Assembly: GCA_947462255.1 (NCBI GenBank)
Contig: CANHOA010000016.1
Location: 1-64,000, forward strand
Direction: 5' to 3'
Length of the DNA stretch: 64,000 nt
Origin: Flavobacteriales bacterium
GTDB lineage: Bacteria > Bacteroidota > Bacteroidia > Flavobacteriales_D > Crocinitomicaceae
A program made the translations under genes and the position numbers. The notes beneath the pieces are model-generated. The model saw only the letters and a list, made by a program, of their open reading frames with translations. It was not told the DNA's origin and made no database searches. Positions 1-64,000 of this stretch are shown here, piece by piece; position 1 is the stretch's first letter, and every line of letters starts with the position of its first letter.

Positions 1-678
1 GCTGAGTTATCATTAAACGGAGAGGGCCTAAAGCCAAACGATCGCTTCTATCAAATAGTGCAACTTCACTTTTTTAGCGCGATTAAATATTATAAGGCCG
101 AACACGAAATGATAAAAAAATTAACGGAGGGTCTCCAGCCTCATTTACTCTATCATTCTGTTGAACACACAAAGGATGTCGTTAAGTCAGTAGAACGTAT
201 TGCTTTGCAAGAAGGAATAACGGACGAGGGATTGTTTTTACTCAAAACTGCCGCTTTATTTCACGATGCAGGATTTTTAAAGCAATATGATTCGAATGAA
301 ACTATTGGCGCAAAAATGGCATCAGATATTCTGCCTAAGTATGGATATACGGAACAACATATTAATACTATTGTGAAGTTAATTCATGTTACAGAAATTC
401 CCCACAAACCTCTTAATCATCTTCAAGAAATTATATGCGATGCTGATTTAGATTACCTAGGAAGGAACGATTTCCAAGAAATCGCCGATAATTTAAAAGC
501 GGAATTAAAAACGATGAATAAAATTAATAGTGATAGAAAATGGGATGAAACTCAAGTAAAGTTTTTAAATCAACATACATACTTTACTTCTTCTGCCATT
601 AAAAGCCGATCACAAAAGAAACAAGAAAACCTGGCTGTGATCATTGCAAGATTAGAAGAAAATAATTACACTGATTAA
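1..678 (+). CDS. HD-domain phosphohydrolase, 5' end outside the window
   Basis: The reading frame is open from base 1, so the gene probably starts left of the window; in-frame internal starts exist at GTG 58 and ATG 109. The visible part is a single HD domain. Counting from GTG 58, it shows an early His in HSVEHT, the HD doublet in ALFHDAGF and a distal Asp in DADLDYLG, which are the metal ligands of this superfamily. Such proteins hydrolyse phosphate esters or nucleotides; the substrate cannot be read from sequence. The protein is soluble, with no signal peptide or membrane segment in the visible part. It is convergent with the DUF2490 gene, whose stop lies 2 bp beyond its own. An alternative is that this is the C-terminal domain of a larger signalling protein. 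Confidence 0.75.
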   Translation, partial: AELSLNGEGLKPNDRFYQIVQLHFFSAIKYYKAEHEMIKKLTEGLQPHLLYHSVEHTKDVVKSVERIALQEGITDEGLFLLKTAALFHDAGFLKQYDSNETIGAKMASDILPKYGYTEQHINTIVKLIHVTEIPHKPLNHLQEIICDADLDYLGRNDFQEIADNLKAELKTMNKINSDRKWDETQVKFLNQHTYFTSSAIKSRSQKKQENLAVIIARLEENNYTD

Positions 679-679
679 T

Positions 680-1396
680 CTATAGGTTCTTTGAGTTTTT
701 TGGTTTTACGCCATTTTTCTCACTCCCCTTTTTTTTCTTAATGCTATAGGTATAACTTACATTAAGAATGTGCTTATTATTCGGCGCTGGCAAGTTTATT
801 TTTTGGTCATATTGGTATCCAAATTGAAAAGAATGTGGTCCTGAAAAATCTAAACTAGCTCCAATAAAACAACGTATTTTGTTAAAGCGACGACCTAAGG
901 GAGCAAAGTTCGGATCATAAAAAAATTCGGCACTAATAATCGGAGAAAAGACACTGTTCTTTATGTCATAAGAAATTTGTGGTTTAATTCGATACGCTTT
1001 ATCAAAGTCTGAATCATAATTAGCACTTAATCTGTCAAAGCCATATTGATAACGCAATCGCAATCCCGCTATAAATCGTTTTTTATCGTAATTAAACTGT
1101 GCGTTTAGATTGATGCGGCTGCTCCCACTGTAAACCCCACTTGATGATTTGTCAATAATATAGCGAAAATCTATCGATGGCCGAAACCAATCGAACACTT
1201 TAACTTTTATAGATGCTTGTGGAAACATCGTAACAAAGCCACGCTCACCAATTCTATTGGTCCAATCTGCACCTAATGAAACTCGCTTAGAAACCCCGAT
1301 TTTAATTCCTGTCTCTGTCCAAACTTGAAAAGCCGAAGTTTGAGAAAATCCATAGGAAGAGCAAAGAAAGAACACCAAACAAAGAAAATTCTTCAT
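680..1396 (-). CDS. DUF2490 family outer-membrane protein
   Basis: This is a 238-aa protein with an N-terminal signal peptide of about 18 residues ending FSQ. The rest is made of alternating aromatic and polar segments typical of a small outer-membrane beta-barrel. The WTETGIKIGVSKRVSLGADW opening and repeated RxxY strands match the DUF2490 family of Bacteroidota, whose function is unknown. It lies 6 bp downstream of the lipoprotein gene on the same strand, so the two are probably cotranscribed. The C-terminus has a basic run (KKKKGSEKNGVKPKNSKN) not usual for a barrel end, perhaps a periplasmic tail. Confidence 0.75.
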   Translation of the reverse strand: MKNFLCLVFFLCSSYGFSQTSAFQVWTETGIKIGVSKRVSLGADWTNRIGERGFVTMFPQASIKVKVFDWFRPSIDFRYIIDKSSSGVYSGSSRINLNAQFNYDKKRFIAGLRLRYQYGFDRLSANYDSDFDKAYRIKPQISYDIKNSVFSPIISAEFFYDPNFAPLGRRFNKIRCFIGASLDFSGPHSFQFGYQYDQKINLPAPNNKHILNVSYTYSIKKKKGSEKNGVKPKNSKNL

Positions 1397-1402
1397 AAAG
1401 GA

Positions 1403-1810
1403 TTATATTTTTTTCTTTAATTCAATTGTTCCAATATCAAGGATTTGGTCCTTGCTAGTTATTTCAACGGTTACTTGTTTATTAGTTTCTAGTGCAGCAC
1501 AAGGAAAACAGTTTTCATAGGAGTAAATAGTGTATGTTCCAGGCCGTAAATAATTAAATTCGAAACTGCCATCATAACTGGTTTTTATGTCATCATCAAA
1601 ATAGGTGTCCTCTGTACCATAAACGATGTACACATTTTCGTTCGCCAACACACCTGTGCCGTTAAATTGCGTCAATTGATCATCAGTATAAAATTTACCG
1701 GTGAGTTTACCTTTTATTTTGGCCTGGCCCCCAAGTCCCTCTGTTTTTGTACAGGCAGTCAATAATAGAATTAAAATAAAAAAGAAATAATATTGGCTTA
1801 ATGATTTCAT
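1403..1810 (-). CDS. Small lipoprotein with a transthyretin-like fold
   Basis: I chose the start at 1810 because it gives a normal lipoprotein signal (MKSLSQYYFFFILILLLTAC); a longer frame from 1834 would add eight residues before the signal. Cys lies in the lipobox LLTAC, so the protein is predicted to be lipid-anchored. The mature part has a pattern (tyrosine-rich strands, SYDGSFEFNYLRPGTYTIYS) like carboxypeptidase-regulatory or prealbumin-like beta-sandwich domains. The function is unknown. It is the first gene of a probable pair with the DUF2490 gene and is divergent from the CotH surface protein. Confidence 0.7.
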   Translation of the reverse strand: MKSLSQYYFFFILILLLTACTKTEGLGGQAKIKGKLTGKFYTDDQLTQFNGTGVLANENVYIVYGTEDTYFDDDIKTSYDGSFEFNYLRPGTYTIYSYENCFPCAALETNKQVTVEITSKDQILDIGTIELKKKI

Positions 1811-1929
1811 AATACTATGGTTAAATTTTGACAAACATACATTTTTTTAGTCGCTTACCGAATAGAACTATTCAGAAAATGGTGTTATTATTAATTTTTT
1901 GTAAATTTACCTTAATATATCTCTCTAAT

Positions 1930-4900
1930 ATGAATAAAATACTACTAATTTCTTTATTTTTTATCTCATGTGCATCACTTCATGGTCAAGTAAAAATAAA
2001 TGAATATTCGTGTTCTAATATCGCAGGTCCTACTGATGCTTATGGCGAAAGAGAGGACTGGATAGAGTTACTAAATACCACAGGTGCATCTGTGGATTTA
2101 ACCGGTTGGTTTTTGTCTGACAAGCCTACTAATTTAACCAAATGGCAAATTCCTAGTGGGTCCATTAGTGCCAATGGATATAAAATGGTTTTTTGCTCAA
2201 AAAGAGATTTGGTCAATGGCAATCAATACCATCCTAATTTTGCGCTTTCACAAACAGAAGGCGACTGGATTATTCTAACCAACCCCATGTTGGCAGTTGT
2301 TGACTCTTTTAAAATTGTCCACATGACAAAGTCCAATCATTCGGTTGGGCGAACGACCAATGGCGCGTCAACCTTTAGTTTATTCACGACCCCAACGCCC
2401 AACGCTAGCAATGCTGGGGCAACCAGTTTTTATACAGCATCGCCTGTTTTTACACTCCAAGCAGGATTTTATCCTGCTGCGCAGTCAATCACCATTACTT
2501 GCCCAGACCCAGCTGCAACCATACGATACACCATTGATGGTTCAGATCCTGTGGTTACATCACCTGCTTACACAGGACCGATTCCGATAGCAAGTACTAA
2601 AATAGTTCGGGCCGCCGCATTTGGAACCAATTTGCCGTCTTTTACTGCCACGAATACTTATTTCATTAATAGCACTCACACGCTACCAGTGGTTTCTGTA
2701 TCGAGTCAAGGGGTATATAGTTTGGTGGCCAATGGCAGCCAAAACCCTCCCGATCGCATTGGATCATTTGAATTGTTTGAAGATAATGGGGCCTTTATTG
2801 ATGAGGGTCAAGGAGATTTTAATAAGCATGGAAATGATTCTTGGAGCTATCCTCAAAGAGGTTTTGATTTTATTATGCGAGATGAATATGGCTATAATGG
2901 CGACCTTGAGCATGTGATCTTTCCAGAGAAAACAAGGGATAATTTTCAGCGTGTAATCTTAAAGCCGGCAGCAAGTGATAATTATCCATTTGAGAATGGA
3001 GCCCATATTAGAGATGCTTTTATCCATGAATTATCGATAAAGGCGGACATGAAATTAGATGAGCGTACTTGGAGACCTTGTGTGTTATATTTGAACGGAC
3101 AATATTGGGGTGTATACGAGATACGGGAAAAAGTAGATGACAGTGATTACACGGACTTTTACTACAATCAAAACAAATATAACCTTTACTATCTAAAGAC
3201 TTGGGGAGGCACTTGGCAGGATTATGGCGCACCAAATGCGCTACCTGATTGGAATAGCTTGAAGAATTATATCGCCACCAACAGCATGGCTAATCCCACT
3301 AATTTTGCTTATGTCGATAGTCTGCTCAATTGGGAGTCACTTTGTGATTACTTTATGTTCAATTCCTATGTTGTAAATCAAGATTGGTTAAATTGGAATA
3401 CGTCTTGGTGGAGAGGAATTGACACAAGTGGTGATAAGAAAAAGTGGCGCTATGCGCTATGGGATATGGATGCTACCTTTGGTCACTATATCAATTATAC
3501 AGGAATTCCTGATCCAAGTGCCAATGCCGATCCTTGTAACGTAGAAAATTTACCGAACCCAGGAGGTCAAGGTCATACCGAGATACTAGAAAAACTTATC
3601 CTTGAAAACCCAGTTGTTGAGCAATACTATATTACGCGATACATCGACTTGGTGAATACGTATTTTTCCTGTGACAGCATGATTGCACTTCTTGATAGTA
3701 TGGTCAATGAAATTGGCCCTGAAATGACAGCGCATTGTACGAAATGGGGAGGCACCTATAACGGTTGGCAGACCAAAGTTCAAACCCTTAGAAATTTTAT
3801 CAATGCTCGATGTTTGGCTTTGACACAAGGACTCATTGATTGTTATTCATTAAGCGGCCCATTTGCGGTTACCTTCAATGTGACGCCCATTAATGCAGGT
3901 AAGATAAAAGTAAATTCTATTTGGCCACCTTCCTATCCCTGGTCTACCACTTATTTTGGCGGAATCAACACCAATATTATTGCACAAGCAAATCCGGGCT
4001 ATGTATTTAGTAATTGGACCTATGTTACTGGACCGCTTCTTTTTCCAATTACACAAGACACGAACGGTGTGAACATAACTGGTCCTGAAACCATCGTTGC
4101 TGTATTTGTTCCTGACATTCCAGATTTAGATGGAGACGGGTGTTTAAATGTGGATGAAATTACAGCTGGCACAGACATAAACAACCCAGATACGGATGGA
4201 GACGGCGAAAACGATTGCGCGGAGATAGGTTCAAATCCGGCCAACCCATTGGATACCGATGGCGATGGAATTATTGATGCCTTAGAGTCTTCCATTATTG
4301 ATACCGACGGTGATGGGGTAAATGACGAGGCAGACATAGCCAATACCGACCCTTGTATTCCCAACCCAAATGCCGGACTTTGTGATCAAGACGGTGACGG
4401 TTTAACCAACACGCAAGAAACGACAGCCGGGACAAATCCAACAAATCCGGATACGGATAATGATGGAATTAACGACGGTCTTGAAGTAGCCAATGGCTCC
4501 GACCCACTTGATCCTTGTGATCCTGACGATTCCTTACCATTGTGTCAAATCGATACCGATGCGGATGGATTAACCGACGCCCAAGAAGGCGTTTTAGGAA
4601 CAGATCCAACAAACCCAGACACCGATGGAGATGGTTACAGTGACGGACAAGAATTAGCCAATGGCAGTAATCCTTTAGATCCATGCGATCCCGATGATTC
4701 TTCACCAGAATGCGCTACAGGAGTTCATATCCCGACGGCATTTTCACCTAATAATATCGGAAATGTGGCCAATAATGGTTATTCGATTATTGTGGGTTAT
4801 GACGTCGCTTCATTTACCTTCAATATCTACGATCGTTGGGGAAATAATATGTTCCAGTCTAGCACACCAAATTTTATTTGGGATGGCACTAATAAAGGAG

Positions 4901-4998
4901 CGAATTGTAACTCAGGCGTTTATGCTTATAGCATAGATGTACTTTACCTTGATGGTAAAAAAGAAACGCTTTCGGGGAATATTACCTTAATTAGGTAG
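1930..4998 (+). CDS. CotH-kinase surface protein with lamin-tail domain, TSP3 repeats and type B T9SS tail
   Basis: The start at 1930 gives a clean signal peptide ([20 protein letters not shown]); the frame is open further up to 1828 but without signal-like sequence. The mature protein has four parts: a lamin-tail domain (about 21-160, starting VKINEYSC), a chitobiase-like C-terminal domain (about 170-240, [10 protein letters not shown]), a CotH spore-coat-like kinase region (about 270-640, LWDMDATFG) and calcium-binding thrombospondin type 3 repeats (about 730-930, DTDGDG motifs). It ends in a gliding-motility type CTD (about 931-1022, FSPNN...YDRWGN...GVYAY). This architecture indicates secretion by T9SS as a type B cargo and attachment to the cell surface. 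The PorP/SprF gene follows after 1 bp, the usual partner arrangement. Confidence 0.88.
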
Positions 4999-4999
4999 G

Positions 5000-6025
5000 A
5001 TGTGTAAGTTAAAATTACTGTCCTTTATGCTTGCTTTAAGTGGGTTTTTTACAGCTCAAGACTATCATTTTTCGCAATTTGATAAATCCTTAATGGTGCT
5101 AAATCCCGCTGCTGTTGGTGACTTTGATGGCTTTGAACGCTTCAGTATTCAAAATAGAAATCAGTGGATAGGAGCGGGAACACAGTTTATGACCACTATG
5201 GCATCGGCGGAACTCACTTTTGGAAAATCAGCTCGTAACAACAATGGATTTGTTGGTCTAGGGGTGTTTTTTTTAAATGATATTGGCGGTGATTCAAAAT
5301 TCGGAATGACATCAGGTGGGATTTCAATTAGTGGGAATTTACCTTTAGCCAAAGGACATCGTTTAGCCGCGGGACTTCAAACCTCATTTAATAATCGAAA
5401 CGCAGATTTTTCAAACCTTTCGTTTTATTCTCAGTGGAATGGGATTACATTCGATCCATCAATTCCAGTCGACGAACCGAATCAATTAGCATCCTTTAGT
5501 TATGTTGATGCAGGATTAGGCGCAAATTACACCTACAACAAAAAGAATAGTTCTAGTATGGGAGGGAAAGATTTTATTCTCAATAGTGGGTTTTTTATCC
5601 AGCACCTTAATCAACCTAAACTTCGTTACAATGCGCTAACATTAGATCGTTTAAATGCTAAATATGGCATTTATACCACCACTACGATTGGGTTTAATTC
5701 GAGGTCGGGCTTAGAGTTAAAAGTCGGTCAATTTTTTCAAGGGAAACATTATGAGGGTGTATACGGTGCTTTTTATAAATTACGATTTAAAGGATCATCT
5801 CGCGTAACGAATCTAATTAATGATAAAAATATAAGCCTGGGTTCTTATTTTCGATCTACTGGGGCCGCAATTCCTGCTTGTTTCATAGATTTTGGCACTT
5901 GGAGGTTTGGCGTTTCTTATGATCAGGAACTCGGCAGGATTGCACGCGCTTATCGAAGCTCCTTAGAATTTTCTTTTGGATTCACATTAACCAAGCGGTC
6001 CATGTTTAGTGGAAAAAAGCTGTAA
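5000..6025 (+). CDS. PorP/SprF family T9SS membrane protein
   Basis: This is a 341-aa outer-membrane protein. It has a signal peptide (MCKLKLLSFMLALSGFFTAQ) followed by the hallmark opening DYHFSQFDKSLMVLNPAAVG of PorP/SprF proteins, then repeated amphipathic strands, e.g. GVGVFF-like and GAFYKLRF segments. SprF is needed for secretion or surface attachment of the type B adhesin SprB in Flavobacterium johnsoniae. The gene begins one base after the stop of the type B CotH protein, so it is very probably that cargo's dedicated partner. It is convergent with the GH3-like gene (4 bp between stops). Confidence 0.88.
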   Translation: MCKLKLLSFMLALSGFFTAQDYHFSQFDKSLMVLNPAAVGDFDGFERFSIQNRNQWIGAGTQFMTTMASAELTFGKSARNNNGFVGLGVFFLNDIGGDSKFGMTSGGISISGNLPLAKGHRLAAGLQTSFNNRNADFSNLSFYSQWNGITFDPSIPVDEPNQLASFSYVDAGLGANYTYNKKNSSSMGGKDFILNSGFFIQHLNQPKLRYNALTLDRLNAKYGIYTTTTIGFNSRSGLELKVGQFFQGKHYEGVYGAFYKLRFKGSSRVTNLINDKNISLGSYFRSTGAAIPACFIDFGTWRFGVSYDQELGRIARAYRSSLEFSFGFTLTKRSMFSGKKL

Positions 6026-6029
6026 AAGT

Positions 6030-7550
6030 TTATAATCCTTTTAAATAGGCTTCCCAACGGTTGTTTTGATCCTCAGAGAGAACACGTGGCATTTTATTCT
6101 GAGCACCAACCTTTCCTAAAGTACTCATGTAATGATAAATCGTCCCGATTGGAACAATTGTAATTTGCGGAGAACCTAAAGTGTATTTTCGTGCAGACTT
6201 ATAATCATCGTTTATTTTACTCAGTTCTTCATCAAGGATCTCCGCGATTTTATTTTTATCAAGTTGAGCTTGACTAGATTCAAAATACCAATGATGTGAT
6301 TGAGCCGTTAAATCTGCAGATATTGTAAATTCCGGTTCAATAATTATTCCTCTATGATTTATATTTAGCAAGGCTGTATGGATATTGTCAAGCGATAAAT
6401 GTTCGCCACAAATGCTTAAGAATTGCTTAATTCGCCCCGAAATAATTATTTCTCGTTCTTCTACACTAATGAATCGTACTAAATCTCCGATTAAATATCG
6501 CCAAAGTCCGGCATTTGTACTAATAACTAAGGCGTAATCAATTCCTGGTTTTACTTCACTAATCGTATAAGCAGTTTGATTGGATATTAATGCGCCTGTT
6601 TCCGTAAAATAATCGGCGGTGAAGGGTATAAATTCGAAAAAGATGTTATTATTTACAAGCAATTTCATGCTTTTTTTAATTGGATCTACCTGATAGGCAA
6701 AATAACCCTCACTAGCTAAATAAGTATCCAATAAAAAAACTTTTTTTCCGCAGATTTTCTTAAATCGTTCCTCGTATGGGCCCATGAAAACACCACCATG
6801 AACATACACTTGTAAATTAGGCCAAATGTCATGGATATTATCGACACCGTAATGTTTCACAATTCGCTCCATCAGCATTAAGCACCAACTTGGAATGCCA
6901 GCAATTAAACCAATATTCCAACTATCCGCTTTAGCAACAATGGCGTTTATTTTCTCATCCCAATTTTTTATCGCGGAAATTTTATCGCCTGGTTTAGCAA
7001 AAGGCTTCACCAAAATCGATATATGCTTCTTTAAAATACCACTTAAATCTCCTTCAATGTGATTATCAACCTTAGCTAATTTTGTGCTTCCACCGATCGC
7101 CAACATACTCGCTTCATAAAACTCGTCTTTTAAATCTAATTCGTGTAAGACAGAAAACTGCATTAAGCTCGTCTTTTGAAAAGACCGAATCATTTGAATA
7201 GAAACTGGAATTCGTTTGCTAGGAGAGCCAGTAGTACCTGACGATAGCGCATAATATTTAATTTTTCCTTTCCATGTATAATCTTTTTGACCCGCGATTG
7301 TTTTGTGTAGCCATTTATCATAAAACTCTTCGTAATCATTTATAGGAACAATAGATTGATATTGGCTAACGAAATCTGATTTTTGTAAAAGATTGGTAAA
7401 ACTATGATATAACCCAAATTGAGTATGCTTTGCAGTATATAGTAGTTTTTTTAATACTAGTAGTTGATTTTTGTAATCGATGTGTTTTCGATTAATGCGC
7501 CTGAAACTCAGCTCTGTTGATTTTTTTAAGAGCCTGCCAATTATTTTCAT
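6030..7550 (-). CDS. GH3-like acyl-adenylating protein
   Basis: This 506-aa protein belongs to the GH3 (auxin-responsive promoter) family, part of the firefly-luciferase-like adenylating superfamily. The ATP/phosphate loop is visible as YALSSGTTGSPSKRIPVS, and later blocks include LLDTYLASEGYFAYQ and LVISTNAGLWRYLIGDLVRF. Plant members conjugate amino acids to hormones; bacterial members are common in Bacteroidota and their substrates are unknown. There is no signal peptide, so it is cytoplasmic. A TATTTTTG box lies on the minus strand at 7592-7599, about 40 bp before the start, and is a plausible promoter. Confidence 0.85.
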   Translation of the reverse strand: MKIIGRLLKKSTELSFRRINRKHIDYKNQLLVLKKLLYTAKHTQFGLYHSFTNLLQKSDFVSQYQSIVPINDYEEFYDKWLHKTIAGQKDYTWKGKIKYYALSSGTTGSPSKRIPVSIQMIRSFQKTSLMQFSVLHELDLKDEFYEASMLAIGGSTKLAKVDNHIEGDLSGILKKHISILVKPFAKPGDKISAIKNWDEKINAIVAKADSWNIGLIAGIPSWCLMLMERIVKHYGVDNIHDIWPNLQVYVHGGVFMGPYEERFKKICGKKVFLLDTYLASEGYFAYQVDPIKKSMKLLVNNNIFFEFIPFTADYFTETGALISNQTAYTISEVKPGIDYALVISTNAGLWRYLIGDLVRFISVEEREIIISGRIKQFLSICGEHLSLDNIHTALLNINHRGIIIEPEFTISADLTAQSHHWYFESSQAQLDKNKIAEILDEELSKINDDYKSARKYTLGSPQITIVPIGTIYHYMSTLGKVGAQNKMPRVLSEDQNNRWEAYLKGL

Positions 7551-7591
7551 ATCATTAATATCTATTATTTAAAGTCAAAACATTTATTCCT

Positions 7592-7599
7592 CAAAAATA
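7592..7599 (-). promoter_or_regulatory. Bacteroidota -7 box for the GH3-like gene
   Basis: On the minus strand the sequence reads TATTTTTG, an exact match to TAnnTTTG, 41 bp before the ATG at 7550. I did not find a clear -33 TTG at the expected spacing. Confidence 0.4.
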
Positions 7600-7636
7600 A
7601 TGAAACAAATAAGACAAATTTTTCTTATTTTTCACC

Positions 7637-7644
7637 TAAATTTG
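7637..7644 (+). promoter_or_regulatory. Bacteroidota -7 box for the universal stress protein gene
   Basis: TAAATTTG matches TAnnTTTG and ends 16 bp before the ATG at 7661. The -33 region is T-rich but has no clear TTG. Confidence 0.45.
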
Positions 7645-7660
7645 TAAAAAAATAAAAGTT

Positions 7661-8497
7661 ATGAAACAAAAGTCTTTTGTTGTTCCTCATGATTTCACAC
7701 CTGCTGCTGACATCGCTTTACAACATGCAATCGCTTCTGCAAAAGCTACTAACACGATAATTCAATTATTACACGTTGTAGCGAAAGAAAGTGAGATCAA
7801 AGAATCTAGTATAAAATTAGATCAAGTAATCGAAAGTAATGTTACTGATGGTGTAGAATTAATTCCTAATATTCGTATCGGAAATATTTTTGATGACATA
7901 AGGGACTTTGCTTCTGAACATCAGGCAGAGCTAATTTTTATGGGAACTCATGGTGCACATGGTTGGCAACATGTTGTGGGTAGTAACGCCTTAAAAGTAG
8001 TTACTGATTCACACGTTCCTTTTATTATAGTGCAAGAAAAAGCAGTTAAAAGCACTGGTTATGACACAATTGTTGTACCAATGGATTTACATAAAGAAAC
8101 CAAACAAAAACTTTCGATTGTCGCTAATCTTGCGAAATATTTCAATTCAAAGGTTCATGTGGTAACACCTATAGAAACAGATTCCTATTTAAAGCATCAA
8201 TTAGAAACTAATATATTGTTTGCTGAACGATATTTTGCGCAAAGAGAAATTGAAATGTTTACTGCTCTTGTGCCAAGCAGCGGTTTTGACAAAGAGGTTG
8301 TTAAACATGCGGTAAGTGTGGGTGCTGACCTAATTGCCATTATGAATATGAATCGAAATAGCCTTTTAAATGTTATTACTTCAAATCAAGAGCAATACAT
8401 GATTACCAATGAAGCACTTATTCCAACCCTACTTGTAAATCCGGTGGAAGCAAAGAATGTTAATGGCAATTGGTACAACCATGGGATTTCGTACTAA
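7661..8497 (+). CDS. Universal stress protein with two tandem Usp domains
   Basis: This 278-aa cytoplasmic protein has two UspA-like domains in tandem. The first (about 1-130) begins SFVVPHDFTPAADIALQHA and has a nucleotide-loop-like segment MGTHGAHGW...VGSNA followed by VPFIIVQE. The second (about 138-272) begins YDTIVVPMDL and ends ALIPTLLVNP, with a more degenerate loop (MNMNRNSLLNV), so probably only the first half binds nucleotide. Usp proteins protect during starvation and stress. It lies 6 bp upstream of the fructose-bisphosphatase gene and behind a -7 box, so the two probably form an operon. Confidence 0.88.
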   Translation: MKQKSFVVPHDFTPAADIALQHAIASAKATNTIIQLLHVVAKESEIKESSIKLDQVIESNVTDGVELIPNIRIGNIFDDIRDFASEHQAELIFMGTHGAHGWQHVVGSNALKVVTDSHVPFIIVQEKAVKSTGYDTIVVPMDLHKETKQKLSIVANLAKYFNSKVHVVTPIETDSYLKHQLETNILFAERYFAQREIEMFTALVPSSGFDKEVVKHAVSVGADLIAIMNMNRNSLLNVITSNQEQYMITNEALIPTLLVNPVEAKNVNGNWYNHGISY

Positions 8498-8503
8498 TCC
8501 AAG

Positions 8504-9493
8504 GTGTCTAAACTAGTTTTCTTATCTGATTTTATCTTGCAAGAGCAAGATGTTTCCGCTGATATTGCTAAGGTTTTAGCTGCGGTAGAAATCGCTTCTA
8601 AAATTGTTTCATATGATATACGTCAGGCCGGATTAGTAGACCACATTCTTGGTGCTCAAGGACTTGATAACATCCAAGGGGAGGCTCAGCAAAAATTAGA
8701 TTTGGTTGCTGATAATGCTTTTATCGAAGCTTTTCAGAATTGTGGTGCCGTATGTGGTATCGCTTCAGAAGAGAACGAGGACTTTGTTGCTTTTACATCT
8801 GATGAAGCAAAAAATTCTGATCTTATTGTTTTATTTGACCCCTTAGATGGCTCTAGTAACATTGATGTAAACGTTTCAATAGGGACAATCTTTTCAATAT
8901 ACAGAAGAATTTCTCCAAAAGGAACTCCTGCCACCTTGGAAGATATGTTGCAAGCAGGTACCGAACAGGTTGCTGCTGGCTACGTTTTATACGGGTCATC
9001 TACTATGTTGATATATGCTGCGCAAAAAGGGGTGAACGGTTTTACACTGGATCCTCAATCCAATCAATTTTGTTTATCACACCCTAATTTATTAATGCCT
9101 TCCGTTGGCCGTATGTATGCCATGAATGAAGGAAATATTAATGCTTGTGATCCCAAACTTAAATCTTACTTAGCATATTGTCAAAGCGACGAAAATGATT
9201 TCAACGCACCTTATTCCGGTCGCTACATAGGATCGCTAGTGGCTGATTTTCATCGTAATTTAATAAAGGGAGGGATTTACATTTATCCCGCTGTTTCCGC
9301 TCACCCCATGGGTAGATTGCGTTTATTGTATGAGTGTAATCCCTTAGCGTTTATAGCGGAACAAGCTGGTGGCCTTGCAACAACTGGCAGGGAAAGAATC
9401 CTGAGTATCCAGCCACAGCACCTTCATCAACGTGTCCCTTATTTTATTGGATCAAAAAGCATGGTAAATAAAGCCATGAGTTTTCTAAAATAA
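8504..9493 (+). CDS. fbp: Class I fructose-1,6-bisphosphatase
   Basis: This 329-aa cytoplasmic enzyme of gluconeogenesis hydrolyses fructose 1,6-bisphosphate to fructose 6-phosphate. The metal-binding signature DPLDGSSNIDVNVSIGT begins at residue 112, preceded by GIASEEN. Sugar-phosphate segments YSGRYIGSLVADFHR and GRLRLLYECNPLAF-EQAGG are intact, and the length is normal for the family. The start is GTG at 8504; there is no better ATG and the N-terminus aligns with family members there. It directly follows the stress protein gene by 6 bp. Confidence 0.95.
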   Translation: MSKLVFLSDFILQEQDVSADIAKVLAAVEIASKIVSYDIRQAGLVDHILGAQGLDNIQGEAQQKLDLVADNAFIEAFQNCGAVCGIASEENEDFVAFTSDEAKNSDLIVLFDPLDGSSNIDVNVSIGTIFSIYRRISPKGTPATLEDMLQAGTEQVAAGYVLYGSSTMLIYAAQKGVNGFTLDPQSNQFCLSHPNLLMPSVGRMYAMNEGNINACDPKLKSYLAYCQSDENDFNAPYSGRYIGSLVADFHRNLIKGGIYIYPAVSAHPMGRLRLLYECNPLAFIAEQAGGLATTGRERILSIQPQHLHQRVPYFIGSKSMVNKAMSFLK

Positions 9494-9515
9494 CACCTTT
9501 TTTTATTTTAATGCA

Positions 9516-9546
9516 TTGCCCCCTAATTAAGATTGGGTAATTTTGC
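9516..9546 (+). promoter_or_regulatory. Bacteroidota promoter for mfd
   Basis: TTG at 9516-9518, then 19 bp, then TAATTTTGC at 9538-9546, which fits TTTG-N17-23-TAnnTTTG(C). The expected transcription start lies about 5 bp further on, so the coding start must be the ATG at 9555 rather than the in-frame TTG at 9543, which falls inside the -7 box. The leader would be only a few bases. Confidence 0.65.
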
Positions 9547-9554
9547 AGCCACGA

Positions 9555-12500
9555 ATGGAACGCAAGCAATTCCTGCATGTTTTTAAATCATATTCCCCTG
9601 TCGAACAAACTGCGCAAGCATTGTTTCGACCTAAAGCACGCGTCCATTGGTCTGGTCTGGTCGGTTCTGCAACAAGTGTTTGCGCGACTGCTGTAGCCGA
9701 TCAAGTCCCGGGGAATCATATTTTTATTCTTGGAGATAAAGAACAAGCGGCTTATTTTTTAAATGATCTTCAGGGACTTTATCCATCAGACAAACGAGTG
9801 CATTTTTATCCGTCATCCTATCGCTTACCGTATCAAGTAGAGGCAATTGATAATGCTAATGTGGTCGCTAGAGCAGAAGTATTAGCTAAAATTTCTAAAG
9901 GCGACAATACCTGGGTAATTACATATCCAGAAGCCTTGTTCGAGAAGGTTCCAACGCAACAAAACTTAATAGAAAATACCTTTCGCGTGGAGGTAGGTAA
10001 ATCATATGCCATAGATTTCTTGAATGATTTACTCATCGAATACCAGTTTGAACGTGTCGACTTTGTTTATGAACCGGGTCAGTTTGCTATACGTGGTGGC
10101 ATTATTGATGTTTTTTCTTTTTCGAATGATTTTCCGTTCCGCATAGAATTCTTCGGCGATGAGGTAGAATCTATTAGAACCTTCGATGCTGCTAATCAAT
10201 TGTCACTATCCAAGCATGTATCCTTGATGATCATACCAAATATTCAAGGTCAAATGGTTCAAAACGGCATAGGATCCTTCTTTTCCTTCCTAGGGATGTC
10301 TACTAAAGTTTGGCTAAGTTCCTACGAACGTCTCGAGGATGCCTTGCACAAGGGGTTTGAAAAAGCAAAAGACGCCTTTAAAAAAATGACGATTAGTCCG
10401 CTTGATGCTGCCCCTGATGCCCTTTTTCTATCACCAAAGGAATTAAAGGACAACCTAGCTGCGCTTTCGATTATCGAATTCGGGCCGGTCTATCATTTTC
10501 CAGCTAGCGATAAAATAACTTTCGATTTCTTACCGCAGCCTAGCTTTAATAAGAATTTTGATTTGTTGAAAGCAGATTTATTGCAGAAGCAAGAAAGTGG
10601 GTTTTTAAATATTATTTTCTCCAATCAAGCTCAGCAAATTGAACGCCTTTTTCAAGTATTCGAGGATATTGGTGGAGGGGTTAATTTTGAGCCAATGGAC
10701 TTTGCGCTTCAAGAAGGATTTGTTTGCCCAACTGTAAAAATTGTTTGCTATACTGATCACCAAATTTTCGATCGCTACCATCGTTTTCGCTTAAAAGAAG
10801 GTTTTCGTCAAACCAAACAAGCACTCACCTTAAAAGAAATTTACAATCTTCAAAAGGGCGACTATGTAACACATATCGACCATGGTGTTGGGCAGTTTTC
10901 GGGATTGGAAACGATAGATGTTAACGGTAAACCACAAGAAGCTATTCGGCTTTTATACAAAGACGGTGATGTATTGTATGTAGGGATTCATTCACTTCAT
11001 CGCATTTCTAAGTTTACTGGAAAAGATGGTGCGGTACCCAAAATGAATAAATTAGGCACTCAAGCGTGGGCTACATTAAAGAATAAAACCAAGAAAAAAA
11101 TCAAAGAATTAGCCTTTGATCTAATACAATTGTATGCAAAACGCCGATCACAGCCAGGCTTTGCTTTTTCGCAAGATAATTACCTTCAGAATGAATTGAC
11201 CGCTTCTTTTATGTACGAAGATACGCCCGACCAAAATAAGGCAAGTCTAGATGTAATTAAAGACATGGAATCTAATACACCAATGGATCGATTGATTTGT
11301 GGTGATGTCGGTTTTGGTAAAACAGAAGTCGCTGTTAGGGCCGCATTTAAAGCAGTCTGTGATAGTAAACAAGTAGCGATCTTAGTTCCAACTACTATTT
11401 TATCCATGCAGCATTACCGAAGTTTTAAGGAGCGGCTAAAAGATTTTCCATGTACTGTTGATTATATTAACCGCTTTAAGTCTACCAAAGACACAAGTGA
11501 AACGTTAAAGAAGCTGGCCAGTGGTAAAATTGACATTCTCATTGGTACCCACGCCTTGGTTTCTGAAAAGGTGAAGTTCAAAGATTTAGGCTTGATGATT
11601 ATTGATGAAGAGCAGAAATTTGGTGTTTCGGTGAAAGATAAATTAAAAACATTGAGAACCTCTGTTGACACCTTAACGCTAACCGCAACGCCAATTCCAC
11701 GAACGCTGCAGTTTTCATTGATGGGAGCACGCGATTTAAGCATCATCAATACGCCACCCCCGAACCGACAACCGGTACTTACAGAGGTGATTTCTTTTAA
11801 CGAAGAGACTATACGCGACGCTATTGCTTATGAAGTTACTCGAGGTGGACAGGTATTTTTTGTGAATAATCGCTTGTCAAATATTAAAGAAATTTCTGGA
11901 ATGATTCAGCGCTTATGTCCCGGTGTTCGCGTCGCTATTGGTCATGGGCAAATGGATGGTAAACAGTTAGAGAAAGTGATGATGGACTTTATCGATGGTA
12001 AATATGATGTGCTGATTGCGACTACCATAATCGAATCCGGGATTGATATTTCTAATGCAAATACGATTATTATCAACGATGCCAATCAATTTGGATTGAG
12101 TGATCTTCACCAACTTCGCGGCAGGGTAGGCCGTTCAAATAAAAAAGGATTTTGTTACCTTATTGCTCCCAAATTTAGCCTCTTAACTTCCGAGGCTCAC
12201 AAACGCTTAGAAGCATTAGTTCAATTTTCAGATTTAGGAGCAGGTTTCAATATCGCGATGAAAGACCTAGATATTCGAGGGGCGGGTAACATGTTGGGGG
12301 GAGAACAAAGTGGGTTTATCTCTGAAATTGGCTTTGAAATGTATCAAAAGATCTTGAATGAAGCCATGCAAGAATTAAAAGACACCGAGTTTAAGGAATT
12401 ATTTGACGATAGACAAACCGATACCTTTGGGTCTTTTGTGAGCGATTGTATTTTTGAAACAGATATGGAAGTTCGTATTCCAGATGATTATGTCAATAAT

Positions 12501-12887
12501 GTAACGGAACGTCTTAGTTTATATCAGGCACTTGATAATTTAAAAAACAAAGAAGAGTTAGATCGTTTCTCAGTAGATTTAGTAGATCGTTTTGGACCTT
12601 TACCCAAAGCCGCTAAGGAGCTCCTATTTTCTTTCGAATTACGTTGGTTGGCCCAAGAGTTAGGCATGGAGCGCTTAGTGATTAAAAGTGAAAAATTAGT
12701 GGGGTATTTTATTTCGAATCCACAATCTTCTTTTTACGAAACAGAAACATTTACCTTATTACTCAACAAAATCATGAGCATAGGCAAAGAATATCGCCTT
12801 GTACAAAACAATGATAAACTGCGCTTGGTAATCGAACCGGTTCGCCACATCAAAGATGCCTTTGAGAAAATGATGGGATTGAAATAA
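9555..12887 (+). CDS. mfd: Transcription-repair coupling factor Mfd
   Basis: This 1110-aa ATP-dependent translocase removes stalled RNA polymerase at DNA lesions and recruits UvrA. In order it has: an N-terminal UvrB-homology region (FERVDFVYEPGQFAIRGGII, IEFFGDEVESIR), the RNA-polymerase-interacting domain (GDYVTHIDHGVGQFSGLE), and RecG-like helicase lobes with Walker A CGDVGFGKTEVA, the DEEQ box IIDEEQKFGV, TLTATPIPRTLQ, and motifs V-VI TTIIESGIDI...QLRGRVGRS. The C-terminal TRCF domain is also present. It is full length, with no missing motif. The start was set by the promoter that overlaps the alternative TTG codon. Confidence 0.96.
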   Translation: MERKQFLHVFKSYSPVEQTAQALFRPKARVHWSGLVGSATSVCATAVADQVPGNHIFILGDKEQAAYFLNDLQGLYPSDKRVHFYPSSYRLPYQVEAIDNANVVARAEVLAKISKGDNTWVITYPEALFEKVPTQQNLIENTFRVEVGKSYAIDFLNDLLIEYQFERVDFVYEPGQFAIRGGIIDVFSFSNDFPFRIEFFGDEVESIRTFDAANQLSLSKHVSLMIIPNIQGQMVQNGIGSFFSFLGMSTKVWLSSYERLEDALHKGFEKAKDAFKKMTISPLDAAPDALFLSPKELKDNLAALSIIEFGPVYHFPASDKITFDFLPQPSFNKNFDLLKADLLQKQESGFLNIIFSNQAQQIERLFQVFEDIGGGVNFEPMDFALQEGFVCPTVKIVCYTDHQIFDRYHRFRLKEGFRQTKQALTLKEIYNLQKGDYVTHIDHGVGQFSGLETIDVNGKPQEAIRLLYKDGDVLYVGIHSLHRISKFTGKDGAVPKMNKLGTQAWATLKNKTKKKIKELAFDLIQLYAKRRSQPGFAFSQDNYLQNELTASFMYEDTPDQNKASLDVIKDMESNTPMDRLICGDVGFGKTEVAVRAAFKAVCDSKQVAILVPTTILSMQHYRSFKERLKDFPCTVDYINRFKSTKDTSETLKKLASGKIDILIGTHALVSEKVKFKDLGLMIIDEEQKFGVSVKDKLKTLRTSVDTLTLTATPIPRTLQFSLMGARDLSIINTPPPNRQPVLTEVISFNEETIRDAIAYEVTRGGQVFFVNNRLSNIKEISGMIQRLCPGVRVAIGHGQMDGKQLEKVMMDFIDGKYDVLIATTIIESGIDISNANTIIINDANQFGLSDLHQLRGRVGRSNKKGFCYLIAPKFSLLTSEAHKRLEALVQFSDLGAGFNIAMKDLDIRGAGNMLGGEQSGFISEIGFEMYQKILNEAMQELKDTEFKELFDDRQTDTFGSFVSDCIFETDMEVRIPDDYVNNVTERLSLYQALDNLKNKEELDRFSVDLVDRFGPLPKAAKELLFSFELRWLAQELGMERLVIKSEKLVGYFISNPQSSFYETETFTLLLNKIMSIGKEYRLVQNNDKLRLVIEPVRHIKDAFEKMMGLK

Positions 12888-12972
12888 ATAGCGTCTTTCA
12901 GCTAGTCTTAGCATATGCCAAATTCAATGGGTTTTTAAAATCTGCTATTGCAAGGTCTAAATTAGAATGTTT

Positions 12973-13001
12973 CCCCCTCCTGAGGGGGATGAAGGGGGAG
13001 G
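12973..13001. terminator. C/G-rich inverted repeat, possible terminator of mfd
   Basis: CCCCCTCC at 12973-12980 can pair with GGGGGAGG at 12994-13001, or an inner hairpin CCCCCT-cctg-AGGGGG can form at 12973-12988. A T-rich stretch follows at once, as expected of a plus-strand terminator. The two mutually exclusive hairpins also resemble dispersed repeat elements. Confidence 0.45.
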
Positions 13002-13063
13002 ATTTTCTTTTCTTTTTTTAGTTCAAGGAAAGTAACAAGAAAAGGAGCTGACGAGGCTAGCGG

Positions 13064-13200
13064 TTACTCCTTAATCATCTTAAATGTCCCTAATTTTTTC
13101 GATCCAATTTTGAAGAGATACACCACATTATTTAAATTAGATAGATCAACTCAGTATCGATTCCAGTTAATTTACCTGACGTTACTTCCTTGCCTAAATT
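13064..13200 (-). pseudogene. Decayed T9SS C-terminal sorting domain
   Basis: Reading leftwards on the minus strand from the stop of the S74 fibre gene, one frame gives NLGKEVTSGKLTGIDTE. A shift of frame near 13147 then gives LDLSNLNNVVYLFKIGSKK followed by LGTFKMIKE and a stop at 13064-13066. This is a canonical type A sorting tail (ID-LSNLNNGVYLF-I followed by a basic end) with a frameshift and no start codon or cargo domain. I infer a remnant of a lost secreted protein, or the lost tail of the gene just upstream. Confidence 0.65.
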
Positions 13201-13201
13201 T

Positions 13202-15199
13202 TTATTTTTCTAAAGCTTCAATTCTTTTTAAAAGCTGTTGTATGGTTTTATTTTGCTCTTCAATCATTACTTGTTGCTCTTGAATAGCGTTTAACATGAT
13301 TTTTGAAAGAGCGCTCTCATCGAATTGTCGTTTGTCATTTAAACCGCTCGGTCCTTCAGAATCATCATAGGAACTAACCATGTATGGCGCTACTTTTTCA
13401 ACATCCTGGGCAATGAAACCAACAAATGTTTTATTAAGATCAGAATACCCGGATTTTTCATTGTATTTAAAGGTTACTGGCTTGAGTTTCAAAAGAAGGC
13501 TCAAACCATCCGTGAAAGGTTTGATATCACTTTTTACGCGTTCATCTGAGAAGGTAGCCCATGTGCCACCGCCTATTTTATCAGCGGTACCGTTAACGCT
13601 TAATAGCGAAGTTGGTGTTGCCGTAGCCAATCCCATATTACCAAAAGCATCTATAGTCATTGAATATTGACCTAAATTATTAATGTAATGAAACTTATAT
13701 GCGGTGGTATTTCTTAAACATGTATAGCGATTAGATCCAGTATTACTATCATAATGATTTTCCATTGATAAATTCCCTGAAAATCCTTGTAGAGTTAGTG
13801 ATGGTTTATTATCATTAGCATCACCACCCTGATTGGAGATTATTAAATTTGAAATTCCGCCGAGACCACTAATGTAATTCATCCAATAGTTGTATTGTTT
13901 GTCTTTGACCATAAACTGTGAAATTGGAGTTGCAGTACCAATACCAACATCTCCTGCGCTAGTAACTATGAATGAACTATCTGCACCTATCACATCATTA
14001 TTTACATGGAATCTACCAAGTGGAGTAGCTGTGCCAACGCCAAAATTTCCACCGTGGTTTTGAAAATAACTATTTAATCCGTCAACACCAATTTGTGCAG
14101 ATCCTTGGGTGGTATTGTTTCCGCGAAAAAACACGACGCATTTCGGCCCAGTTGTATTTGTGCTTCTAAAAAATCTAAATTGAACCTGATCACTATTAGT
14201 AAGTGGGTATAAATCAAATTTACAATTTGTAATTGTTGTGGTGTTATCTCCTTCTATATCCATTCTAAATCTAGGATTATTTCCATTGTCTGTTATTCCA
14301 AAAGGAGATATCACACCCGCACCATCATCAGAGGTCGTTAATCTGAATGCAGGTGCGCTAGTTCCAATCCCAATATTCCCATTTGCAAGGACTCTCATGC
14401 GCTCTAAGTTATTACTCTTTACCACCCAGTCTTGCGCATCGGTGGTCCCAATAAAATTCGTTGCGGGGTTGGTACCCGCATTTCCAGTTAAACTCCACGC
14501 ATTGAGCGCTCCAGATGGGCCTGCGGGACCCTGTGGCCCTGTCGCACCATTTGCTCCCGCAGCACCAGTTAATCCTGTTGGTCCTGTTGCACCATTAGCC
14601 CCTGTTGAGCCCGCTATTCCTGCTATACCTTGAGGTCCTGTAATATTTGTAACCAAGACCCAAGTTCCATTCGGAAGTTTATTGTACACATTTCCTGTTT
14701 GCACATCCAAGAAATAATCTCCCTGAATTCCTTGATTAGCACTGGGAACGCCATTCCCATTCATCCATTTAGATAAAATAGCTCCAGCTGTTTTTGCATA
14801 TAGTGCATAGGGAACGCTTATTAATTGCTGCGTTCCGTAATTGATATAATTGGTTCCTGCATTGAAATCTACCGCAACATCTAACCAAAAGGTTGTGTTA
14901 TTGCCCCATTGTATGGTAGAAAACACCCCAGATAATATAGAACCCTGTCCAATAGCAAAATTCACTAAACCTTGAACGTTGGTTTGCACTTGGTGTCTTT
15001 CTGAATACACCACTGTTCCAGCGGGACTTCCTGAACGAATCATTGCTCGAACGGCAATGTTTTGATTGGCAATCAATACGTTGGTATTGCTTCTAATAAC
15101 CATCTGATAGTTGATCGCCTCGGGAGGAGATTGGGAAAAAAGCGCATTTGAGCAAATTAATAGTGCTAAAAAAAAGAGCAATGTAAATTTCATTTTCAT
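13202..15199 (-). CDS. Secreted fibre protein with collagen-like repeats and C-terminal S74 chaperone domain
   Basis: This is a 665-aa protein with a signal peptide (MKMKFTLLFFLALLICSNALFSQ). An N-terminal domain starts PPEAINYQMVIRSN, a form common in Bacteroidota fibre proteins. A run of Gly-X-Y triplets (about residues 188-232, GPQGIAGIAG...GPAGPSG) predicts a collagen-like triple helix. A beta-rich middle repeats VGIGTATP-type motifs. The end is an endosialidase-type intramolecular chaperone (peptidase S74; FSDERVKSDIKPF...FVGFIAQDVEKVAP) plus a coiled coil (KTIQQLLKRIEALEK). S74 domains trimerise fibres and usually cleave themselves off. It is the last intact gene of the operon, 1 bp after the previous stop. 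Confidence 0.85.
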   Translation of the reverse strand: MKMKFTLLFFLALLICSNALFSQSPPEAINYQMVIRSNTNVLIANQNIAVRAMIRSGSPAGTVVYSERHQVQTNVQGLVNFAIGQGSILSGVFSTIQWGNNTTFWLDVAVDFNAGTNYINYGTQQLISVPYALYAKTAGAILSKWMNGNGVPSANQGIQGDYFLDVQTGNVYNKLPNGTWVLVTNITGPQGIAGIAGSTGANGATGPTGLTGAAGANGATGPQGPAGPSGALNAWSLTGNAGTNPATNFIGTTDAQDWVVKSNNLERMRVLANGNIGIGTSAPAFRLTTSDDGAGVISPFGITDNGNNPRFRMDIEGDNTTTITNCKFDLYPLTNSDQVQFRFFRSTNTTGPKCVVFFRGNNTTQGSAQIGVDGLNSYFQNHGGNFGVGTATPLGRFHVNNDVIGADSSFIVTSAGDVGIGTATPISQFMVKDKQYNYWMNYISGLGGISNLIISNQGGDANDNKPSLTLQGFSGNLSMENHYDSNTGSNRYTCLRNTTAYKFHYINNLGQYSMTIDAFGNMGLATATPTSLLSVNGTADKIGGGTWATFSDERVKSDIKPFTDGLSLLLKLKPVTFKYNEKSGYSDLNKTFVGFIAQDVEKVAPYMVSSYDDSEGPSGLNDKRQFDESALSKIMLNAIQEQQVMIEEQNKTIQQLLKRIEALEK

Positions 15200-15200
15200 A

Positions 15201-15743
15201 TTAATTGGTTTTAATTATTTTGTTTTGTTGTAGTAAGGTGCCATCTGGATTGTATAAATTTAAAAAGTACATTCCAGGAGTAATTCCTTGTTGAAAATCC
15301 AAGGAAAGCCTTCTTGTATTCATTTGATGCGTTTGGATTAGTTTCCCACTATTATCAATTAATTGTACTATTACTTCGCCATCCCACTCAGATGGTGCGA
15401 TTATCATTGCGTAATCATTAACCGGGTTAGGGGCAATTATGAAAGGGTCATTAACGGCAATTATTGCGGAGGTTCCTGGGCCAATAGGTGTTATGCCATC
15501 TGGCTGAATGAACCCACTATTTATACGTTTATTTTGTGCTGGCAGAAATTGAACTACTGTAAAAGGCTCGCCTAAAGTAAAAGTAATTTTATAGTTCGGA
15601 GCAAAAGGAACAAAGGGCCCTTGTTTAACCAAATCTTTTCCAGCGGTAGCATAGACCTTCCGATCAGGAAAATACAATTGGCTTATTCCATTTTCAAAGA
15701 CACATAACATAGAAAGTAAAAAAAATGTTTTCATAGACATCAT
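15201..15743 (-). CDS. Small secreted protein with type A T9SS tail
   Basis: This 180-aa protein has a signal peptide (MKTFFLLSMLCVFENGISQ; an alternative start at 15734 removes three residues). A short central domain (YFPDRKVYATAGKDLV...SGFIQPDG) resembles the stub before many T9SS tails. It ends with a type A sorting domain (about 95-180, IIAPNPVNDYAMI...LDFQQGITPGMYFLNLY...KIIKTN). The protein is probably surface-linked by the sortase of T9SS. It lies between the PorP-OmpA fusion and the fibre gene, 7 bp and 1 bp away, in the same operon. Confidence 0.82.
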   Translation of the reverse strand: MMSMKTFFLLSMLCVFENGISQLYFPDRKVYATAGKDLVKQGPFVPFAPNYKITFTLGEPFTVVQFLPAQNKRINSGFIQPDGITPIGPGTSAIIAVNDPFIIAPNPVNDYAMIIAPSEWDGEVIVQLIDNSGKLIQTHQMNTRRLSLDFQQGITPGMYFLNLYNPDGTLLQQNKIIKTN

Positions 15744-15750
15744 ATTTAAT

Positions 15751-17442
15751 TTAATTAAAGACTAGTTTCATTTCTACCCGTCGGTTTTTCTTTCTTCCCG
15801 CTTGCGTATCATTAGTTTCTATTGGTTTGGTTTCCCCAAAGAATTCCGTAGTAATTCTTGAAGCATTTATTCCTTTAGCAACAAAATAAGCTTTTATTGA
15901 TTCTGCTCTACGCTTGGAGAGATCCATGTTAAATTCATCATTTCCAACATTATCGGTATGCCCAGCCAAGTTAAGACTCCAATCTGATTTTTCTGTTAAC
16001 AAAATAATTAAGACATCGAGTGCAGGATAGGATGTAGCAATGATTTTATCGCTATTGTTCTCAAATTCAAGGTTGTCCACAGCTTTGGTGATTTGCTCTT
16101 TAACCTTTTCTTCAACGATCGGGCACCCTTTATTTTCTATTGGACCTTTCGTCATGGGGCATTCATCAATGTTATCCGTAACTCCGTCACTATCTTTATC
16201 ACCCCAAGGACAGCCCTTATTTTCAATAGGCCCTGCTTGGTCTTTACAAGCATCTATTCCATCATGTACGCCATCCCCATCTGAATCTAACCAAGGACAC
16301 CCATTATTTTCGATAGGCCCAGCTATTTCGGGACATTTATCTACATTATCTTTAACACCATCGCCGTCTTTATCGCCCCATGGACAACCCTTGTTTTCTT
16401 TTGGTCCCGCCTCTTCGGGACATTTATCCAAATTGTCCGTTAAACCATCGCCATCTTTATCACCCCATGGACACCCATTATTTTCTTTAGGGCCAGGTAA
16501 ATCTTTGCAATCATCCTTGTCATCAGTAGTCCCATCCTTGTCTGTATCCGGAATAATTTTGACTTGGAATTTGTAAACCAGCGTAAATTCATGAGACCCC
16601 GAACTGTAATTCCGAAGATTAGATCGTGTGAGATCGTACGAATAGTAGGCGGCAATCTTTTTTCCATCATAGCCTAATAAGGCATAGAATGCGTCAGCGC
16701 TTCGATAATAAAATCCAAGTCCAATGGTCTTAAACAAATTCACTTTCACCCCAAAGTCATATTGAATTGGAGTAATTAAAATAGATTTCATCATTAATTG
16801 TGGCTCGATGGATAGGTTTTTATTGCTAAAAACTTTGTAAGAAGCATACAAATTAAAATGACGAGCCAGTCGATTGGATTCTAAATTTGACAGGTTTATT
16901 TTATTGAGTTTTGTTTGAAGCAGTTGCTGTGCACCGAATCCAATGTTCAACTTATCAGATAAGCGGTATGCGATACCGAAATTTAAGTCTCCAACTAGTT
17001 GATTCAAGTTGGCATTTGTGAGAGATGGATCATTGGGATTAATGGGAACTTGATTTAGCAAGTTCATGGAAAATTGCTCAATAACTGGAGAAACACCGAT
17101 GGAAATGTTATGTTCTCCTTTAAAAGAATGATGGTATGCAAGAGGGATAATTACACCGGTAGTGCTGATGGTATTTCCTGCAAAATCATTAAAAAGATAT
17201 CCTCCAATTCCGACCTTTCCATTCATTAAAACTCCTTGACCACCAAGTAAGGCGGTTCGCGGAGATCCATTAAAGCCAACCCATTGAGATCGAAATCCAA
17301 CTTGAAAATTGGCATTATTTCCTTGTCCGGCAAACGATGGGTTAAGCAATTGTTTGTTGAGGAAAACATGGCTAGAAACAGGAAGTTGCTGACCATATAA
17401 ATTTCCTGCAAAAAGTAAAAAAGAAAGTATTAATTTTTGCAT
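15751..17442 (-). CDS. PorP/SprF-TSP3-OmpA fusion protein
   Basis: This 563-aa outer-membrane protein has three parts. Residues 1-290 are a PorP/SprF barrel (HVFLNKQLLNPSFAGQGNN). Residues about 295-430 are five near-identical 29-residue thrombospondin type 3 repeats ending in GP-EN-GCPWGD, each with a DxDGDG calcium loop. Residues about 445-563 are an OmpA peptidoglycan-binding domain (LAGHTDNVGNDEFNMDLSKR, GRKKNRRVEMKL). I infer that it links a T9SS outer-membrane component to peptidoglycan, like separate PorP and PorE-type proteins combined. It starts 3 bp after the stop of the LamG type B cargo gene, the expected cargo-partner order. Confidence 0.9.
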   Translation of the reverse strand: MQKLILSFLLFAGNLYGQQLPVSSHVFLNKQLLNPSFAGQGNNANFQVGFRSQWVGFNGSPRTALLGGQGVLMNGKVGIGGYLFNDFAGNTISTTGVIIPLAYHHSFKGEHNISIGVSPVIEQFSMNLLNQVPINPNDPSLTNANLNQLVGDLNFGIAYRLSDKLNIGFGAQQLLQTKLNKINLSNLESNRLARHFNLYASYKVFSNKNLSIEPQLMMKSILITPIQYDFGVKVNLFKTIGLGFYYRSADAFYALLGYDGKKIAAYYSYDLTRSNLRNYSSGSHEFTLVYKFQVKIIPDTDKDGTTDDKDDCKDLPGPKENNGCPWGDKDGDGLTDNLDKCPEEAGPKENKGCPWGDKDGDGVKDNVDKCPEIAGPIENNGCPWLDSDGDGVHDGIDACKDQAGPIENKGCPWGDKDSDGVTDNIDECPMTKGPIENKGCPIVEEKVKEQITKAVDNLEFENNSDKIIATSYPALDVLIILLTEKSDWSLNLAGHTDNVGNDEFNMDLSKRRAESIKAYFVAKGINASRITTEFFGETKPIETNDTQAGRKKNRRVEMKLVFN

Positions 17443-17445
17443 AAG

Positions 17446-19302
17446 TTAGTTTTTAATGGTTAATGCTCCCTTTAATGGGTTGCCGTCACCTAAATCAATT
17501 ATATAAAAGTAATCCCCAGTTGGTAATCGCTCGTTATTATATGTTCCATTCCATGGGGAGTTATATCCATTAGAATAGAAAATTTGTTGTCCCCAGCGGT
17601 TGAAGATCTCCACCGTTGCATCAGGATAATTTTCAATGCCTGGAATTTCCCAAGTGTCGTTGGTTCCATCGCCATTCGGCGTAAATACTCCACCGATTTG
17701 AATGCAGGCAATCCCCGTATTAGTAATAAAAATACTTGCCGAATCAACACATCCGTTGGAATCAGTGACAGTTAATTGGTAGGTCCCAGAAGCTGATACC
17801 GTTATGTTTTGAGCGTTTTGGCCATTACTCCACAAATTGCCTGTAGTTGACAATGAGCTTAGATTTATCGAAGATTCAGCGCAAAATGTTGTGGGGCCAT
17901 TCGGGGTAATAGAAACGAACGGTAAGGTATTAACAAGAACGTTAATGGTATCTACCAAACTGCTACAACCGTCCAACGTATAGCTCACTGTGTAAAACGT
18001 GGATGTATCTGCCGTTATATTCAATTGACTAGCAGTTGAGTTATTCGACCAAGCGAAGGCTCCATTAGGTATGTTGGGAACGGAGGTAACCGTTACTTGT
18101 TGTCCTTTACAAACGCTGATGTCTTGAGAACTTAGTAATGGAAGGGGTTTAACCACAATGGTAAGTGTAGTAGTATCCCAGACACATACATTGGGGCTTG
18201 GTGTGAATGTGTAGGTTGTTGTAAGTAAATTGTTTAATGGCGGCGACCAAGTGCCTTGGAAAAGATTTAATGAGCTTGTTGGCAATGGGCTTAATGGGTC
18301 GCCTTCACAAATCGGATTAACGCTAGGAAAAAAGGCCGTTTGGTTTGGAATTACCGTAACAATTGCCGAATCCGTGCAGGTTAAACCGTTTAAGGTATAG
18401 GCAACACTGTATGAGGTTGTAGTAGGGACAGAGACATTGATGGATGAAGTCTGTTGCCCAGAACTCCATTGAAAAGCCCCACCATTCTCCACCGTTTGAG
18501 CTATTAATGTGCCAGTATCATTCGGACAAATGCTGATATCATTAATAGCTAACCAAGGTGCTGAATTGAATAAAGCTTTTATTTCACACTCGGTTAAAGC
18601 ACGATTCCAAACGCCAAAATCATCTAAATCACCATGATACCTGCCCGCACCAGGAATTGCACCAGAAAAATCAATAGGATCCCTACCCAAATATAATAAA
18701 CCTGTAGTAAAACTTATTATTCCCGAATATGGTACCGATTGAATCATTTGGCCGTCAATATATAAAGACAAAGAATTTTGATAATCAAAAATGACTGCAA
18801 AATGATGCCATATATTATTGGATGTTGCCATTGAATGTTCAACCAATCCCGGAATAGAGCTGGAAGCAAAAAATTTACCGATGAAATTTGGAATATAACT
18901 GGGGTTATTGCCATAGAACCCTCCTGCGTAATGTTTTATTAAATTAGCAGAGCCAGGATCAGAGCCATCTCCATAATAAAATAATTTAGGATAATATTTA
19001 TCAGGAGTTTGGGCTTTATACCATCCTGAAAATGATAGTGTATTCTGTAATCCTATATTTGCAACAATATAATTACTTATTAAAGACTGAAAATTATAAG
19101 CACTGTTTGAATTCCCAAAACGATCATTTGTCAATGTAGCTCCATTAACCGTTCCATTATTCCCATTTCCACTTTCATCATTCGCATTGCCGTTAAAAGG
19201 CCACCAACCAACGAGGCCATTGGCAGGAACATAGGTAGGAATTTGAGCGAAGGTACTGAGTGAAAACAATGCAAATAAAGCGCTAAGTAATAGTTTTCTC
19301 AT
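17446..19302 (-). CDS. LamG-domain adhesin with type B T9SS tail
   Basis: This 618-aa protein has a signal peptide (MRKLLLSALFALFSLSTFAQ) and a LamG/concanavalin-like jellyroll (about 28-245, GLVGWWPFNGNANDESGNGN). Several Ig-like or PKD-like repeats follow (about 250-520, each with a short DISxCxxxxxxL opening). It ends in a gliding-motility type CTD (about 530-618, GGVFTPNGDGTNDTW...IFNRWGQQIFY...PTGDYFYIIDLG). It is a predicted surface carbohydrate-binding adhesin exported by T9SS. It is the first gene of a four-gene operon and is divergent from an XRE regulator across an 84-bp gap that holds a perfect palindrome. Confidence 0.88.
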   Translation of the reverse strand: MRKLLLSALFALFSLSTFAQIPTYVPANGLVGWWPFNGNANDESGNGNNGTVNGATLTNDRFGNSNSAYNFQSLISNYIVANIGLQNTLSFSGWYKAQTPDKYYPKLFYYGDGSDPGSANLIKHYAGGFYGNNPSYIPNFIGKFFASSSIPGLVEHSMATSNNIWHHFAVIFDYQNSLSLYIDGQMIQSVPYSGIISFTTGLLYLGRDPIDFSGAIPGAGRYHGDLDDFGVWNRALTECEIKALFNSAPWLAINDISICPNDTGTLIAQTVENGGAFQWSSGQQTSSINVSVPTTTSYSVAYTLNGLTCTDSAIVTVIPNQTAFFPSVNPICEGDPLSPLPTSSLNLFQGTWSPPLNNLLTTTYTFTPSPNVCVWDTTTLTIVVKPLPLLSSQDISVCKGQQVTVTSVPNIPNGAFAWSNNSTASQLNITADTSTFYTVSYTLDGCSSLVDTINVLVNTLPFVSITPNGPTTFCAESSINLSSLSTTGNLWSNGQNAQNITVSASGTYQLTVTDSNGCVDSASIFITNTGIACIQIGGVFTPNGDGTNDTWEIPGIENYPDATVEIFNRWGQQIFYSNGYNSPWNGTYNNERLPTGDYFYIIDLGDGNPLKGALTIKN

Positions 19303-19321
19303 GTTTGAGTTAGTTTTTTAT

Positions 19322-19329
19322 CAAATATA
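19322..19329 (-). promoter_or_regulatory. -7 box for the LamG-PorP/OmpA operon
   Basis: The minus strand reads TATATTTG, an exact TAnnTTTG match, about 19 bp before the ATG at 19302. No clear -33 TTG is seen; the palindrome at 19337-19352 occupies that zone. Confidence 0.5.
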
Positions 19330-19336
19330 CGATAAG

Positions 19337-19352
19337 TTATGTATATACATAA
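19337..19352. promoter_or_regulatory. 16-bp perfect palindrome, probable operator
   Basis: TTATGTATATACATAA is its own reverse complement. It sits between the start of the surface operon and the divergent XRE regulator, just upstream of the operon's -7 box. A protein bound there would cover the -33 region. I infer it is the binding site of the adjacent XRE protein. Confidence 0.45.
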
Positions 19353-19386
19353 ATTGTAAGCGTAAAAAATAAGGCAACTTGCTTGC

Positions 19387-19671
19387 ATGGTTGAAAATAC
19401 GGACGAAGCGTTACTCAAACTGGTAGGTAGTAGAATAAAGTCCTTGCGAAAGGACAGAAAACTTTCTTTGCGCGATTTAGCCTACAAGATTGGTATGGAG
19501 CCCTCTAATCTATCTGTTATTGAAAATGGAAAATCAAATCCGCAACTTTTAACGTATGCGCGTATCTCAGCTACCCTTGGCGTTCAATTAAGGGATCTCT
19601 TCGATATTGAATTTGATTTTCATCTATTTATTGAACAAGCAACAACCTATACTCCAAGAAAACATAGTTAA
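19387..19671 (+). CDS. XRE-family helix-turn-helix regulator
   Basis: This 94-aa protein contains one Cro/C1-type HTH (about 12-66; IKSLRKDRKLSLRDLAYKIG, MEPSNLSVIENGKSNPQLLT) followed by a short acidic and aromatic tail. It has no sensor domain. The gene is divergent from the four-gene surface operon, with a palindromic candidate operator between them, so I infer local regulation of that operon or of itself. No toxin gene follows. Confidence 0.85.
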   Translation: MVENTDEALLKLVGSRIKSLRKDRKLSLRDLAYKIGMEPSNLSVIENGKSNPQLLTYARISATLGVQLRDLFDIEFDFHLFIEQATTYTPRKHS

Positions 19672-19720
19672 AATTGGTAAAGTTGCGCTTTTCTTCATCT
19701 ATCGTGTCTCTCGACTCCGC

Positions 19721-19775
19721 TCGATCCACTTTCAAGAGCTCATCGAGTCCGACTAGGCGGATCGAGATGCGCTCA
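19721..19775. repeat. Dispersed repeat, copy A
   Basis: This stretch (containing CACTTTCAAGAGCTCATCGAG and TCGAGATGCGCT) recurs at 20761-20803 with a 7-bp deletion. A neighbouring block TCGACTCCGCTCGA at 19711-19724 is the reverse complement of TCGAGCGGAGTCGA in copy B, so the element has inverted-repeat structure. The two copies bracket the RhuM-type gene. Confidence 0.6.
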
Positions 19776-19780
19776 ACCAA

Positions 19781-20644
19781 TTAGGCTATTTTAGCAGTTA
19801 CTTCTTTCAATAGTAGTTCCACAGTACTTTTATCCATCTTAGAAAAGGCACACCACTTTTTTCCTAAATCTTTTAGCGATGCTCCGAGGTGATAAACTTC
19901 TTTTTGGTCAATGATTAAAAATCGATCATGACTTTGCGAAAAGTTTACCATTTTGAAATGACCAAATTGCTCATTGGCTTTTTTTAGGTCTAACATAATT
20001 TGTTTATCACAATTTTTGGTAAATATTGAAACCGTAACATTTTCACACTTTTTTGAAAGATGAGTAAATGTAGATTCGTCAATATAATTATCAATTAATA
20101 TAATGTCGGTTTTCGCGGAACGGATAATTCTTGAAGTTAATTCATATGCATTGAATACTTGACCATCAAAGAATACTCCTTGTGTTGGTATGAGTTGTGA
20201 TTGAATGTGAAAATCTATTTTATCTACCTTTTTACTTAGATTTTCAAGATTGTCTTCAATTCTATTCATGCGTTGATTTAGACTATAACCTTTAAGAAGA
20301 TAGTCCCTCAAGATTTGAGTTGCCCAAATGCGAAATTGTGTACCTTGTTTGGATTTTATTCGATAACCAACTGAAATGATAACATCTAAATTATAGTATT
20401 CAATTTCTCTTTCAATTTTTCTATTGCCTTCAAGTTGAACTGTCGCAAATTTTGCGACAGTTCCTTTTTCGTTGAGTTCTCCCTCCAAAAACACATTGTT
20501 TATATGTTTTCCAATAGTTTTAACATCCCTTCCAAATAATAGTACTAACTGATTTCTATTGAGCCACACCGTATCATCTTCAAGCCTAACCTCAATGTGT
20601 TCTGCATGTTCATTTTGGCTATATAAAATAATTTCATTTTTCAT
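19781..20644 (-). CDS. RhuM/ORF6N-type protein with C-terminal PLD-like segment
   Basis: This 287-aa protein is of the RhuM family. The N-terminal region (1-110) has VWLNRNQLVLLFGRDVKTIGKHI, EREIEYYNLDVIISVGYRIKS and QGTQFRIWATQILRDYLLKG, the conserved RhuM blocks. A coiled coil follows (about 122-145). The C-terminal half carries HDRFLIIDQKEVYHLGASL, like a single phospholipase-D-type HxK-like motif in which the Lys is replaced. RhuM proteins occur on genomic islands and are thought to bind nucleic acid; their role is unsettled. The gene stands alone between two copies of a dispersed repeat, which suggests acquisition as a cassette. Confidence 0.82.
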   Translation of the reverse strand: MKNEIILYSQNEHAEHIEVRLEDDTVWLNRNQLVLLFGRDVKTIGKHINNVFLEGELNEKGTVAKFATVQLEGNRKIEREIEYYNLDVIISVGYRIKSKQGTQFRIWATQILRDYLLKGYSLNQRMNRIEDNLENLSKKVDKIDFHIQSQLIPTQGVFFDGQVFNAYELTSRIIRSAKTDIILIDNYIDESTFTHLSKKCENVTVSIFTKNCDKQIMLDLKKANEQFGHFKMVNFSQSHDRFLIIDQKEVYHLGASLKDLGKKWCAFSKMDKSTVELLLKEVTAKIA

Positions 20645-20760
20645 TCTTTAATTTATCTTTAAGATAATGAAAAATTAATTATCAACCAACCATATGATTA
20701 TTGATATTGTAAATTATTCTTTGCTTATTCCTCAGCTGTGGCCACTCGATAAGCTGCTTT

Positions 20761-20803
20761 CGATTCACTTTCAAGAGCTCATCGAGCGGAGTCGAGATGC
20801 GCT
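20761..20803. repeat. Dispersed repeat, copy B
   Basis: This copy is nearly identical to 19721-19775 apart from a 7-bp gap and single changes. Just downstream at 20841-20858 a second small hairpin (CCGCC-ttgg-CGGAGGCGG) is present, and GACGAGGCTAGCG at 20878-20890 recurs at 13050-13062. Confidence 0.55.
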
Positions 20804-20898
20804 GGTTTGGAGCTCTCCGAGTGCTGACCTCGATACTATTCCGCCTTGGCGGAGGCGGAATCACTCAGTCAGCGTCGGACGAGGCTAGCGTTTGTATT

Positions 20899-21681
20899 TT
20901 ACCGACAAACAGTAACATGAATACATTTTGATTCAGCACAGAGTAGAATTTTTCCTTCTTTCTGCATTTCGCGAAGGACTTCCTCAAGTGCCCGAACACC
21001 ATAGCTGCAATTTTTTGAACCGCTTCGCACATAGGCAATATCGAAAGCAACACCATACGAATGCGCTGATTTCCCTGGTGTAGCAGCATTGCGATTGCTT
21101 TTTCTTACTGATTTTTGTTGATCATCTGTTCTTGTCATGGAACTTATTACAAAATAACTCATTCGTTCACTTTTCAAGGAGATTTTTGCTCGAAATCGCC
21201 GTCCCAATTCATCCAATCTTTTTTTCGCAATGGGAATTAAAATGGCTTTGCTTTGCCCCAATGGTTTTATCCCAAACCCGTCGTTTTCTGGAACATTGAC
21301 TAAATATCCTTTTTTAAGAAATTTATTTTCCATCTTTTCATTTAAAATATACCGGTCATTGGAAATTTTCTTCGCCAATGGACGATGTTCTAAAGCATAA
21401 TCATTTTTCTTAAGTTGCAATGTAGACCAAGTGCAGGAACATCTTTCCTGGTTTCCATTTGGAATTTCTTTTTTTATTATCTTCTTTTCAATTTCATGAA
21501 AAAATTCATCTCTCGAAAGAATTCCAACAACTAATATAAAAAAAGAAATCAGGCCATAGGCACTCAATAGTAGGATGCTTTTTTTCCATTTTATCGTCTT
21601 TTTAGTAGTAGAAATCAATAAAATGACTGCGAATATAATTCCTCCAATAAACAGAAATTTGAAAACAGTTACAAGGCTCAT
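20899..21681 (-). CDS. DUF5715 family, peptidase M15-like envelope protein
   Basis: This 260-aa protein has an N-terminal hydrophobic anchor (FKFLFIGGIIFAVILLIS) and a second hydrophobic segment (about 35-57), so it is membrane-anchored with the rest probably periplasmic. The C-terminal domain shows the metal-binding pattern of D-Ala-D-Ala peptidases of the M15/LAS group: SAHSYGVAFDIAYV (His and Asp ligands) and a late CIHVTV. I infer peptidoglycan cleavage, but most DUF5715 proteins are uncharacterised. It is 41 bp downstream of the truncated haemoglobin gene. Confidence 0.75.
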   Translation of the reverse strand: MSLVTVFKFLFIGGIIFAVILLISTTKKTIKWKKSILLLSAYGLISFFILVVGILSRDEFFHEIEKKIIKKEIPNGNQERCSCTWSTLQLKKNDYALEHRPLAKKISNDRYILNEKMENKFLKKGYLVNVPENDGFGIKPLGQSKAILIPIAKKRLDELGRRFRAKISLKSERMSYFVISSMTRTDDQQKSVRKSNRNAATPGKSAHSYGVAFDIAYVRSGSKNCSYGVRALEEVLREMQKEGKILLCAESKCIHVTVCR

Positions 21682-21722
21682 ATTTTTTAATTTAACTTAA
21701 TTAAGTCTTTTAAACTTAATGT

Positions 21723-22073
21723 CTATTTCTTTTCAACTTTACTTTGAATAGTCCACCCAATAAGGGCAGCTCTTTGTTTTGCGGCCTCTGCTTTTTCACC
21801 GATAAAAAGGGCATCAACTGTTTGGTTGAAATGCTGTAGCCAAGTACTAAAATGTGTTGCTTCTAATGGCATGTGTAGGTGTTTTTCTACCACATTGGTC
21901 GTATATCCGGGTTCGTCAAGGAGGGCAAAACACCAAAAGTGAATTATGTGTGGCAGGTGTTTTTCCAAATCTATGTTGGCGAAAAATGGAGATAGGCTAG
22001 CATCTTGAACAACTTTACTATAAAATAAAGTGATTAATTTTTCAACATCAGCCTTGGTTTCGATATCTTTCAT
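21723..22073 (-). CDS. Group III truncated haemoglobin
   Basis: This 116-aa haem protein of the group III (P) truncated globins shows VEKLITLFYSKVVQDASLSPFF, the HIIHFWCFALL helix E region, and HLHMPLEATHFSTWLQHFNQTV with the proximal histidine in the F helix. The family binds O2 and NO; physiological roles are mostly unproven. The length is slightly short but typical. It starts 3 bp after the stop of the large outer-membrane protein gene and is probably cotranscribed with it. Confidence 0.85.
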   Translation of the reverse strand: MKDIETKADVEKLITLFYSKVVQDASLSPFFANIDLEKHLPHIIHFWCFALLDEPGYTTNVVEKHLHMPLEATHFSTWLQHFNQTVDALFIGEKAEAAKQRAALIGWTIQSKVEKK

Positions 22074-22076
22074 AGT

Positions 22077-25000
22077 TTAAAAATAAGCCCTTACTTCCAT
22101 ACTTCCACTATGAATGGTTCGAATCGCTTCGGATTTTCTTCCTAGGTACTGAATGGTTAATTGCAAATTTTTGGATAAGGTACGCTGGTAGCTAAGATTC
22201 CACGTATAATTAATCCCCGGCCTCAAGGATTCAAGCATTTCAAATCCGACAGCCGAATTTGGATTGCCTGTATAACCCATTGATATGGCCTTTATAGCAC
22301 CCTGAACACTTCCTTTTTCGGTTTGATTGTACTTAAAACTTCCACCGATTTCTTTTAATAAACACGTTTCTCCTCCAAAATTAGCCTCATTTTTTTTGTC
22401 TATTATTCGCCCATCAAGGGTTAGACGATAGTTGGTGGATGCTTGGTAAATAAAGCTAGCTAAGAGTGATTGGTAACCAAAGGAATAGTTTCTGTTGGTG
22501 GTGTAGTCGGCAAAGGCACTTTTCGCCCCTTTTTGCCCTTTAAGTTCTATGGAAAAGGTAGGAATAATGTTCCACCGGGTAAAGATTTCGTGGTATTTGT
22601 TTCTTTTTGAATCGAATCCCGATGCTAGCAGGCTTTTATTTTTACTGTCTTGATAGGTGTATTCAGCATTTATTACGTTTGATGTTCGATTGAAATATAG
22701 GGCGTTTCGTATCAGTGCTCCTGTACTTAATAAGTTGGTGTCTGCTATGGCATTGGCAAATGGGTTAAAAAATGTGCTGGGGTCAAATAGGCTGGTTTTT
22801 TGATTAATACGAATACGGGTTTGGTTTGAAAATTTAGCCATTAAGCCCAAAAAGCCTTTTTTCTTTGCCCATATTTTTTCGGGTCGCCAAAAAATGCCTT
22901 GATTGAGTTCATTCGAATAGGTCTTTACATAGTCATTGCTTGGTGTAAAAATTCGGATATAACTGGCCTGGTCTACGTATTGCGCAATTTCGAATTCGTT
23001 TAGGTCTTTTACACCATCATTGTTGTAATCTACCCAAGTGTAAACGCCTTGACCATCATTTACTTTTATGTAAATAAAGGTTCGCTTTTGTTCTAGTCCA
23101 GAACCCACTTCATAAAAGGTGCTCCAATTTAAGGCGTTTTTGAACCACCTCGCTTCATAATCAATTCGACCAATTAAGGAATTTTCTGGGCTTTGATTGA
23201 TCAAACTACTATCAGTAATCGCCAATGTTCTATATCCACCGATTAGGGTTAAGCGTTGGTCTTTTAGTTTTTTTAAGGAGATTTCTCCACCCAAGGTTCT
23301 CGCTTTTGCTGCTTGTCGTAATGATGTGCTATCTGCTCGTTGATCATAGCGTTCACGATAATAAAACTTAAATGTAGAAGAAGAAGTGTCGGAGCTGGCT
23401 AAATAAATTTCATAATCAAAAAATTGATAGCTGTTTTTAGTGATGAATTGACTCGAATCTGTAAAGGTGTTTTTCTCATGGTCATCACGGTATCCAAGTC
23501 TGAGACGACCAATTTTTTTATTGAGATCTATACGATGCCTAAAAAACTGATTGCCGCCTGTTGTTTTCGACGATAAATAGCTACCATTCCAATTTGCAGA
23601 CCAGCCTCCTTGATTCCATTTCCCATCAGAATAAATTCGATTGCCAAGATAATCTTTTCCGAAAGCGTAGCTTTGGCCGGATAGATTTATAAATCCGTAC
23701 GATTTTTGTTTGAGTTTTGAACTGATTTGTCCTACTCCTTGCTGACCTTGATAGCCTTTATTTCTTGTGTTCCAATCGCGGTCAAATTCAACGCTACGGT
23801 ATTGTTCTATGGGCGAAAAATTAGCATGTAGGTATTCATATTCTATTTTATTTTCAATCTCCCAACCTTTACTACTATCTCCGAGGATACGCGATTGAGT
23901 AATTTTACTGCGCTGGGCTAGTCCTAGATTATTATTATTTCCAAGGGTTGAAAATGTATTAAGGTCCTCGCTTGAAAGGGCTATTTCGCTATCAATTTTA
24001 ATGTTTTTAGTAAGTTGGTATCGAAAGCCGGAGGTAAATAGTTGTTTTTGTTTTGGGGTGATAATAAGGCGTGAGGGTTGGTAATCGCCTTGTGGAATAC
24101 CACCAACTGGTGCAACCCATCGAAAAACTTTACCAAGCGCATTATAGTTATTTAATATGTAGTTACCCTTATTTGCTCCAATGTATTGAAAAACCGCCCT
24201 GTATATCGCAGAGTCTGGCTGCACGCTAAAGACCAAAACGGAATCGTACGCTAAGGAATCAATCATTTTATATAATACTTGGTTATCGAAATATCCGATG
24301 GAATCAATACTTGAAATCTTGGCTAAATCAAGGTTGTCGCCAATTGTACTCAAGTAAAATTTCTGGGAAGGGCTTAAGTTTTGTTGTAATGATTGATTTT
24401 TGGCATCTTGTTCAGAATAGGCATTCAACCAGAAATCTAGTTTCTTTCCATGGTAACTTGTGGCGCTTTGGATTAAGGAGCGGGCATAGTTTTGATCAGA
24501 ATATTGAAATTCTGCTACAATGCGTGAATCTTTTGTAATGAGGTTTCGTGCTGTAAAGGTAAGTTCCGAGGTATTATAATCCATTACATAATCGTATTCC
24601 TGCCCTCGCTCTAATAAGCGACCATCAATGTAAATGCGTTCTGTACCTGCGAGAACTAAAATAAAGGGTTCATTTTCGTTGCCTATAAGTCGATAGGGAC
24701 CTTGATTGCTCTCTATCCCAACAATCACTTGTCGATTAAACTTTCCTTTTGAAAGCGCTGCACTCGCCTGAGTTTTCCAATATTTTTCGTTTTCTAAGGA
24801 CCAACGATTCTCTATACTTAGGCCTTGTGCTCTTTTTTTATAGTTCATGAAAAAGCCCTCAGGTTTTGATAGCCAAAAGTCACCAACAGTTAGCTTAAAT
24901 TGCTCATTAAATACTTGAATGAAGACTTGGTCAAATTCTTGAAGTTTATTCGTATTTCCATTGGGCTGAATGGGTATGTTGGCATCTGAAACCGCCGCAA

Positions 25001-25511
25001 GCACTTTTAAATTCGGAGATAGGTTACCGGATAATTCTAAGTTTAAGGCTGAATTAATCCCTAAATCTTGCCTGTTTCCGAAACTCACACCTCGAGAAAT
25101 ACTTCCGTTTTTTGCTAATTCCTGTCCACCAAAAACATCGTTGACGGAATAGGAATTACTAATTTTGAATTTGTCTCTTTCATCGTCTGATTTTATACTG
25201 AGTAGTGTGGTGTCATATCGCTTGTAGCTGCGAGAAAAATCAAAAGGAAGCACTCGGTAATGAAGCATGACTAGGCCGGTGTCTTTTCGCAACCATTGAA
25301 AAGTTGAGCGTGTGTAATCTAAAAAGTAATCGTTTTTGGAGAGCGTGTCTCCATTCCATATAGCATAAAAGGAATTGGGGTAGATGCTTAAGGTATCTAT
25401 TTTGATACTGGAGGAGGAGGCTTTAATGGAGTACGACCTCAAATTGCCACTTTGTGCGGTTAATATGACAGGGGTGATACAAAACAGAAATAAAAGTGGT
25501 CGTAAGCACAT
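22077..25511 (-). CDS. Large outer-membrane protein of unknown function, conserved in Bacteroidota
   Basis: This 1144-aa protein has a signal peptide (MCLRPLLFLFCITPVILTAQ) and many alternating aromatic strands throughout, so I predict a large outer-membrane beta-barrel with an N-terminal periplasmic or plug part (residues about 20-330). A segment TWVDYNNDGVKDLNEFEIAQ near residue 820 is an EF-hand-like calcium loop in a predicted extracellular loop. It is not SprA, which is about twice as long. There is no TonB box or TonB-receptor plug signature that I recognise. It heads a probable operon with the truncated haemoglobin and DUF5715 genes. Confidence 0.7.
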   Translation of the reverse strand: MCLRPLLFLFCITPVILTAQSGNLRSYSIKASSSSIKIDTLSIYPNSFYAIWNGDTLSKNDYFLDYTRSTFQWLRKDTGLVMLHYRVLPFDFSRSYKRYDTTLLSIKSDDERDKFKISNSYSVNDVFGGQELAKNGSISRGVSFGNRQDLGINSALNLELSGNLSPNLKVLAAVSDANIPIQPNGNTNKLQEFDQVFIQVFNEQFKLTVGDFWLSKPEGFFMNYKKRAQGLSIENRWSLENEKYWKTQASAALSKGKFNRQVIVGIESNQGPYRLIGNENEPFILVLAGTERIYIDGRLLERGQEYDYVMDYNTSELTFTARNLITKDSRIVAEFQYSDQNYARSLIQSATSYHGKKLDFWLNAYSEQDAKNQSLQQNLSPSQKFYLSTIGDNLDLAKISSIDSIGYFDNQVLYKMIDSLAYDSVLVFSVQPDSAIYRAVFQYIGANKGNYILNNYNALGKVFRWVAPVGGIPQGDYQPSRLIITPKQKQLFTSGFRYQLTKNIKIDSEIALSSEDLNTFSTLGNNNNLGLAQRSKITQSRILGDSSKGWEIENKIEYEYLHANFSPIEQYRSVEFDRDWNTRNKGYQGQQGVGQISSKLKQKSYGFINLSGQSYAFGKDYLGNRIYSDGKWNQGGWSANWNGSYLSSKTTGGNQFFRHRIDLNKKIGRLRLGYRDDHEKNTFTDSSQFITKNSYQFFDYEIYLASSDTSSSTFKFYYRERYDQRADSTSLRQAAKARTLGGEISLKKLKDQRLTLIGGYRTLAITDSSLINQSPENSLIGRIDYEARWFKNALNWSTFYEVGSGLEQKRTFIYIKVNDGQGVYTWVDYNNDGVKDLNEFEIAQYVDQASYIRIFTPSNDYVKTYSNELNQGIFWRPEKIWAKKKGFLGLMAKFSNQTRIRINQKTSLFDPSTFFNPFANAIADTNLLSTGALIRNALYFNRTSNVINAEYTYQDSKNKSLLASGFDSKRNKYHEIFTRWNIIPTFSIELKGQKGAKSAFADYTTNRNYSFGYQSLLASFIYQASTNYRLTLDGRIIDKKNEANFGGETCLLKEIGGSFKYNQTEKGSVQGAIKAISMGYTGNPNSAVGFEMLESLRPGINYTWNLSYQRTLSKNLQLTIQYLGRKSEAIRTIHSGSMEVRAYF

Positions 25512-25580
25512 TGAAAAGCGAAGATAAGCGATATCCTTAAAACGTGTATTAGTTATTTTGATTGCGGTAATTCTTTAAAT

Positions 25581-25603
25581 CAAATTTATCTTGCTTATTT
25601 TTG
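25581..25603. promoter_or_regulatory. Divergent -7 boxes for the outer-membrane protein and GH16 genes
   Basis: The minus strand has TAAATTTG at 25581-25588, facing the outer-membrane protein gene. The plus strand has TATTTTTG at 25596-25603, facing the GH16 gene with its ATG at 25626. Both match TAnnTTTG exactly. -33 boxes are not clear. Confidence 0.4.
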
Positions 25604-25625
25604 AGTGCTTAGTTAATTCAATGGT

Positions 25626-26876
25626 ATGAAACACTTATTTATCTTGACTTTTTGCTTGGTTTGGTCTTCTTTAGCCGCTCAGTTAAAGCCTACACTTTGG
25701 CAGATAAACAACAGTACAATTAAAGAGTGGTACTATCATTTTGGAGATGAATTTACCGACGAGCGTTTGGATGAAAGCAAGTGGTATAATCATTATCCTT
25801 GGGGAGGATTGTCGATTAAGGATGGGATTTATGCCGCACCAGAAATGGTTAGTATTGAAAATGGCAAAGCTATTTTAACGGTAGATACAAGCTCTGACTA
25901 CCGGACATTTCCAGAATGGATGTTGGAGGAAGATATAAAAAATAAAAATCCATTGGTCCAAAACAATCGTGTTAAATTAAATTACCTAACGGCAGCAATA
26001 TGGAGTAAATTATCCTTTAGGTATGGTTATTTTGAGTGCCGTTGCTTTATTCCTAAGGGTCAAGGATTGTGGCCCGCCTTTTGGCTTTATGGTGGAAAGC
26101 CTAACGACGAAATTGATTTCATGGAATCGAAAGGAGAGAAAACCAACGAATTTCATGTCGATATTCATTGTCCCGATGCTTGTGATAAAATCAAACCATT
26201 TCCATATATGGTAAAAAAACCATGGGGTGCTTGGCTTAAAACGGATCGGTCCTTAATGGGAGAATGGGTTGTTTTTTCAGGGGTATGGCTTCCTGGTTAT
26301 GTTAACTTTTACATGAATGGTAAGCCCGTTGCCAACTATGTCGGCGATTTTGGAGCGGAAATGAATATGATTGCAAATATATCCGTAGCGGTAGATAAAG
26401 GGCCTTTTTCTCCTGGGCCAAATGCGAAAACGGTTTTTCCAAGTGAGTTTATGGTAGATTATATGCGCGTATGGAAATTAGTTAGTAAGGATACTCCAAC
26501 TGCTATCCAGCAAAAGAGCTTTACTGAAGGTGACTTGCTAAATATAGGTCCTCTTTTGGCGCTGGATGGCGGCGAAAAAGCAAAGCTAAAAGGTAAAAAT
26601 AAACGCACATTACCCAAATCATTATTAGAAAATGAACAAGGATTCATTAGTTTAATGCCTATAAATGAAAAATTATTTCAATTGCATTTGAACGGAATAA
26701 GTAATGAGGGAATAAAAATTCAAGTGCTTAATGAGAATGATGCCGTAGTAAAATCATTTGATCTTAATGAAAAATATCATTTTTTTTCAATCGATGATTT
26801 TCAAAATGGCAACTATAGATTATTGATTTCTAATGGTATAGGTTTGCAAAGCCAACTTTTCTTTACAAGCCCTTAA
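25626..26876 (+). CDS. Secreted glycoside hydrolase family 16 protein
   Basis: This 416-aa protein has a signal peptide ending LAAQ and a GH16 laminarinase/agarase-type jellyroll (about 30-285). The catalytic motif is intact: E162-I-D164-F-M-E167, nucleophile to acid/base, in NDEIDFMESKG. Other blocks are YYHFGDEFTDERLDESKWY and GLWPAFWLYGG. The C-terminal 80 residues resemble a degenerate T9SS tail (IKIQVLNENDAVVKSFDLN, FQNGNYRLLISNG) but lack the usual basic end. The substrate is a beta-glucan or algal galactan by family; it cannot be fixed here. The 3' end overlaps the convergent cyclotransferase gene by 14 bp. Confidence 0.87.
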   Translation: MKHLFILTFCLVWSSLAAQLKPTLWQINNSTIKEWYYHFGDEFTDERLDESKWYNHYPWGGLSIKDGIYAAPEMVSIENGKAILTVDTSSDYRTFPEWMLEEDIKNKNPLVQNNRVKLNYLTAAIWSKLSFRYGYFECRCFIPKGQGLWPAFWLYGGKPNDEIDFMESKGEKTNEFHVDIHCPDACDKIKPFPYMVKKPWGAWLKTDRSLMGEWVVFSGVWLPGYVNFYMNGKPVANYVGDFGAEMNMIANISVAVDKGPFSPGPNAKTVFPSEFMVDYMRVWKLVSKDTPTAIQQKSFTEGDLLNIGPLLALDGGEKAKLKGKNKRTLPKSLLENEQGFISLMPINEKLFQLHLNGISNEGIKIQVLNENDAVVKSFDLNEKYHFFSIDDFQNGNYRLLISNGIGLQSQLFFTSP

Positions 26877-27960
26877 CAGGTGTTTTAAGCACCTCTATTT
26901 CAAATAGTTTTGGCCAAAACTTACCCGTCATATAGGTTTTACGATTTGCGGAGTTGTATGCAATGCCATTAAGCACTTCCCCATTTGCTGTTCCTTTTCC
27001 GCGCCTAACTAATTCTGTAGCATCAATTATGGCCATCACTTTTCCATATTCCGGATCGATAACGGCAACTAAATTTGTGGTATAAATGTTTGCATAGATT
27101 AATCCATTAATAAATTCTAACTCATTTAACTTGGAGATGGGGCCTTCGTTGGTATAAACATCTACTGTTTTAAGTAACTCGAATGTTTCTGGGTCATGAT
27201 AGCTTAATCTATCTGTTCCGTCAGACATAATGAGATACTTCCCATCATTACAAATTCCCCATCCTTCTCCTGTGTAGGTAAATGTTTTCAGTTTGGCAAA
27301 GTCAGCAGCATTGTACACAAAACAAGTTTGATTCTTCCAAGTGATTTGAAAAATCTTATCTCCTAAAATGGTAATTCCTTCACCAAAGAACGTGTTGTCA
27401 AGTCCTGTACGGCGATTTATTTTACCGGTTTCTAATGCTATTTCACCCACTAAAGAGCTGCCTGTTTTATTTGGATCTCCGGTGCTTTCAAATAGTTTAT
27501 TGTTATGAAAAGCAAGTCCCTGAGTATAGCTAGAATCTAAATGAGGGTACTCGGTCACAATCTTAATCCCCCAACTTTGCGGAACAATGTCAGATACTAT
27601 TTGCAAGATTCGTTCATCTCTAATTTCTTTTCCCTCTTTCGTCTTGGCAATTAAAACAAGTGAAACCAACCCTACAGGCAAGTCTTTAGAATTTAATTCA
27701 TAATGAAGGAGTTTTGATGGCATCGTCCATTTTGAGAGGGTGCTATCACCTATGCGAAGTTCAACGGAATTCATTTGTTCAATAGATGCTATTGGTATAT
27801 CAAGTTTTTGTCCGTGAGCAAGTGTAACATTATCCTGAATCTTAAATTGACATGGTAAAGCTTCATCCTCTATTGGGGTGACATTGTTTTTATAAAGGAA
27901 AAACAAAATAAAGCCTATACCAACTGTTATAAGAATGGGAACGAGTATCTTTTTTTTCAT
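26863..27960 (-). CDS. Glutaminyl-peptide cyclotransferase
   Basis: This 365-aa protein is anchored or exported by an N-terminal hydrophobic segment (ILVPILITVGIGFILFFLY). After a short beta-sandwich domain (about 30-125) comes the five-bladed propeller of plant/bacterial-type glutamine cyclotransferases, with YTQGLAFHNNKLFESTG, GEGITILGDKIFQITWKN, EGWGICNDGKYLIMSDG, LNELEFINGLIYANIY and VLNGIAYNSANRKTYMTGK. It converts N-terminal Gln to pyroglutamate on peptides. It overlaps the preceding ytxJ gene by 4 bp, so they are translationally coupled. Confidence 0.9.
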   Translation of the reverse strand: MKKKILVPILITVGIGFILFFLYKNNVTPIEDEALPCQFKIQDNVTLAHGQKLDIPIASIEQMNSVELRIGDSTLSKWTMPSKLLHYELNSKDLPVGLVSLVLIAKTKEGKEIRDERILQIVSDIVPQSWGIKIVTEYPHLDSSYTQGLAFHNNKLFESTGDPNKTGSSLVGEIALETGKINRRTGLDNTFFGEGITILGDKIFQITWKNQTCFVYNAADFAKLKTFTYTGEGWGICNDGKYLIMSDGTDRLSYHDPETFELLKTVDVYTNEGPISKLNELEFINGLIYANIYTTNLVAVIDPEYGKVMAIIDATELVRRGKGTANGEVLNGIAYNSANRKTYMTGKFWPKLFEIEVLKTPVKGL

Positions 27961-28298
27961 CGGTTAAGGTTATCAAGCTGTTCGAAAATAGCCTCCGGCA
28001 AGATCTGTTCATGGGAGGCATTGTAGGTTGCAATTCCTTTATCGATTATGATGATTTGAGGAGATTGATGTGTTACGTTTAAGGTTTTTTCAATGTCATT
28101 GGAAATGTTTCTGAAAGCAATTAAATCTAATAAATGCCAGTCAGCCCGGGGATCTTCAAAACAACTCAGTGTATTTTTTAGCACCCTTGATGATATAAAA
28201 CAACGGGTGGAGTGTTTAAAAATAACCTGAGGTTTATGAAAGCTTTCCGCTATCAATTCATTTAGTTCATTCTCTGTTTTCAGTTCTATGTAGCTCAT
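27957..28298 (-). CDS. ytxJ: Bacilliredoxin-like protein YtxJ
   Basis: This 113-aa protein has a thioredoxin fold with a monothiol-type active site, KHSTRCFIS (Cys33), the hallmark of YtxJ, also called BrxC. Such proteins remove bacillithiol from mixed disulfides. There is no signal peptide. It lies 8 bp after pheS and overlaps the cyclotransferase gene by 4 bp. Its presence suggests the organism makes bacillithiol, as other Bacteroidota do; the biosynthesis genes are not in this window. Confidence 0.87.
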   Translation of the reverse strand: MSYIELKTENELNELIAESFHKPQVIFKHSTRCFISSRVLKNTLSCFEDPRADWHLLDLIAFRNISNDIEKTLNVTHQSPQIIIIDKGIATYNASHEQILPEAIFEQLDNLNR

Positions 28299-28306
28299 TC
28301 GTATCG

Positions 28307-29323
28307 CTAAAATTGTTTTAAAAAGCGCAAGTCGTTTTCAGAATATAAGCGTAAATCATTTACTTTAAATTTAAGTTGTGCTATACGCTCTACCCCCATT
28401 CCAAAGGCAAAGCCACTGTAGACAGAAGAATCAATCCCACTCGCATCAAGCACTGCTGGATCAACCATTCCACAACCTAAAATTTCTAGCCATCCACTGT
28501 ATTTACAAACATTACAACCTTTAGCGTCGCAGATAGAGCAAGAAACATCGACTTCCGCACTTGGTTCGGTGAATGGAAAATAGGAGGGGCGAAGCCTAAT
28601 TTGGGCATGATCTCCAAATATCGCTTTCGCGAAGTGTAAAAGTGTTTGTTTTAAATCAGCAAACGAAACATTTTTATCGATATATAATCCTTCTACCTGA
28701 TGAAAAAAACAATGCGCACGCGCAGAAATCGCTTCATTTCGATAAACTCTTCCCGGTGAAATGGTTCGTATGGGAGGGCTAGTGTTTTCCATCACGCGCA
28801 CTTGCACAGAACTAGTATGGGTCCGAAGCGCTATTTCCTGCTCGCCTTTTTCAATAAAAAATGTGTCTTGCATATCCCTTGCAGGATGGTCTTTAGGGAA
28901 ATTTAGAGCGGAGAAATTATGCCAGTCGTCTTCAATTTCAGGACCTTCCGAAACCTCAAACCCTATTCGATTAAACACACCGATTATTTCGTCTCTTACT
29001 AATGATAATGGGTGGTGACTTCCTTTTGTGATATTTTGTCCTGGCCGTGTTAAATCTTGACCTATTTTTATCTTTTCTTGGGGGGTAAGAACGGTTTTCT
29101 TTTCAGTATAAAATTCCTCCAATTGAATGCGTACAGCGTTAACTTGTTGGCCTAAGTCTCGCTTACTTTCATTGGGAACGGTTTTTAAATCATTAAATAA
29201 ATCTTTTAATAAACCTTTAGAACCTAAAAACTTAATTCGAAACTCCTCCAATGAATCTAGCGTGCCTACTTGATCTGAATCAGCCTTAAATAATAGCAGT
29301 AATTGGTTAATTTTATCGGTCAT
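28307..29323 (-). CDS. pheS: Phenylalanine-tRNA ligase alpha subunit
   Basis: This 338-aa catalytic subunit of class II PheRS charges tRNA-Phe as an alpha2-beta2 enzyme. I set the start at 29323 (MTDKINQLL), giving the usual length and an N-terminal coiled-coil arm; the open frame runs 41 codons further up without homology. Visible blocks are GQNITKGSHHPLSLVRDEI, RTHTSSVQVRVME (motif 2), the CSICDAKGCNVCKYSGWLE insert typical of Bacteroidota, and motif 3 FAFGMGVERIAQLKF. The beta subunit gene is elsewhere. Confidence 0.95.
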   Translation of the reverse strand: MTDKINQLLLLFKADSDQVGTLDSLEEFRIKFLGSKGLLKDLFNDLKTVPNESKRDLGQQVNAVRIQLEEFYTEKKTVLTPQEKIKIGQDLTRPGQNITKGSHHPLSLVRDEIIGVFNRIGFEVSEGPEIEDDWHNFSALNFPKDHPARDMQDTFFIEKGEQEIALRTHTSSVQVRVMENTSPPIRTISPGRVYRNEAISARAHCFFHQVEGLYIDKNVSFADLKQTLLHFAKAIFGDHAQIRLRPSYFPFTEPSAEVDVSCSICDAKGCNVCKYSGWLEILGCGMVDPAVLDASGIDSSVYSGFAFGMGVERIAQLKFKVNDLRLYSENDLRFLKQF

Positions 29324-29383
29324 TTTAGGTACAGTGTAACTTTTAATTCCTTCAAATTGTTTTATAGCAACAAGGACAGCATA

Positions 29384-29391
29384 CAAAGTTA
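29384..29391 (-). promoter_or_regulatory. -7 box for pheS
   Basis: The minus strand reads TAACTTTG, an exact TAnnTTTG match, 60 bp before the chosen ATG. It supports the shorter PheS start, because the longer frame would begin upstream of the promoter. Confidence 0.45.
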
Positions 29392-29535
29392 AAAGGATTT
29401 TGAAATAAAAGAATAAAGAGTTGCAATTTGAGTTATTAACGACCATTTTCTAGAATCTTTGGCAACATCTTTTTGACCTGTACGTATAGACTTTGTTAAT
29501 TGAAAAATTATTTTTAATTTTACTACTTAAATAAT

Positions 29536-29910
29536 ATGATGAAAAAAGCACTTTTTGGAATTTCATTCCTCTTTATCCTCCTAATAATTGGCTCTTGTAA
29601 ATCAAAAGATCCAGCCATTTTGAAAGTATTCGTTCGTTCATCATCTAATCAATTAATGAATGGAGCCAAAGTAGTCGTTATTGGCGATCAACAATCCACA
29701 CCACCTACCTTGAATTTTGTAGATACTTCATACACCAATAGCTCCGGCTTTACTGTTGTGGATATGGATCAATACTTTGATGTTTCAGGTGCAGATAATA
29801 CAACTGGATATTTTGATATTATTGTAAAATATAACACAAAGACAGCGACTGGTTATTCAAGATGTCGCGTACACACGACCTCTGTTGAAACAATTTATTT
29901 ACCGAATTAA
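29536..29910 (+). CDS. Small lipoprotein, first of a tandem pair
   Basis: This 124-aa protein has a lipoprotein signal (ALFGISFLFILLIIGSC) with the lipid Cys in IIGSC. The mature part (about 100 residues) is beta-rich with NSSGFTVVDM, like a transthyretin-type sandwich in which a Thr/Ser-rich loop follows PVxDT-type strands. It is related to the next gene: both have KVFVRSS/KIEVRDE openings, a DTSYTNSSG/DTAYTNSAG motif and the same length, so they arose by duplication. Function unknown. Confidence 0.75.
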   Translation: MMKKALFGISFLFILLIIGSCKSKDPAILKVFVRSSSNQLMNGAKVVVIGDQQSTPPTLNFVDTSYTNSSGFTVVDMDQYFDVSGADNTTGYFDIIVKYNTKTATGYSRCRVHTTSVETIYLPN

Positions 29911-29919
29911 ACTAAGAAA

Positions 29920-30288
29920 ATGAAAAAAATAATTCTTTTTGGAGTAGCTATAATTGGCTTAATGGTTATTGGTTCTTGTGTTAAGAAAGAAGACACTATC
30001 GCAAAAATTGAGGTGCGTGACGAAAACAATGATGTTGTAGAACAAGCAATGGTTGTGCTGCACGGTACATCAACTTGTAATTGCCCATCACAAGTTGCAG
30101 TATATGATACCGCTTATACCAATTCGGCTGGTATAGCAACATTTAGTTATAATGAAATTTATCAATTGGGTCAAGCTGGGGTTGCAGTACTAGATATCGA
30201 AGCATATAAATCTAATCGTTTTGGCCAAGGGATTATTAAAATTGAGGCGGAGATGATCAATGAAGAAACGGTAATCATTCAGCCTTAA
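29920..30288 (+). CDS. Small lipoprotein, second of a tandem pair
   Basis: This 122-aa paralogue starts 9 bp after the first. The signal peptide ends VIGSC. It has a shared YDTAYTNSAGIATFSYNEI segment, but also two extra cysteines in TSTCNCPSQ that the first copy lacks, which could form a disulfide. Function unknown. Its 3' end overlaps the convergent 102-aa gene by 4 bp. Confidence 0.75.
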   Translation: MKKIILFGVAIIGLMVIGSCVKKEDTIAKIEVRDENNDVVEQAMVVLHGTSTCNCPSQVAVYDTAYTNSAGIATFSYNEIYQLGQAGVAVLDIEAYKSNRFGQGIIKIEAEMINEETVIIQP

Positions 30289-30593
30289 GCGCAAATTCTT
30301 CTTAGCGACTTAAATTCTGTTAGATCTCTTAACAAAATTGTTTTGTTGTCAAGCGAATTTGTATTCAAAACATATTCGGTCCAGTCATAAAAATCAGTAC
30401 TAGTAAACATAGCGCTAATTTCATCACTTGGATTACCTTTTTGTAAAAGATTAATTAAACGATTTAAATCACTTGTATTAATTACAATAGAACTTTCATA
30501 CTGAAAATTTCCACTTGATAATTCACCCGAGATTATTACATCCTGCCTGCAGGAAGCCATTTTAATCTGTCTTATTTCCATTGTCTTTTCCAT
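30285..30593 (-). CDS. 102-aa protein of unknown function
   Basis: I do not recognise this protein. It has no signal peptide. The middle (residues 30-60) is mixed alpha/beta with a predicted helix DLNRLINLLQKG, and two cysteines are near the ends (C15, C101). It has its own well-formed promoter at 30614-30641 and so is likely real rather than a shadow. It is convergent with the lipoprotein pair and divergent from tatC. Confidence 0.6.
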   Translation of the reverse strand: MEKTMEIRQIKMASCRQDVIISGELSSGNFQYESSIVINTSDLNRLINLLQKGNPSDEISAMFTSTDFYDWTEYVLNTNSLDNKTILLRDLTEFKSLRRICA

Positions 30594-30613
30594 ACTCTTT
30601 TCTTTTTATGATA

Positions 30614-30641
30614 CAAATTTAGAGTTGTTGAACGTAATCAA
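30614..30641 (-). promoter_or_regulatory. Bacteroidota promoter for the 102-aa gene
   Basis: On the minus strand a TTG (plus-strand CAA at 30639-30641) lies 17 bp upstream of TAAATTTG (plus-strand CAAATTTA at 30614-30621), matching both boxes of the Bacteroidota promoter. The start codon is about 20 bp further on. Confidence 0.6.
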
Positions 30642-30704
30642 TTTACGATCAACATGAAGGCTTAAAAATTAATTATTATCTTTTTTTTTAGGTAATTTTA
30701 CCAA

Positions 30705-31505
30705 ATGGCTGATAGCGAAAACATGTCTTTTTTACAGCACTTGGAAGAACTTCGATGGCGATTGGTTCGGAGCGCAATAGCGATTTGCCTTTTTGCTATT
30801 GTTATTTGGTATTTCCAAGAGGAAATAATGGTTAATTTATTTTTATCGATGAAGGAGAAAGACTTCATTACCTTTCGCTTATTCTGTGATTACTTGGGTG
30901 TATGTGTTGAGGAGATACCGGTTAAAATGCAAAGCATGACTGTTTCGGGTCAATTTACCTATGCTTTAATGATGAGTTTTTTGGGTGGACTAGTTGTATC
31001 GTTTCCGTATGTATTTTATCAATTATGGTCTTTTGTAAAACCGGGTCTTAAATTCAAGGAGAAAAAAATGGCAAGGGGTCTTGTTTTTTATGTTAGCCTA
31101 TTATTTTTTACAGGAATTTTATTTGGTTATTTTATTGTTGCCCCATTAAGTGTCCAGTTTTTCGGGTCGTACCAAATAAGTAATCAAATTGAGAATAATT
31201 TTACCATAGGATCGTATATGAGTACAATTCTCTCTACTATTTTTTATTCGGGCTTATTTTTCTTGCTTCCTGTCATAAGCTACCTGCTAACAAAAATTGG
31301 ATTGATTGATGTTGCTTTTTTAGTTAAATACCGCAAGCATGCCATTGTAGTAATTTTAATATTAGCAGCGATCATAACACCTCCAGATATTGCTTCTCAA
31401 ATTATCGTTTCGATACCGATTGTGGTGCTTTATGAAATTGGAATATTTGTTTCGAAACGTGCAGAAAGATTAGCAAAGAAAGCGGCACAGACGATTCAAG
31501 AATGA
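30705..31505 (+). CDS. tatC: Sec-independent protein translocase TatC
   Basis: This 266-aa inner-membrane protein is the receptor for twin-arginine signal peptides. The family opening MSFLQHLEELRWRLVRSAIA is intact, and six hydrophobic segments follow. Conserved blocks LWSFVKPGLKFKEKKMA, YVSLLFFTGILFGYFIVAPL and AIVVILILAAIITPPD-like are present. The length is normal. Its stop overlaps the start of the DUF5686 gene by 4 bp; lptB follows. No tatA is visible here. Confidence 0.95.
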   Translation: MADSENMSFLQHLEELRWRLVRSAIAICLFAIVIWYFQEEIMVNLFLSMKEKDFITFRLFCDYLGVCVEEIPVKMQSMTVSGQFTYALMMSFLGGLVVSFPYVFYQLWSFVKPGLKFKEKKMARGLVFYVSLLFFTGILFGYFIVAPLSVQFFGSYQISNQIENNFTIGSYMSTILSTIFYSGLFFLLPVISYLLTKIGLIDVAFLVKYRKHAIVVILILAAIITPPDIASQIIVSIPIVVLYEIGIFVSKRAERLAKKAAQTIQE

Positions 31506-33958
31506 AAGGATTGTTTTTTTTACTATGCTTCATCCCCGCCTTTTTTATGGCGCAAAAAACAATTGTTTCTGGTAAAGTAGTCGATGAGGCGAGCAAAGAA
31601 GGAATCGCAAATGTAAAAATTCAATTTTTTAATTCTAAAATAGCGGTGTTGAGTGATTCACTTGGCAAATTTATCTTGGAGACTTATTATGCCACAGATT
31701 CGCTACAATTTTCTTTTCCTGGCTATGCAACTGTGCGATTCAAAATTAAGGTCGATCAAGCTCAAGTTTTAAATGTAAAATTATCCCTTAAAACATCAAA
31801 TTTTGATGAGATTACGGTTCGTCCACCAGATGAATTACCCTCAACAAGGCTTCATAAAAAAGTGATTGCAAACAAAAAAGTGAACAACAAGGAAAAGCTT
31901 GATGCATACGAATATGAGGTTTACAATAAAATTCAGTTAGACGGGAATAATCTTGGTGATAAATTTAATCAGATTGGAGTCGTTAAGAAACTTGATTTCG
32001 TACTGAATTATATGGATACTTCTGTTGAAGGAAAAACATTTCTGCCACTCGTATTAAGTGAATCCGTCTCCGATTTTTATTTCTCTAATAATCCGAAAAA
32101 TAAAAAAGAAGTTGTAAAAGCATCGAGGGCAACAGGGATAGAAAATCTAAAAATCTCACAATTTCTTGGAGACATGTATTTAGAAATAAATGTATATGAC
32201 AATATTATTGATCTATTCGGCAAGTCTTTTATTAGCCCAATTGCTAATTATTCGCGCTCTTACTACAAGTATTTTTTAGAAGACTCAAGCTATATCGGAA
32301 CGAATTGGTGTTACAAGTTACGCTTTATTCCAAAACGAAAAGGAGATTTAGTTTTTGAGGGCGAAATGTGGATTCATGACACCACTTATGCGGTCAAGCA
32401 AATTAAAGCCACTATCGCTGGGCTCGCCAATTTGAATTACATACAGGATCTTTATTTTGAGCAAGATTTTACTCAAATTGAAAAAGAGGTGTGGATGCTA
32501 ACAAATGAAAAATTAATTGCAGATGTGCGGTTAACACAAGACACTAAATTAATTGGTTTATATGGCCGTAAATCCAGTTCCCGAAAAAACTTTATTGTTA
32601 ATTCAAAACGGCCGCCAGATTTTTATAAATCAGACAATACCGTCGAAATACTTGAGGGAGCAAATAATAAAACAAAAGAAGAATGGAGCGAATTAAGGCA
32701 TTCTGCGCTTAACCTAAATGAGCATGGTATTGGGCTAATGATCGACTCTCTAAATCATACCCCATTTTTCGTTACTTTAAAAAAACTCACCTATTTTGCT
32801 TCAACTGGTTATTTCCCTCTAGGGAAAATTGAATTAGGAAGTGTATTTTCATTGATTAGTTCTAATCCTGTTGAGAAATACCGTGTTTCCATGGGACTTA
32901 GAACATCAAATGATTTTTCAAAACGCATTGAATTAGGGGGGACGTTGGGGTATGGATTTTATGATCAACGTTGGAAGTATAGCGCCTTATTACGTTACAA
33001 TCTTAGCACCAAAAAACGTGCTTTGTTAGTTGCTTACTACAATTTTAATATTGAGCAAATCGGTCAATCTCCAAATGCGGTAGCATTAGGATCTACTTTT
33101 GCTACCGTTTTTAGTACCGCTCCATTCGATAAATTAACCTTCGTTAAAAGGGTGGGCTTAAACGTTGAAAAGGATGTTAAAAAAGACATTGTCCTTTTTA
33201 CTGGTATGGAGTGGAAACAATTTAATCCATTAGGTGTAACGAGTTATTTGTGCTATAATCCGAGCACACAAATTATTGATACCATAAATCAAATTAGAAC
33301 GGCAGAAATCACTGCAAGATTTCGTTGGGCAAAAGACGAAGAATTTATTAGCGGTGCTTTTGACAGAACGAGTGTAAGCTCCAGTTTTCCAATTCTTTCT
33401 TTTCAAGCCATTTTTGGCCTTAAGGGTGTTTTTGGAAGCCAATATAATTATCAGAAACTTGAATTTCAGCTCGAGCATAATACCCAAGTTGGTGTATTTG
33501 GGAGGATGAGGTACGGAGCTACAGCGGGTTATGTTTTTGGACTAACGGCTTTTCCATTCTTGAAAGTGCATGAAGGCAATCAGTCTTTATGGCTACTAAC
33601 ATCCACATTTAATAAATTAAATTTTGTAGAATTTGTTTCTGATCGCTATGTTTCGGGGTTCATTGAAAACCATTGGGAGGGATTGTTTTTTGATCGCATA
33701 CCTCTTGTTAGCAAGTTGAAGTTACGATTAGTTACTACAGGTCGTATAATGTACGGTGCTGTTAGTAACCGTCACAATCAAGTCATGCTAATGCCTTCTT
33801 TTGTAAAGAAATTTGGTAATATTCCTTATTCCGAACTATCCATTGGCATTGAAAATATTTTCAAAGTAGGACGTGTTGATTTGGTTTGGCGTATGACGCA
33901 CAACACACCTGGAATTAGTCCATTGGGTGTCCGAGCTCGTTTTTCCTTCAATTTTTAG
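31502..33958 (+). CDS. DUF5686 outer-membrane protein with carboxypeptidase-regulatory-like domain
   Basis: This 818-aa protein has a signal peptide (FFLLCFIPAFFMAQ). Residues about 20-105 are a carboxypeptidase-regulatory-like beta-sandwich (TIVSGKVVDEASKEGIANVK, LQFSFPGYATVRFKI). The rest matches DUF5686, a large family of outer-membrane barrels in Bacteroidota of unknown function; helical and strand segments such as YEYEVYNKIQLDGNN and the C-terminal SPLGVRARFSFNF, ending in aromatic Phe, fit barrel export signals. It sits between tatC (4 bp overlap) and lptB (12 bp). Confidence 0.87.
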   Translation: MKGLFFLLCFIPAFFMAQKTIVSGKVVDEASKEGIANVKIQFFNSKIAVLSDSLGKFILETYYATDSLQFSFPGYATVRFKIKVDQAQVLNVKLSLKTSNFDEITVRPPDELPSTRLHKKVIANKKVNNKEKLDAYEYEVYNKIQLDGNNLGDKFNQIGVVKKLDFVLNYMDTSVEGKTFLPLVLSESVSDFYFSNNPKNKKEVVKASRATGIENLKISQFLGDMYLEINVYDNIIDLFGKSFISPIANYSRSYYKYFLEDSSYIGTNWCYKLRFIPKRKGDLVFEGEMWIHDTTYAVKQIKATIAGLANLNYIQDLYFEQDFTQIEKEVWMLTNEKLIADVRLTQDTKLIGLYGRKSSSRKNFIVNSKRPPDFYKSDNTVEILEGANNKTKEEWSELRHSALNLNEHGIGLMIDSLNHTPFFVTLKKLTYFASTGYFPLGKIELGSVFSLISSNPVEKYRVSMGLRTSNDFSKRIELGGTLGYGFYDQRWKYSALLRYNLSTKKRALLVAYYNFNIEQIGQSPNAVALGSTFATVFSTAPFDKLTFVKRVGLNVEKDVKKDIVLFTGMEWKQFNPLGVTSYLCYNPSTQIIDTINQIRTAEITARFRWAKDEEFISGAFDRTSVSSSFPILSFQAIFGLKGVFGSQYNYQKLEFQLEHNTQVGVFGRMRYGATAGYVFGLTAFPFLKVHEGNQSLWLLTSTFNKLNFVEFVSDRYVSGFIENHWEGLFFDRIPLVSKLKLRLVTTGRIMYGAVSNRHNQVMLMPSFVKKFGNIPYSELSIGIENIFKVGRVDLVWRMTHNTPGISPLGVRARFSFNF

Positions 33959-33970
33959 TACTTTAGCAGG

Positions 33971-34696
33971 GTGAAATTATATACAACAAGTATTAAGAAA
34001 TCATATAGAGGTCGCTCAGTTGTTGACGGGGTCTCTGTTGAGCTAAAACAAGGTGAAATAGTTGGTTTGTTAGGGCCAAATGGCGCTGGAAAAACAACTT
34101 CTTTCTACATGATTGTTGGATTAGTTAGACCGGATCAAGGACATGTTTTTCTTGATGACTTTGACATCACAAATTTACCAATGTATAAAAGGGCCCAACT
34201 GGGAATTGGTTACCTTCCACAAGAGGTTTCTGTGTTTAGAAAGTTAAGCGTAGAAGATAATATTATGGCCATTCTCGAAATGACTCCGCTAAGTTCAATC
34301 CAAAGGAAAGAAAAATTAGAAAAATTATTAGAGGAGTTTGGGCTTGTAGCTATTCGAAAAAACCTTGGTGACCGATTGTCTGGAGGGGAAAAAAGAAGAA
34401 CAGAAATTGCTCGTGCACTAGCTACAGACCCTAAATTTATTCTCCTTGATGAGCCTTTCGCTGGTGTAGATCCTATCGCGGTTGAAGACATTCAAAGTAT
34501 AATCTCCGAATTAAGAAACCGGAATATCGGCGTTTTAATTACGGATCATAATGTTCAGGAAACCTTATCAATTACTGATCGAGCCTATCTGCTTTTTGAA
34601 GGGAAGATATTGAAATCAGGAACAGCAGAAGAACTTGCAGCCGACGAACAAGTACGGAAGGTTTATTTAGGGCAAAATTTTGTGCTGCGAAAGTGA
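33971..34696 (+). CDS. lptB: LPS export ABC transporter ATP-binding protein LptB
   Basis: This 241-aa cytoplasmic ATPase powers LptFG extraction of lipopolysaccharide from the inner membrane. Walker [10 protein letters not shown], the signature [16 protein letters not shown], Walker [14 protein letters not shown] and the LptB-typical [19 protein letters not shown] are all present. The start is GTG at 33971; no ATG lies close by. It is the third gene of the tatC-DUF5686-lptB group. LptF and LptG are not in the window. Confidence 0.95.
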
Positions 34697-34699
34697 TAA

Positions 34700-37372
34700 T
34701 TATTTGAGAAGGTTGACAGATCCTGTTATGATTTGCCACGCGCTGGGAATGTTACAAGGTTTGTATTTCAATACATAAGCATACACACCATCAGGACTAA
34801 TTGCGCCTCGGTATTTCCCATCCCATCCCAAATCTTTGTTGTCGGTAATAAAAACGAGCTGCCCCCATCGATTATACACACAAAACTCCCAATCGATAAT
34901 TTCAAAATCGGTCACGGGTTTGAATACATCGTTTTTCCCATCTTCATCAGGGATAAAAGTATTGGGAATGTAAAGGGTAAAAGGACTAACCTTTACAGTA
35001 CAAATGGCCGAATCTTTACAGCCAAAAATATTAGACACGATTTGAACGGGGTTATCTGTTCCGGCAACAATATAATCATGTGAAAAACTAGCCTGGTTAG
35101 ACATAAAGCCATTATGATCGAAGTAGTAAAGGTAATTGGAAGCCCCACTCGATTCATCTGTAAAATTAACGGTGTTATCACACACATCCACTTCGGTGGG
35201 ATTAACGCTAAATCCTGCAATAGGAGATGGGTGCACGGTTACAATATCCTGTTGTAGCATATATAAGGTATCGATACAACCCTCCAAGGTAATTAAGGTT
35301 AAGCCAACACTATAGTTTCCAACCTGATAATAGACATGGCTCGGATTTAAAGCTGTAGAGGTTCCTCCATCTCCAAAATCCCAAGAATAGCTTGCACTAC
35401 CGTCAACTACACTCGTATTGACAAAGCTCGCAATTGATGGAGCACATTGTAAACTATTTAAGAAAACAAAGTTAATACTGGGCTCAAAGTAAACATAAAC
35501 TTGTTGTTGAACAGAATCAATGCAATTGTCAAAACTACCATAAAGCGTTACCGGATGAACTCCAGCACTTAAATAGGACACATCATTTACGTCTGAACTA
35601 TTCGCAAAAGAAGGAACTGCATTAGGCCCAAAATCATACCAGTAAATGGCATTTGGTGGGCCGCTAACGGTTCCGTCGAAATCATATAACCCACCATTGA
35701 TACAGAGAGAATCTGAATGGGTAAAACTTAATAATAAAGGTTCATTAATGGTGATTTGAACATCACTCGTATCCGAACAATTTAAACCTGAGCTTGCAAT
35801 TAATTGAACGGTATAGGTTCCAGACGTGGTATAGGAATACGAGGGTGAAAAGACACTGCTTATGTCTGTGTTTATTCCGCCAACCCCAAAATCCCATTGG
35901 TATTGAAAACTATTGGTGGAGGCATTTCCAAAGGCGATGGTCAGACCAAGGCATTCAATATTAGGAGGAACGCTGATACTTGATGTTGCCTGCCCAAAAA
36001 TATAAACAGAGTCGGTAAAACTTGTTTGGCATTGACCATTATCACCAGAAATGACAATCGTGTGGTATCCCGGTGTGGAGTATACAATAGTTGGCCCTGC
36101 CAAGCCTGATGCACTGCTTTGTGAAGCACTCGCATCAAAGGTCCATGAATAAGTACCTATAGACGGGGAACTAGATTGACCAACAAAGTTAAATTCATTA
36201 CCGTTAATGCATAAGGAGTCTTCTGCTGACCATCCTACCGAAAAAGGATTGTTTACGATGATCGAAATATATGCGGTATCTGTGCAAGGCATTCCTGGGT
36301 TAACAATGAGTTGCGCTTGATAGGTGCCTGGACCAGGATAGGTGTAATTTGGCTCAAATAAAGAGCTGATATCGGCATTTGTTCCAGCAACCCCAAAATC
36401 CCATGCGTAGCTCGAACCACCATAAGAATTATTATCAAATTGTACGGTTAAACCTTGGCAGTATGAAATAAAGGTCGGCAGTTGTTCTTGTGTGGGTAAG
36501 ATCGCTTGCATGGTAATGTTGCAGTTAAATACCCGGAATAAAAAGTCACGTACAGTTTGACCGATAACAACACCATTTCTGATTTCTTGAACGCGCACAC
36601 CTACTACAAATAAGCCGATCATGTTTGGATTGACATTTAATATACCACTTACGGGATCAATCGAAACAGAAGAGCCAGGGCCTAATGGAGTAGCAGCGTT
36701 ATAGCCTCCGGCCCAATTGACTGGCGGATAAGGTGGTGGTGGGGTTTGTGCAGGTAGAGGATTTATAGAGTTTGCTCCAGCGTTTGGGGTGACCAGTGAA
36801 TACACTAATTGATCTCCATCGGGATCTGTTGCAACATGATTAAAGACCAAGTTGTCATTGCTGCAAAGTAATATAGGGGGGTAGTTTACAAATCGTGGAC
36901 TGCTGTTTTGATAATAATTGGAACCTGATCCTGGTATGGTTGTGCTTAAGGTTATGCCCGTGTCATCGGGATTATTAAGGTTGGTGACATTTGGTCCGCG
37001 GCAGCAACGTTGGTAGGCTATCGTATAACCATTTGGCGATGGAGGTAGGGTAACCACGACCGTGTAGATAGCTCTTTCAACGCAAATATTTGTTGGGGGT
37101 GTTGCGCAGGGATTATTGAAAATTACAGGCAGTACTGTACTACCCGGAAAGGGAACGTCAATGTTTTGATATAAGTTTCCCCCTAAATAAATCGCCAATT
37201 TTAGCGGATTATCGTATTCTGCACCTGTTGAATTGCAATCTCTGTAAAGGGTTATAAAAAATCTATATTGGTTATTCCCAAGGTAATTGTAATAAATATC
37301 ACCACCAATGATATGGGAAGCAAAACTTAGTTTAGAAAATAACACAAAAAGACAAAAGATAATGTATCTCAT
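34700..37372 (-). CDS. PKD-domain surface protein with type B T9SS tail
   Basis: This 890-aa protein has a signal peptide (YIIFCLFVLFSKLSFA). The N-terminal domain begins SHIIGGDIYYNYLGNNQYRF, followed by RDCNSTG and a cadherin-like DPDGDQLVYSLVTP, a form common to big Bacteroidota surface proteins. At least four PKD-type repeats follow (YAWDFGVAGTN, YQWDFGVGGIN, YSWDFGDGGTST). The end is a gliding-motility type CTD (about 800-890, NTFIPDEDGKNDVF...VYNRWGQLVFIT...DGVYAYVLKYK). It is a predicted surface adhesin exported by T9SS. Unlike the other two type B proteins here, no PorP/SprF gene adjoins it. Confidence 0.88.
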   Translation of the reverse strand: MRYIIFCLFVLFSKLSFASHIIGGDIYYNYLGNNQYRFFITLYRDCNSTGAEYDNPLKLAIYLGGNLYQNIDVPFPGSTVLPVIFNNPCATPPTNICVERAIYTVVVTLPPSPNGYTIAYQRCCRGPNVTNLNNPDDTGITLSTTIPGSGSNYYQNSSPRFVNYPPILLCSNDNLVFNHVATDPDGDQLVYSLVTPNAGANSINPLPAQTPPPPYPPVNWAGGYNAATPLGPGSSVSIDPVSGILNVNPNMIGLFVVGVRVQEIRNGVVIGQTVRDFLFRVFNCNITMQAILPTQEQLPTFISYCQGLTVQFDNNSYGGSSYAWDFGVAGTNADISSLFEPNYTYPGPGTYQAQLIVNPGMPCTDTAYISIIVNNPFSVGWSAEDSLCINGNEFNFVGQSSSPSIGTYSWTFDASASQSSASGLAGPTIVYSTPGYHTIVISGDNGQCQTSFTDSVYIFGQATSSISVPPNIECLGLTIAFGNASTNSFQYQWDFGVGGINTDISSVFSPSYSYTTSGTYTVQLIASSGLNCSDTSDVQITINEPLLLSFTHSDSLCINGGLYDFDGTVSGPPNAIYWYDFGPNAVPSFANSSDVNDVSYLSAGVHPVTLYGSFDNCIDSVQQQVYVYFEPSINFVFLNSLQCAPSIASFVNTSVVDGSASYSWDFGDGGTSTALNPSHVYYQVGNYSVGLTLITLEGCIDTLYMLQQDIVTVHPSPIAGFSVNPTEVDVCDNTVNFTDESSGASNYLYYFDHNGFMSNQASFSHDYIVAGTDNPVQIVSNIFGCKDSAICTVKVSPFTLYIPNTFIPDEDGKNDVFKPVTDFEIIDWEFCVYNRWGQLVFITDNKDLGWDGKYRGAISPDGVYAYVLKYKPCNIPSAWQIITGSVNLLK

Positions 37373-37417
37373 AGGCTTAGTAGACGTAAAGTTAGTCCAA
37401 ATGTTTGCTTTTAAATA

Positions 37418-38194
37418 TTATTTGCATCCATCAAAGTTATATATCGAAGAAGTGTATTTATAAGCACCCCAATTTTCGATCGCTGAGCCATCAACACATT
37501 TTCCTGGATTACCCTTTTCGAAAGCAAGATCTTTATCATAAAAATAGCGTGCTGCTAAACCATAATAATCATGCCTGCTTGGATGCTCAGGGTTACAAAT
37601 AGTAAATATTTTTTCATTCAATTTTTGATTGACAATCATTTTTATTGCTTCTATGACATCATGGCTATGCACCAAATTTACAGGTGAATCACCATCGTTT
37701 AGGGGGGGTGATTTTTTAATGAGGCTGTGAATGGGATGTCTTTTCGGACCAATTAAACCTCCTAGTCTAAGGATACACCAATTTGAAGTGTGTAAAATAA
37801 TGTTCTCCGCAAGAGTTAAAGGATGCCCTTCTATGAGTGCACTTTCCTCAGAGACCCTGCCGGTGGTATTGGCATAAACACCAGTCGAACTTAAAAATAT
37901 AACACGAGTAGTAGCAGAAAAGGAGGATAGTAGGGACGAAATTATCATTGGATAATTCGTAAAACCTGTTGGGGGTAAACCAATAATTAAAACATCGGTT
38001 TCTACTAATGGATTGATATTAACGGAGGTATCAGAAAATGTAATGCTTACTGATTTCCACTTATTATTTTCGAAAAACAACCGTTTTTTAGGGTCTCTAG
38101 ATGAAATTGCTATAGTATACCCATCGTCATATAAGGCTTCAGCAAGTTGAACCCCCAACCATCCACCTCCAATAATTGTTATTTTTTCTTTCAT
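37418..38194 (-). CDS. NAD(P)-dependent SDR/YeeZ-like protein
   Basis: This protein is 258 aa from MKEKITIIGGGWLG; an upstream in-frame start at 38206 adds four residues. The Rossmann motif GGGWLGVQLA and the strand-turn VDVLIIGLPPTG resemble the YeeZ branch of extended short-chain dehydrogenases. Further blocks are VIFLSSTGVYANTTG (the S and Y of the active region) and WCILRLGGLIGPKRHP. The substrate is unknown. It is divergent from lpdA. Confidence 0.8.
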   Translation of the reverse strand: MKEKITIIGGGWLGVQLAEALYDDGYTIAISSRDPKKRLFFENNKWKSVSITFSDTSVNINPLVETDVLIIGLPPTGFTNYPMIISSLLSSFSATTRVIFLSSTGVYANTTGRVSEESALIEGHPLTLAENIILHTSNWCILRLGGLIGPKRHPIHSLIKKSPPLNDGDSPVNLVHSHDVIEAIKMIVNQKLNEKIFTICNPEHPSRHDYYGLAARYFYDKDLAFEKGNPGKCVDGSAIENWGAYKYTSSIYNFDGCK

Positions 38195-38210
38195 TATACT
38201 TTTCAAATCT

Positions 38211-38218
38211 TACCTTTG
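38211..38218 (+). promoter_or_regulatory. -7 box for lpdA
   Basis: TACCTTTG matches TAnnTTTG, 21 bp before the ATG at 38240, and supports that start over the upstream open frame. No clear -33 TTG. Confidence 0.5.
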
Positions 38219-38239
38219 TCAGACCATAAAGATACAAAG

Positions 38240-39643
38240 ATGAGTTCTTACGACGTAATTATTATTGGTTCTGGACCTGGTGGATACGTTTCTGCCATTC
38301 GTTGCGCCCAACTTGGATTAAAAACAGCGATTATTGAAAAATATGCAACTTTAGGGGGCACCTGCTTAAATGTGGGATGTATTCCTTCTAAGGCATTATT
38401 GGATTCTTCCGAACATTTTTTTAATGCCAAACACAACTTTCAAGAACATGGCATTGATTTGAAGGGTCTACAGGCAAATTTAAGCCAAATGATAAATCGA
38501 AAAAATGAGGTGGTAAGTCAAACCTGCGCTGGGGTTAAGTTTCTAATGGATAAAAATAAAATTTCGGTTTATTATGGAATGGGATCTTTTGTTGATAAAC
38601 AAACGGTTTCTGTTCTTGCTGAAGACGGCTCAAAAACAACGTTGACGGCTAAAAATATTGTGATTGCAACTGGTTCAAAACCCAATTTCTTTCCGGGAAT
38701 GGAGCCAGATAAAAAACGAATTATCACCTCTACTGAGGCACTTAATATGACTGAAATCCCCAAGAAAATGCTCGTGATTGGAGCGGGTGTTATAGGTTTG
38801 GAATTAGGCTCTGTGTTTAGCAGACTTGGAAGTGAAATTGATGTAATTGAATTTGCACCGACCCTGTTACCAACAATGGACGCATCGATTGGGAAAGAAT
38901 TTGGTAAAATTCTTAAAAAAGAAGGATTTAAATTTCACATGGAACACCGAGTAGAATCGGTTGTCAATATGGGAAAAAAAGTGGTTTTGACCGCCTTAAA
39001 TAAAAAAGGGGAGTCGATTAATTTCGAAGCGGACTATTGTCTAGTAGCCGTTGGTCGAAAAGCATATACGGAAGGCTTGCACCTTAAAAACGCTGGTATT
39101 TCAGCGAATGAGCGTGGGCAAGTGGAAGTGAATGAGCACCTTCAAACTGCAGTGCCTACTATTTATGCTATCGGAGATGTCGTTCGAGGTGCTATGTTGG
39201 CTCATAAAGCAGAAGAAGAGGGAGTATTTGTGGCAGAGTTAATAGCGGGTCAAAAACCTCATATTAATTATAATTTAATTCCAGGGGTTGTTTACACATG
39301 GCCAGAAATTGCTGCAGTTGGAAAAACAGAGGAGGAAATAAAAGCCATGGGTATCGAATATAAAGTAGGAAGTTTCCCCATTAAAGCTCTAGGCAGGGCA
39401 CGTGCAAGTATGGATACTGCTGGCTTTATTAAAATTATTGCGGATAAAAAAACCGATGAGGTATTGGGTGTTCATATGATTGCCCCTCGAGCAGCTGATT
39501 TAATTATGGAAGCAGTTGTGGCCATGGAATACCGAGCATCTGCTGAGGATATTGTTAGGATTTGTCACCCTCATCCTACCTATTCTGAAGGGATGAAGGA
39601 AGCGGCAATGGCTGCTACGGATAACCGCGCCATGCATATCTAA
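38240..39643 (+). CDS. lpdA: Dihydrolipoyl dehydrogenase
   Basis: This 467-aa FAD enzyme is the E3 component of the pyruvate and 2-oxoglutarate dehydrogenase complexes. The FAD motif IIGSGPGGYVSAIRCAQLG, the redox pair GGTCLNVGCIPSKALL, the NAD motif VIGAGVIGLELGSVFSRLG, the second FAD motif IYAIGDVVRG and the catalytic His in CHPHPTYSEGMKEA are all intact. The start was chosen at ATG 38240 by homology and promoter position. Confidence 0.96.
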   Translation: MSSYDVIIIGSGPGGYVSAIRCAQLGLKTAIIEKYATLGGTCLNVGCIPSKALLDSSEHFFNAKHNFQEHGIDLKGLQANLSQMINRKNEVVSQTCAGVKFLMDKNKISVYYGMGSFVDKQTVSVLAEDGSKTTLTAKNIVIATGSKPNFFPGMEPDKKRIITSTEALNMTEIPKKMLVIGAGVIGLELGSVFSRLGSEIDVIEFAPTLLPTMDASIGKEFGKILKKEGFKFHMEHRVESVVNMGKKVVLTALNKKGESINFEADYCLVAVGRKAYTEGLHLKNAGISANERGQVEVNEHLQTAVPTIYAIGDVVRGAMLAHKAEEEGVFVAELIAGQKPHINYNLIPGVVYTWPEIAAVGKTEEEIKAMGIEYKVGSFPIKALGRARASMDTAGFIKIIADKKTDEVLGVHMIAPRAADLIMEAVVAMEYRASAEDIVRICHPHPTYSEGMKEAAMAATDNRAMHI

Positions 39644-40372
39644 TTAGGGATTCCAAAGCGCCCAACTTTTCATGGCCTGTGTTTTTAACATGCTCTCCCC
39701 ATTCATTATACTAGCACCTTGTGCTTTAGCTTTTTTCAGAAATAGCGTTTCAATAGGATTGTAAATTAAATCGATGGCAAGGTGTTCTATTCCCATTGAT
39801 TCATAGGGAATATCAAGGCACTCATCGATGTGTGGGTGTGTTCCGACTGGTGTGCAGTTAATGATTAATTTACAAGCCTTGATCATGTGAGAATTTACCG
39901 CTGAGTAATCAAAGTGTTTAGGAATGCCACTCGCTTTTCGACTAACATAAAGTACGTCAATACCTATTTCTTGTAATACAAATGCCACCGCTTTTGCTGC
40001 ACCTCCGGTCCCGAATATGATTGCGCGTTCATGCTGGTTCGTTAAAAAGGGCTTGATGGATTGCTGAAATCCAAACACGTCTGTGTTGTATCCAATTTTA
40101 TGGTTTCCATCAAAAACGATGGTATTTACAGCACCAATTGTTCTCGCAAGAGGATCAAGTTCATCTACATACGGAAGGACGCTTTCTTTATAAGGAATTG
40201 TAACATTAAGACCAGAAGGAGCCTGAGCAAAGACAGTTAAAATCTCTTGAATAGAAGCGAGTTCAAAATTTTTGTACCTTGCCTCAATAGCTTCGTTTTC
40301 GAACATTTGGCTAAAAAATTTAGCGGAAAACGAGTGCGATAGAGATTTTCCGATTAGTCCGTAGGTTTTCAT
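39644..40372 (-). CDS. aroE: Shikimate dehydrogenase
   Basis: This 242-aa NADP-dependent enzyme performs the fourth step of the shikimate pathway. I set the start at ATG 40372 (MKTYGLIGKSLSHSFS); the frame is open 16 codons further. Substrate residues SLSHSFS, the catalytic Lys in LNVTIPYKESVLP, the Asp in GYNTDVFGF and the nucleotide-binding FGTGGAAKAVAFVL are present. It is slightly short at the C-terminus compared with E. coli AroE (272 aa), as is usual in this phylum. The stop codons of lpdA and aroE abut exactly. Confidence 0.93.
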   Translation of the reverse strand: MKTYGLIGKSLSHSFSAKFFSQMFENEAIEARYKNFELASIQEILTVFAQAPSGLNVTIPYKESVLPYVDELDPLARTIGAVNTIVFDGNHKIGYNTDVFGFQQSIKPFLTNQHERAIIFGTGGAAKAVAFVLQEIGIDVLYVSRKASGIPKHFDYSAVNSHMIKACKLIINCTPVGTHPHIDECLDIPYESMGIEHLAIDLIYNPIETLFLKKAKAQGASIMNGESMLKTQAMKSWALWNP

Positions 40373-40431
40373 GCTTGAATTTGATTTGCGAAAATACAAT
40401 AAATCGCATATTGAAATCAATTATTGTTTTC

Positions 40432-40462
40432 TTGAAGCAATAAGAACATTCTTTTAACTTTG
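40432..40462 (+). promoter_or_regulatory. Bacteroidota promoter for rsgA, predicts a leaderless transcript
   Basis: TTG at 40432-40434, 20 bp, then TAACTTTG at 40455-40462. This is a good match to both boxes. The start codon is at 40467, only 4 bp after the -7 box, where the transcript itself should begin. Confidence 0.65.
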
Positions 40463-40466
40463 TATT

Positions 40467-41405
40467 ATGGAGCAGGGTTTGGTATTGAAGTCGACAGGAA
40501 AATGGTATACCCTTGAGTTATCTACAGGGCAAATTGTTCAAGGGCGAATTCGTGGAAAATTACGTTTAGAAGGGCTTTCTACCACTAATCCTATCGCTGC
40601 AGGTGATAAAGTGTTCCTACTTCCCGATGTAGATGCGGAGGGAATTCGCTTGATTGACAACATCGTCCCTCGTAAAAACTACCTTGTGCGAAAGTCAACC
40701 AATCTTAGCAAGCAAATGCAAATTTTAGCTGCAAATATTGATCATGCTTATTTAGTAGTTACTCTAAAATCACCGATCACACAAATTGCCTTTATAGATC
40801 GTTTTTTAGTTTCTGCTGAATCTTTTAGAATTCCGACGACAATTTTATTTAATAAAACTGACTTATATGGAGAGGAAGAGTTGGGGCTTTTAGCAGTTTT
40901 AAAAAATATTTATGGGGCCATAGGTTATGGTGTAGCAGCGATAAGTACAATGGATAAATTGACCACAAATTTTCTTTTGAATGAAATCAATGGAAAAAAT
41001 GTGATGATTTCTGGTAATTCTGGTGTTGGAAAATCATCGTTAGTGAATGCACTAGATGCCACGCTAAACCTTAGAATTGGCGAAATTTCCCAAGCCCATG
41101 AACAAGGCAAACACACTACTACCTTTGCTGAAATGCATAAATTAGTGAGCGGAGGCTATATCATCGACACCCCAGGAATACGCGCTTTTGGCCTAATTAA
41201 TATAGAAAAAGAGCATATATCACATTATTTTCCAGAAATGAGGGGTTTATTGGGTCAATGTCGATTTCATAATTGTTTGCATTTAAATGAGCCCTTTTGT
41301 GCGGTTAAACTAGCATTAGAAGAGGATCAGATTGCAGCGTCTCGTTATCATAGTTATACACAATTAATGGAGGAAGATGGCAATTCTCCTTATCGTTATG
41401 CATAG
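40467..41405 (+). CDS. rsgA: Ribosome small-subunit biogenesis GTPase RsgA
   Basis: This 312-aa protein has an N-terminal OB domain (GLVLKSTGKWYTLEL), a circularly permuted GTPase and a C-terminal zinc-binding region. G4 is TTILFNKTDL, G1 GNSGVGKSSLVNAL, G3 IDTPGIRAFG; the zinc ligands lie in CRFHNCLHLNEPFC. It matures the 30S subunit. Its promoter leaves almost no leader. It is followed by dtd after 5 bp. Confidence 0.94.
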   Translation: MEQGLVLKSTGKWYTLELSTGQIVQGRIRGKLRLEGLSTTNPIAAGDKVFLLPDVDAEGIRLIDNIVPRKNYLVRKSTNLSKQMQILAANIDHAYLVVTLKSPITQIAFIDRFLVSAESFRIPTTILFNKTDLYGEEELGLLAVLKNIYGAIGYGVAAISTMDKLTTNFLLNEINGKNVMISGNSGVGKSSLVNALDATLNLRIGEISQAHEQGKHTTTFAEMHKLVSGGYIIDTPGIRAFGLINIEKEHISHYFPEMRGLLGQCRFHNCLHLNEPFCAVKLALEEDQIAASRYHSYTQLMEEDGNSPYRYA

Positions 41406-41410
41406 AATTC

Positions 41411-41869
41411 ATGAAGATAGTCATACAACGAGTAAGTAGTGCGTCCCTTAAAATTAATCAGGAAATCGAAAGGCATATCGAAAAAGGCCTTGTCGTTTTT
41501 CTAGGGATCCATTCGGAAGATAATCTTGATGATATTCAGTACCTCATTAAAAAAATAGTGGCTTTACGCATTTTTAGCGATGGGGATGGAAAAATGAATT
41601 TGTCTGTCCATGATGTTAAGGGCGACTTACTGGTGATTAGTCAATTCACTTTGTATGCTCAAACAACGAAAGGAAATCGGCCTAGCTTTATAGATGCGGC
41701 GACTCCTGAAATTGCCTTGCCTTTATACCACGATTTTTTGGCTTGCCTCCAGCAGCAATATACAGGACGGATTCAAACTGGGGAATTTGGCGCTGACATG
41801 CAAATAACGCTTTGCAATGATGGTCCAATTACCATAATCATCGATTCAGAGGAAAAAAAATCGCTTTAG
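41411..41869 (+). CDS. dtd: D-aminoacyl-tRNA deacylase
   Basis: This 152-aa enzyme hydrolyses D-amino acids from mischarged tRNA. The opening MKIVIQRVSSASLKI, the catalytic loop LLVISQFTLYAQTTKGNRPSF and the second conserved block TGEFGADMQITLCNDGP (Gly-cisPro-like) are all present. The length is normal. It lies 5 bp after rsgA in the same operon. Confidence 0.94.
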   Translation: MKIVIQRVSSASLKINQEIERHIEKGLVVFLGIHSEDNLDDIQYLIKKIVALRIFSDGDGKMNLSVHDVKGDLLVISQFTLYAQTTKGNRPSFIDAATPEIALPLYHDFLACLQQQYTGRIQTGEFGADMQITLCNDGPITIIIDSEEKKSL

Positions 41870-41908
41870 AAACCATAAACATTAATTACTACCTAAAAAT
41901 ATAACAAC

Positions 41909-44032
41909 ATGAAAAAACTTTTCTTCTTTTTACTTCTTTCAACGAGTGTTACCGCTCAAAAAAAAGAGATTTCTTTGTCTGACGCGGTCTTACAGCAAGG
42001 TCGTAAATTTGGCCCTGACCGCATTGCGAATTTTCAGTGGATACCTGAAGGATCAAGTTATTCGTATTGCAGCAAAGATTGGACAATCTTATTTAAGTCC
42101 GAAGTGGCGTCTGATAAAGATCAGGAATTGATAAAAATTGCCGATATAAATACTGTTTTAACAACAGATTTCGCAAATTTTTTCGGAATGTCTTGGCTCA
42201 ACGATCATGAAATTTGCTTGAATGATGGATCAAAAGTTTATTCCTTTGACCTTGGCTCTAAAACGGGAAAAAAAATTCAAAAAGTAGAAGATGGAGCCGA
42301 AAACCAATCCTTTCATGCTGCTAGCAATCAATTATCCTATACTTTGGGTAATAATTTATACTTGCTTAAAGCAGATGGTAAAAAAGTGTCAATTACGAAA
42401 AACACGGATAAAAATATTGTCTCCGGCCAGTCGATTGCTCGCAATGAATTTGGGATTTCAAATGGGATTTTTTGGAGTGAATCAGGAAACAGACTAGCAT
42501 TTTACCAAAAAAATGAAAGCAATGTGCATGCTTATCCTTTGCTTGATATTACGAAAACACCCGGGGAATTAATGGAAATTAAGTATCCAATGGCCGGACA
42601 AAAATCAGAGGAGCCTAGGATTGGAATTTATCAGGTGAAAAAAAATAAGACAGTTTATATCAGTCCAAGAGGGGATAAAGATGACTACTTTACGAATCTC
42701 ACGTTTACTCCAGACGACCAATATATTCTTGTTGCTGAGGTAAATAGAGATCAAAACCACATGTGGCTAAATCTTTATGATGCAAAATCAGGAAAGTTTA
42801 TTAAAACGATTTTGGAGGAAACCAATGATCGTTGGGTAGAGCCTGAGCATGCAGCTTATTTTCCAACGAAAACATCAACTAATTTTGTTTGGATATCGGA
42901 AAAAAACGGATTCAATAATTTATATTATTATGACATCAACGGTAAACTGCTGAAGCAACTGACCAATCACTCGTTTGTGGTAAAGGACATATTGACAACG
43001 AGCAAAGATGGCAAGAGGTTGTATTATTCTGCCACCGGACCGAATCCCATGAATACCTTAGTTTATTCTGTTGATTTTGAAGGAAATTCGGTTTTAGAAA
43101 CCCGCGAAGAAGGGACACATGCTTTTTCTTTGTCTTCAGATGGTATTTACTATTACGATGCTTTTTCTAGTGGAACTGTTCCTCACAAAGCGATGCTATG
43201 GACCAATAACGGGAAAATGGCAAAACCCCTCATTACCTCAAAAGAAAAATTAGATGATTACCTTATTGGTCAAACAGAAATTGGAACAATTAAAGCTAAT
43301 GATGGGTCTGATTTGTATTATCGAATGATAAAACCAAGCAATTTTGATGCGTCTAAAAAATACCCAGTAATGGTTTATGTTTATGGAGGTCCTCATGCGC
43401 AAATGGTTACCAATACCTGGCTTTTTGGGGCCAATCTTTGGATGCATTGGATGGCGAATCAAGGATATATTATTTACACGCTTGATAATCATGGTTCTGG
43501 TGAACGAGGTTTTGATTTTGAGTCAAAAATTCACCGCCACTTGGGCGATTTGGAAATGGAAGATCAGTTGTTGGGAGTTCGTTTTTTACGTTCTTTACCC
43601 TATGTAGATTCCACTAGACTAGCAGTGCACGGATGGTCTTTTGGCGGTTTCATGACCACCTCGCTGATGCTGCGTCAACCAGGAGTATTTAAGGTGGGAG
43701 TGGCTGGAGGCCCAGTAACGGACTGGAAATATTATGAAATCATGTATGGCGAACGGTACATGGATCGTCCCGAACAAAACAAAGAAGGGTATGAAAAAGC
43801 TTCTTTACTAAACTATGCTGACAAGCTAAGAGGAAACTTATTATTGATTCATGGAACAGTTGATGATGTTGTTGTCATGCAGCATAATTATGCTTTGGTT
43901 CAAAAATTTGTTGAGGCAGGAAAACAAATGGATTTCTTTCCTTATCCGATGCACAAGCATAATGTAATAGGGAAAGATCGAGTGCACTTAATTGAAAAAA
44001 TTCTAAGCTACATTTTGGAGAAGAATCAGTAA
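41909..44032 (+). CDS. Dipeptidyl peptidase IV-type S9 family peptidase
   Basis: This 707-aa exported serine peptidase has a signal peptide (MKKLFFFLLLSTSVTAQ). The DPP IV N-terminal propeller (about 90-450) is followed by an alpha/beta-hydrolase domain. The catalytic triad is visible: Ser near 576 in HGWSFGGFM, Asp near 652 in HGTVDDVV, His near 683 in MHKHNVIG. The VYGGPHAQMV loop is also typical. It probably trims Xaa-Pro or Xaa-Ala dipeptides in the periplasm. It follows dtd by 39 bp and may be in the same transcript. Confidence 0.92.
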   Translation: MKKLFFFLLLSTSVTAQKKEISLSDAVLQQGRKFGPDRIANFQWIPEGSSYSYCSKDWTILFKSEVASDKDQELIKIADINTVLTTDFANFFGMSWLNDHEICLNDGSKVYSFDLGSKTGKKIQKVEDGAENQSFHAASNQLSYTLGNNLYLLKADGKKVSITKNTDKNIVSGQSIARNEFGISNGIFWSESGNRLAFYQKNESNVHAYPLLDITKTPGELMEIKYPMAGQKSEEPRIGIYQVKKNKTVYISPRGDKDDYFTNLTFTPDDQYILVAEVNRDQNHMWLNLYDAKSGKFIKTILEETNDRWVEPEHAAYFPTKTSTNFVWISEKNGFNNLYYYDINGKLLKQLTNHSFVVKDILTTSKDGKRLYYSATGPNPMNTLVYSVDFEGNSVLETREEGTHAFSLSSDGIYYYDAFSSGTVPHKAMLWTNNGKMAKPLITSKEKLDDYLIGQTEIGTIKANDGSDLYYRMIKPSNFDASKKYPVMVYVYGGPHAQMVTNTWLFGANLWMHWMANQGYIIYTLDNHGSGERGFDFESKIHRHLGDLEMEDQLLGVRFLRSLPYVDSTRLAVHGWSFGGFMTTSLMLRQPGVFKVGVAGGPVTDWKYYEIMYGERYMDRPEQNKEGYEKASLLNYADKLRGNLLLIHGTVDDVVVMQHNYALVQKFVEAGKQMDFFPYPMHKHNVIGKDRVHLIEKILSYILEKNQ

Positions 44033-44476
44033 CTAAGGATCTATTTTTTGTTTCAAATTACTATTGTCTTCCGCCCAGGCGGAAAAAATCGAACCTTATT
44101 TTCTTTGTCCTTTTGTCTTGATACAAAAGAACGAAAAAATCAATTCTCGATTGAAGACGTTCGGCTAAAATTTCTCATCGACCGATACACGAAAAGAGTG
44201 ATAAGCTAAGCTTATCAAACGACAAGCGCTTTTCGGTATCGCTTACGCCTCGAAATTTTCTTCATCCTCTCTTTGCCAATCGAGACGTAGAAAAAATGAA
44301 TATGGAGTAAATTTTGATAATTTAAGTACTTTTCTTTCAGGTTCAGCGCGCATCATAATAACCAAGCCCAACGCCAGTAATCTACAATAATCCAATAATT
44401 TATAAGGATTTTCAAACAATTCATTTTTTTATCGGGCACTAATGCTTCCAAAAGGTTAAATACTTATTTTTACCTT
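44033..44476. repeat. Gene-free spacer with dispersed-repeat hairpins
   Basis: This 444-bp gap has no gene. At 44069-44084 a short inverted repeat TTCCGCC-CA-GGCGGAA occurs. At 44108-44129 a TTTTGT...ACAAAA hairpin (in a CTTTTGTCTTGATACAAAAG context) resembles intergenic repeats common in Flavobacteria. At 44147-44284 a long nested hairpin is visible (separate entry). 44285-44476 is AT-rich with nothing I recognise; TATTTTTA near 44465 may be a weak promoter for xseB. Confidence 0.5.
44147..44284. repeat. Nested inverted repeat, about 138 bp
   Basis: The central core GATAAGCT-A-AGCTTATC (44200-44216) is perfect. Around it CGATAC...CGAAAAG pairs with CTTTTCG-GTATCG (one bulge), then AAAATTTC with GAAATTTT, then CTCGATTG (44147-44154) with CAATCGAG (44277-44284). 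Four concentric arms make a single long stem-loop. It does not end in a T-run, so it is not a simple terminator. Confidence 0.6.
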
Positions 44477-44686
44477 ATGAAAGAACAAAATTATGCGGCA
44501 GCTTTTGAAGAGCTTCAGCAGATAGTTGGAGAAATGGAAATGGGCAACATTTCTATTGATGATTTAGCGATAAAAGTAAAGCGGGCGGCTGAACTAATAC
44601 ACCTTTGTAAATCTAAATTGAAAGCAACTGAATTAGATGTGCAGAAAATTCTAGATGAATTAGATGAAACAGCAGATAATAACTGA
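44477..44686 (+). CDS. xseB: Exodeoxyribonuclease VII small subunit
   Basis: This 69-aa protein contains the conserved XseB helices (YAAAFEELQQIVGEMEMGNISIDDL, KRAAELIHLCKSKLKATE). It forms exonuclease VII with XseA, which cuts single-stranded DNA. The large subunit gene is not adjacent here. It is upstream of purM by 37 bp. Confidence 0.88.
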   Translation: MKEQNYAAAFEELQQIVGEMEMGNISIDDLAIKVKRAAELIHLCKSKLKATELDVQKILDELDETADNN

Positions 44687-44696
44687 GTCATTTTTT

Positions 44697-44704
44697 TACC
44701 TTTG
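44697..44704 (+). promoter_or_regulatory. -7 box for purM
   Basis: TACCTTTG matches TAnnTTTG, 19 bp before the ATG at 44724; no clear -33 TTG. Confidence 0.5.
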
Positions 44705-44723
44705 TAGCACAACCTTAACGTAA

Positions 44724-45893
44724 ATGTCAGACAACAGATATCAATCCCGGGGAGTTTCAGCGGGAAAAGAAGATGTGCATAATGCCATAAAAAACATTGA
44801 TAAAGGGTTGTTTCCAAAGGCCTTTTGCAAGATTGTGCCCGATTATCTAGGAGGCGACGATGACTATTGCCTTATCATGCACGCCGATGGCGCTGGAACA
44901 AAATCTTCTTTGGCCTATACCTATTGGAAATCAACCGGTGATATTTCCGTGTGGAAAGGGATTGCCCAAGATGCTTTAATCATGAATATTGATGATTTAC
45001 TTTGTGTAGGCGCTACTGGTCCGATCATCGTTTCCTCTACTATTGGTAGAAATAAGCACCTGATTCCCGGCGAAGTATTATCGGAAATTATTAATGGAAC
45101 AGAAGCCCTGCTTGAAGAATTAAGGAGTTTCGGTTTAGATATTTATGCTACAGGAGGAGAAACGGCAGATGTCGGCGATCTTGTAAGAACCATTATTGTT
45201 GATTCTACAGTGGTCTGCAGAATGAAAAGATCCGATGTTATTTCAAATGGAAACATACAAGCTGGAGATGTTATAGTGGGTCTTGCATCATTTGGACAAG
45301 CCACTTACGAGCATGGTTATAACGGTGGTATGGGAAGTAATGGATTAACAAGTGCGCGACATGATGTTTTTCATCATGAATTAGCTACTTTATTTCCTGA
45401 AAGCTATGACGCATCTATTCCTGACGAATTCGTTTATAGTGGAGCGCTTAAACTCACCGATTCGATTGAGGGAAGCCCCCTAAATGCAGGACAACTGGTT
45501 CTTTCTCCGACGCGAACTTATGCGCCTGTTATTATCGAAATGCTTGCTAAATTCAGAAAAGATATTCACGGCATGGTGCATTGCTCCGGTGGTGCTCAAA
45601 CAAAAGTATTGCACTTTATAACGGATTTACACATAGTTAAAGACAACTTATTTGATACCCCCCTGCTTTTTAAATTGATTCAATCACAGTCTCAAACACC
45701 ATGGCAAGAAATGTATAAAGTATTTAATATGGGACATCGGATGGAATTATATGTGCCCAAAGAAATTGCCAATGAGCTAATTAAAATCTCAAATCACTTC
45801 GGAATTGATGCAAAAATTATCGGACGTGTTGAGTCAAATATAGGGGCGAAAGTGACCATTAAATCAAGCTATGGAGAATTTGTTTACGATTAA
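44724..45893 (+). CDS. purM: Phosphoribosylformylglycinamidine cyclo-ligase (AIR synthase)
   Basis: This 389-aa cytoplasmic enzyme of purine biosynthesis makes AIR from FGAM with ATP. The opening MSDNRYQSRGVSAGKEDVH, the DGAGTKSSLAYTYW loop, GIAQDALIMNIDDLLCVGA, GGETADVGDLVRT and HCSGGAQTKVLHF identify it. It is longer than E. coli PurM (345 aa), as in other Bacteroidota that carry this variant form. It has its own -7 box. Confidence 0.92.
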   Translation: MSDNRYQSRGVSAGKEDVHNAIKNIDKGLFPKAFCKIVPDYLGGDDDYCLIMHADGAGTKSSLAYTYWKSTGDISVWKGIAQDALIMNIDDLLCVGATGPIIVSSTIGRNKHLIPGEVLSEIINGTEALLEELRSFGLDIYATGGETADVGDLVRTIIVDSTVVCRMKRSDVISNGNIQAGDVIVGLASFGQATYEHGYNGGMGSNGLTSARHDVFHHELATLFPESYDASIPDEFVYSGALKLTDSIEGSPLNAGQLVLSPTRTYAPVIIEMLAKFRKDIHGMVHCSGGAQTKVLHFITDLHIVKDNLFDTPLLFKLIQSQSQTPWQEMYKVFNMGHRMELYVPKEIANELIKISNHFGIDAKIIGRVESNIGAKVTIKSSYGEFVYD

Positions 45894-45963
45894 GCCATTT
45901 TTTTTCGTCTAAAATTCTGAAAAAACAAAAGGATTTCTTACTTTTGCCGTCCGTTAATGCATA

Positions 45964-46034
<71 letters not shown>

Positions 46035-46050
<16 letters not shown>

Positions 46051-46279
46051 CGAAGATTGATTATGGTGAGACGTGAAGGGAGATTTGAACTCGTTCGACC
46101 CGAAGCGAAGCGAAGAGCACTGAAGCAAAGCTGAAGTAATCTCGCTCCCACCGCGAAGATTGATTATGGTGAGACGCAAAGGGAGATTTGAACTCGTTCG
46201 ACCCGTAGCGAAGCGAAGAGCACTGAAGCAAAGCTGAAGTAATCTCGCTCCCACCGCGAAGATTGATTATGGTGAGACG
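46035..46279. repeat. 103-bp tandem repeat of the tRNA-Ser 3' end and downstream sequence
   Basis: The block beginning AATCTCGCTCCCACCGCG (3' part of tRNA-Ser) recurs at 46035, 46138 and 46241, exactly 103 bp apart. The third copy is cut short after about 39 bp. The two full units differ at only a few bases. Each also holds an inverted, diverged T-arm copy (GGGAGATTTGAACTCG, plus strand). Open frames antisense to this region are spurious. Confidence 0.85.
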
Positions 46280-46327
46280 AGTTTGATAACGATCAAACCG
46301 ATAGCAATAACAAAAGGTCAATAAGTT

Positions 46328-46402
46328 CGGGGCGTAGCGTAGTCCGGTCATCGCGCCTGGTTTGGGACCAGGAGGTCGCAGGTTCGAATCCTGCCGCCCC
46401 GA
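46328..46402 (+). tRNA. tRNA-Pro (TGG)
   Basis: 75 nt. Acceptor CGGGGCG pairs with CGCCCCG (46395-46401), discriminator A. The anticodon arm CCTGG-TTTGGGA-CCAGG gives TGG for proline. T arm GCAGG-TTCGAAT-CCTGC. Confidence 0.95.
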
Positions 46403-46408
46403 CAACTT

Positions 46409-46434
46409 GGGGATGAGCAATCATCCCCTTTTTT
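46409..46434 (+). terminator. Rho-independent terminator after tRNA-Pro
   Basis: GGGGATGA-gcaa-TCATCCCC followed by six T: a perfect 8-bp stem beginning 6 bp past the tRNA. Confidence 0.85.
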
Positions 46435-46448
46435 ATTAATGAGATTTT

Positions 46449-46488
46449 GGTCCGCTAGCTCTCCCGAAGGTTCGGGAGAATAGAGCAA
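46449..46488 (+). pseudogene. Broken 5' copy of tRNA-Arg with a hairpin inserted in the D loop
   Basis: GGTCCGCTAGCTC (46449-46461) is identical to the first 13 nt of the intact tRNA-Arg downstream, and ATAGAGCAA (46480-46488) to the far side of its D arm. Between them lies the 18-bp palindrome CTCCCGAAGGTTCGGGAG (46461-46478) in place of the D loop. Nothing of the anticodon or T arms follows. Confidence 0.65.
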
Positions 46489-46512
46489 ACCGAAAATTGA
46501 AATGTATATTAG

Positions 46513-46586
<74 letters not shown>

Positions 46587-46593
46587 CAAAAGG

Positions 46594-46632
46594 AGTCCAC
46601 TTCATGAAATGAAGCGGGCTTTTTCGTTTTTT
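46594..46632 (+). terminator. Terminator after tRNA-Arg
   Basis: AGTCC-ACTTCAT-gaa-ATGAAGC-GGGCT folds into a long stem (46594-46620) followed by TTTTCGTTTTTT. Confidence 0.75.
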
Positions 46633-46637
46633 AGTGT

Positions 46638-46735
46638 CGGAAACTTGTTTCCGTAAACAATAAAAATGGAAAAGACCGAGCTATGCAAGGCATAGTGAGC
46701 GCTATGCTTGGAATGAGTCTTTTTTTAGGTTCTGT
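46638..46735. repeat. Cluster of small hairpins downstream of tRNA-Arg
   Basis: CGGAAAC-tt-GTTTCCG (46638-46653), CTATGC-aag-GCATAG (46681-46695) and an outer AAAAGAC...GTCTTTT pair ending in T7 near 46717-46727. The last may be a second terminator. No gene is seen. Confidence 0.5.
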
Positions 46736-46755
46736 AATCCTGAGCGGATCACAAA
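46736..46755 (+). repeat. Direct repeat of the tRNA-Arg 3' end
   Basis: AATCCTGAGCGGATCACAAA, 20 bp, is an exact copy of 46571-46590, which spans the end of tRNA-Arg and its flank. The copies are 165 bp apart. It looks like an attachment-site-type duplication, but no integrase is near. Confidence 0.75.
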
Positions 46756-46838
46756 GGCAGAGTGAGAAACAGAGCGAGAGCGATGACGGCAAGGATTTTT
46801 AATTTTCTAGAAACTTTAACGTTATCCAAACACAATTA

Positions 46839-46854
46839 AGCTAATATATTAGCT
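46839..46854. promoter_or_regulatory. Perfect 16-bp palindrome, operator 1 of the HipB-like gene
   Basis: AGCTAATATATTAGCT equals its own reverse complement. It lies just upstream of a TATATTTG -7 box (46873-46880). Most of the sequence recurs at 46883-46897. Confidence 0.6.
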
Positions 46855-46872
46855 ATTCCAATTAATTTATAG

Positions 46873-46880
46873 TATATTTG
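46873..46880 (+). promoter_or_regulatory. -7 box for the HipB-like gene
   Basis: TATATTTG, exact match to TAnnTTTG, between the two copies of the TAATATATTA palindrome and 19 bp before the ATG at 46899. Confidence 0.55.
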
Positions 46881-46882
46881 GA

Positions 46883-46897
46883 TAATATATTAGCTAT
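46883..46897. promoter_or_regulatory. Operator 2, overlapping the transcription start of the HipB-like gene
   Basis: TAATATATTAGCTAT repeats the core and right half of operator 1 and abuts the start codon at 46899. A protein bound at both sites would loop or block the promoter between them. Confidence 0.5.
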
Positions 46898-46898
46898 A

Positions 46899-47171
46899 AT
46901 GAATCCTTTTTCCATTGATAAAAATCCAACAGACATACTGAAGGAACTTGCTCAACGAACAAGAGCTCTTCGAAAAGAACATAAAATGTCTCAGAGTGAA
47001 CTTGCTCAACGTGCCAACGTTTCTCTTGGGAGTTACAAACGATATGAATCGAGCGGTCATATTTCATTGGATTCATTATTAAAAATTGCTTTTATCCTTG
47101 GGAAACTAGGTGATTTTGAAACAATTTTTCAGTTAAGCAAAAACAAGAATCTCGAGAAATTATTTAAGTAA
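46899..47171 (+). CDS. HipB-like XRE regulator without a HipA partner
   Basis: This is a 90-aa protein from ATG 46899. The HTH (about 17-72; LAQRTRALRKEHKMSQSELAQ, ANVSLGSYKRYESSGHISLD) and the tail KLGDFETIFQLSK closely follow the pattern of antitoxins paired with HipA kinases in Bacteroidota. Here, however, the next 150 bp hold no hipA, only an RND-transporter promoter. It has a promoter flanked by two palindromic sites, the mark of autoregulation. I infer an orphan antitoxin or a solitary regulator. Confidence 0.8.
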   Translation: MNPFSIDKNPTDILKELAQRTRALRKEHKMSQSELAQRANVSLGSYKRYESSGHISLDSLLKIAFILGKLGDFETIFQLSKNKNLEKLFK

Positions 47172-47274
47172 ATTGAAATGAGCCAAGATAACTTGAAAAA
47201 GTAAGGAGGAATAGAAGCTACGAAACGAGAAAAGTGGTAGTTGAAACCATGTGCTTGAGCAGAAATTTATTTTA

Positions 47275-47302
47275 TTGACACCGCTAAAATTAGTATATTT
47301 GC
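47275..47302 (+). promoter_or_regulatory. Bacteroidota promoter for the RND/MMPL transporter gene
   Basis: TTG at 47275-47277 and TATATTTGC at 47294-47302; the spacer of 16 bp is one base shorter than the usual range. ATG at 47321. Confidence 0.5.
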
Positions 47303-47320
47303 GGTTGAACGTGTTGTTTT

Positions 47321-49984
47321 ATGTGGAATTTTATATCCAACCTTATACTCAGAAATCGATTTATTATCTTAGGGATAATTGCTCTTTTAACTGTTTTTTT
47401 AGGTTTTCAAGCGGCAAAAGGGATTAAGATTGACAATAAATACGGCAGCCTTCTTCCGAAAGATTCAGAAACGCAGAAAACCTACTTAAAATTCAAATCT
47501 TTATTTGGCGAAGATGGTGCGACACTTATTATTGCAATTAAGTCAAAGGATTTATATACCGAAAAAAAGTTTTTGCTATGGAAAGAATTAGGCGATAGTA
47601 TCCTACGAATGGATGGTGTACTGTCCGTTATTTCCGAGGCGAAACTGGTTAAATTATATAAAGATACTACCAGGCAATCGTTTATTCCTGAAGTTATTTT
47701 TACTGGCCGAAATCATAATTTTGATACTACTTCAGAAGATGGGAAAAGTATTCAAGAGCTTAAAAAAGAAATTAGAAATAATCCCCTTTATGCTGATTTA
47801 CTATATAATGATTCTACCTACGTAAGCTTAATGCTTGTAAATATCGACGAAAAATTTCTGATCGATAAAAAAAAGCAAGAGGTAGTTATTAAAATTGAGG
47901 AATTAGCTAGCTCATACAAGACCTATTTTGGCGATGTGCATTTTTCAGGCTTACCGCACATGCGTGTACAAATTGGCAAGCGTGTATTAAACGAAATGTA
48001 CATCTTCATTTTTCTATCAATCTTGATTTCTTCCCTATTTATGTACTTCCTTTTCCGATCGGTAAGGGTAACCTTAATTAGTGTATTGGTAGTATTGGTG
48101 ACCGTTGTTTGGGCATTGGGTACGATTGGTATAATGGGGTATAATATCTCATTAATGATGGGTTTAATACCTCCTCTAATGATTGTAATCGGGATCCCGA
48201 ATTGCATCTATTTGTATAACAAGTTTCATTATGAGTTTCGAAATCATAATAATAAGGCAAAGGCTTTGAGCCGAATGATTCGAAAAACAGGTACCGCAAT
48301 GTTGCTCACTAATCTTACGACCGCCATTGGGTTTATGACATTTTTATTTACTGATTCTCAAAAATTCTATGAGTTTGGCGTCATTTCTTCTTTGAATATT
48401 ATGCTTTGTTATGTTGTTTCACTTTGTTTGGTTCCTATCTTTATCTCTTTGTCTAAATCCCCGCACCAACGCCACTTAAAACATTTAGATAGAAAACTCG
48501 CAATTGGTTTGCTAGATCGATTGGTAAGCCTTACTAAAAATTATAGACCAGCAATTTATACAGTCACCATTATTTTAACCATCGTGGCAGGGATAGGGGT
48601 GTTTTTTATGAAGGTTACAGGAAATATAACTGGAGACTTACCGCCAAATGACTCGATTCGAAAGGATATTGGCTTTATCGAGCAAAATTTCGGTGGCTCT
48701 GTTCCTTTTGAAGTATTAATTTACTACAAAAAAAATAGCCGCTTATTTGATAAAACGACACTAAGCAGAGTAGAAGAGGTTCAAACTATGTTTGCAAAAG
48801 ATACGATGTTCTCCAAGAGTATTTCATTAGTTGACTTTATTAAGGTAATTAATATGTCGTACTATAATAATGACCCCAGATATTATACTACCATTAAAAA
48901 TAAAGATAAACTGCGATTAAAAAAGTATGTCGAAGGCTTTAATTCAAGCATACAGAATTCATCATTTTCCATTAAGGAATTAGTAGATACCACGAATAAA
49001 ATAATTCGCATTCGAACACAAATGAGGGATGTGGGCTCGTATGAGGTAACCGACGAAGTAGAGATGGTTCGTACTCGGATTGATAAAATCTTGAACCCTG
49101 ATCGTAAACGAATAGAGTTCCTTTATACAAAAGCGCTTAAAGGGAATAAGGATTATTATGACTCTTTATTGTTCTACGATTATACTGGGATTTACAACAA
49201 TACGACCGCGCTTTTAAGTAATTATAATCAGAAACTACAAGATAAGTTTGATGCTGATCCGGAGTTAATAAAAACCTATTATCCTTCTAAGTCTTTCTTA
49301 CCGATCTTGCGAAAGGCCATCGATAAAAATTATTATGATGTTAAATTAACAGGTACCTCAGTCGTAGTTTCTGAAGGAACTAAATACTTGATGGACAATC
49401 TATGGCAGAGTATCATCTTTGCCGTAATCTCAATTGCAGCATTAATGTCCATTCTGTTTTATTCGTTTAGAATGGTGGTTGTTTCGATGATTCCTAATTT
49501 AATTCCAATGGTTATTACAGCTGGAATAATGGGATGGTTCGGCATTCCATTGAAACCATCAACATTGTTAATTTTTTCAATAGCACTAGGAATTACAGTC
49601 GATAATACGATTCATTTTTTAGCCCATTATCGGCATGAATTAAAATTAAAAAAATGGGATTTACAAGAATGCGTGGCAATTTCTATTCGTGAAACGGGCT
49701 TGAGTATTATTTATACCTCCGTAATTTTATTTTTTGGATTTATCGTTTTTGTATTTTCCGATTTTGGAGGTACACAGGCCTTGGGATATTTGTCAGCAAT
49801 TACCTATTTCGTTGCTCTATTTACCAATTTGATTTTGCTTCCAAGTTTATTGCTGAGTTTCGAGCGTAAATTAACAACCAAATCATTTGAAGAACCAATG
49901 TTCGAAATTTACGACGAAGAGGATGATACCAATTGGAACTTATTGGAATTAGACTCTGATGAAGCCAAGAAAGAGGAAGAATAA
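47321..49984 (+). CDS. RND superfamily (MMPL-type) inner-membrane transporter
   Basis: This 887-aa protein has the RND plan twice: an N-terminal membrane helix, a large periplasmic loop, then five to six helices, repeated. The first membrane block is FIFLSILISSLFMYFLFRSV through LVPIFISLSK (about 228-380); the second is IIFAVISIAALMSILFYSF through NLILLPSLLLSF (about 690-850). NGxxIDN-type GITVDNTIHFLAHYRHE and GLIPPLMIVIGIPNCIYLYNK are the conserved transmembrane-4 segments. The cargo is unknown; MMPL relatives export lipids or hopanoids. The C-terminus is strongly acidic. Confidence 0.87.
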   Translation: MWNFISNLILRNRFIILGIIALLTVFLGFQAAKGIKIDNKYGSLLPKDSETQKTYLKFKSLFGEDGATLIIAIKSKDLYTEKKFLLWKELGDSILRMDGVLSVISEAKLVKLYKDTTRQSFIPEVIFTGRNHNFDTTSEDGKSIQELKKEIRNNPLYADLLYNDSTYVSLMLVNIDEKFLIDKKKQEVVIKIEELASSYKTYFGDVHFSGLPHMRVQIGKRVLNEMYIFIFLSILISSLFMYFLFRSVRVTLISVLVVLVTVVWALGTIGIMGYNISLMMGLIPPLMIVIGIPNCIYLYNKFHYEFRNHNNKAKALSRMIRKTGTAMLLTNLTTAIGFMTFLFTDSQKFYEFGVISSLNIMLCYVVSLCLVPIFISLSKSPHQRHLKHLDRKLAIGLLDRLVSLTKNYRPAIYTVTIILTIVAGIGVFFMKVTGNITGDLPPNDSIRKDIGFIEQNFGGSVPFEVLIYYKKNSRLFDKTTLSRVEEVQTMFAKDTMFSKSISLVDFIKVINMSYYNNDPRYYTTIKNKDKLRLKKYVEGFNSSIQNSSFSIKELVDTTNKIIRIRTQMRDVGSYEVTDEVEMVRTRIDKILNPDRKRIEFLYTKALKGNKDYYDSLLFYDYTGIYNNTTALLSNYNQKLQDKFDADPELIKTYYPSKSFLPILRKAIDKNYYDVKLTGTSVVVSEGTKYLMDNLWQSIIFAVISIAALMSILFYSFRMVVVSMIPNLIPMVITAGIMGWFGIPLKPSTLLIFSIALGITVDNTIHFLAHYRHELKLKKWDLQECVAISIRETGLSIIYTSVILFFGFIVFVFSDFGGTQALGYLSAITYFVALFTNLILLPSLLLSFERKLTTKSFEEPMFEIYDEEDDTNWNLLELDSDEAKKEEE

Positions 49985-49990
49985 AGTAGG

Positions 49991-50653
49991 CTAATCGCTA
50001 CACTCCATTAATAACAAGTCGCCAGATTGATGCTCAATAGTGACTATTCCATCCGTCACAACGCTGTTGCTATTACCCATTCGATACCCAGAAGTTAGCT
50101 CCTCGTTGTTGAGAGGATACAATAAGTTTTTAGTGCTAATACCTGTCACCTTGCCTAAGGGCATCAGCGATAGACAGGTGTTGGCGGCATACCAAAAGGA
50201 GTATTTTTTATCCAATAATTGAATCTTCGAATGGTCGTCAATTAAAGTTATGGACAAGGTGTTTCGGTATTTTACGATACACGAAAGATTAGCAAGGGCA
50301 TGATCACTTCTTTTACCGGTGGCCCAAAAGACATAAACGGTCTTTATTTCCTTTTCGATTAGGTAGTCAAATGCTTTTTCTAAGTCTGTTTTGTTTTGAT
50401 CTGGTGCAGCTACAATCTCAAGATGGGGGTATTTTTCTAGGTAAAAACCGGCGTCAAAACCAGCGTCAAAATCTCCTAGTGCCACATGTGGATTCAAGCT
50501 GGTTTCAGCTACTCGTTTTAGTGCAGCATCCAACACTACCAACAAAGCATCCTCACTAATAAAGCTATTTAGCAGATTAAACGAACAAGTAGCACCATTT
50601 GCAATAACGATGGCCAAGCTGCCCTTATGGATTGAATTCTGTACTTCTGCCAA
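49991..50653 (-). CDS. Thiamine pyrophosphokinase
   Basis: This 220-aa enzyme converts thiamine to thiamine pyrophosphate with ATP. Visible motifs are PHVALGDFDAGFD (usually GDFDS, here D-A), the DQNKTDLEKAFDYL substrate block and GKRSDHALANLSC. The C-terminal beta domain ends VTIEHQSGDLLLME. It is a little short but complete. It is convergent with the RND transporter (6 bp between stops). Confidence 0.9.
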   Translation of the reverse strand: MAEVQNSIHKGSLAIVIANGATCSFNLLNSFISEDALLVVLDAALKRVAETSLNPHVALGDFDAGFDAGFYLEKYPHLEIVAAPDQNKTDLEKAFDYLIEKEIKTVYVFWATGKRSDHALANLSCIVKYRNTLSITLIDDHSKIQLLDKKYSFWYAANTCLSLMPLGKVTGISTKNLLYPLNNEELTSGYRMGNSNSVVTDGIVTIEHQSGDLLLMECSD

Positions 50654-50748
50654 TGTTTTTCTTTAATCGTTCGTGCAAATATAGCAGATTCGCATAGCAG
50701 TTGTCGTTATTTCTTGGCTACAATTCACTCAAAAGAAGAGTTACGCTA

Positions 50749-51456
50749 TTATATTTTTACGCAACGAACGCTTAAGCCATCTGTTTTGCTACGGTAATAT
50801 CTCAATAATTTATCGTGATAATATCCCAATTGACGAACGTAGGCGCTATCTGTTGCACTTGCTGTTGTTGTCCACCAATAAGCATTCACTCCGGAATAAC
50901 AGAAAACACTCGATTCAAATTCACGACAGCCACGCGGATATCCAGAAAACTGGCTTTCGTCTGATCCATTTCCATTGCCTATCCAATCGGTTTTTGATTT
51001 CATTTTTTTTCCCGCGATTTCTGAACCGCCTAAATAATCACCTAAGGTTGTAAATACTTGATCACTTGGTATTTTCCAACCAGCAGGCGCTAAACCACGC
51101 GGGTCATTCACGGCGTACCAATTATATAACACGCCTTTATTCGGGTCATTCATAAAATAACACCACGCACCAGTAGTTAATGTTGCCCATCCAGTGCCGA
51201 ACTGTGATTTTGGAATAACATCTCCATTTTGATATTTTGTCACTTGAAGGTTTTCTGTCATCCAAATTTGGGATCCTATTGTTTTACTCCCGTATAAGTT
51301 TCCATCAACATCACTATACTTGCAGCTTCCGTCATCTGAATTTGCTTTTTCAGCAAAATTTGTCGCCGTCGAATCGGTACATCCCCGCTTTGTACAAGAT
51401 GACATAACGAGCGCTCCAATAAATACAAAGGACATAAATAAGGTTGATTTTTTCAT
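50749..51456 (-). CDS. FISUMP-domain lipoprotein
   Basis: This 235-aa protein has a lipoprotein signal (LFMSFVFIGALVMSSC; start set at ATG 51456). After a short Cys-rich stretch (TKRGCTDSTATNFAEKANSDDGSC) comes the Fibrobacter-succinogenes major paralogous domain: VDGNLYGSKTIGSQIWMTEN, GVLYNWYAV, GLAPAGWKIPSDQVFTTLGD, WWTTTASATDSAYVRQL and GLSVRCVK. Function unknown; the domain is found on secreted proteins of the phylum. Confidence 0.85.
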   Translation of the reverse strand: MKKSTLFMSFVFIGALVMSSCTKRGCTDSTATNFAEKANSDDGSCKYSDVDGNLYGSKTIGSQIWMTENLQVTKYQNGDVIPKSQFGTGWATLTTGAWCYFMNDPNKGVLYNWYAVNDPRGLAPAGWKIPSDQVFTTLGDYLGGSEIAGKKMKSKTDWIGNGNGSDESQFSGYPRGCREFESSVFCYSGVNAYWWTTTASATDSAYVRQLGYYHDKLLRYYRSKTDGLSVRCVKI

Positions 51457-51573
51457 ACAATAAGTTTTTAGTGAATAATTTCTGCGTTTCAAATCCAAAA
51501 GAAAAATAAATTTGAACTATCTCTCTATCAACGCCTTTAATTTAAAATTGGTTGCCTTCTTTACGCAACTCAG

Positions 51574-51906
51574 CTAATTTAATAGTTTTTTAATTTCATC
51601 TTCGATCTTTTCTTTGGTGTGATTTTTACCATCAAAGCCAACATGTCTAAAAACAAGCGCATCATCTTTCAAAAAAATAAGGGTAGGCACTGATAAAATG
51701 TGATACCGCATCTGTAACTCTGTTGCTTCTGCGGCATTGAGTTTGACAATCTGAATTTGGCGCTCATATTTTTTAGAAATCTCATCTAAAAAGGTGCCTA
51801 ATAATATACATGGACCACATCCCTCAACCCAAAAATCTAAAATTTTCGGTAGCGGATTTACCTCTTGTAATTCTTCGCTTTTTACTAACATGTTTTTTTC
51901 AATCAT
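51574..51906 (-). CDS. Thioredoxin family protein
   Basis: This 110-aa protein has a thioredoxin fold. The redox site is CGPC (30-33) in FWVEGCGPC; the Trp just before the first Cys of classical thioredoxin (WCGPC) is replaced by Gly. The cis-Pro loop SVPTLIFLKD and the C-terminal helix are intact. It is cytoplasmic with no signal. It is divergent from the broken HxlR regulator. Confidence 0.87.
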   Translation of the reverse strand: MIEKNMLVKSEELQEVNPLPKILDFWVEGCGPCILLGTFLDEISKKYERQIQIVKLNAAEATELQMRYHILSVPTLIFLKDDALVFRHVGFDGKNHTKEKIEDEIKKLLN

Positions 51907-51974
51907 ACTTTCTATTTTTTTGACAAAGGTTTTAAATAAGTATTATTTTTGCAAGTAGTTATATTTTTCTTACC

Positions 51975-51994
51975 TAGTCTATAATTTGTGACTA
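51975..51994. promoter_or_regulatory. Inverted repeat between thioredoxin and HxlR genes
   Basis: TAGTC-N10-GACTA (51975-51979 and 51990-51994). It lies in the divergent promoter region and is the sort of site an HxlR dimer binds. Weak evidence; arms are only 5 bp. Confidence 0.3.
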
Positions 51995-52029
51995 ATATTG
52001 ATTTTCAACACATTAAGTAAAAATAATAA

Positions 52030-52373
52030 ATGAAAAAAATGAAATTAGATCGGCATCACCGGTCGAATACACTCTTTCAACAATTGGTGGAAAGTGGAAA
52101 CCAACTATTTTATTTCTAATTCAATTAGGAATTAATCGATTTGGAATCCTAAACAAAGGAATTCATGACATTAGTAAACAAATGCTCACGAAGCAACTCC
52201 GAGAACTAGAGAAAGATGGATTGATCACACGAATCATCTACCCAGAAATTCCTCCACGAGTTGAGTATTTTATCAGTGAAAAAGGAAAAACTGTTATGCC
52301 TGTTTTGGATGCTATGTTTAAATGGGGACAAGAAAACATGACCTTCGATGAAGAAGGGAATGTATCTTATTAA
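52030..52373 (+). pseudogene. HxlR-family redox-type regulator broken by a frameshift
   Basis: From ATG 52030 the frame reads MKKMKLDRHHRS and stops within 30 codons. In another frame, from about 52059, it continues as PVEYTLSTIGGKWKPTILFL and further, FGILNKGIHDISKQMLTKQL...EYFISEKGKTVMPVLDAM, a complete HxlR winged helix ending at 52373. No ATG lies in that second frame upstream of the HTH. The junction lacks about 4 bases at the place where most members have a Cys before the P-V-E-Y motif. Either a real frameshift or a sequencing error; a weak non-ATG start is possible. Confidence 0.7.
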
Positions 52374-52379
52374 GGCCTG

Positions 52380-52411
52380 ACTCCCATTGTAGCAGAAGGA
52401 TCGCTGGGAGT
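52380..52411. terminator. Possible bidirectional terminator
   Basis: ACTCCCA (52380-52386) and TGGGAGT (52405-52411) form a 7-bp stem with an 18-nt loop, between the convergent HxlR remnant and cyclase gene. The T-run is weak. Confidence 0.35.
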
Positions 52412-52430
52412 TTGCAATGGCGTGAATGAT

Positions 52431-54257
52431 TTAGTTGATTTCGATGCGTTCTTTGACAAAATACATGTCAATTTCACCTTTGTTTTTAGCTGCAACTTTG
52501 CCTCGGTATTCACAAACAAATTGCTCTTTTATGAGTTCATAGGTGGTTCCTGAGACATTAATTTTGTTGATTTCGCCACTGCTTTCCATGCGTGAAGCGG
52601 TATTTACGGTATCTCCCCAAATGTCATAGGAGAACTTTTTTGTACCTACAATACCAGCAATTAAGGGGCCAGTATGGATGCCTATTCGAATATCAAAATA
52701 GGGTAAATTCTTTTCAATGCGCTCGGTTTTTAGTTCTGCGATGAATAATAAGATTTCTTTAGCGGCCAAGACCACATCGATTGGATGGCTCAAATTTTCT
52801 TTTGGCAAACCTCCAGCTGCCATATAGGCATCGCCAATTGTTTTTATTTTTTCGATTTGGTATTTATCCATGATTCGATCTATTCCTCTAAAACAGGTGT
52901 CAATCTCGGTTATCAATTCCTTTGGAGTTAGTTGTTCCGAGATTTTTGTGAATCCCTTGAAATCAGTAAATAAGACGGTAGCGCTCTCAAAGTTTTTGGT
53001 CTCTGCACTTCCCTTTTTCTTTAGCTCTTGGGCAGTTTCATAGGGAAGGATGTTTAATAATAATGCCTCTGAACGTTGTTTTCCTTTTACAACAACGGTC
53101 ATTAAAATCACGATTAATAATAAGATTCCTCCGGCGGAAATTAATCCAACCCGTTGCTTTTGAATTTGAGAATCAGCGATGGCTTCTTTTTGAGCGTATT
53201 GTAAACTGTCAGCAAGCTGTACTTTTTCATAATTAAAATTCAACTCTTTTTCTACCATAGAGCGTTCATTGTCTAGGTTTTTAATGGAGTCATTCAAATT
53301 TTTATAAATCTCGAAATAAATGAGGGCATCTTTATCTTTTCCGACGCTTTTATTGCTCTTATACAAACAATCACAGGCATCTCTTTTTAATGGTGGAATC
53401 TTTAATTCTTCTGCTGTTTTATAGGCTGAAAAACACCACTTAATTGCCGTAGAATAATCGTTCAGTTCATTGTAAACTAGACCGATATTCAATTCAGCAA
53501 TAATTTGAAAACGACGGTTTTTTAATTCCACAAAGATTTCTTTTGCTTTTTTGGATGCTTCAAGTGCCTTATTCAAGTAAGTCGCGGCATTTTTAGGATC
53601 CGTTTCCTTTACTGCTCGACCTTGCTCATAATAAACATACCCAATGTTTCCGTAAGCGATCCCAACCTGTTCTCGGTTCTCATCCTCCCTAATATACCGT
53701 AGACTTTCTCGGTATGAATCCAACGCGGCTTTATACTCCAGCTTCGCACCATAGATATTTCCCAATAAACTTAAGGAAGTTGAGATTCGAACGGAATCAT
53801 TCAAGGCCCGATTTATTTTTAGTCCTTTTAATTGATATTCTGCCGCTTTTTCATTGTTTTCTTGCCGTTCGTATATCTGTCCAATGACACTGTAGCAGTC
53901 AGCAATTAGTTTCTTATCTTTAAATCCCTCGGAAAGATTCAGCGCTTTTTGTGCATATTCCAGCGCGATCGGATAGACTCCTTGAATGAGTAGGGTTTTG
54001 GCTCGGATTAAATGATTTGATTGTTGTAAGCTAAGTTCCCCGACTTTTTCATTCAACTTGTTGGCAAGATCCAATAATATAATGGAGCTATCTGGCTTTG
54101 AATTCGTCATTAATTCTGCGGCGCTTAGCAATGCTATGATGCGCGTTTTTTTTTGAATAGTGGTATTCAAACCTTCTTCTACGAGTTCATTTAAGCTTTT
54201 CTGATTGTAAGCCACGGTGCAAATAAAACAAAAGAGGAGTAGAAAGGTGCTTTTCAT
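52431..54257 (-). CDS. TPR-containing class III adenylate cyclase
   Basis: This 608-aa membrane protein has a signal or anchor (STFLLLFCFICTVAYNQ), about six tetratricopeptide repeats (residues 60-320; e.g. IADCYSVIGQIYERQENNEKA), a coiled coil, a transmembrane helix (VGLISAGGILLLIVILMTVV, about 372-393) and a C-terminal class III catalytic domain (about 420-605). Metal Asp residues are in LFTDFKGFT and TIGDAYMAAGG. Lys in EKIKTIGD and Asp in SYDIWGDTVNTASRM are the pair that selects ATP, and the transition-state Asn/Arg follow, so I predict cAMP rather than cGMP. The TPR part would be periplasmic. Confidence 0.88.
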   Translation of the reverse strand: MKSTFLLLFCFICTVAYNQKSLNELVEEGLNTTIQKKTRIIALLSAAELMTNSKPDSSIILLDLANKLNEKVGELSLQQSNHLIRAKTLLIQGVYPIALEYAQKALNLSEGFKDKKLIADCYSVIGQIYERQENNEKAAEYQLKGLKINRALNDSVRISTSLSLLGNIYGAKLEYKAALDSYRESLRYIREDENREQVGIAYGNIGYVYYEQGRAVKETDPKNAATYLNKALEASKKAKEIFVELKNRRFQIIAELNIGLVYNELNDYSTAIKWCFSAYKTAEELKIPPLKRDACDCLYKSNKSVGKDKDALIYFEIYKNLNDSIKNLDNERSMVEKELNFNYEKVQLADSLQYAQKEAIADSQIQKQRVGLISAGGILLLIVILMTVVVKGKQRSEALLLNILPYETAQELKKKGSAETKNFESATVLFTDFKGFTKISEQLTPKELITEIDTCFRGIDRIMDKYQIEKIKTIGDAYMAAGGLPKENLSHPIDVVLAAKEILLFIAELKTERIEKNLPYFDIRIGIHTGPLIAGIVGTKKFSYDIWGDTVNTASRMESSGEINKINVSGTTYELIKEQFVCEYRGKVAAKNKGEIDMYFVKERIEIN

Positions 54258-54779
54258 TTTAGCGCTTAGCGACGAGATTAATTACAAACTTCGGTAAAGT
54301 TAAAATTATATATTTCAAGATGATTAACTAACATAGGATATTCCTATTTTGGTAAAATCAAGAAAACCTTAATTTTCATTGAGCAAATAATAAGTTATTG
54401 GCAGAAAATTATTTCCCAACGGGGAAGTAAGTTTGCAAAAAAGTGGGAAGTAACCTTTATATAAGTAGCTCAAAAATCGTGGTTATTTTCCACTATAGCG
54501 ATCAAAAACGAATATATTTTCCATTAATAAAACGATTTTGCTCTCAATAATGGTGATTTTTTTTCATTAAAATTAATTGCTAATTTGGACCCGTTATTTT
54601 AAGGAGTTTGTTTAAACGCTCGTCAAAATGTTATGAATACGCGCTTCAATTGTGATTTTGAAATGAATTCAATAAGAATTAAATTATTATTTCTTGCATT
54701 AGTGGTAATCCTTTTAGAATTGATTATTACTAAGATAATATCATGACAATTCAGTTATTAAATTGTAATAAATTAGTTG
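54258..54779. other. AT-rich spacer left of the defence island
   Basis: No established gene is seen. ATAGGA-TAT-TCCTAT (54333-54347) is a short inverted repeat in front of the cyclase gene. A stretch near 54408-54430 is a near-palindrome of TTATTTCCC type. An AAGGAG is at 54601-54606 with no good frame after it. One small hydrophobic open frame is given separately. Confidence 0.5.
54663..54746 (+). CDS. Possible 27-aa hydrophobic membrane peptide
   Basis: A frame from ATG 54663 to TGA 54746 encodes MNSIRIKLLFLALVVILLEL followed by IITKIIS. It has a basic N-terminus, about 18 hydrophobic residues with one central Glu, and a short polar end: the plan of a single-span peptide or type I toxin. 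There is no good ribosome site or promoter, and AT-rich DNA yields such frames by chance. Listed only because it stands between the cyclase and the defence operon. Confidence 0.2.
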   Translation: MNSIRIKLLFLALVVILLELIITKIIS

Positions 54780-54787
54780 TAAATTTG
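54780..54787 (+). promoter_or_regulatory. -7 box for the defence operon
   Basis: TAAATTTG matches TAnnTTTG, about 60 bp before the methyltransferase ATG at 54847. No TTG at the right distance. Confidence 0.45.
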
Positions 54788-54791
54788 AAAT

Positions 54792-54819
54792 AAGTATATG
54801 TTTCTATAGAACATACTTG
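54792..54819. promoter_or_regulatory. Imperfect palindrome in the leader of the defence operon
   Basis: AAGTATATGTTTC and GAACATACTT face each other around TATA (arms match apart from small bulges). It sits just after the -7 box and so could bind a repressor that controls the methyltransferase, as in many restriction systems. Inference only. Confidence 0.35.
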
Positions 54820-54846
54820 CTTTTGGTTCAAAATCCTTCAAATAAA

Positions 54847-56184
54847 ATGCCTAAAAAATCGAAATACACTTTTATTGATCTTTATGCCGGTTTAGGCGGA
54901 TTCCATCAAGCACTTTCTTCGCTTGGTCACAGAGGTGTTTGGGCATCAGAATACAACTCAAACTTGAGAGAACTTTACTCAAAAAATTTTCCTAATACAC
55001 CTATTGAAGGTGATATTTTTAAGGTGGACATTAAAGCTATTCCCGATCACGATATAATTTGTGGTGGATTTCCTTGTCAACCATTTTCAAGAGCTGGTTT
55101 TATGAAAGGATTTGCGGACGAGTCCAAAGGAAATCATTTTTTCAGGATTTTGGATATCATTGATTCTAAACAAGCCGAAAATAAAGCGCCTAAATTTGTG
55201 TTTCTTGAAAACGTGGAAACATTATTAAAACATGATAACAAAAATACTTTTAAAGTAATAAAGGATAGTTTGGAAGCAAGAGGGTACGAATTAACATTTA
55301 AGATTTTGTCTCCACATGAATTCAATGTGCCACATCATAGAAGAAGACTTTTTATAGTTGGAGTGCTATGTTCAATGGGAGGACTAAAAGATTTTCAGTT
55401 CCCTGAACCATTAGATATTTCGAATACAACGATTGAATCAATTTTAGATTACGATTTTAAACCAATGAAAGGTGAAAACTTACATTTAAAAAAAGAAACA
55501 CAAGCAGTTATTGATCTATGGCAAGATTTTATAGTGAATTTTCCTAAAAACAAAAAATTACCCGGCTTTCCAATTTGGGCACATGAATGGGGTGCTAATT
55601 ATCCATATGCATTAAAGACACCTCGAAGTAGTAAATTGGAAGATTTAAATATATCGAGAGGGACATTTGGAATTAAAATCGAAGGCACAAACTTTGAGAA
55701 TATCATTGATAATTTTATCCCAAGATACGCTCAAAAAGGAAATATATTTCCGCAATGGAAAATTAATTACATTAGAAAAAACAGGGAATTCTTCGAGGAA
55801 AATAAAGAGTACATAATTGACTTTCTAAAGCGACATCCCGAAATTCATCAATTTGATTTTTCATATCAAAAATTAGAATGGTCATGTCAAAATGCACTTA
55901 GAACTTTCGATGATAAAATAATTCAATTTCGTCCATCAGGACTTCGTGTTAAATTAAATAATTGGGCTCCTGCATTAACAACTGTAAGAACCCAAAATGT
56001 ATACATTCCAAAATTGGGCAGAAAATTATCAATTCACGAGATTGCCAAATTACAATCAATGAATTTAGATCATCACCCAGATATATATAATGGTAACTTT
56101 ATCGCAAATGGCGGTTACCGAGCTTTTGGAAATGCTGTAAATGTTGAAGTCGTTAAATTAATTGCTAAAAATTTATTAAAATGA
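54847..56184 (+). CDS. DNA (cytosine-5) methyltransferase
   Basis: This is a 445-aa protein from ATG 54847 (an upstream in-frame TTG at 54817 adds ten residues). All main m5C motifs are in order: I FIDLYAGLGGFHQAL, IV GGFPCQPFSRAG with catalytic Cys, VI VFLENVETLL, VIII VPHHRRRLFIVGV, a target-recognition stretch about 190-370, IX RPSGLRVKLNNWAPALTT and X GNAVNVEVVKL. The recognition sequence is unknown. Its TGA overlaps the ATG of the next gene by 4 bp, so the operon is translationally coupled. It would mark self DNA in the island's defence system. Confidence 0.93.
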   Translation: MPKKSKYTFIDLYAGLGGFHQALSSLGHRGVWASEYNSNLRELYSKNFPNTPIEGDIFKVDIKAIPDHDIICGGFPCQPFSRAGFMKGFADESKGNHFFRILDIIDSKQAENKAPKFVFLENVETLLKHDNKNTFKVIKDSLEARGYELTFKILSPHEFNVPHHRRRLFIVGVLCSMGGLKDFQFPEPLDISNTTIESILDYDFKPMKGENLHLKKETQAVIDLWQDFIVNFPKNKKLPGFPIWAHEWGANYPYALKTPRSSKLEDLNISRGTFGIKIEGTNFENIIDNFIPRYAQKGNIFPQWKINYIRKNREFFEENKEYIIDFLKRHPEIHQFDFSYQKLEWSCQNALRTFDDKIIQFRPSGLRVKLNNWAPALTTVRTQNVYIPKLGRKLSIHEIAKLQSMNLDHHPDIYNGNFIANGGYRAFGNAVNVEVVKLIAKNLLK

Positions 56185-57845
56185 AAGAAAAAAAAGTAGG
56201 TATCCGTTTTAAGGCGCAAGCATATAGAATGCTTAAAGCAATGCCCGGAAAGTTATGGTTTGTTTTTTCAGAATTTATCGATAATTCAATTTCAAGTTAT
56301 CTCCAAAATAAAGATAAACTAGAGGAACTTTATGGATCTGATTATAAATTGATAATCGAAATTAATTTTGATAATGATGATACTATTACGATTGCAGACA
56401 ACGCAGGAGGTATTGATTCACATAATTGGGAAAGAGCACTTAACCCAGGAGATGTGCCAGATGATATTACAGGATTGAATGAGTTTGGTATGGGGATGAA
56501 ATATTCTGCAGTTTGGTTATCAAATGTTTGGACTCTAAGAAGTCGGAGCATAAATGAAAAACATGGCCGTGAGGTTACCTTTGATTACCTAAAGGTTATT
56601 AAAGAGAATCTAGAAGAACTTGAATACATTGATGTTCAAATGAAACCTGGCACAATATTAACTCTAACAAAATTAGAACATGATAAATTACGTCCTTTTC
56701 AATGGGCTAAGACTCGTAATCATATATCTAGTATTTATAGAAATTTTATAAGAGAATACCAACCGTTTTTTGAGGATTTCATTATAAATAGTAATATACA
56801 GATTAAAGCATTTGGTGAAGTTTTAGTTTATGAAGAAAAAGGTTTTTTATTTGATCAATGGTATGATGATCGACAAAACAAGATCATTTCTTTGGAGAAC
56901 TCACCAATGATTGAATGGAAATATAAATTTTCAGAAACAATAATAGATCCGAAATCAAAAAGTGAATTGAAATTTTCTGGTTTTGTGGGCATTTTACCTG
57001 AAATAAAACAGGGGAGTAATGGATTTTCATTCTTTCGAAGAGGAAGAGTTATTGAAGGATCTGGAGACGAAAAAATATTTCCCACATCGATTTCTTCGAA
57101 TCCGAGTTCCTTTCCTTACAAGAGACTTTATGGAGAATTTCACTTTGATGATACGGAAAATGGTCATGTTGAATCCGCCTTCAATAAGAGTGCTTTTCAA
57201 AATCGTAATTTTATAGATTTTTGTATCGATCAAGTACCGAGATATATAAAAAATATTGAGTTTCCAGAATTCCCTAATAGGTCATTTAATATGAGAACTC
57301 AGGCACTTGAATATAGAAGTAATTTTAATAAAGTAAAAGCAGAAGCAAGTATTAAAGAGTTCAATAAAAATGAACAAAAAAAGATTGATAATATTGAATA
57401 TCAGGTAGAGGTAGAGGCACAAATTGCTAGTACAACTATTGATGCTATTTCTAAAACTGAAAATGATTTATTTGATTTATTACCTATTCCAGAAAATTTG
57501 GTTTATTCTTTAAGTTCAACTGTATCTGGTTTAAAATATAATTTTGTTTTATCCCACTTTGAATCAATTAATGATACATGTCATTTATATGAAGTACATC
57601 GCAGTAAAGTAAAAGAAGACAAAACTGGTAAGTCAATGGATGTTGAAATAAAAATCAACCTAAAACATAAAGTTTTTATACAAAATGAATCCTTACGTAA
57701 TGACCACTCTAAATTTTTTATGCTTATTAATTTTATTAGGTGTTTAGCATATTCTGAATGCGTTTCTAAAGATTCAGGGGCAAGAGATGTTTTTATTTTT
57801 CGTAATTCTATTAATCAATTTATTAATATTTTTTTAAATGAGTAA
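56181..57845 (+). CDS. MORC/MutL-like GHKL ATPase
   Basis: This 554-aa protein has an N-terminal GHKL ATP-binding fold. The N box is FSEFIDNSISSYL (Glu and Asn that bind Mg and activate water), G1 is ITIADNAGGID, G2 is GLNEFGMGMKYSAVWL. An S5-like region follows, with IEWKYKFSE and GILPEIKQGSNGFSFFRRGR, as in prokaryotic MORC and MutL-like proteins linked to restriction genes. The C-terminal 150 residues are mostly coiled coil and a small alpha/beta part. It probably acts as an ATP-driven DNA clamp. It overlaps the methyltransferase by 4 bp and the Z1 gene by 8 bp. Confidence 0.88.
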   Translation: MKEKKVGIRFKAQAYRMLKAMPGKLWFVFSEFIDNSISSYLQNKDKLEELYGSDYKLIIEINFDNDDTITIADNAGGIDSHNWERALNPGDVPDDITGLNEFGMGMKYSAVWLSNVWTLRSRSINEKHGREVTFDYLKVIKENLEELEYIDVQMKPGTILTLTKLEHDKLRPFQWAKTRNHISSIYRNFIREYQPFFEDFIINSNIQIKAFGEVLVYEEKGFLFDQWYDDRQNKIISLENSPMIEWKYKFSETIIDPKSKSELKFSGFVGILPEIKQGSNGFSFFRRGRVIEGSGDEKIFPTSISSNPSSFPYKRLYGEFHFDDTENGHVESAFNKSAFQNRNFIDFCIDQVPRYIKNIEFPEFPNRSFNMRTQALEYRSNFNKVKAEASIKEFNKNEQKKIDNIEYQVEVEAQIASTTIDAISKTENDLFDLLPIPENLVYSLSSTVSGLKYNFVLSHFESINDTCHLYEVHRSKVKEDKTGKSMDVEIKINLKHKVFIQNESLRNDHSKFFMLINFIRCLAYSECVSKDSGARDVFIFRNSINQFINIFLNE

Positions 57846-60099
57846 TACAATAGCAAAACCTAAAAACTATAATAATTCTCAAACTGATTATAAGGTGCAT
57901 ACTGGGCAAAAGTTTGATAGTTTTATTAGTCGTTTACCTAAAATGTCCCAGGACGAAATTGATAATATCGTAAAAAGTACAATTGAAATTTTACGTAAAT
58001 GCGTGCCGCCAAGTTATCATGAAGATGTTCCAGTTTCAAACACAGGCCTAGTGTTAGGATATGTACAGAGTGGTAAAACGATGTCTTTTACTGGTTTGAT
58101 CACACTTGCAAGTGACAATAATTATAAATTGATAATTGTTCTTGCTGGTACAACTAGAATATTATTGAATCAAACAATTGAGCGTCTAACGGAAGATCTT
58201 AATGATAGGAATTCATTTGAGATAATTAGTGAAAGTAACACATTATATAAAGATCCAAATACAATAGCCAATATAATTATAAATCCTCAACGAAATAAGA
58301 CTGTAATCCTTACTATTTTAAAGCATCATAAACATATTAAACATATAAGTAATATTTTAGATAATATCGAATTAAAAAACGCTCTTTTAAGTAAAAGCGT
58401 CTTAATTATTGATGATGAAGCAGATCAAGCAAGTTTAAATGGCTTGGCTAGAAAAAATTGGAAATTAGATCAGAAATCAAAAAATTTATCCGAAGAAGAA
58501 AAACAACTTCATTCATTCACAACTACATACAGTAATATTTTAGAATTAAAAAGCAAGTTAGATTGCCATTCTTATATACAATATACTGCAACACCCCAAG
58601 CTAATATTCTAGCGGCACAAAGGGATCTACTAAGGCCGTCTTGGGCAGTAGTATTGGAGCCTGGAAATAAATATACTGGTGGTAAAGTATTTTTTAATGA
58701 TACTTCAGATTTAATCGTGGAAATTAAAAATGAAATTGAAGATGAAGATCCAGAAATGCCAAATGAATTAATAGATGCATTTCTACTTTTCCTTGTTGAA
58801 TCTGCGCTTTTAACTTGCGAATATAAAAATATAAAGAGATTACGTAAAAAAATGACTAGGACTTCGATGATGGTGCATGCAGATAGATTGATAGAAAAAA
58901 ATTCTATTTATATGCGTTGGCTAGTTGCTTATTCAAAAACAATTCGTCTTGGTATTGATTCAAATGAGGAGGAGATAGTTATTAATATAAAAAAATATTA
59001 CGAGAAGGTTAAAATTTTATTGACTAATTATTTCGATATATTCCCAGTTTACGAGGAAGTTTATCAAAATATCAGATACTTTGTTTTAGATGAAATTCGT
59101 TTTTGGTTTGTTGCAGGCGACGGTGATTCACAAGTTCAATGGGATCAAGGCAATCATCATGTATTGATTGGAGGCCAAAAATTAGACCGGGGATTCACGG
59201 TTAAAGAATTGATTACCACATACTTGCCTCGTCAAACAAAAGCAATTTCAAATGCTGATACTATTGAACAAAGGTGTCGATTTTTCGGGTATAAAAAAGA
59301 GTATATTGAGGCTTGTAAGGTGTTTCTTCCCAAACAATCAATTGATGAGTTTAGTGAATATATATTTCATGAAGAAAAACTTCGTGATCTTCTTAGAACA
59401 GGTAATATACAGGATTACTATAATAATAATACACTTATGCGTTTATTTGGTCTTAATCCGACATCCATAAACAAAATTCCGGGCAACATAATTCGTAATG
59501 ATTTCTTTAGTTATAAATTTTTAGAACCTGATTTGGAGAATTTGGATGAGACTAATCAATTGATTACTTCTTTTATCAATGACTCAAGTTTCAAAGGAGA
59601 ATTATCTTATTCGAAGGCAGTAGAGGACATTAGTACCGATAATTTACATAGGGTTAGTATTAGCAATGTCAAAAGTCTAAAGGGACTTTTGACAAAAATT
59701 AAAGTAAATCGTATTAAAGATAAAATGATTTTAGATCAATTTATTGCATTGTTGGGTGATATCAATTATGATTTAAAAGTTTGGCTGATTGAAATGGCGT
59801 ACAAAAGAGACGGGTTTAGACCAAGATCTATAAAGGAAACTGGCGAATTAAAGGCATTGTTTACAAATCATCCACCAGAATTTGGTGACACAAAATTATT
59901 AATGGATAAAATAGCAGGAGGACAATTTTATAGTGATTATAAAAATGAAATCATTGTTCAAGTTCATAAAGTTAAAATAAAGGATGTGAAAAATGAAGAT
60001 TCTATTTACAAAGCTTATTCTGGCAAAGTATTTTATATAATTGCATTTCGTTATCCGGATGAGAAAACATCAAATTATATAAATGTTCAATATGATTGA
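57838..60099 (+). CDS. Z1-domain helicase-like ATPase
   Basis: This 753-aa protein has superfamily II helicase motifs: Walker A LGYVQSGKTMSFTGL, Walker B SVLIIDDEADQAS, a motif-III-like YTATPQANILA, and motif V/VI GGQKLDRGFTVKELITTYLPR followed by ADTIEQRCRFFGYK. Between and after these lies the Z1 domain (PF10593), which occurs only beside such ATPases. The Q-Cys-R-x-FGY motif is the Z1-family form of motif VI. It probably translocates on DNA for the nuclease encoded next. The start ATG lies inside the 3' end of the MORC gene; the following gene overlaps by 17 bp. Confidence 0.88.
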   Translation: MSNTIAKPKNYNNSQTDYKVHTGQKFDSFISRLPKMSQDEIDNIVKSTIEILRKCVPPSYHEDVPVSNTGLVLGYVQSGKTMSFTGLITLASDNNYKLIIVLAGTTRILLNQTIERLTEDLNDRNSFEIISESNTLYKDPNTIANIIINPQRNKTVILTILKHHKHIKHISNILDNIELKNALLSKSVLIIDDEADQASLNGLARKNWKLDQKSKNLSEEEKQLHSFTTTYSNILELKSKLDCHSYIQYTATPQANILAAQRDLLRPSWAVVLEPGNKYTGGKVFFNDTSDLIVEIKNEIEDEDPEMPNELIDAFLLFLVESALLTCEYKNIKRLRKKMTRTSMMVHADRLIEKNSIYMRWLVAYSKTIRLGIDSNEEEIVINIKKYYEKVKILLTNYFDIFPVYEEVYQNIRYFVLDEIRFWFVAGDGDSQVQWDQGNHHVLIGGQKLDRGFTVKELITTYLPRQTKAISNADTIEQRCRFFGYKKEYIEACKVFLPKQSIDEFSEYIFHEEKLRDLLRTGNIQDYYNNNTLMRLFGLNPTSINKIPGNIIRNDFFSYKFLEPDLENLDETNQLITSFINDSSFKGELSYSKAVEDISTDNLHRVSISNVKSLKGLLTKIKVNRIKDKMILDQFIALLGDINYDLKVWLIEMAYKRDGFRPRSIKETGELKALFTNHPPEFGDTKLLMDKIAGGQFYSDYKNEIIVQVHKVKIKDVKNEDSIYKAYSGKVFYIIAFRYPDEKTSNYINVQYD

Positions 60100-61039
60100 T
60101 ATATTAAATAGTAAATTCACAGATGAACTACAACTAGGTTCTTATCATGTTGAGAAGTTTGATTCTTTTAATAACCATTATATCGGTATAGATAAAGATA
60201 ATAATATTGCATTATTAATAAATAATATTAATTCTCAAAACCTAACCCTAACTTCTTACAAAGGTGAAAATTTGGAAATACTTTTTGATCAGGAAACAGA
60301 CATTATTAATGCCACATCAAACATCTCAACTAGATTTACCATATTACGATTATTAAATAAAACCAAGAATACACAGTATTATTTCTGTAAAATATGTGAA
60401 ATTTTGTTGACTATTTTAGGTGATGAACCTGATATAAAATCTGTTGAAAAAGAGGTGTTTATTTTAAAGGATATTTTCAAGAACTTGACGAATAAGCTGT
60501 TAAAAGATGAAATCGGTTTATGGGGCGAGCTTCTTGTGATTTCGATTCAAAATAATATTGGTTCTGCAGTAAATGCTTGGCATATATCCAATACAAATAG
60601 GATTGATTTTAATGATGGTAAAGTAAAAGTTGAAATTAAAACTACAACATTAAATGAAAGAAAACATGTGTTTAAGTTAAATCAATTAAAGAGTCATTTT
60701 AGGGAAAATGTTATAGTTGGCTCTGTCGTTACAGAACAAATTGATAATGGAGTATCCATTAAAGATTTAATAAATAAAATCGAAGGGAATATAAATTCCC
60801 AAGTTAAAATTTTATTTAATAAAAAGTTAGCTGAATGTTTAGGATCTGATATTTTTGGTGTTGAGTTTAAAAATTTTGACTATAATTTTGCGATAGAAAA
60901 TTTTCTTTTATTTTATGCACAAAGCATACCGTCTATCGAATCTGAAATACCAGATGAAGTTTCTGACATACAATTTTCATCCTTACTTAAGGAAAATAAT
61001 TGTATTCAGAATATAGATATATTTCAAATTTTCGATTGA
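60083..61039 (+). CDS. DUF4420 PD-(D/E)XK nuclease
   Basis: This is a 318-aa protein (an alternative start at 60092 removes three residues). It has the DUF4420 layout: an N-terminal beta-rich part, then the nuclease core with Glu in DEIGLWGELLVIS, Asp in NRIDFNDGKVK and the E-x-K of VEIKTTTLNERKHVF, then FKLNQLKSHF. These are the metal-binding residues of PD-(D/E)XK enzymes and all are present. It overlaps the Z1 gene by 17 bp and meets the 539-aa gene tail-to-tail with a 16-bp overlap. It is the probable cutting subunit of the system. Confidence 0.87.
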   Translation: MFNMIDILNSKFTDELQLGSYHVEKFDSFNNHYIGIDKDNNIALLINNINSQNLTLTSYKGENLEILFDQETDIINATSNISTRFTILRLLNKTKNTQYYFCKICEILLTILGDEPDIKSVEKEVFILKDIFKNLTNKLLKDEIGLWGELLVISIQNNIGSAVNAWHISNTNRIDFNDGKVKVEIKTTTLNERKHVFKLNQLKSHFRENVIVGSVVTEQIDNGVSIKDLINKIEGNINSQVKILFNKKLAECLGSDIFGVEFKNFDYNFAIENFLLFYAQSIPSIESEIPDEVSDIQFSSLLKENNCIQNIDIFQIFD

Positions 61040-62643
61040 CTAATAATTACTTCTACTTCATCAAACCAATTATTTATTCTTTTGTAATCTTCTAATCCAT
61101 GTTTGAATGAATAATTTAGGAATTTATTGCTAGCTTGCAGAAAATCCTTTGATTTCAAGTTCGAAATAATTTCTTGTTGCTCATTTTTTGTAAATTTTAA
61201 AAATATATTCCCTTGAGATATTTTATTAAGATTTTCAAATATACTTTTAGTTACAATTTTAGTTTCAAACTCTATTTGGGGGTTCCAGTTAAATTTTTTA
61301 TAATCAACTTCATTTAAACTTTTTATGTGAAAATAGGTTCCGTCAAACTTGTTGATCAATCCTAAGCCTTTTATTTTATATATCGGCGCAGGCCGCTTTT
61401 TGGTCTGATAAAATAAACCCACAGGGATGTTATTTTCCATACATTTAATTAAATAATCATTTGTCCATTCATTATTATCTTCTTTATGATACTTTAAATG
61501 CCATGAACCATCCTTATTTTCAAATATTTTATCACTGTATGAATTATCCATCAAAACCTTAATACTAAGAACAAAATTTTCACTCTTAGGCTTATGAATT
61601 CCTTTAGCGGAATTAAATAGATAAATTATACCATTATTAAATTCCTTTTCACCACTTACATCAATATAATTTATTGTTTTGTTTTTATTAATAACAAACC
61701 AGCACAATGCGTCCTTATGTAAGGGGCTAATTGAAGATAAATCAATTTTAGCTCCGTATATAAATGAATTTTGATGTCGAATAAATTCTTCAAATGAAAT
61801 TTCAAATCCAATTTCAGCAATATTTTTTTCTTTTATTTTTTGACAATTTTCACGAATTATCTGAATAAAATCGGTTCCAGAGAAAATATCTAACCAAACT
61901 TTTGTGTTCAATGGGATTTGATTATCAATAATACTGAAATTGCTATATAAATACCAAGTAAATACCCATTCTTTAAATTCAAAGATTTTTAGTAAATCGA
62001 TTAAATTGAAGTGAATTGCATAAGACCAAAAGCGATCATTTACTATATCCTTAATAAGACCAAACTCTAAAGCCTTCTCATGAATGAACTCAAGCTCATT
62101 TTTGTTAATAATACCATCATTAAAAACAAGTTCGAAAATTTTATCGAGAAATGGATTATTTGTTTCTAAATAGTCCTTGGCTTCTTTTAAAAGTTCGATG
62201 GATAAATTTAATTCGTTAGTTTTTTCAATTAAAAATCTTTTTTCTATTTCAGATATACGGTTGTCGAACGTAATCAACTGAATTAAATTATTCAGTCTTT
62301 CATTATTGGTTTCAAGAATTTTAAAATCGGTTTCATGGGCAATATTAAATTTATCAATCATGAAGTCGAATGAAGGCAAATTTGTAATGAATTGCCGTTT
62401 TTGGTCTTCCAGTTCAAAAACTTCTTTTGAGCCAATTTGTATTGGAACATCGATTCGTTCTTGGCCGCATATTCCATTAAGCTTTTTAAATAAATCTAAT
62501 TTATCTTGTAATTTAACAAAGCCAAATGTCTCCATATCCTTCTCGCTAAAAAATGGTATTATGGGTTCTACAGCATCTCTCCTTTCTCGACGAATATTAG
62601 AAATTAATTTTATTGGTCGCAACCAAAAATTATACCATTTCAT
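61024..62643 (-). CDS. Unknown 539-aa protein, TerB-like helical domain plus SRA-like module
   Basis: I do not recognise the whole protein. Residues about 125-200 (RISEIEKRFLIEKTNELNLS, FELVFNDGIINKNELEFI) look like TerB-type helical repeats, with an EF-hand-like N-D-G-x-I loop. Residues about 340-445 (GIHKPKSENFVLSIKVL, DGSWHLKYHKED, NNIPVGLFYQTKKRPAPIYK, IKGLGLINKF) resemble the SRA-like module that precedes HNH nuclease domains in McrA-type restriction enzymes, but no HNH motif follows. It could read modified DNA or serve as an adaptor. It is the last gene of the AIPR operon, 86 bp after the 120-aa gene, with a 9-bp inverted repeat before its start. Confidence 0.6.
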   Translation of the reverse strand: MKWYNFWLRPIKLISNIRRERRDAVEPIIPFFSEKDMETFGFVKLQDKLDLFKKLNGICGQERIDVPIQIGSKEVFELEDQKRQFITNLPSFDFMIDKFNIAHETDFKILETNNERLNNLIQLITFDNRISEIEKRFLIEKTNELNLSIELLKEAKDYLETNNPFLDKIFELVFNDGIINKNELEFIHEKALEFGLIKDIVNDRFWSYAIHFNLIDLLKIFEFKEWVFTWYLYSNFSIIDNQIPLNTKVWLDIFSGTDFIQIIRENCQKIKEKNIAEIGFEISFEEFIRHQNSFIYGAKIDLSSISPLHKDALCWFVINKNKTINYIDVSGEKEFNNGIIYLFNSAKGIHKPKSENFVLSIKVLMDNSYSDKIFENKDGSWHLKYHKEDNNEWTNDYLIKCMENNIPVGLFYQTKKRPAPIYKIKGLGLINKFDGTYFHIKSLNEVDYKKFNWNPQIEFETKIVTKSIFENLNKISQGNIFLKFTKNEQQEIISNLKSKDFLQASNKFLNYSFKHGLEDYKRINNWFDEVEVIISQSKI

Positions 62644-62658
62644 TTTTCTTTTTTTAAC

Positions 62659-62708
62659 TTAATGGGTTGGTTAAATTTTTCGACAAAATAGTTTTTTTTA
62701 CCCATTAA
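62659..62708. promoter_or_regulatory. 9-bp inverted repeat before the 539-aa gene
   Basis: TTAATGGGT (62659-62667) and ACCCATTAA (62700-62708) are perfect inverted copies 32 bp apart, between the 120-aa and 539-aa genes. It could be a repressor site pair, or an RNA stem-loop that modulates readthrough. No exact -7 box is present. Confidence 0.45.
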
Positions 62709-62729
62709 ATAGGCCTTTTATATTTCCGT

Positions 62730-63092
62730 TTATCTTTGATACAAATCAATAAGTTCTATTAACTCATAAACTTTTTGCTTCCGTTTATTTTGCTCAAAAT
62801 TCATCCCATTGTATACATATCGCGATGAATCTAAAATTGAACCATCCCGGGTCATATCGTTTGCGTCTCTAAGAAACTCTTCTTCATGTTCTATTCTTAA
62901 AATCATGGCTTGTAAATTACTTTTGCGTTTTGATTCAAATTGAAGACTTAGAATAGATTTTCCTTTTGATTTTAAAAATGAATTATAGAAATCATTTCCT
63001 GCAACTAACATAAAATCAATTAATTGCTCTTCTGTTTTAAAGCGTTTTTCTCCCTTTCGTTTCAAATATTTAATAACTATTGATTCTTCCAT
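62730..63092 (-). CDS. Unknown 120-aa protein in the AIPR operon
   Basis: I do not recognise this protein. It is basic and mostly helical, with no signal peptide. Visible are a Lys-rich N-terminus (IKYLKRKGEKRFKTEEQLID), a central helical section with SNLQAMILRIEHEEEFLRDA, and a C-terminal helix KVYELIELIDLYQ. The gene is 16 bp after AIPR and so certainly in its transcript. It may be a partner or regulator of AIPR. Confidence 0.6.
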   Translation of the reverse strand: MEESIVIKYLKRKGEKRFKTEEQLIDFMLVAGNDFYNSFLKSKGKSILSLQFESKRKSNLQAMILRIEHEEEFLRDANDMTRDGSILDSSRYVYNGMNFEQNKRKQKVYELIELIDLYQR

Positions 63093-63108
63093 GTCGCATA
63101 AATTTTAG

Positions 63109-64000
63109 TTAAATATTAATTTTGTATTTCTCAACAAAGGACTGATATCCTTCCATAATTTCAGTTGAGAGGCTCATTTTTTCTTCTAACGTGTCAAAGA
63201 ATATTTCTTGTGATTTCTTCGCCCTCGAAAATTGAGAAGGATTACCTCCGCATTTCTCATTGAAAATTGAAATGGTTAATACATTAAAAACTTTAGCAAA
63301 ATCTTTATTTAATGAATTGGCAGATGCTTTATCAGAAAAATATTTTTCAATGTCAAAAACCAAGTTAGAGAATTCTAACATAACATCGAATTTTCGTTTC
63401 AATTCCCAGTATAAGGCAATATTATAAAATGTATTAATACTGTTGATTTGTTTGATCCGGTTAAGTGATTCTATTTTTCCATTTATTGTCTTTTTTTCGG
63501 ACTCGGACTTACTATTATTTAAATCTGATTTATATGTTTCTAGTTGTTTCTCGTAAAAATCTTTTTGAAATTTCTTTGCTTTATCATGTAAAAAACGAAC
63601 AAACAAAAGTTCATCAATATCATGATTGTTTCTTTTGAACAGTTCCCCATTTTCACCTTCAACTAATGAATATTTAAAAACTGAATCGTAATCCTGATTA
63701 ATAATGTAATTCGAATTTGAATTGTCTCTATTAAATAGTGTACTCTTTTTATCTTTAGATGTAAATGGTTTTTTTAAAAACCCAGCAAAACATAATTGGG
63801 CTATTTCATCATTTGAAATAATTCTAAATTTTAAATAAGATTCCGACTTGGGTTTTAGTTCGCCTCTTCGAATTTGCATGAATATCGAAGGGGTATTATC
63901 CTTTAATTTCTTTTGCAACTGAAGTTGCTCCTCATTGTTGGCTACCATATCACGACTTGATATGGGATTCTGAGTATTATTATAAATGGTAATATTTCTT
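63109..64000 (-). CDS. AIPR-family abortive-infection protein, N-terminal part outside the window
   Basis: The visible 296 residues are the C-terminal part; the frame runs through the right edge, so an ATG at 63948 is internal. The segment ITIYNNTQNPISSRDMVANN is the signature of the AIPR family (PF10592), and the following FMQIRRGELKPKS...IISNDEIAQLCFAGFLKKP matches its C-terminal half. AIPR proteins confer phage resistance by abortive infection and often accompany Z1/MORC/methylase genes. A central coiled coil (about 150-185) is present. It is transcribed towards the methylase operon. Confidence 0.83.
   Translation of the reverse strand, partial: RNITIYNNTQNPISSRDMVANNEEQLQLQKKLKDNTPSIFMQIRRGELKPKSESYLKFRIISNDEIAQLCFAGFLKKPFTSKDKKSTLFNRDNSNSNYIINQDYDSVFKYSLVEGENGELFKRNNHDIDELLFVRFLHDKAKKFQKDFYEKQLETYKSDLNNSKSESEKKTINGKIESLNRIKQINSINTFYNIALYWELKRKFDVMLEFSNLVFDIEKYFSDKASANSLNKDFAKVFNVLTISIFNEKCGGNPSQFSRAKKSQEIFFDTLEEKMSLSTEIMEGYQSFVEKYKINI

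What the first reader, a model, noticed from the sequence alone, without database searches (positions are those of the whole stretch)
54847..64000. Defence island: methylase-MORC-Z1-DUF4420 operon convergent with an AIPR operon that carries two unknown genes
Seen: four plus-strand genes overlapping by 4, 8 and 17 bp with intact methylase, GHKL, helicase and PD-(D/E)XK motifs, and a minus-strand operon AIPR-120 aa-539 aa. Known: methylase, MORC, Z1, DUF4420 and AIPR were proposed as a linked restriction-type system by Iyer, Abhiman and Aravind (2008). Inference: the two extra genes are part of the system and give it a new function, e.g. sensing modified DNA and triggering abortive infection. 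The head-on layout with a 16-bp 3' overlap also suggests opposed expression of the two halves.
Basis: partly seen in the sequence, partly recalled or inferred. Interest (0 to 1): 0.85.

Follow-up and report, generated by a model that had tools for sequence, protein, structure and literature searches.

The report
Restriction cassette with swappable methylation reader
This is a known type of bacterial DNA-restriction (probably anti-phage) gene set, and next to it lies a protein that looks like an exchangeable reader of chemically marked DNA, which may tell the system what to attack or spare.

Summary
Genes, overlaps and head-on layout are as described; AIPR runs past the window to 65,040. The plus-strand genes (C5-methylase, MORC-type ATPase, DEAD-Z1 motor, DUF4420 nuclease) are a published restriction-type core: 61 of 81 Z1 loci hold all four in this order. 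That half is not new.

The 539-aa protein is the interesting part. Residues 307-448 model as an SRA fold, the base-flipping 5mC reader (Z 11.6 to SUVH5, 10.3 to TagI). In one other genome with the same core (methylase 69% identical) a 540-aa gene lies in the same convergent place, also overlapping DUF4420. It shares the TerB-like middle but carries a different reader, probably of the DUF3427 (SauUSI) class. Other genomes place MTaX1, HNH or Vsr genes there.

The 120-aa ORF is an orphan, and AIPR was not found as a regular partner. So the modified-DNA idea gains support; the seven-gene abortive-infection system does not. New variant of a known kind.

The parts
54847..56184 (+). C5-cytosine DNA methyltransferase (445 aa), the self-marking gene
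   Evidence: PF00145 2.5e-65; PCQPFS and ENVE motifs in the translation; 69% identical to the L008 methylase
56181..57845 (+). MORC-type GHKL ATPase (554 aa)
   Evidence: HATPase_c_3 1.4e-9; GHKL motifs invariant with L008 (53%) and L009 (31%)
57838..60099 (+). DEAD-Z1 ATP-dependent motor (753 aa)
   Evidence: Z1 3.8e-27, DEAD 9.6e-7; Walker A and DDE invariant; NCBIfam MzaC 125.4 bits against cut-off 1500
60083..61039 (+). DUF4420 PD-(D/E)XK nuclease (318 aa)
   Evidence: PF14390 2e-28; E-D-ExK invariant among three sequences
61024..62643 (-). 539-aa TerB-like plus SRA-fold protein, convergent with DUF4420
   Evidence: homologue in the equivalent convergent position in L008; SRA fold
61300..61725 (-). 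SRA-fold reader domain of the 539-aa protein (residues about 307-448)
   Evidence: AlphaFold pLDDT about 70-90 over most of it, with a dip to 46 at 331-340; VIA Z 11.6 to SUVH5 SRA, 10.3 TagI, 8.7 AspBHI, 8.2 MspJI; relatives fused to HNH_2
61933..62325 (-). TerB-like conserved middle of the 539-aa protein (residues about 107-237)
   Evidence: 39% identity to the L008 protein; 30 s.d. above shuffles; profile A6 reaches three Pfam TerB proteins at 9e-5 to 8e-3
62730..63092 (-). 120-aa orphan ORF; membership not supported
   Evidence: no family match of weight; no convincing relative in 345 genomes
63109..64000 (-). 3' part of the AIPR gene (643 aa; start at 65,040, outside the window); neighbour in the same cassette, not a regular partner
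   Evidence: PF10592 4.2e-33 for the near-full protein; PADLOC AbiU 7.3e-20, MzaE 7.9e-11
54423..54542 (.). possible left border segment of a cassette slot
   Evidence: 89% identical to a same-genus genome where another restriction cassette follows; that genome has a second, 83% copy of part of it

Best explanation
The plus-strand genes encode an ATP-dependent restriction-modification machine. The methylase marks host cytosines, the DEAD-Z1 protein is a double-strand DNA motor, the MORC/GHKL ATPase is a clamp or switch, and DUF4420 cuts (families shown; roles inferred from families and precedent). The convergent 539-aa protein is the machine's exchangeable discrimination subunit. Reading the host's own mark as a brake is nearly as likely. 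AIPR and the 120-aa ORF lie in the same cassette but are probably an add-on.
For: Core in this order in 61 of 81 loci. L008 carries the same core (methylase 69%, MORC 53%, Z1 50%, DUF4420 44%) with a 540-aa gene convergent and overlapping DUF4420 by 12 bp. The 539/540 pair is alike in the TerB-like middle (30 s.d. above shuffles, 0 of 2000) and the tail (3.5 s.d., 7 of 2000), and not in the N-terminus, linker or reader region (at or below the shuffle mean). The 539 reader has the SRA fold. The 540 reader region matches two proteins by tblastn (1e-11, 5e-7) whose domain is Pfam DUF3427 (1.9e-16, 1.8e-10); DUF3427 is the proposed recognition domain of the 5mC/5hmC-dependent enzyme SauUSI (PMC3874153, passages). 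Relatives of the 539 reader carry HNH_2 (L069, L092, L093, L137), and one of the two relatives of the 540 reader carries HNH (L154; L153 is cut by its record end), while 539 and 540 show no HNH match. A reader-HNH fusion of the 539 kind is itself the gene after DUF4420 in a Sphingomonas core locus (L069). The commonest occupant seen there, MTaX1, is described as potentially discriminating modified DNA (PMC10853773, passage): 12 of the 35 ORFs within 100 bp after DUF4420. Motor precedent: CglI/NgoAVII, with a C5-methylase and a DEAD-Z1 ATPase needed for cleavage (PMC4267653, abstract and passages).
Against: Only two members of the 539/540 family are in hand, and 80 of 81 core loci lack one. The TerB assignment is by profile only: Pfam TerB does not match 539, the profile finds no TerB structure in the PDB, and the region alone modelled poorly (pLDDT 51). 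DUF3427 was not matched directly in 540, and the profile of its reader does not reach SauUSI in the PDB. No experiment shows binding to modified DNA or contact with the core.
Confidence: 0.58

Rival explanations
1. The 539-aa protein is a self-recognition brake: it binds the methylase's own 5mC and holds the MORC-Z1-DUF4420 machine inactive on host DNA.
For: 539 and 540 show no HNH match although relatives of their readers carry one, so they could bind host 5mC harmlessly; a C5-methylase gene is in the facing operon in both genomes.
Confidence: 0.25
2. All seven genes are one system, with AIPR and the 120-aa protein as the abortive-infection output.
For: All seven lie between the same two border segments; AIPR is part of the type II systems of Miller et al. 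(PMC9523054, section 11) and of PADLOC's MZA set as MzaE; 6 of 29 AIPR loci of the phylum have a DUF4420-like ORF near AIPR at E below 0.01.
Against: In the two of these six that were scanned the DUF4420 gene is of the MzaD kind; no match to the window AIPR in the 81 core loci; AIPR in 4 of 39 core-bearing genomes and not in the 540-bearing one; the 120-aa ORF is an orphan.
Confidence: 0.15
3. The 539-aa gene is an unrelated neighbour that landed beside the core by cassette stacking.
For: Only 1 of 81 core loci has a TerB-reader homologue; the site also houses other restriction genes in a same-genus genome.
Against: The one homologue lies in the same position and orientation, overlapping the same gene, in a different family of the phylum.
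Confidence: 0.12

Closest known systems
MORC / SF2-helicase / RE-fold predicted R-M operons (Iyer, Abhiman and Aravind 2008, PMC2292703)
   Different: The sections read do not describe a TerB-reader gene facing the core
Z1 + DUF4420 + methylase systems, types I and II (Miller et al. 2022, PMC9523054)
   Same: Core genes; type II adds AIPR and is associated with MORC (section 11 read)
   Different: Z1 there 925 aa, here 753 aa; AIPR here is convergent and not regular with this core lineage; no reader gene named in that section; the figure was not seen
MZA (mzaABCDE)
   Same: Z1, DUF4420-type and AIPR proteins; weak MzaC/MzaD/MzaE matches
   Different: Far below equivalog cut-offs (125.4 of 1500; 34.6 of 420 bits); a methylase is present here
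CglI / NgoAVII (PMC4267653)
   Same: C5-methylase with DEAD-Z1 ATPase required for cleavage
   Different: Nuclease there is PLD plus B3 domain in a three-gene system; no MORC or DUF4420 gene
SRA-HNH enzyme TagI, EVE-HNH enzyme VcaM4I (PMC7897488), DUF3427 enzyme SauUSI (PMC3874153)
   Same: PUA/SRA-class or DUF3427 reader of modified cytosine
Shango and Bunzi
   Same: TerB-domain proteins in phage defence (PMC10952713, table passage)
   Different: Other systems; no methylase or SRA reader stated in that passage

Membership tests
Iyer 2008 MORC-helicase restriction neighbourhood | GHKL ATPase with intact motifs | tested here: met
Iyer 2008 MORC-helicase restriction neighbourhood | SF2 helicase with C-terminal DThhQXuRhFG motif | tested here: met
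   DTIEQRCRFFG in the translation; deviates at two positions of the consensus (E for h, C for u)
Iyer 2008 MORC-helicase restriction neighbourhood | RE-fold protein with E-D-ExK | tested here: met
Iyer 2008 MORC-helicase restriction neighbourhood | restriction activity | not testable with these tools
   needs phage assays
MZA system | MzaC and MzaD above NCBIfam equivalog cut-offs | tested here: not met
   125.4 of 1500 bits and 34.6 of 420 bits
Miller 2022 type II | Z1, DUF4420, methylase, AIPR and MORC together | tested here: met
   all present within 54847-65040
Miller 2022 type II | gene layout as in their figure | not tested
   figure not held; AIPR here is convergent with the core
CglI-like | PLD/B3 R-protein | tested here: not met
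   no PLD match among the seven proteins
SAD_SRA (PF02182) | match to the Pfam model | tested here: not met
   no match at E up to 10 in the host genome
SAD_SRA (PF02182) | SRA fold | tested here: met
   Z 11.6, rmsd 2.9, 116 residues to SUVH5 SRA
TerB (PF05099) | TerB sequence family or fold | tested here: inconclusive
   no direct Pfam match; profile A6 finds three Pfam TerB proteins but no TerB structure; model too poor
DUF3427 (540-aa relative in L008) | match to the Pfam model | tested here: inconclusive
   no direct match; its homologues L153 and L154 match at 1.9e-16 and 1.8e-10

The most novel reading that the evidence does not exclude
TerB-like proteins form a socket into which different nuclease-free 5mC readers (SRA class, DUF3427 class) are plugged, giving a MORC-Z1 restriction machine a separate, swappable subunit that reads the methylase's own mark and licenses self DNA: an epigenetic brake inside a restriction system, encoded head-on to the nuclease gene it controls.
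Probability: 0.2. Interest if true: 0.75.

Novelty: new variant of a known kind. Interest (0 to 1): 0.5.

Why it matters
How Z1/MORC restriction-type systems choose their DNA targets is, to my knowledge, not settled. If the gene after DUF4420 is an exchangeable discrimination subunit (MTaX1, reader-HNH, Vsr, TerB-reader), the role of each can be tested by swapping one gene. It would also link bacterial MORC ATPases to SRA-class 5mC readers, of interest because eukaryotic MORC and SRA proteins both act in DNA-methylation pathways (recalled, and only an analogy).

Tried and rejected
Chance ORFs: rejected, because of the conserved core order. MZA membership: rejected on cut-offs. AIPR and 120 aa as regular parts: not supported. 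A tail shared by 539/540 and MTaX1 proteins: hmmsearch and hhalign gave no support. Direct searches with the 539 protein found no relative in genome contigs (5 pattern stretches, 0 confirmed), in viral contigs (3, 0 confirmed), or in 239 other genomes of the family. The TerB profile in viral contigs gave 136 stretches, 0 confirmed. Of the seven weak hits of the TerB profile, I Pfam-scanned the three with plain open frames of about 150 aa (all TerB); the other four were not scanned and look unrelated. The TerB region alone modelled at pLDDT 51 and was not fold-searched. In the fold table, rows for residues 91-162 are long-helix matches and were not used. Of the 35 next genes, 16 were not Pfam-scanned; some may be spurious ORFs of GC-rich contigs. 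For AIPR I gave the genomes of 38 of the 80 loci, plus G347 and G342; one was not held.

Papers. Sections read: PMC2292703 sections 4 and 5, PMC9523054 section 11. Passages only: PMC5379612, PMC10853773, PMC7897488, PMC7641849, PMC3874153, PMC7159879, PMC10952713. Abstract and passages: PMC4267653. The title of Toliusis et al. 2018 was seen in a reference list only. I saw no description of a TerB-reader beside a Z1 core in the listings or in the passages read; the library lacks most subscription papers, and listed papers were mostly not opened.
Full report
Observation. The ORFs, overlaps and orientation are as stated. The AIPR gene is cut by the window end; the contig goes on to 66,611 and the full protein is 643 aa from the ATG at 65,040. 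Families: C5-methylase, HATPase_c_3, Z1 plus DEAD, DUF4420 and AIPR. The 539- and 120-aa proteins match nothing convincing in Pfam, NCBIfam, PADLOC or PHROGs. G+C falls from about 0.37 to 0.26-0.31 from about 54 kb to the window end.

The core is known and common. With one duplicate removed (L027, the same as L009) and L008 and L009 added, 81 loci were scored. In 61 of 81 the order is methylase, MORC, Z1, DUF4420 on one strand; many of the rest are cut by contig ends. Iyer et al. 2008 describe MORC with this kind of SF2 helicase and an E-D-ExK protein (sections 4-5). Miller et al. 2022 describe Z1, DUF4420 and methylase systems, with AIPR and MORC in type II (section 11). So the plus-strand half is not new. 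MZA equivalog cut-offs are not met.

The gene after DUF4420 is a variable slot. Of the 81 loci, 35 have an ORF within 100 bp after DUF4420 (28 same strand, 7 convergent); 32 have it farther away, 10 lack a DUF4420 hit and 4 end there. I Pfam-scanned 19 of the 35. Twelve are MTaX1 (one, L028, fused to an AAA_5 domain), two HNH_2, one Vsr, one YhcG/DUF1016, and three have no match over cut-off, L008 among them. [quoted passage not shown]

The 539-aa protein has a partner elsewhere. In genome G347 (same phylum, other family) the core is closely related: methylase 69%, MORC 53%, Z1 50%, DUF4420 44%. It faces a convergent 540-aa gene overlapping DUF4420 by 12 bp (L008). The two proteins share residues about 107-237 of the 539-aa protein (39%, E 2e-23; 30 s.d. 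above 2000 shuffles) and a tail (3.5 s.d., 7 of 2000 shuffles reach it), but not their N-termini, linkers or reader regions. A profile of the shared middle, run on 395 genomes of the phylum, gave 10 genomes at E up to 0.01: the two, a 454-aa protein in another operon (5e-9, L138), and seven weaker ones, of which three (9e-5, 5e-4, 8e-3) are Pfam TerB proteins and four were not scanned. TerB-like is therefore likely, not proven; a PDB profile search found no TerB entry.

Residues 304-450 or so match proteins with an HNH_2 domain: a Rhizobium plasmid protein with no methylase annotated in the 20-kb stretch shown, a Vibrio phage protein found in two records, viral contigs (4 loci, L137 scanned), and the gene after DUF4420 in a Sphingomonas Z1 core (L069). 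An AlphaFold model from four sequences is confident over most of this part (about 70-90, one dip to 46) and poor elsewhere. Against the PDB it aligns to SRA domains: SUVH5 with methylated DNA Z 11.6, TagI 10.3, AspBHI 8.7, MspJI 8.2, LpnPI 8.0. Foldseek also ranks an SRA protein first (KRYPTONITE 3.1e-4). Pfam SAD_SRA is not met by sequence.

Its residues 333-478 match two Bacillaceae plasmid proteins (1e-11, 5e-7) whose N-terminal domain is Pfam DUF3427. The Priestia one carries an HNH domain and lies near a C5-methylase gene; the Bacillus one is cut by the record end and lies beside a gene annotated as BglII/BstYI-type endonuclease. DUF3427 is the proposed substrate-recognition domain of SauUSI, which cuts 5mC and 5hmC DNA (PMC3874153 passages). 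The Pfam model does not match 540 itself. So in both genomes a domain that elsewhere sits on an HNH protein appears on a TerB-like protein with no nuclease found.

AIPR and the 120-aa ORF. The window's AIPR finds relatives in 38 of 395 phylum genomes, its own included. Of 29 fetched loci with about 1.5 kb on each side, six have a DUF4420-like ORF near AIPR at E below 0.01; in the two scanned it is MzaD-like. With this core, AIPR is rare: 4 of 39 core-bearing genomes searched (38 of the 80 loci chosen by me plus G347 and G342; one not held), none in G347, and the place of the four relative to the core was not determined. No ORF of the 81 loci matched the window's AIPR. The 120-aa ORF has no convincing relative: 13 other genomes of 345 gave weak hits, best 0.0018, inside a 751-aa frame; none in plasmids.

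One cassette. The segments 54423-54542 and about 65340-65423 flank all seven genes. Similar segments (89% and 92%) flank a different set in a same-genus genome: a PLD-helicase-DUF3427 protein, a NUDIX protein and an HNH protein. The left segment is partly repeated there (83%), so it may be a repeat rather than a border. In another genome of the genus (G221) the gene left of the island is followed by other genes.

Mechanism. Shown: families, gene order, modelled fold of one domain, module swap. Inferred: the methylase marks self, the DEAD-Z1 protein is an ATP-driven DNA motor as in CglI/NgoAVII (PMC4267653), DUF4420 cuts, MORC clamps or switches, and the 539-aa protein reads modified cytosine and passes this on through its TerB-like part. 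The direction is open: attack on modified foreign DNA is favoured slightly by the activating relatives; sparing of self is favoured by the missing nuclease and the resident methylase.

Verdict. Observation confirmed, interpretation partly supported; new variant of a known kind; interest 0.5.

Noticed in passing
window 54423-54542 and about 65340-65423 (L002:5341-5424); L176:7799-7918 and 12710-12794: Two short conserved segments bracket the whole island; in a same-genus genome they bracket a SauUSI-like PLD-helicase-DUF3427 gene with NUDIX and HNH genes, so this may be a cassette slot. A partial second copy of the left segment lies at L176:5591-5659, beyond a HipA_C gene.
   Followed up: partly
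L138:3835-13984: DUF4007, large ATPase, PAPS-reductase, 454-aa TerB-like, SF2 helicase and GHKL ATPase genes in one minus-strand run: another defence-like operon pairing a TerB-like protein with helicase and GHKL.
   Followed up: partly
L069:13043-13942: Reader domain of the 539 kind fused to HNH_2 directly after DUF4420 in a Sphingomonas Z1 core.
   Followed up: yes
L093:2632-3912: A Vibrio phage carries the same reader-HNH fusion near its integrase, next to a gene annotated PD-Lambda-5.
   Followed up: partly
window 62659-62708: Perfect 9-bp inverted repeat (32 nt apart) between the 120- and 539-aa genes; possible operator or separate promoter.
   Followed up: no
L028:13139-14773: MTaX1 domain fused to an AAA_5 ATPase in the slot after DUF4420 in Pontibacter.
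   Followed up: no
L155:7575-13728: A Hymenobacter plasmid carries methylase, ATP-binding protein, Z1 protein, a hypothetical and an HNH gene in a row, so the core also travels on plasmids.
   Followed up: no
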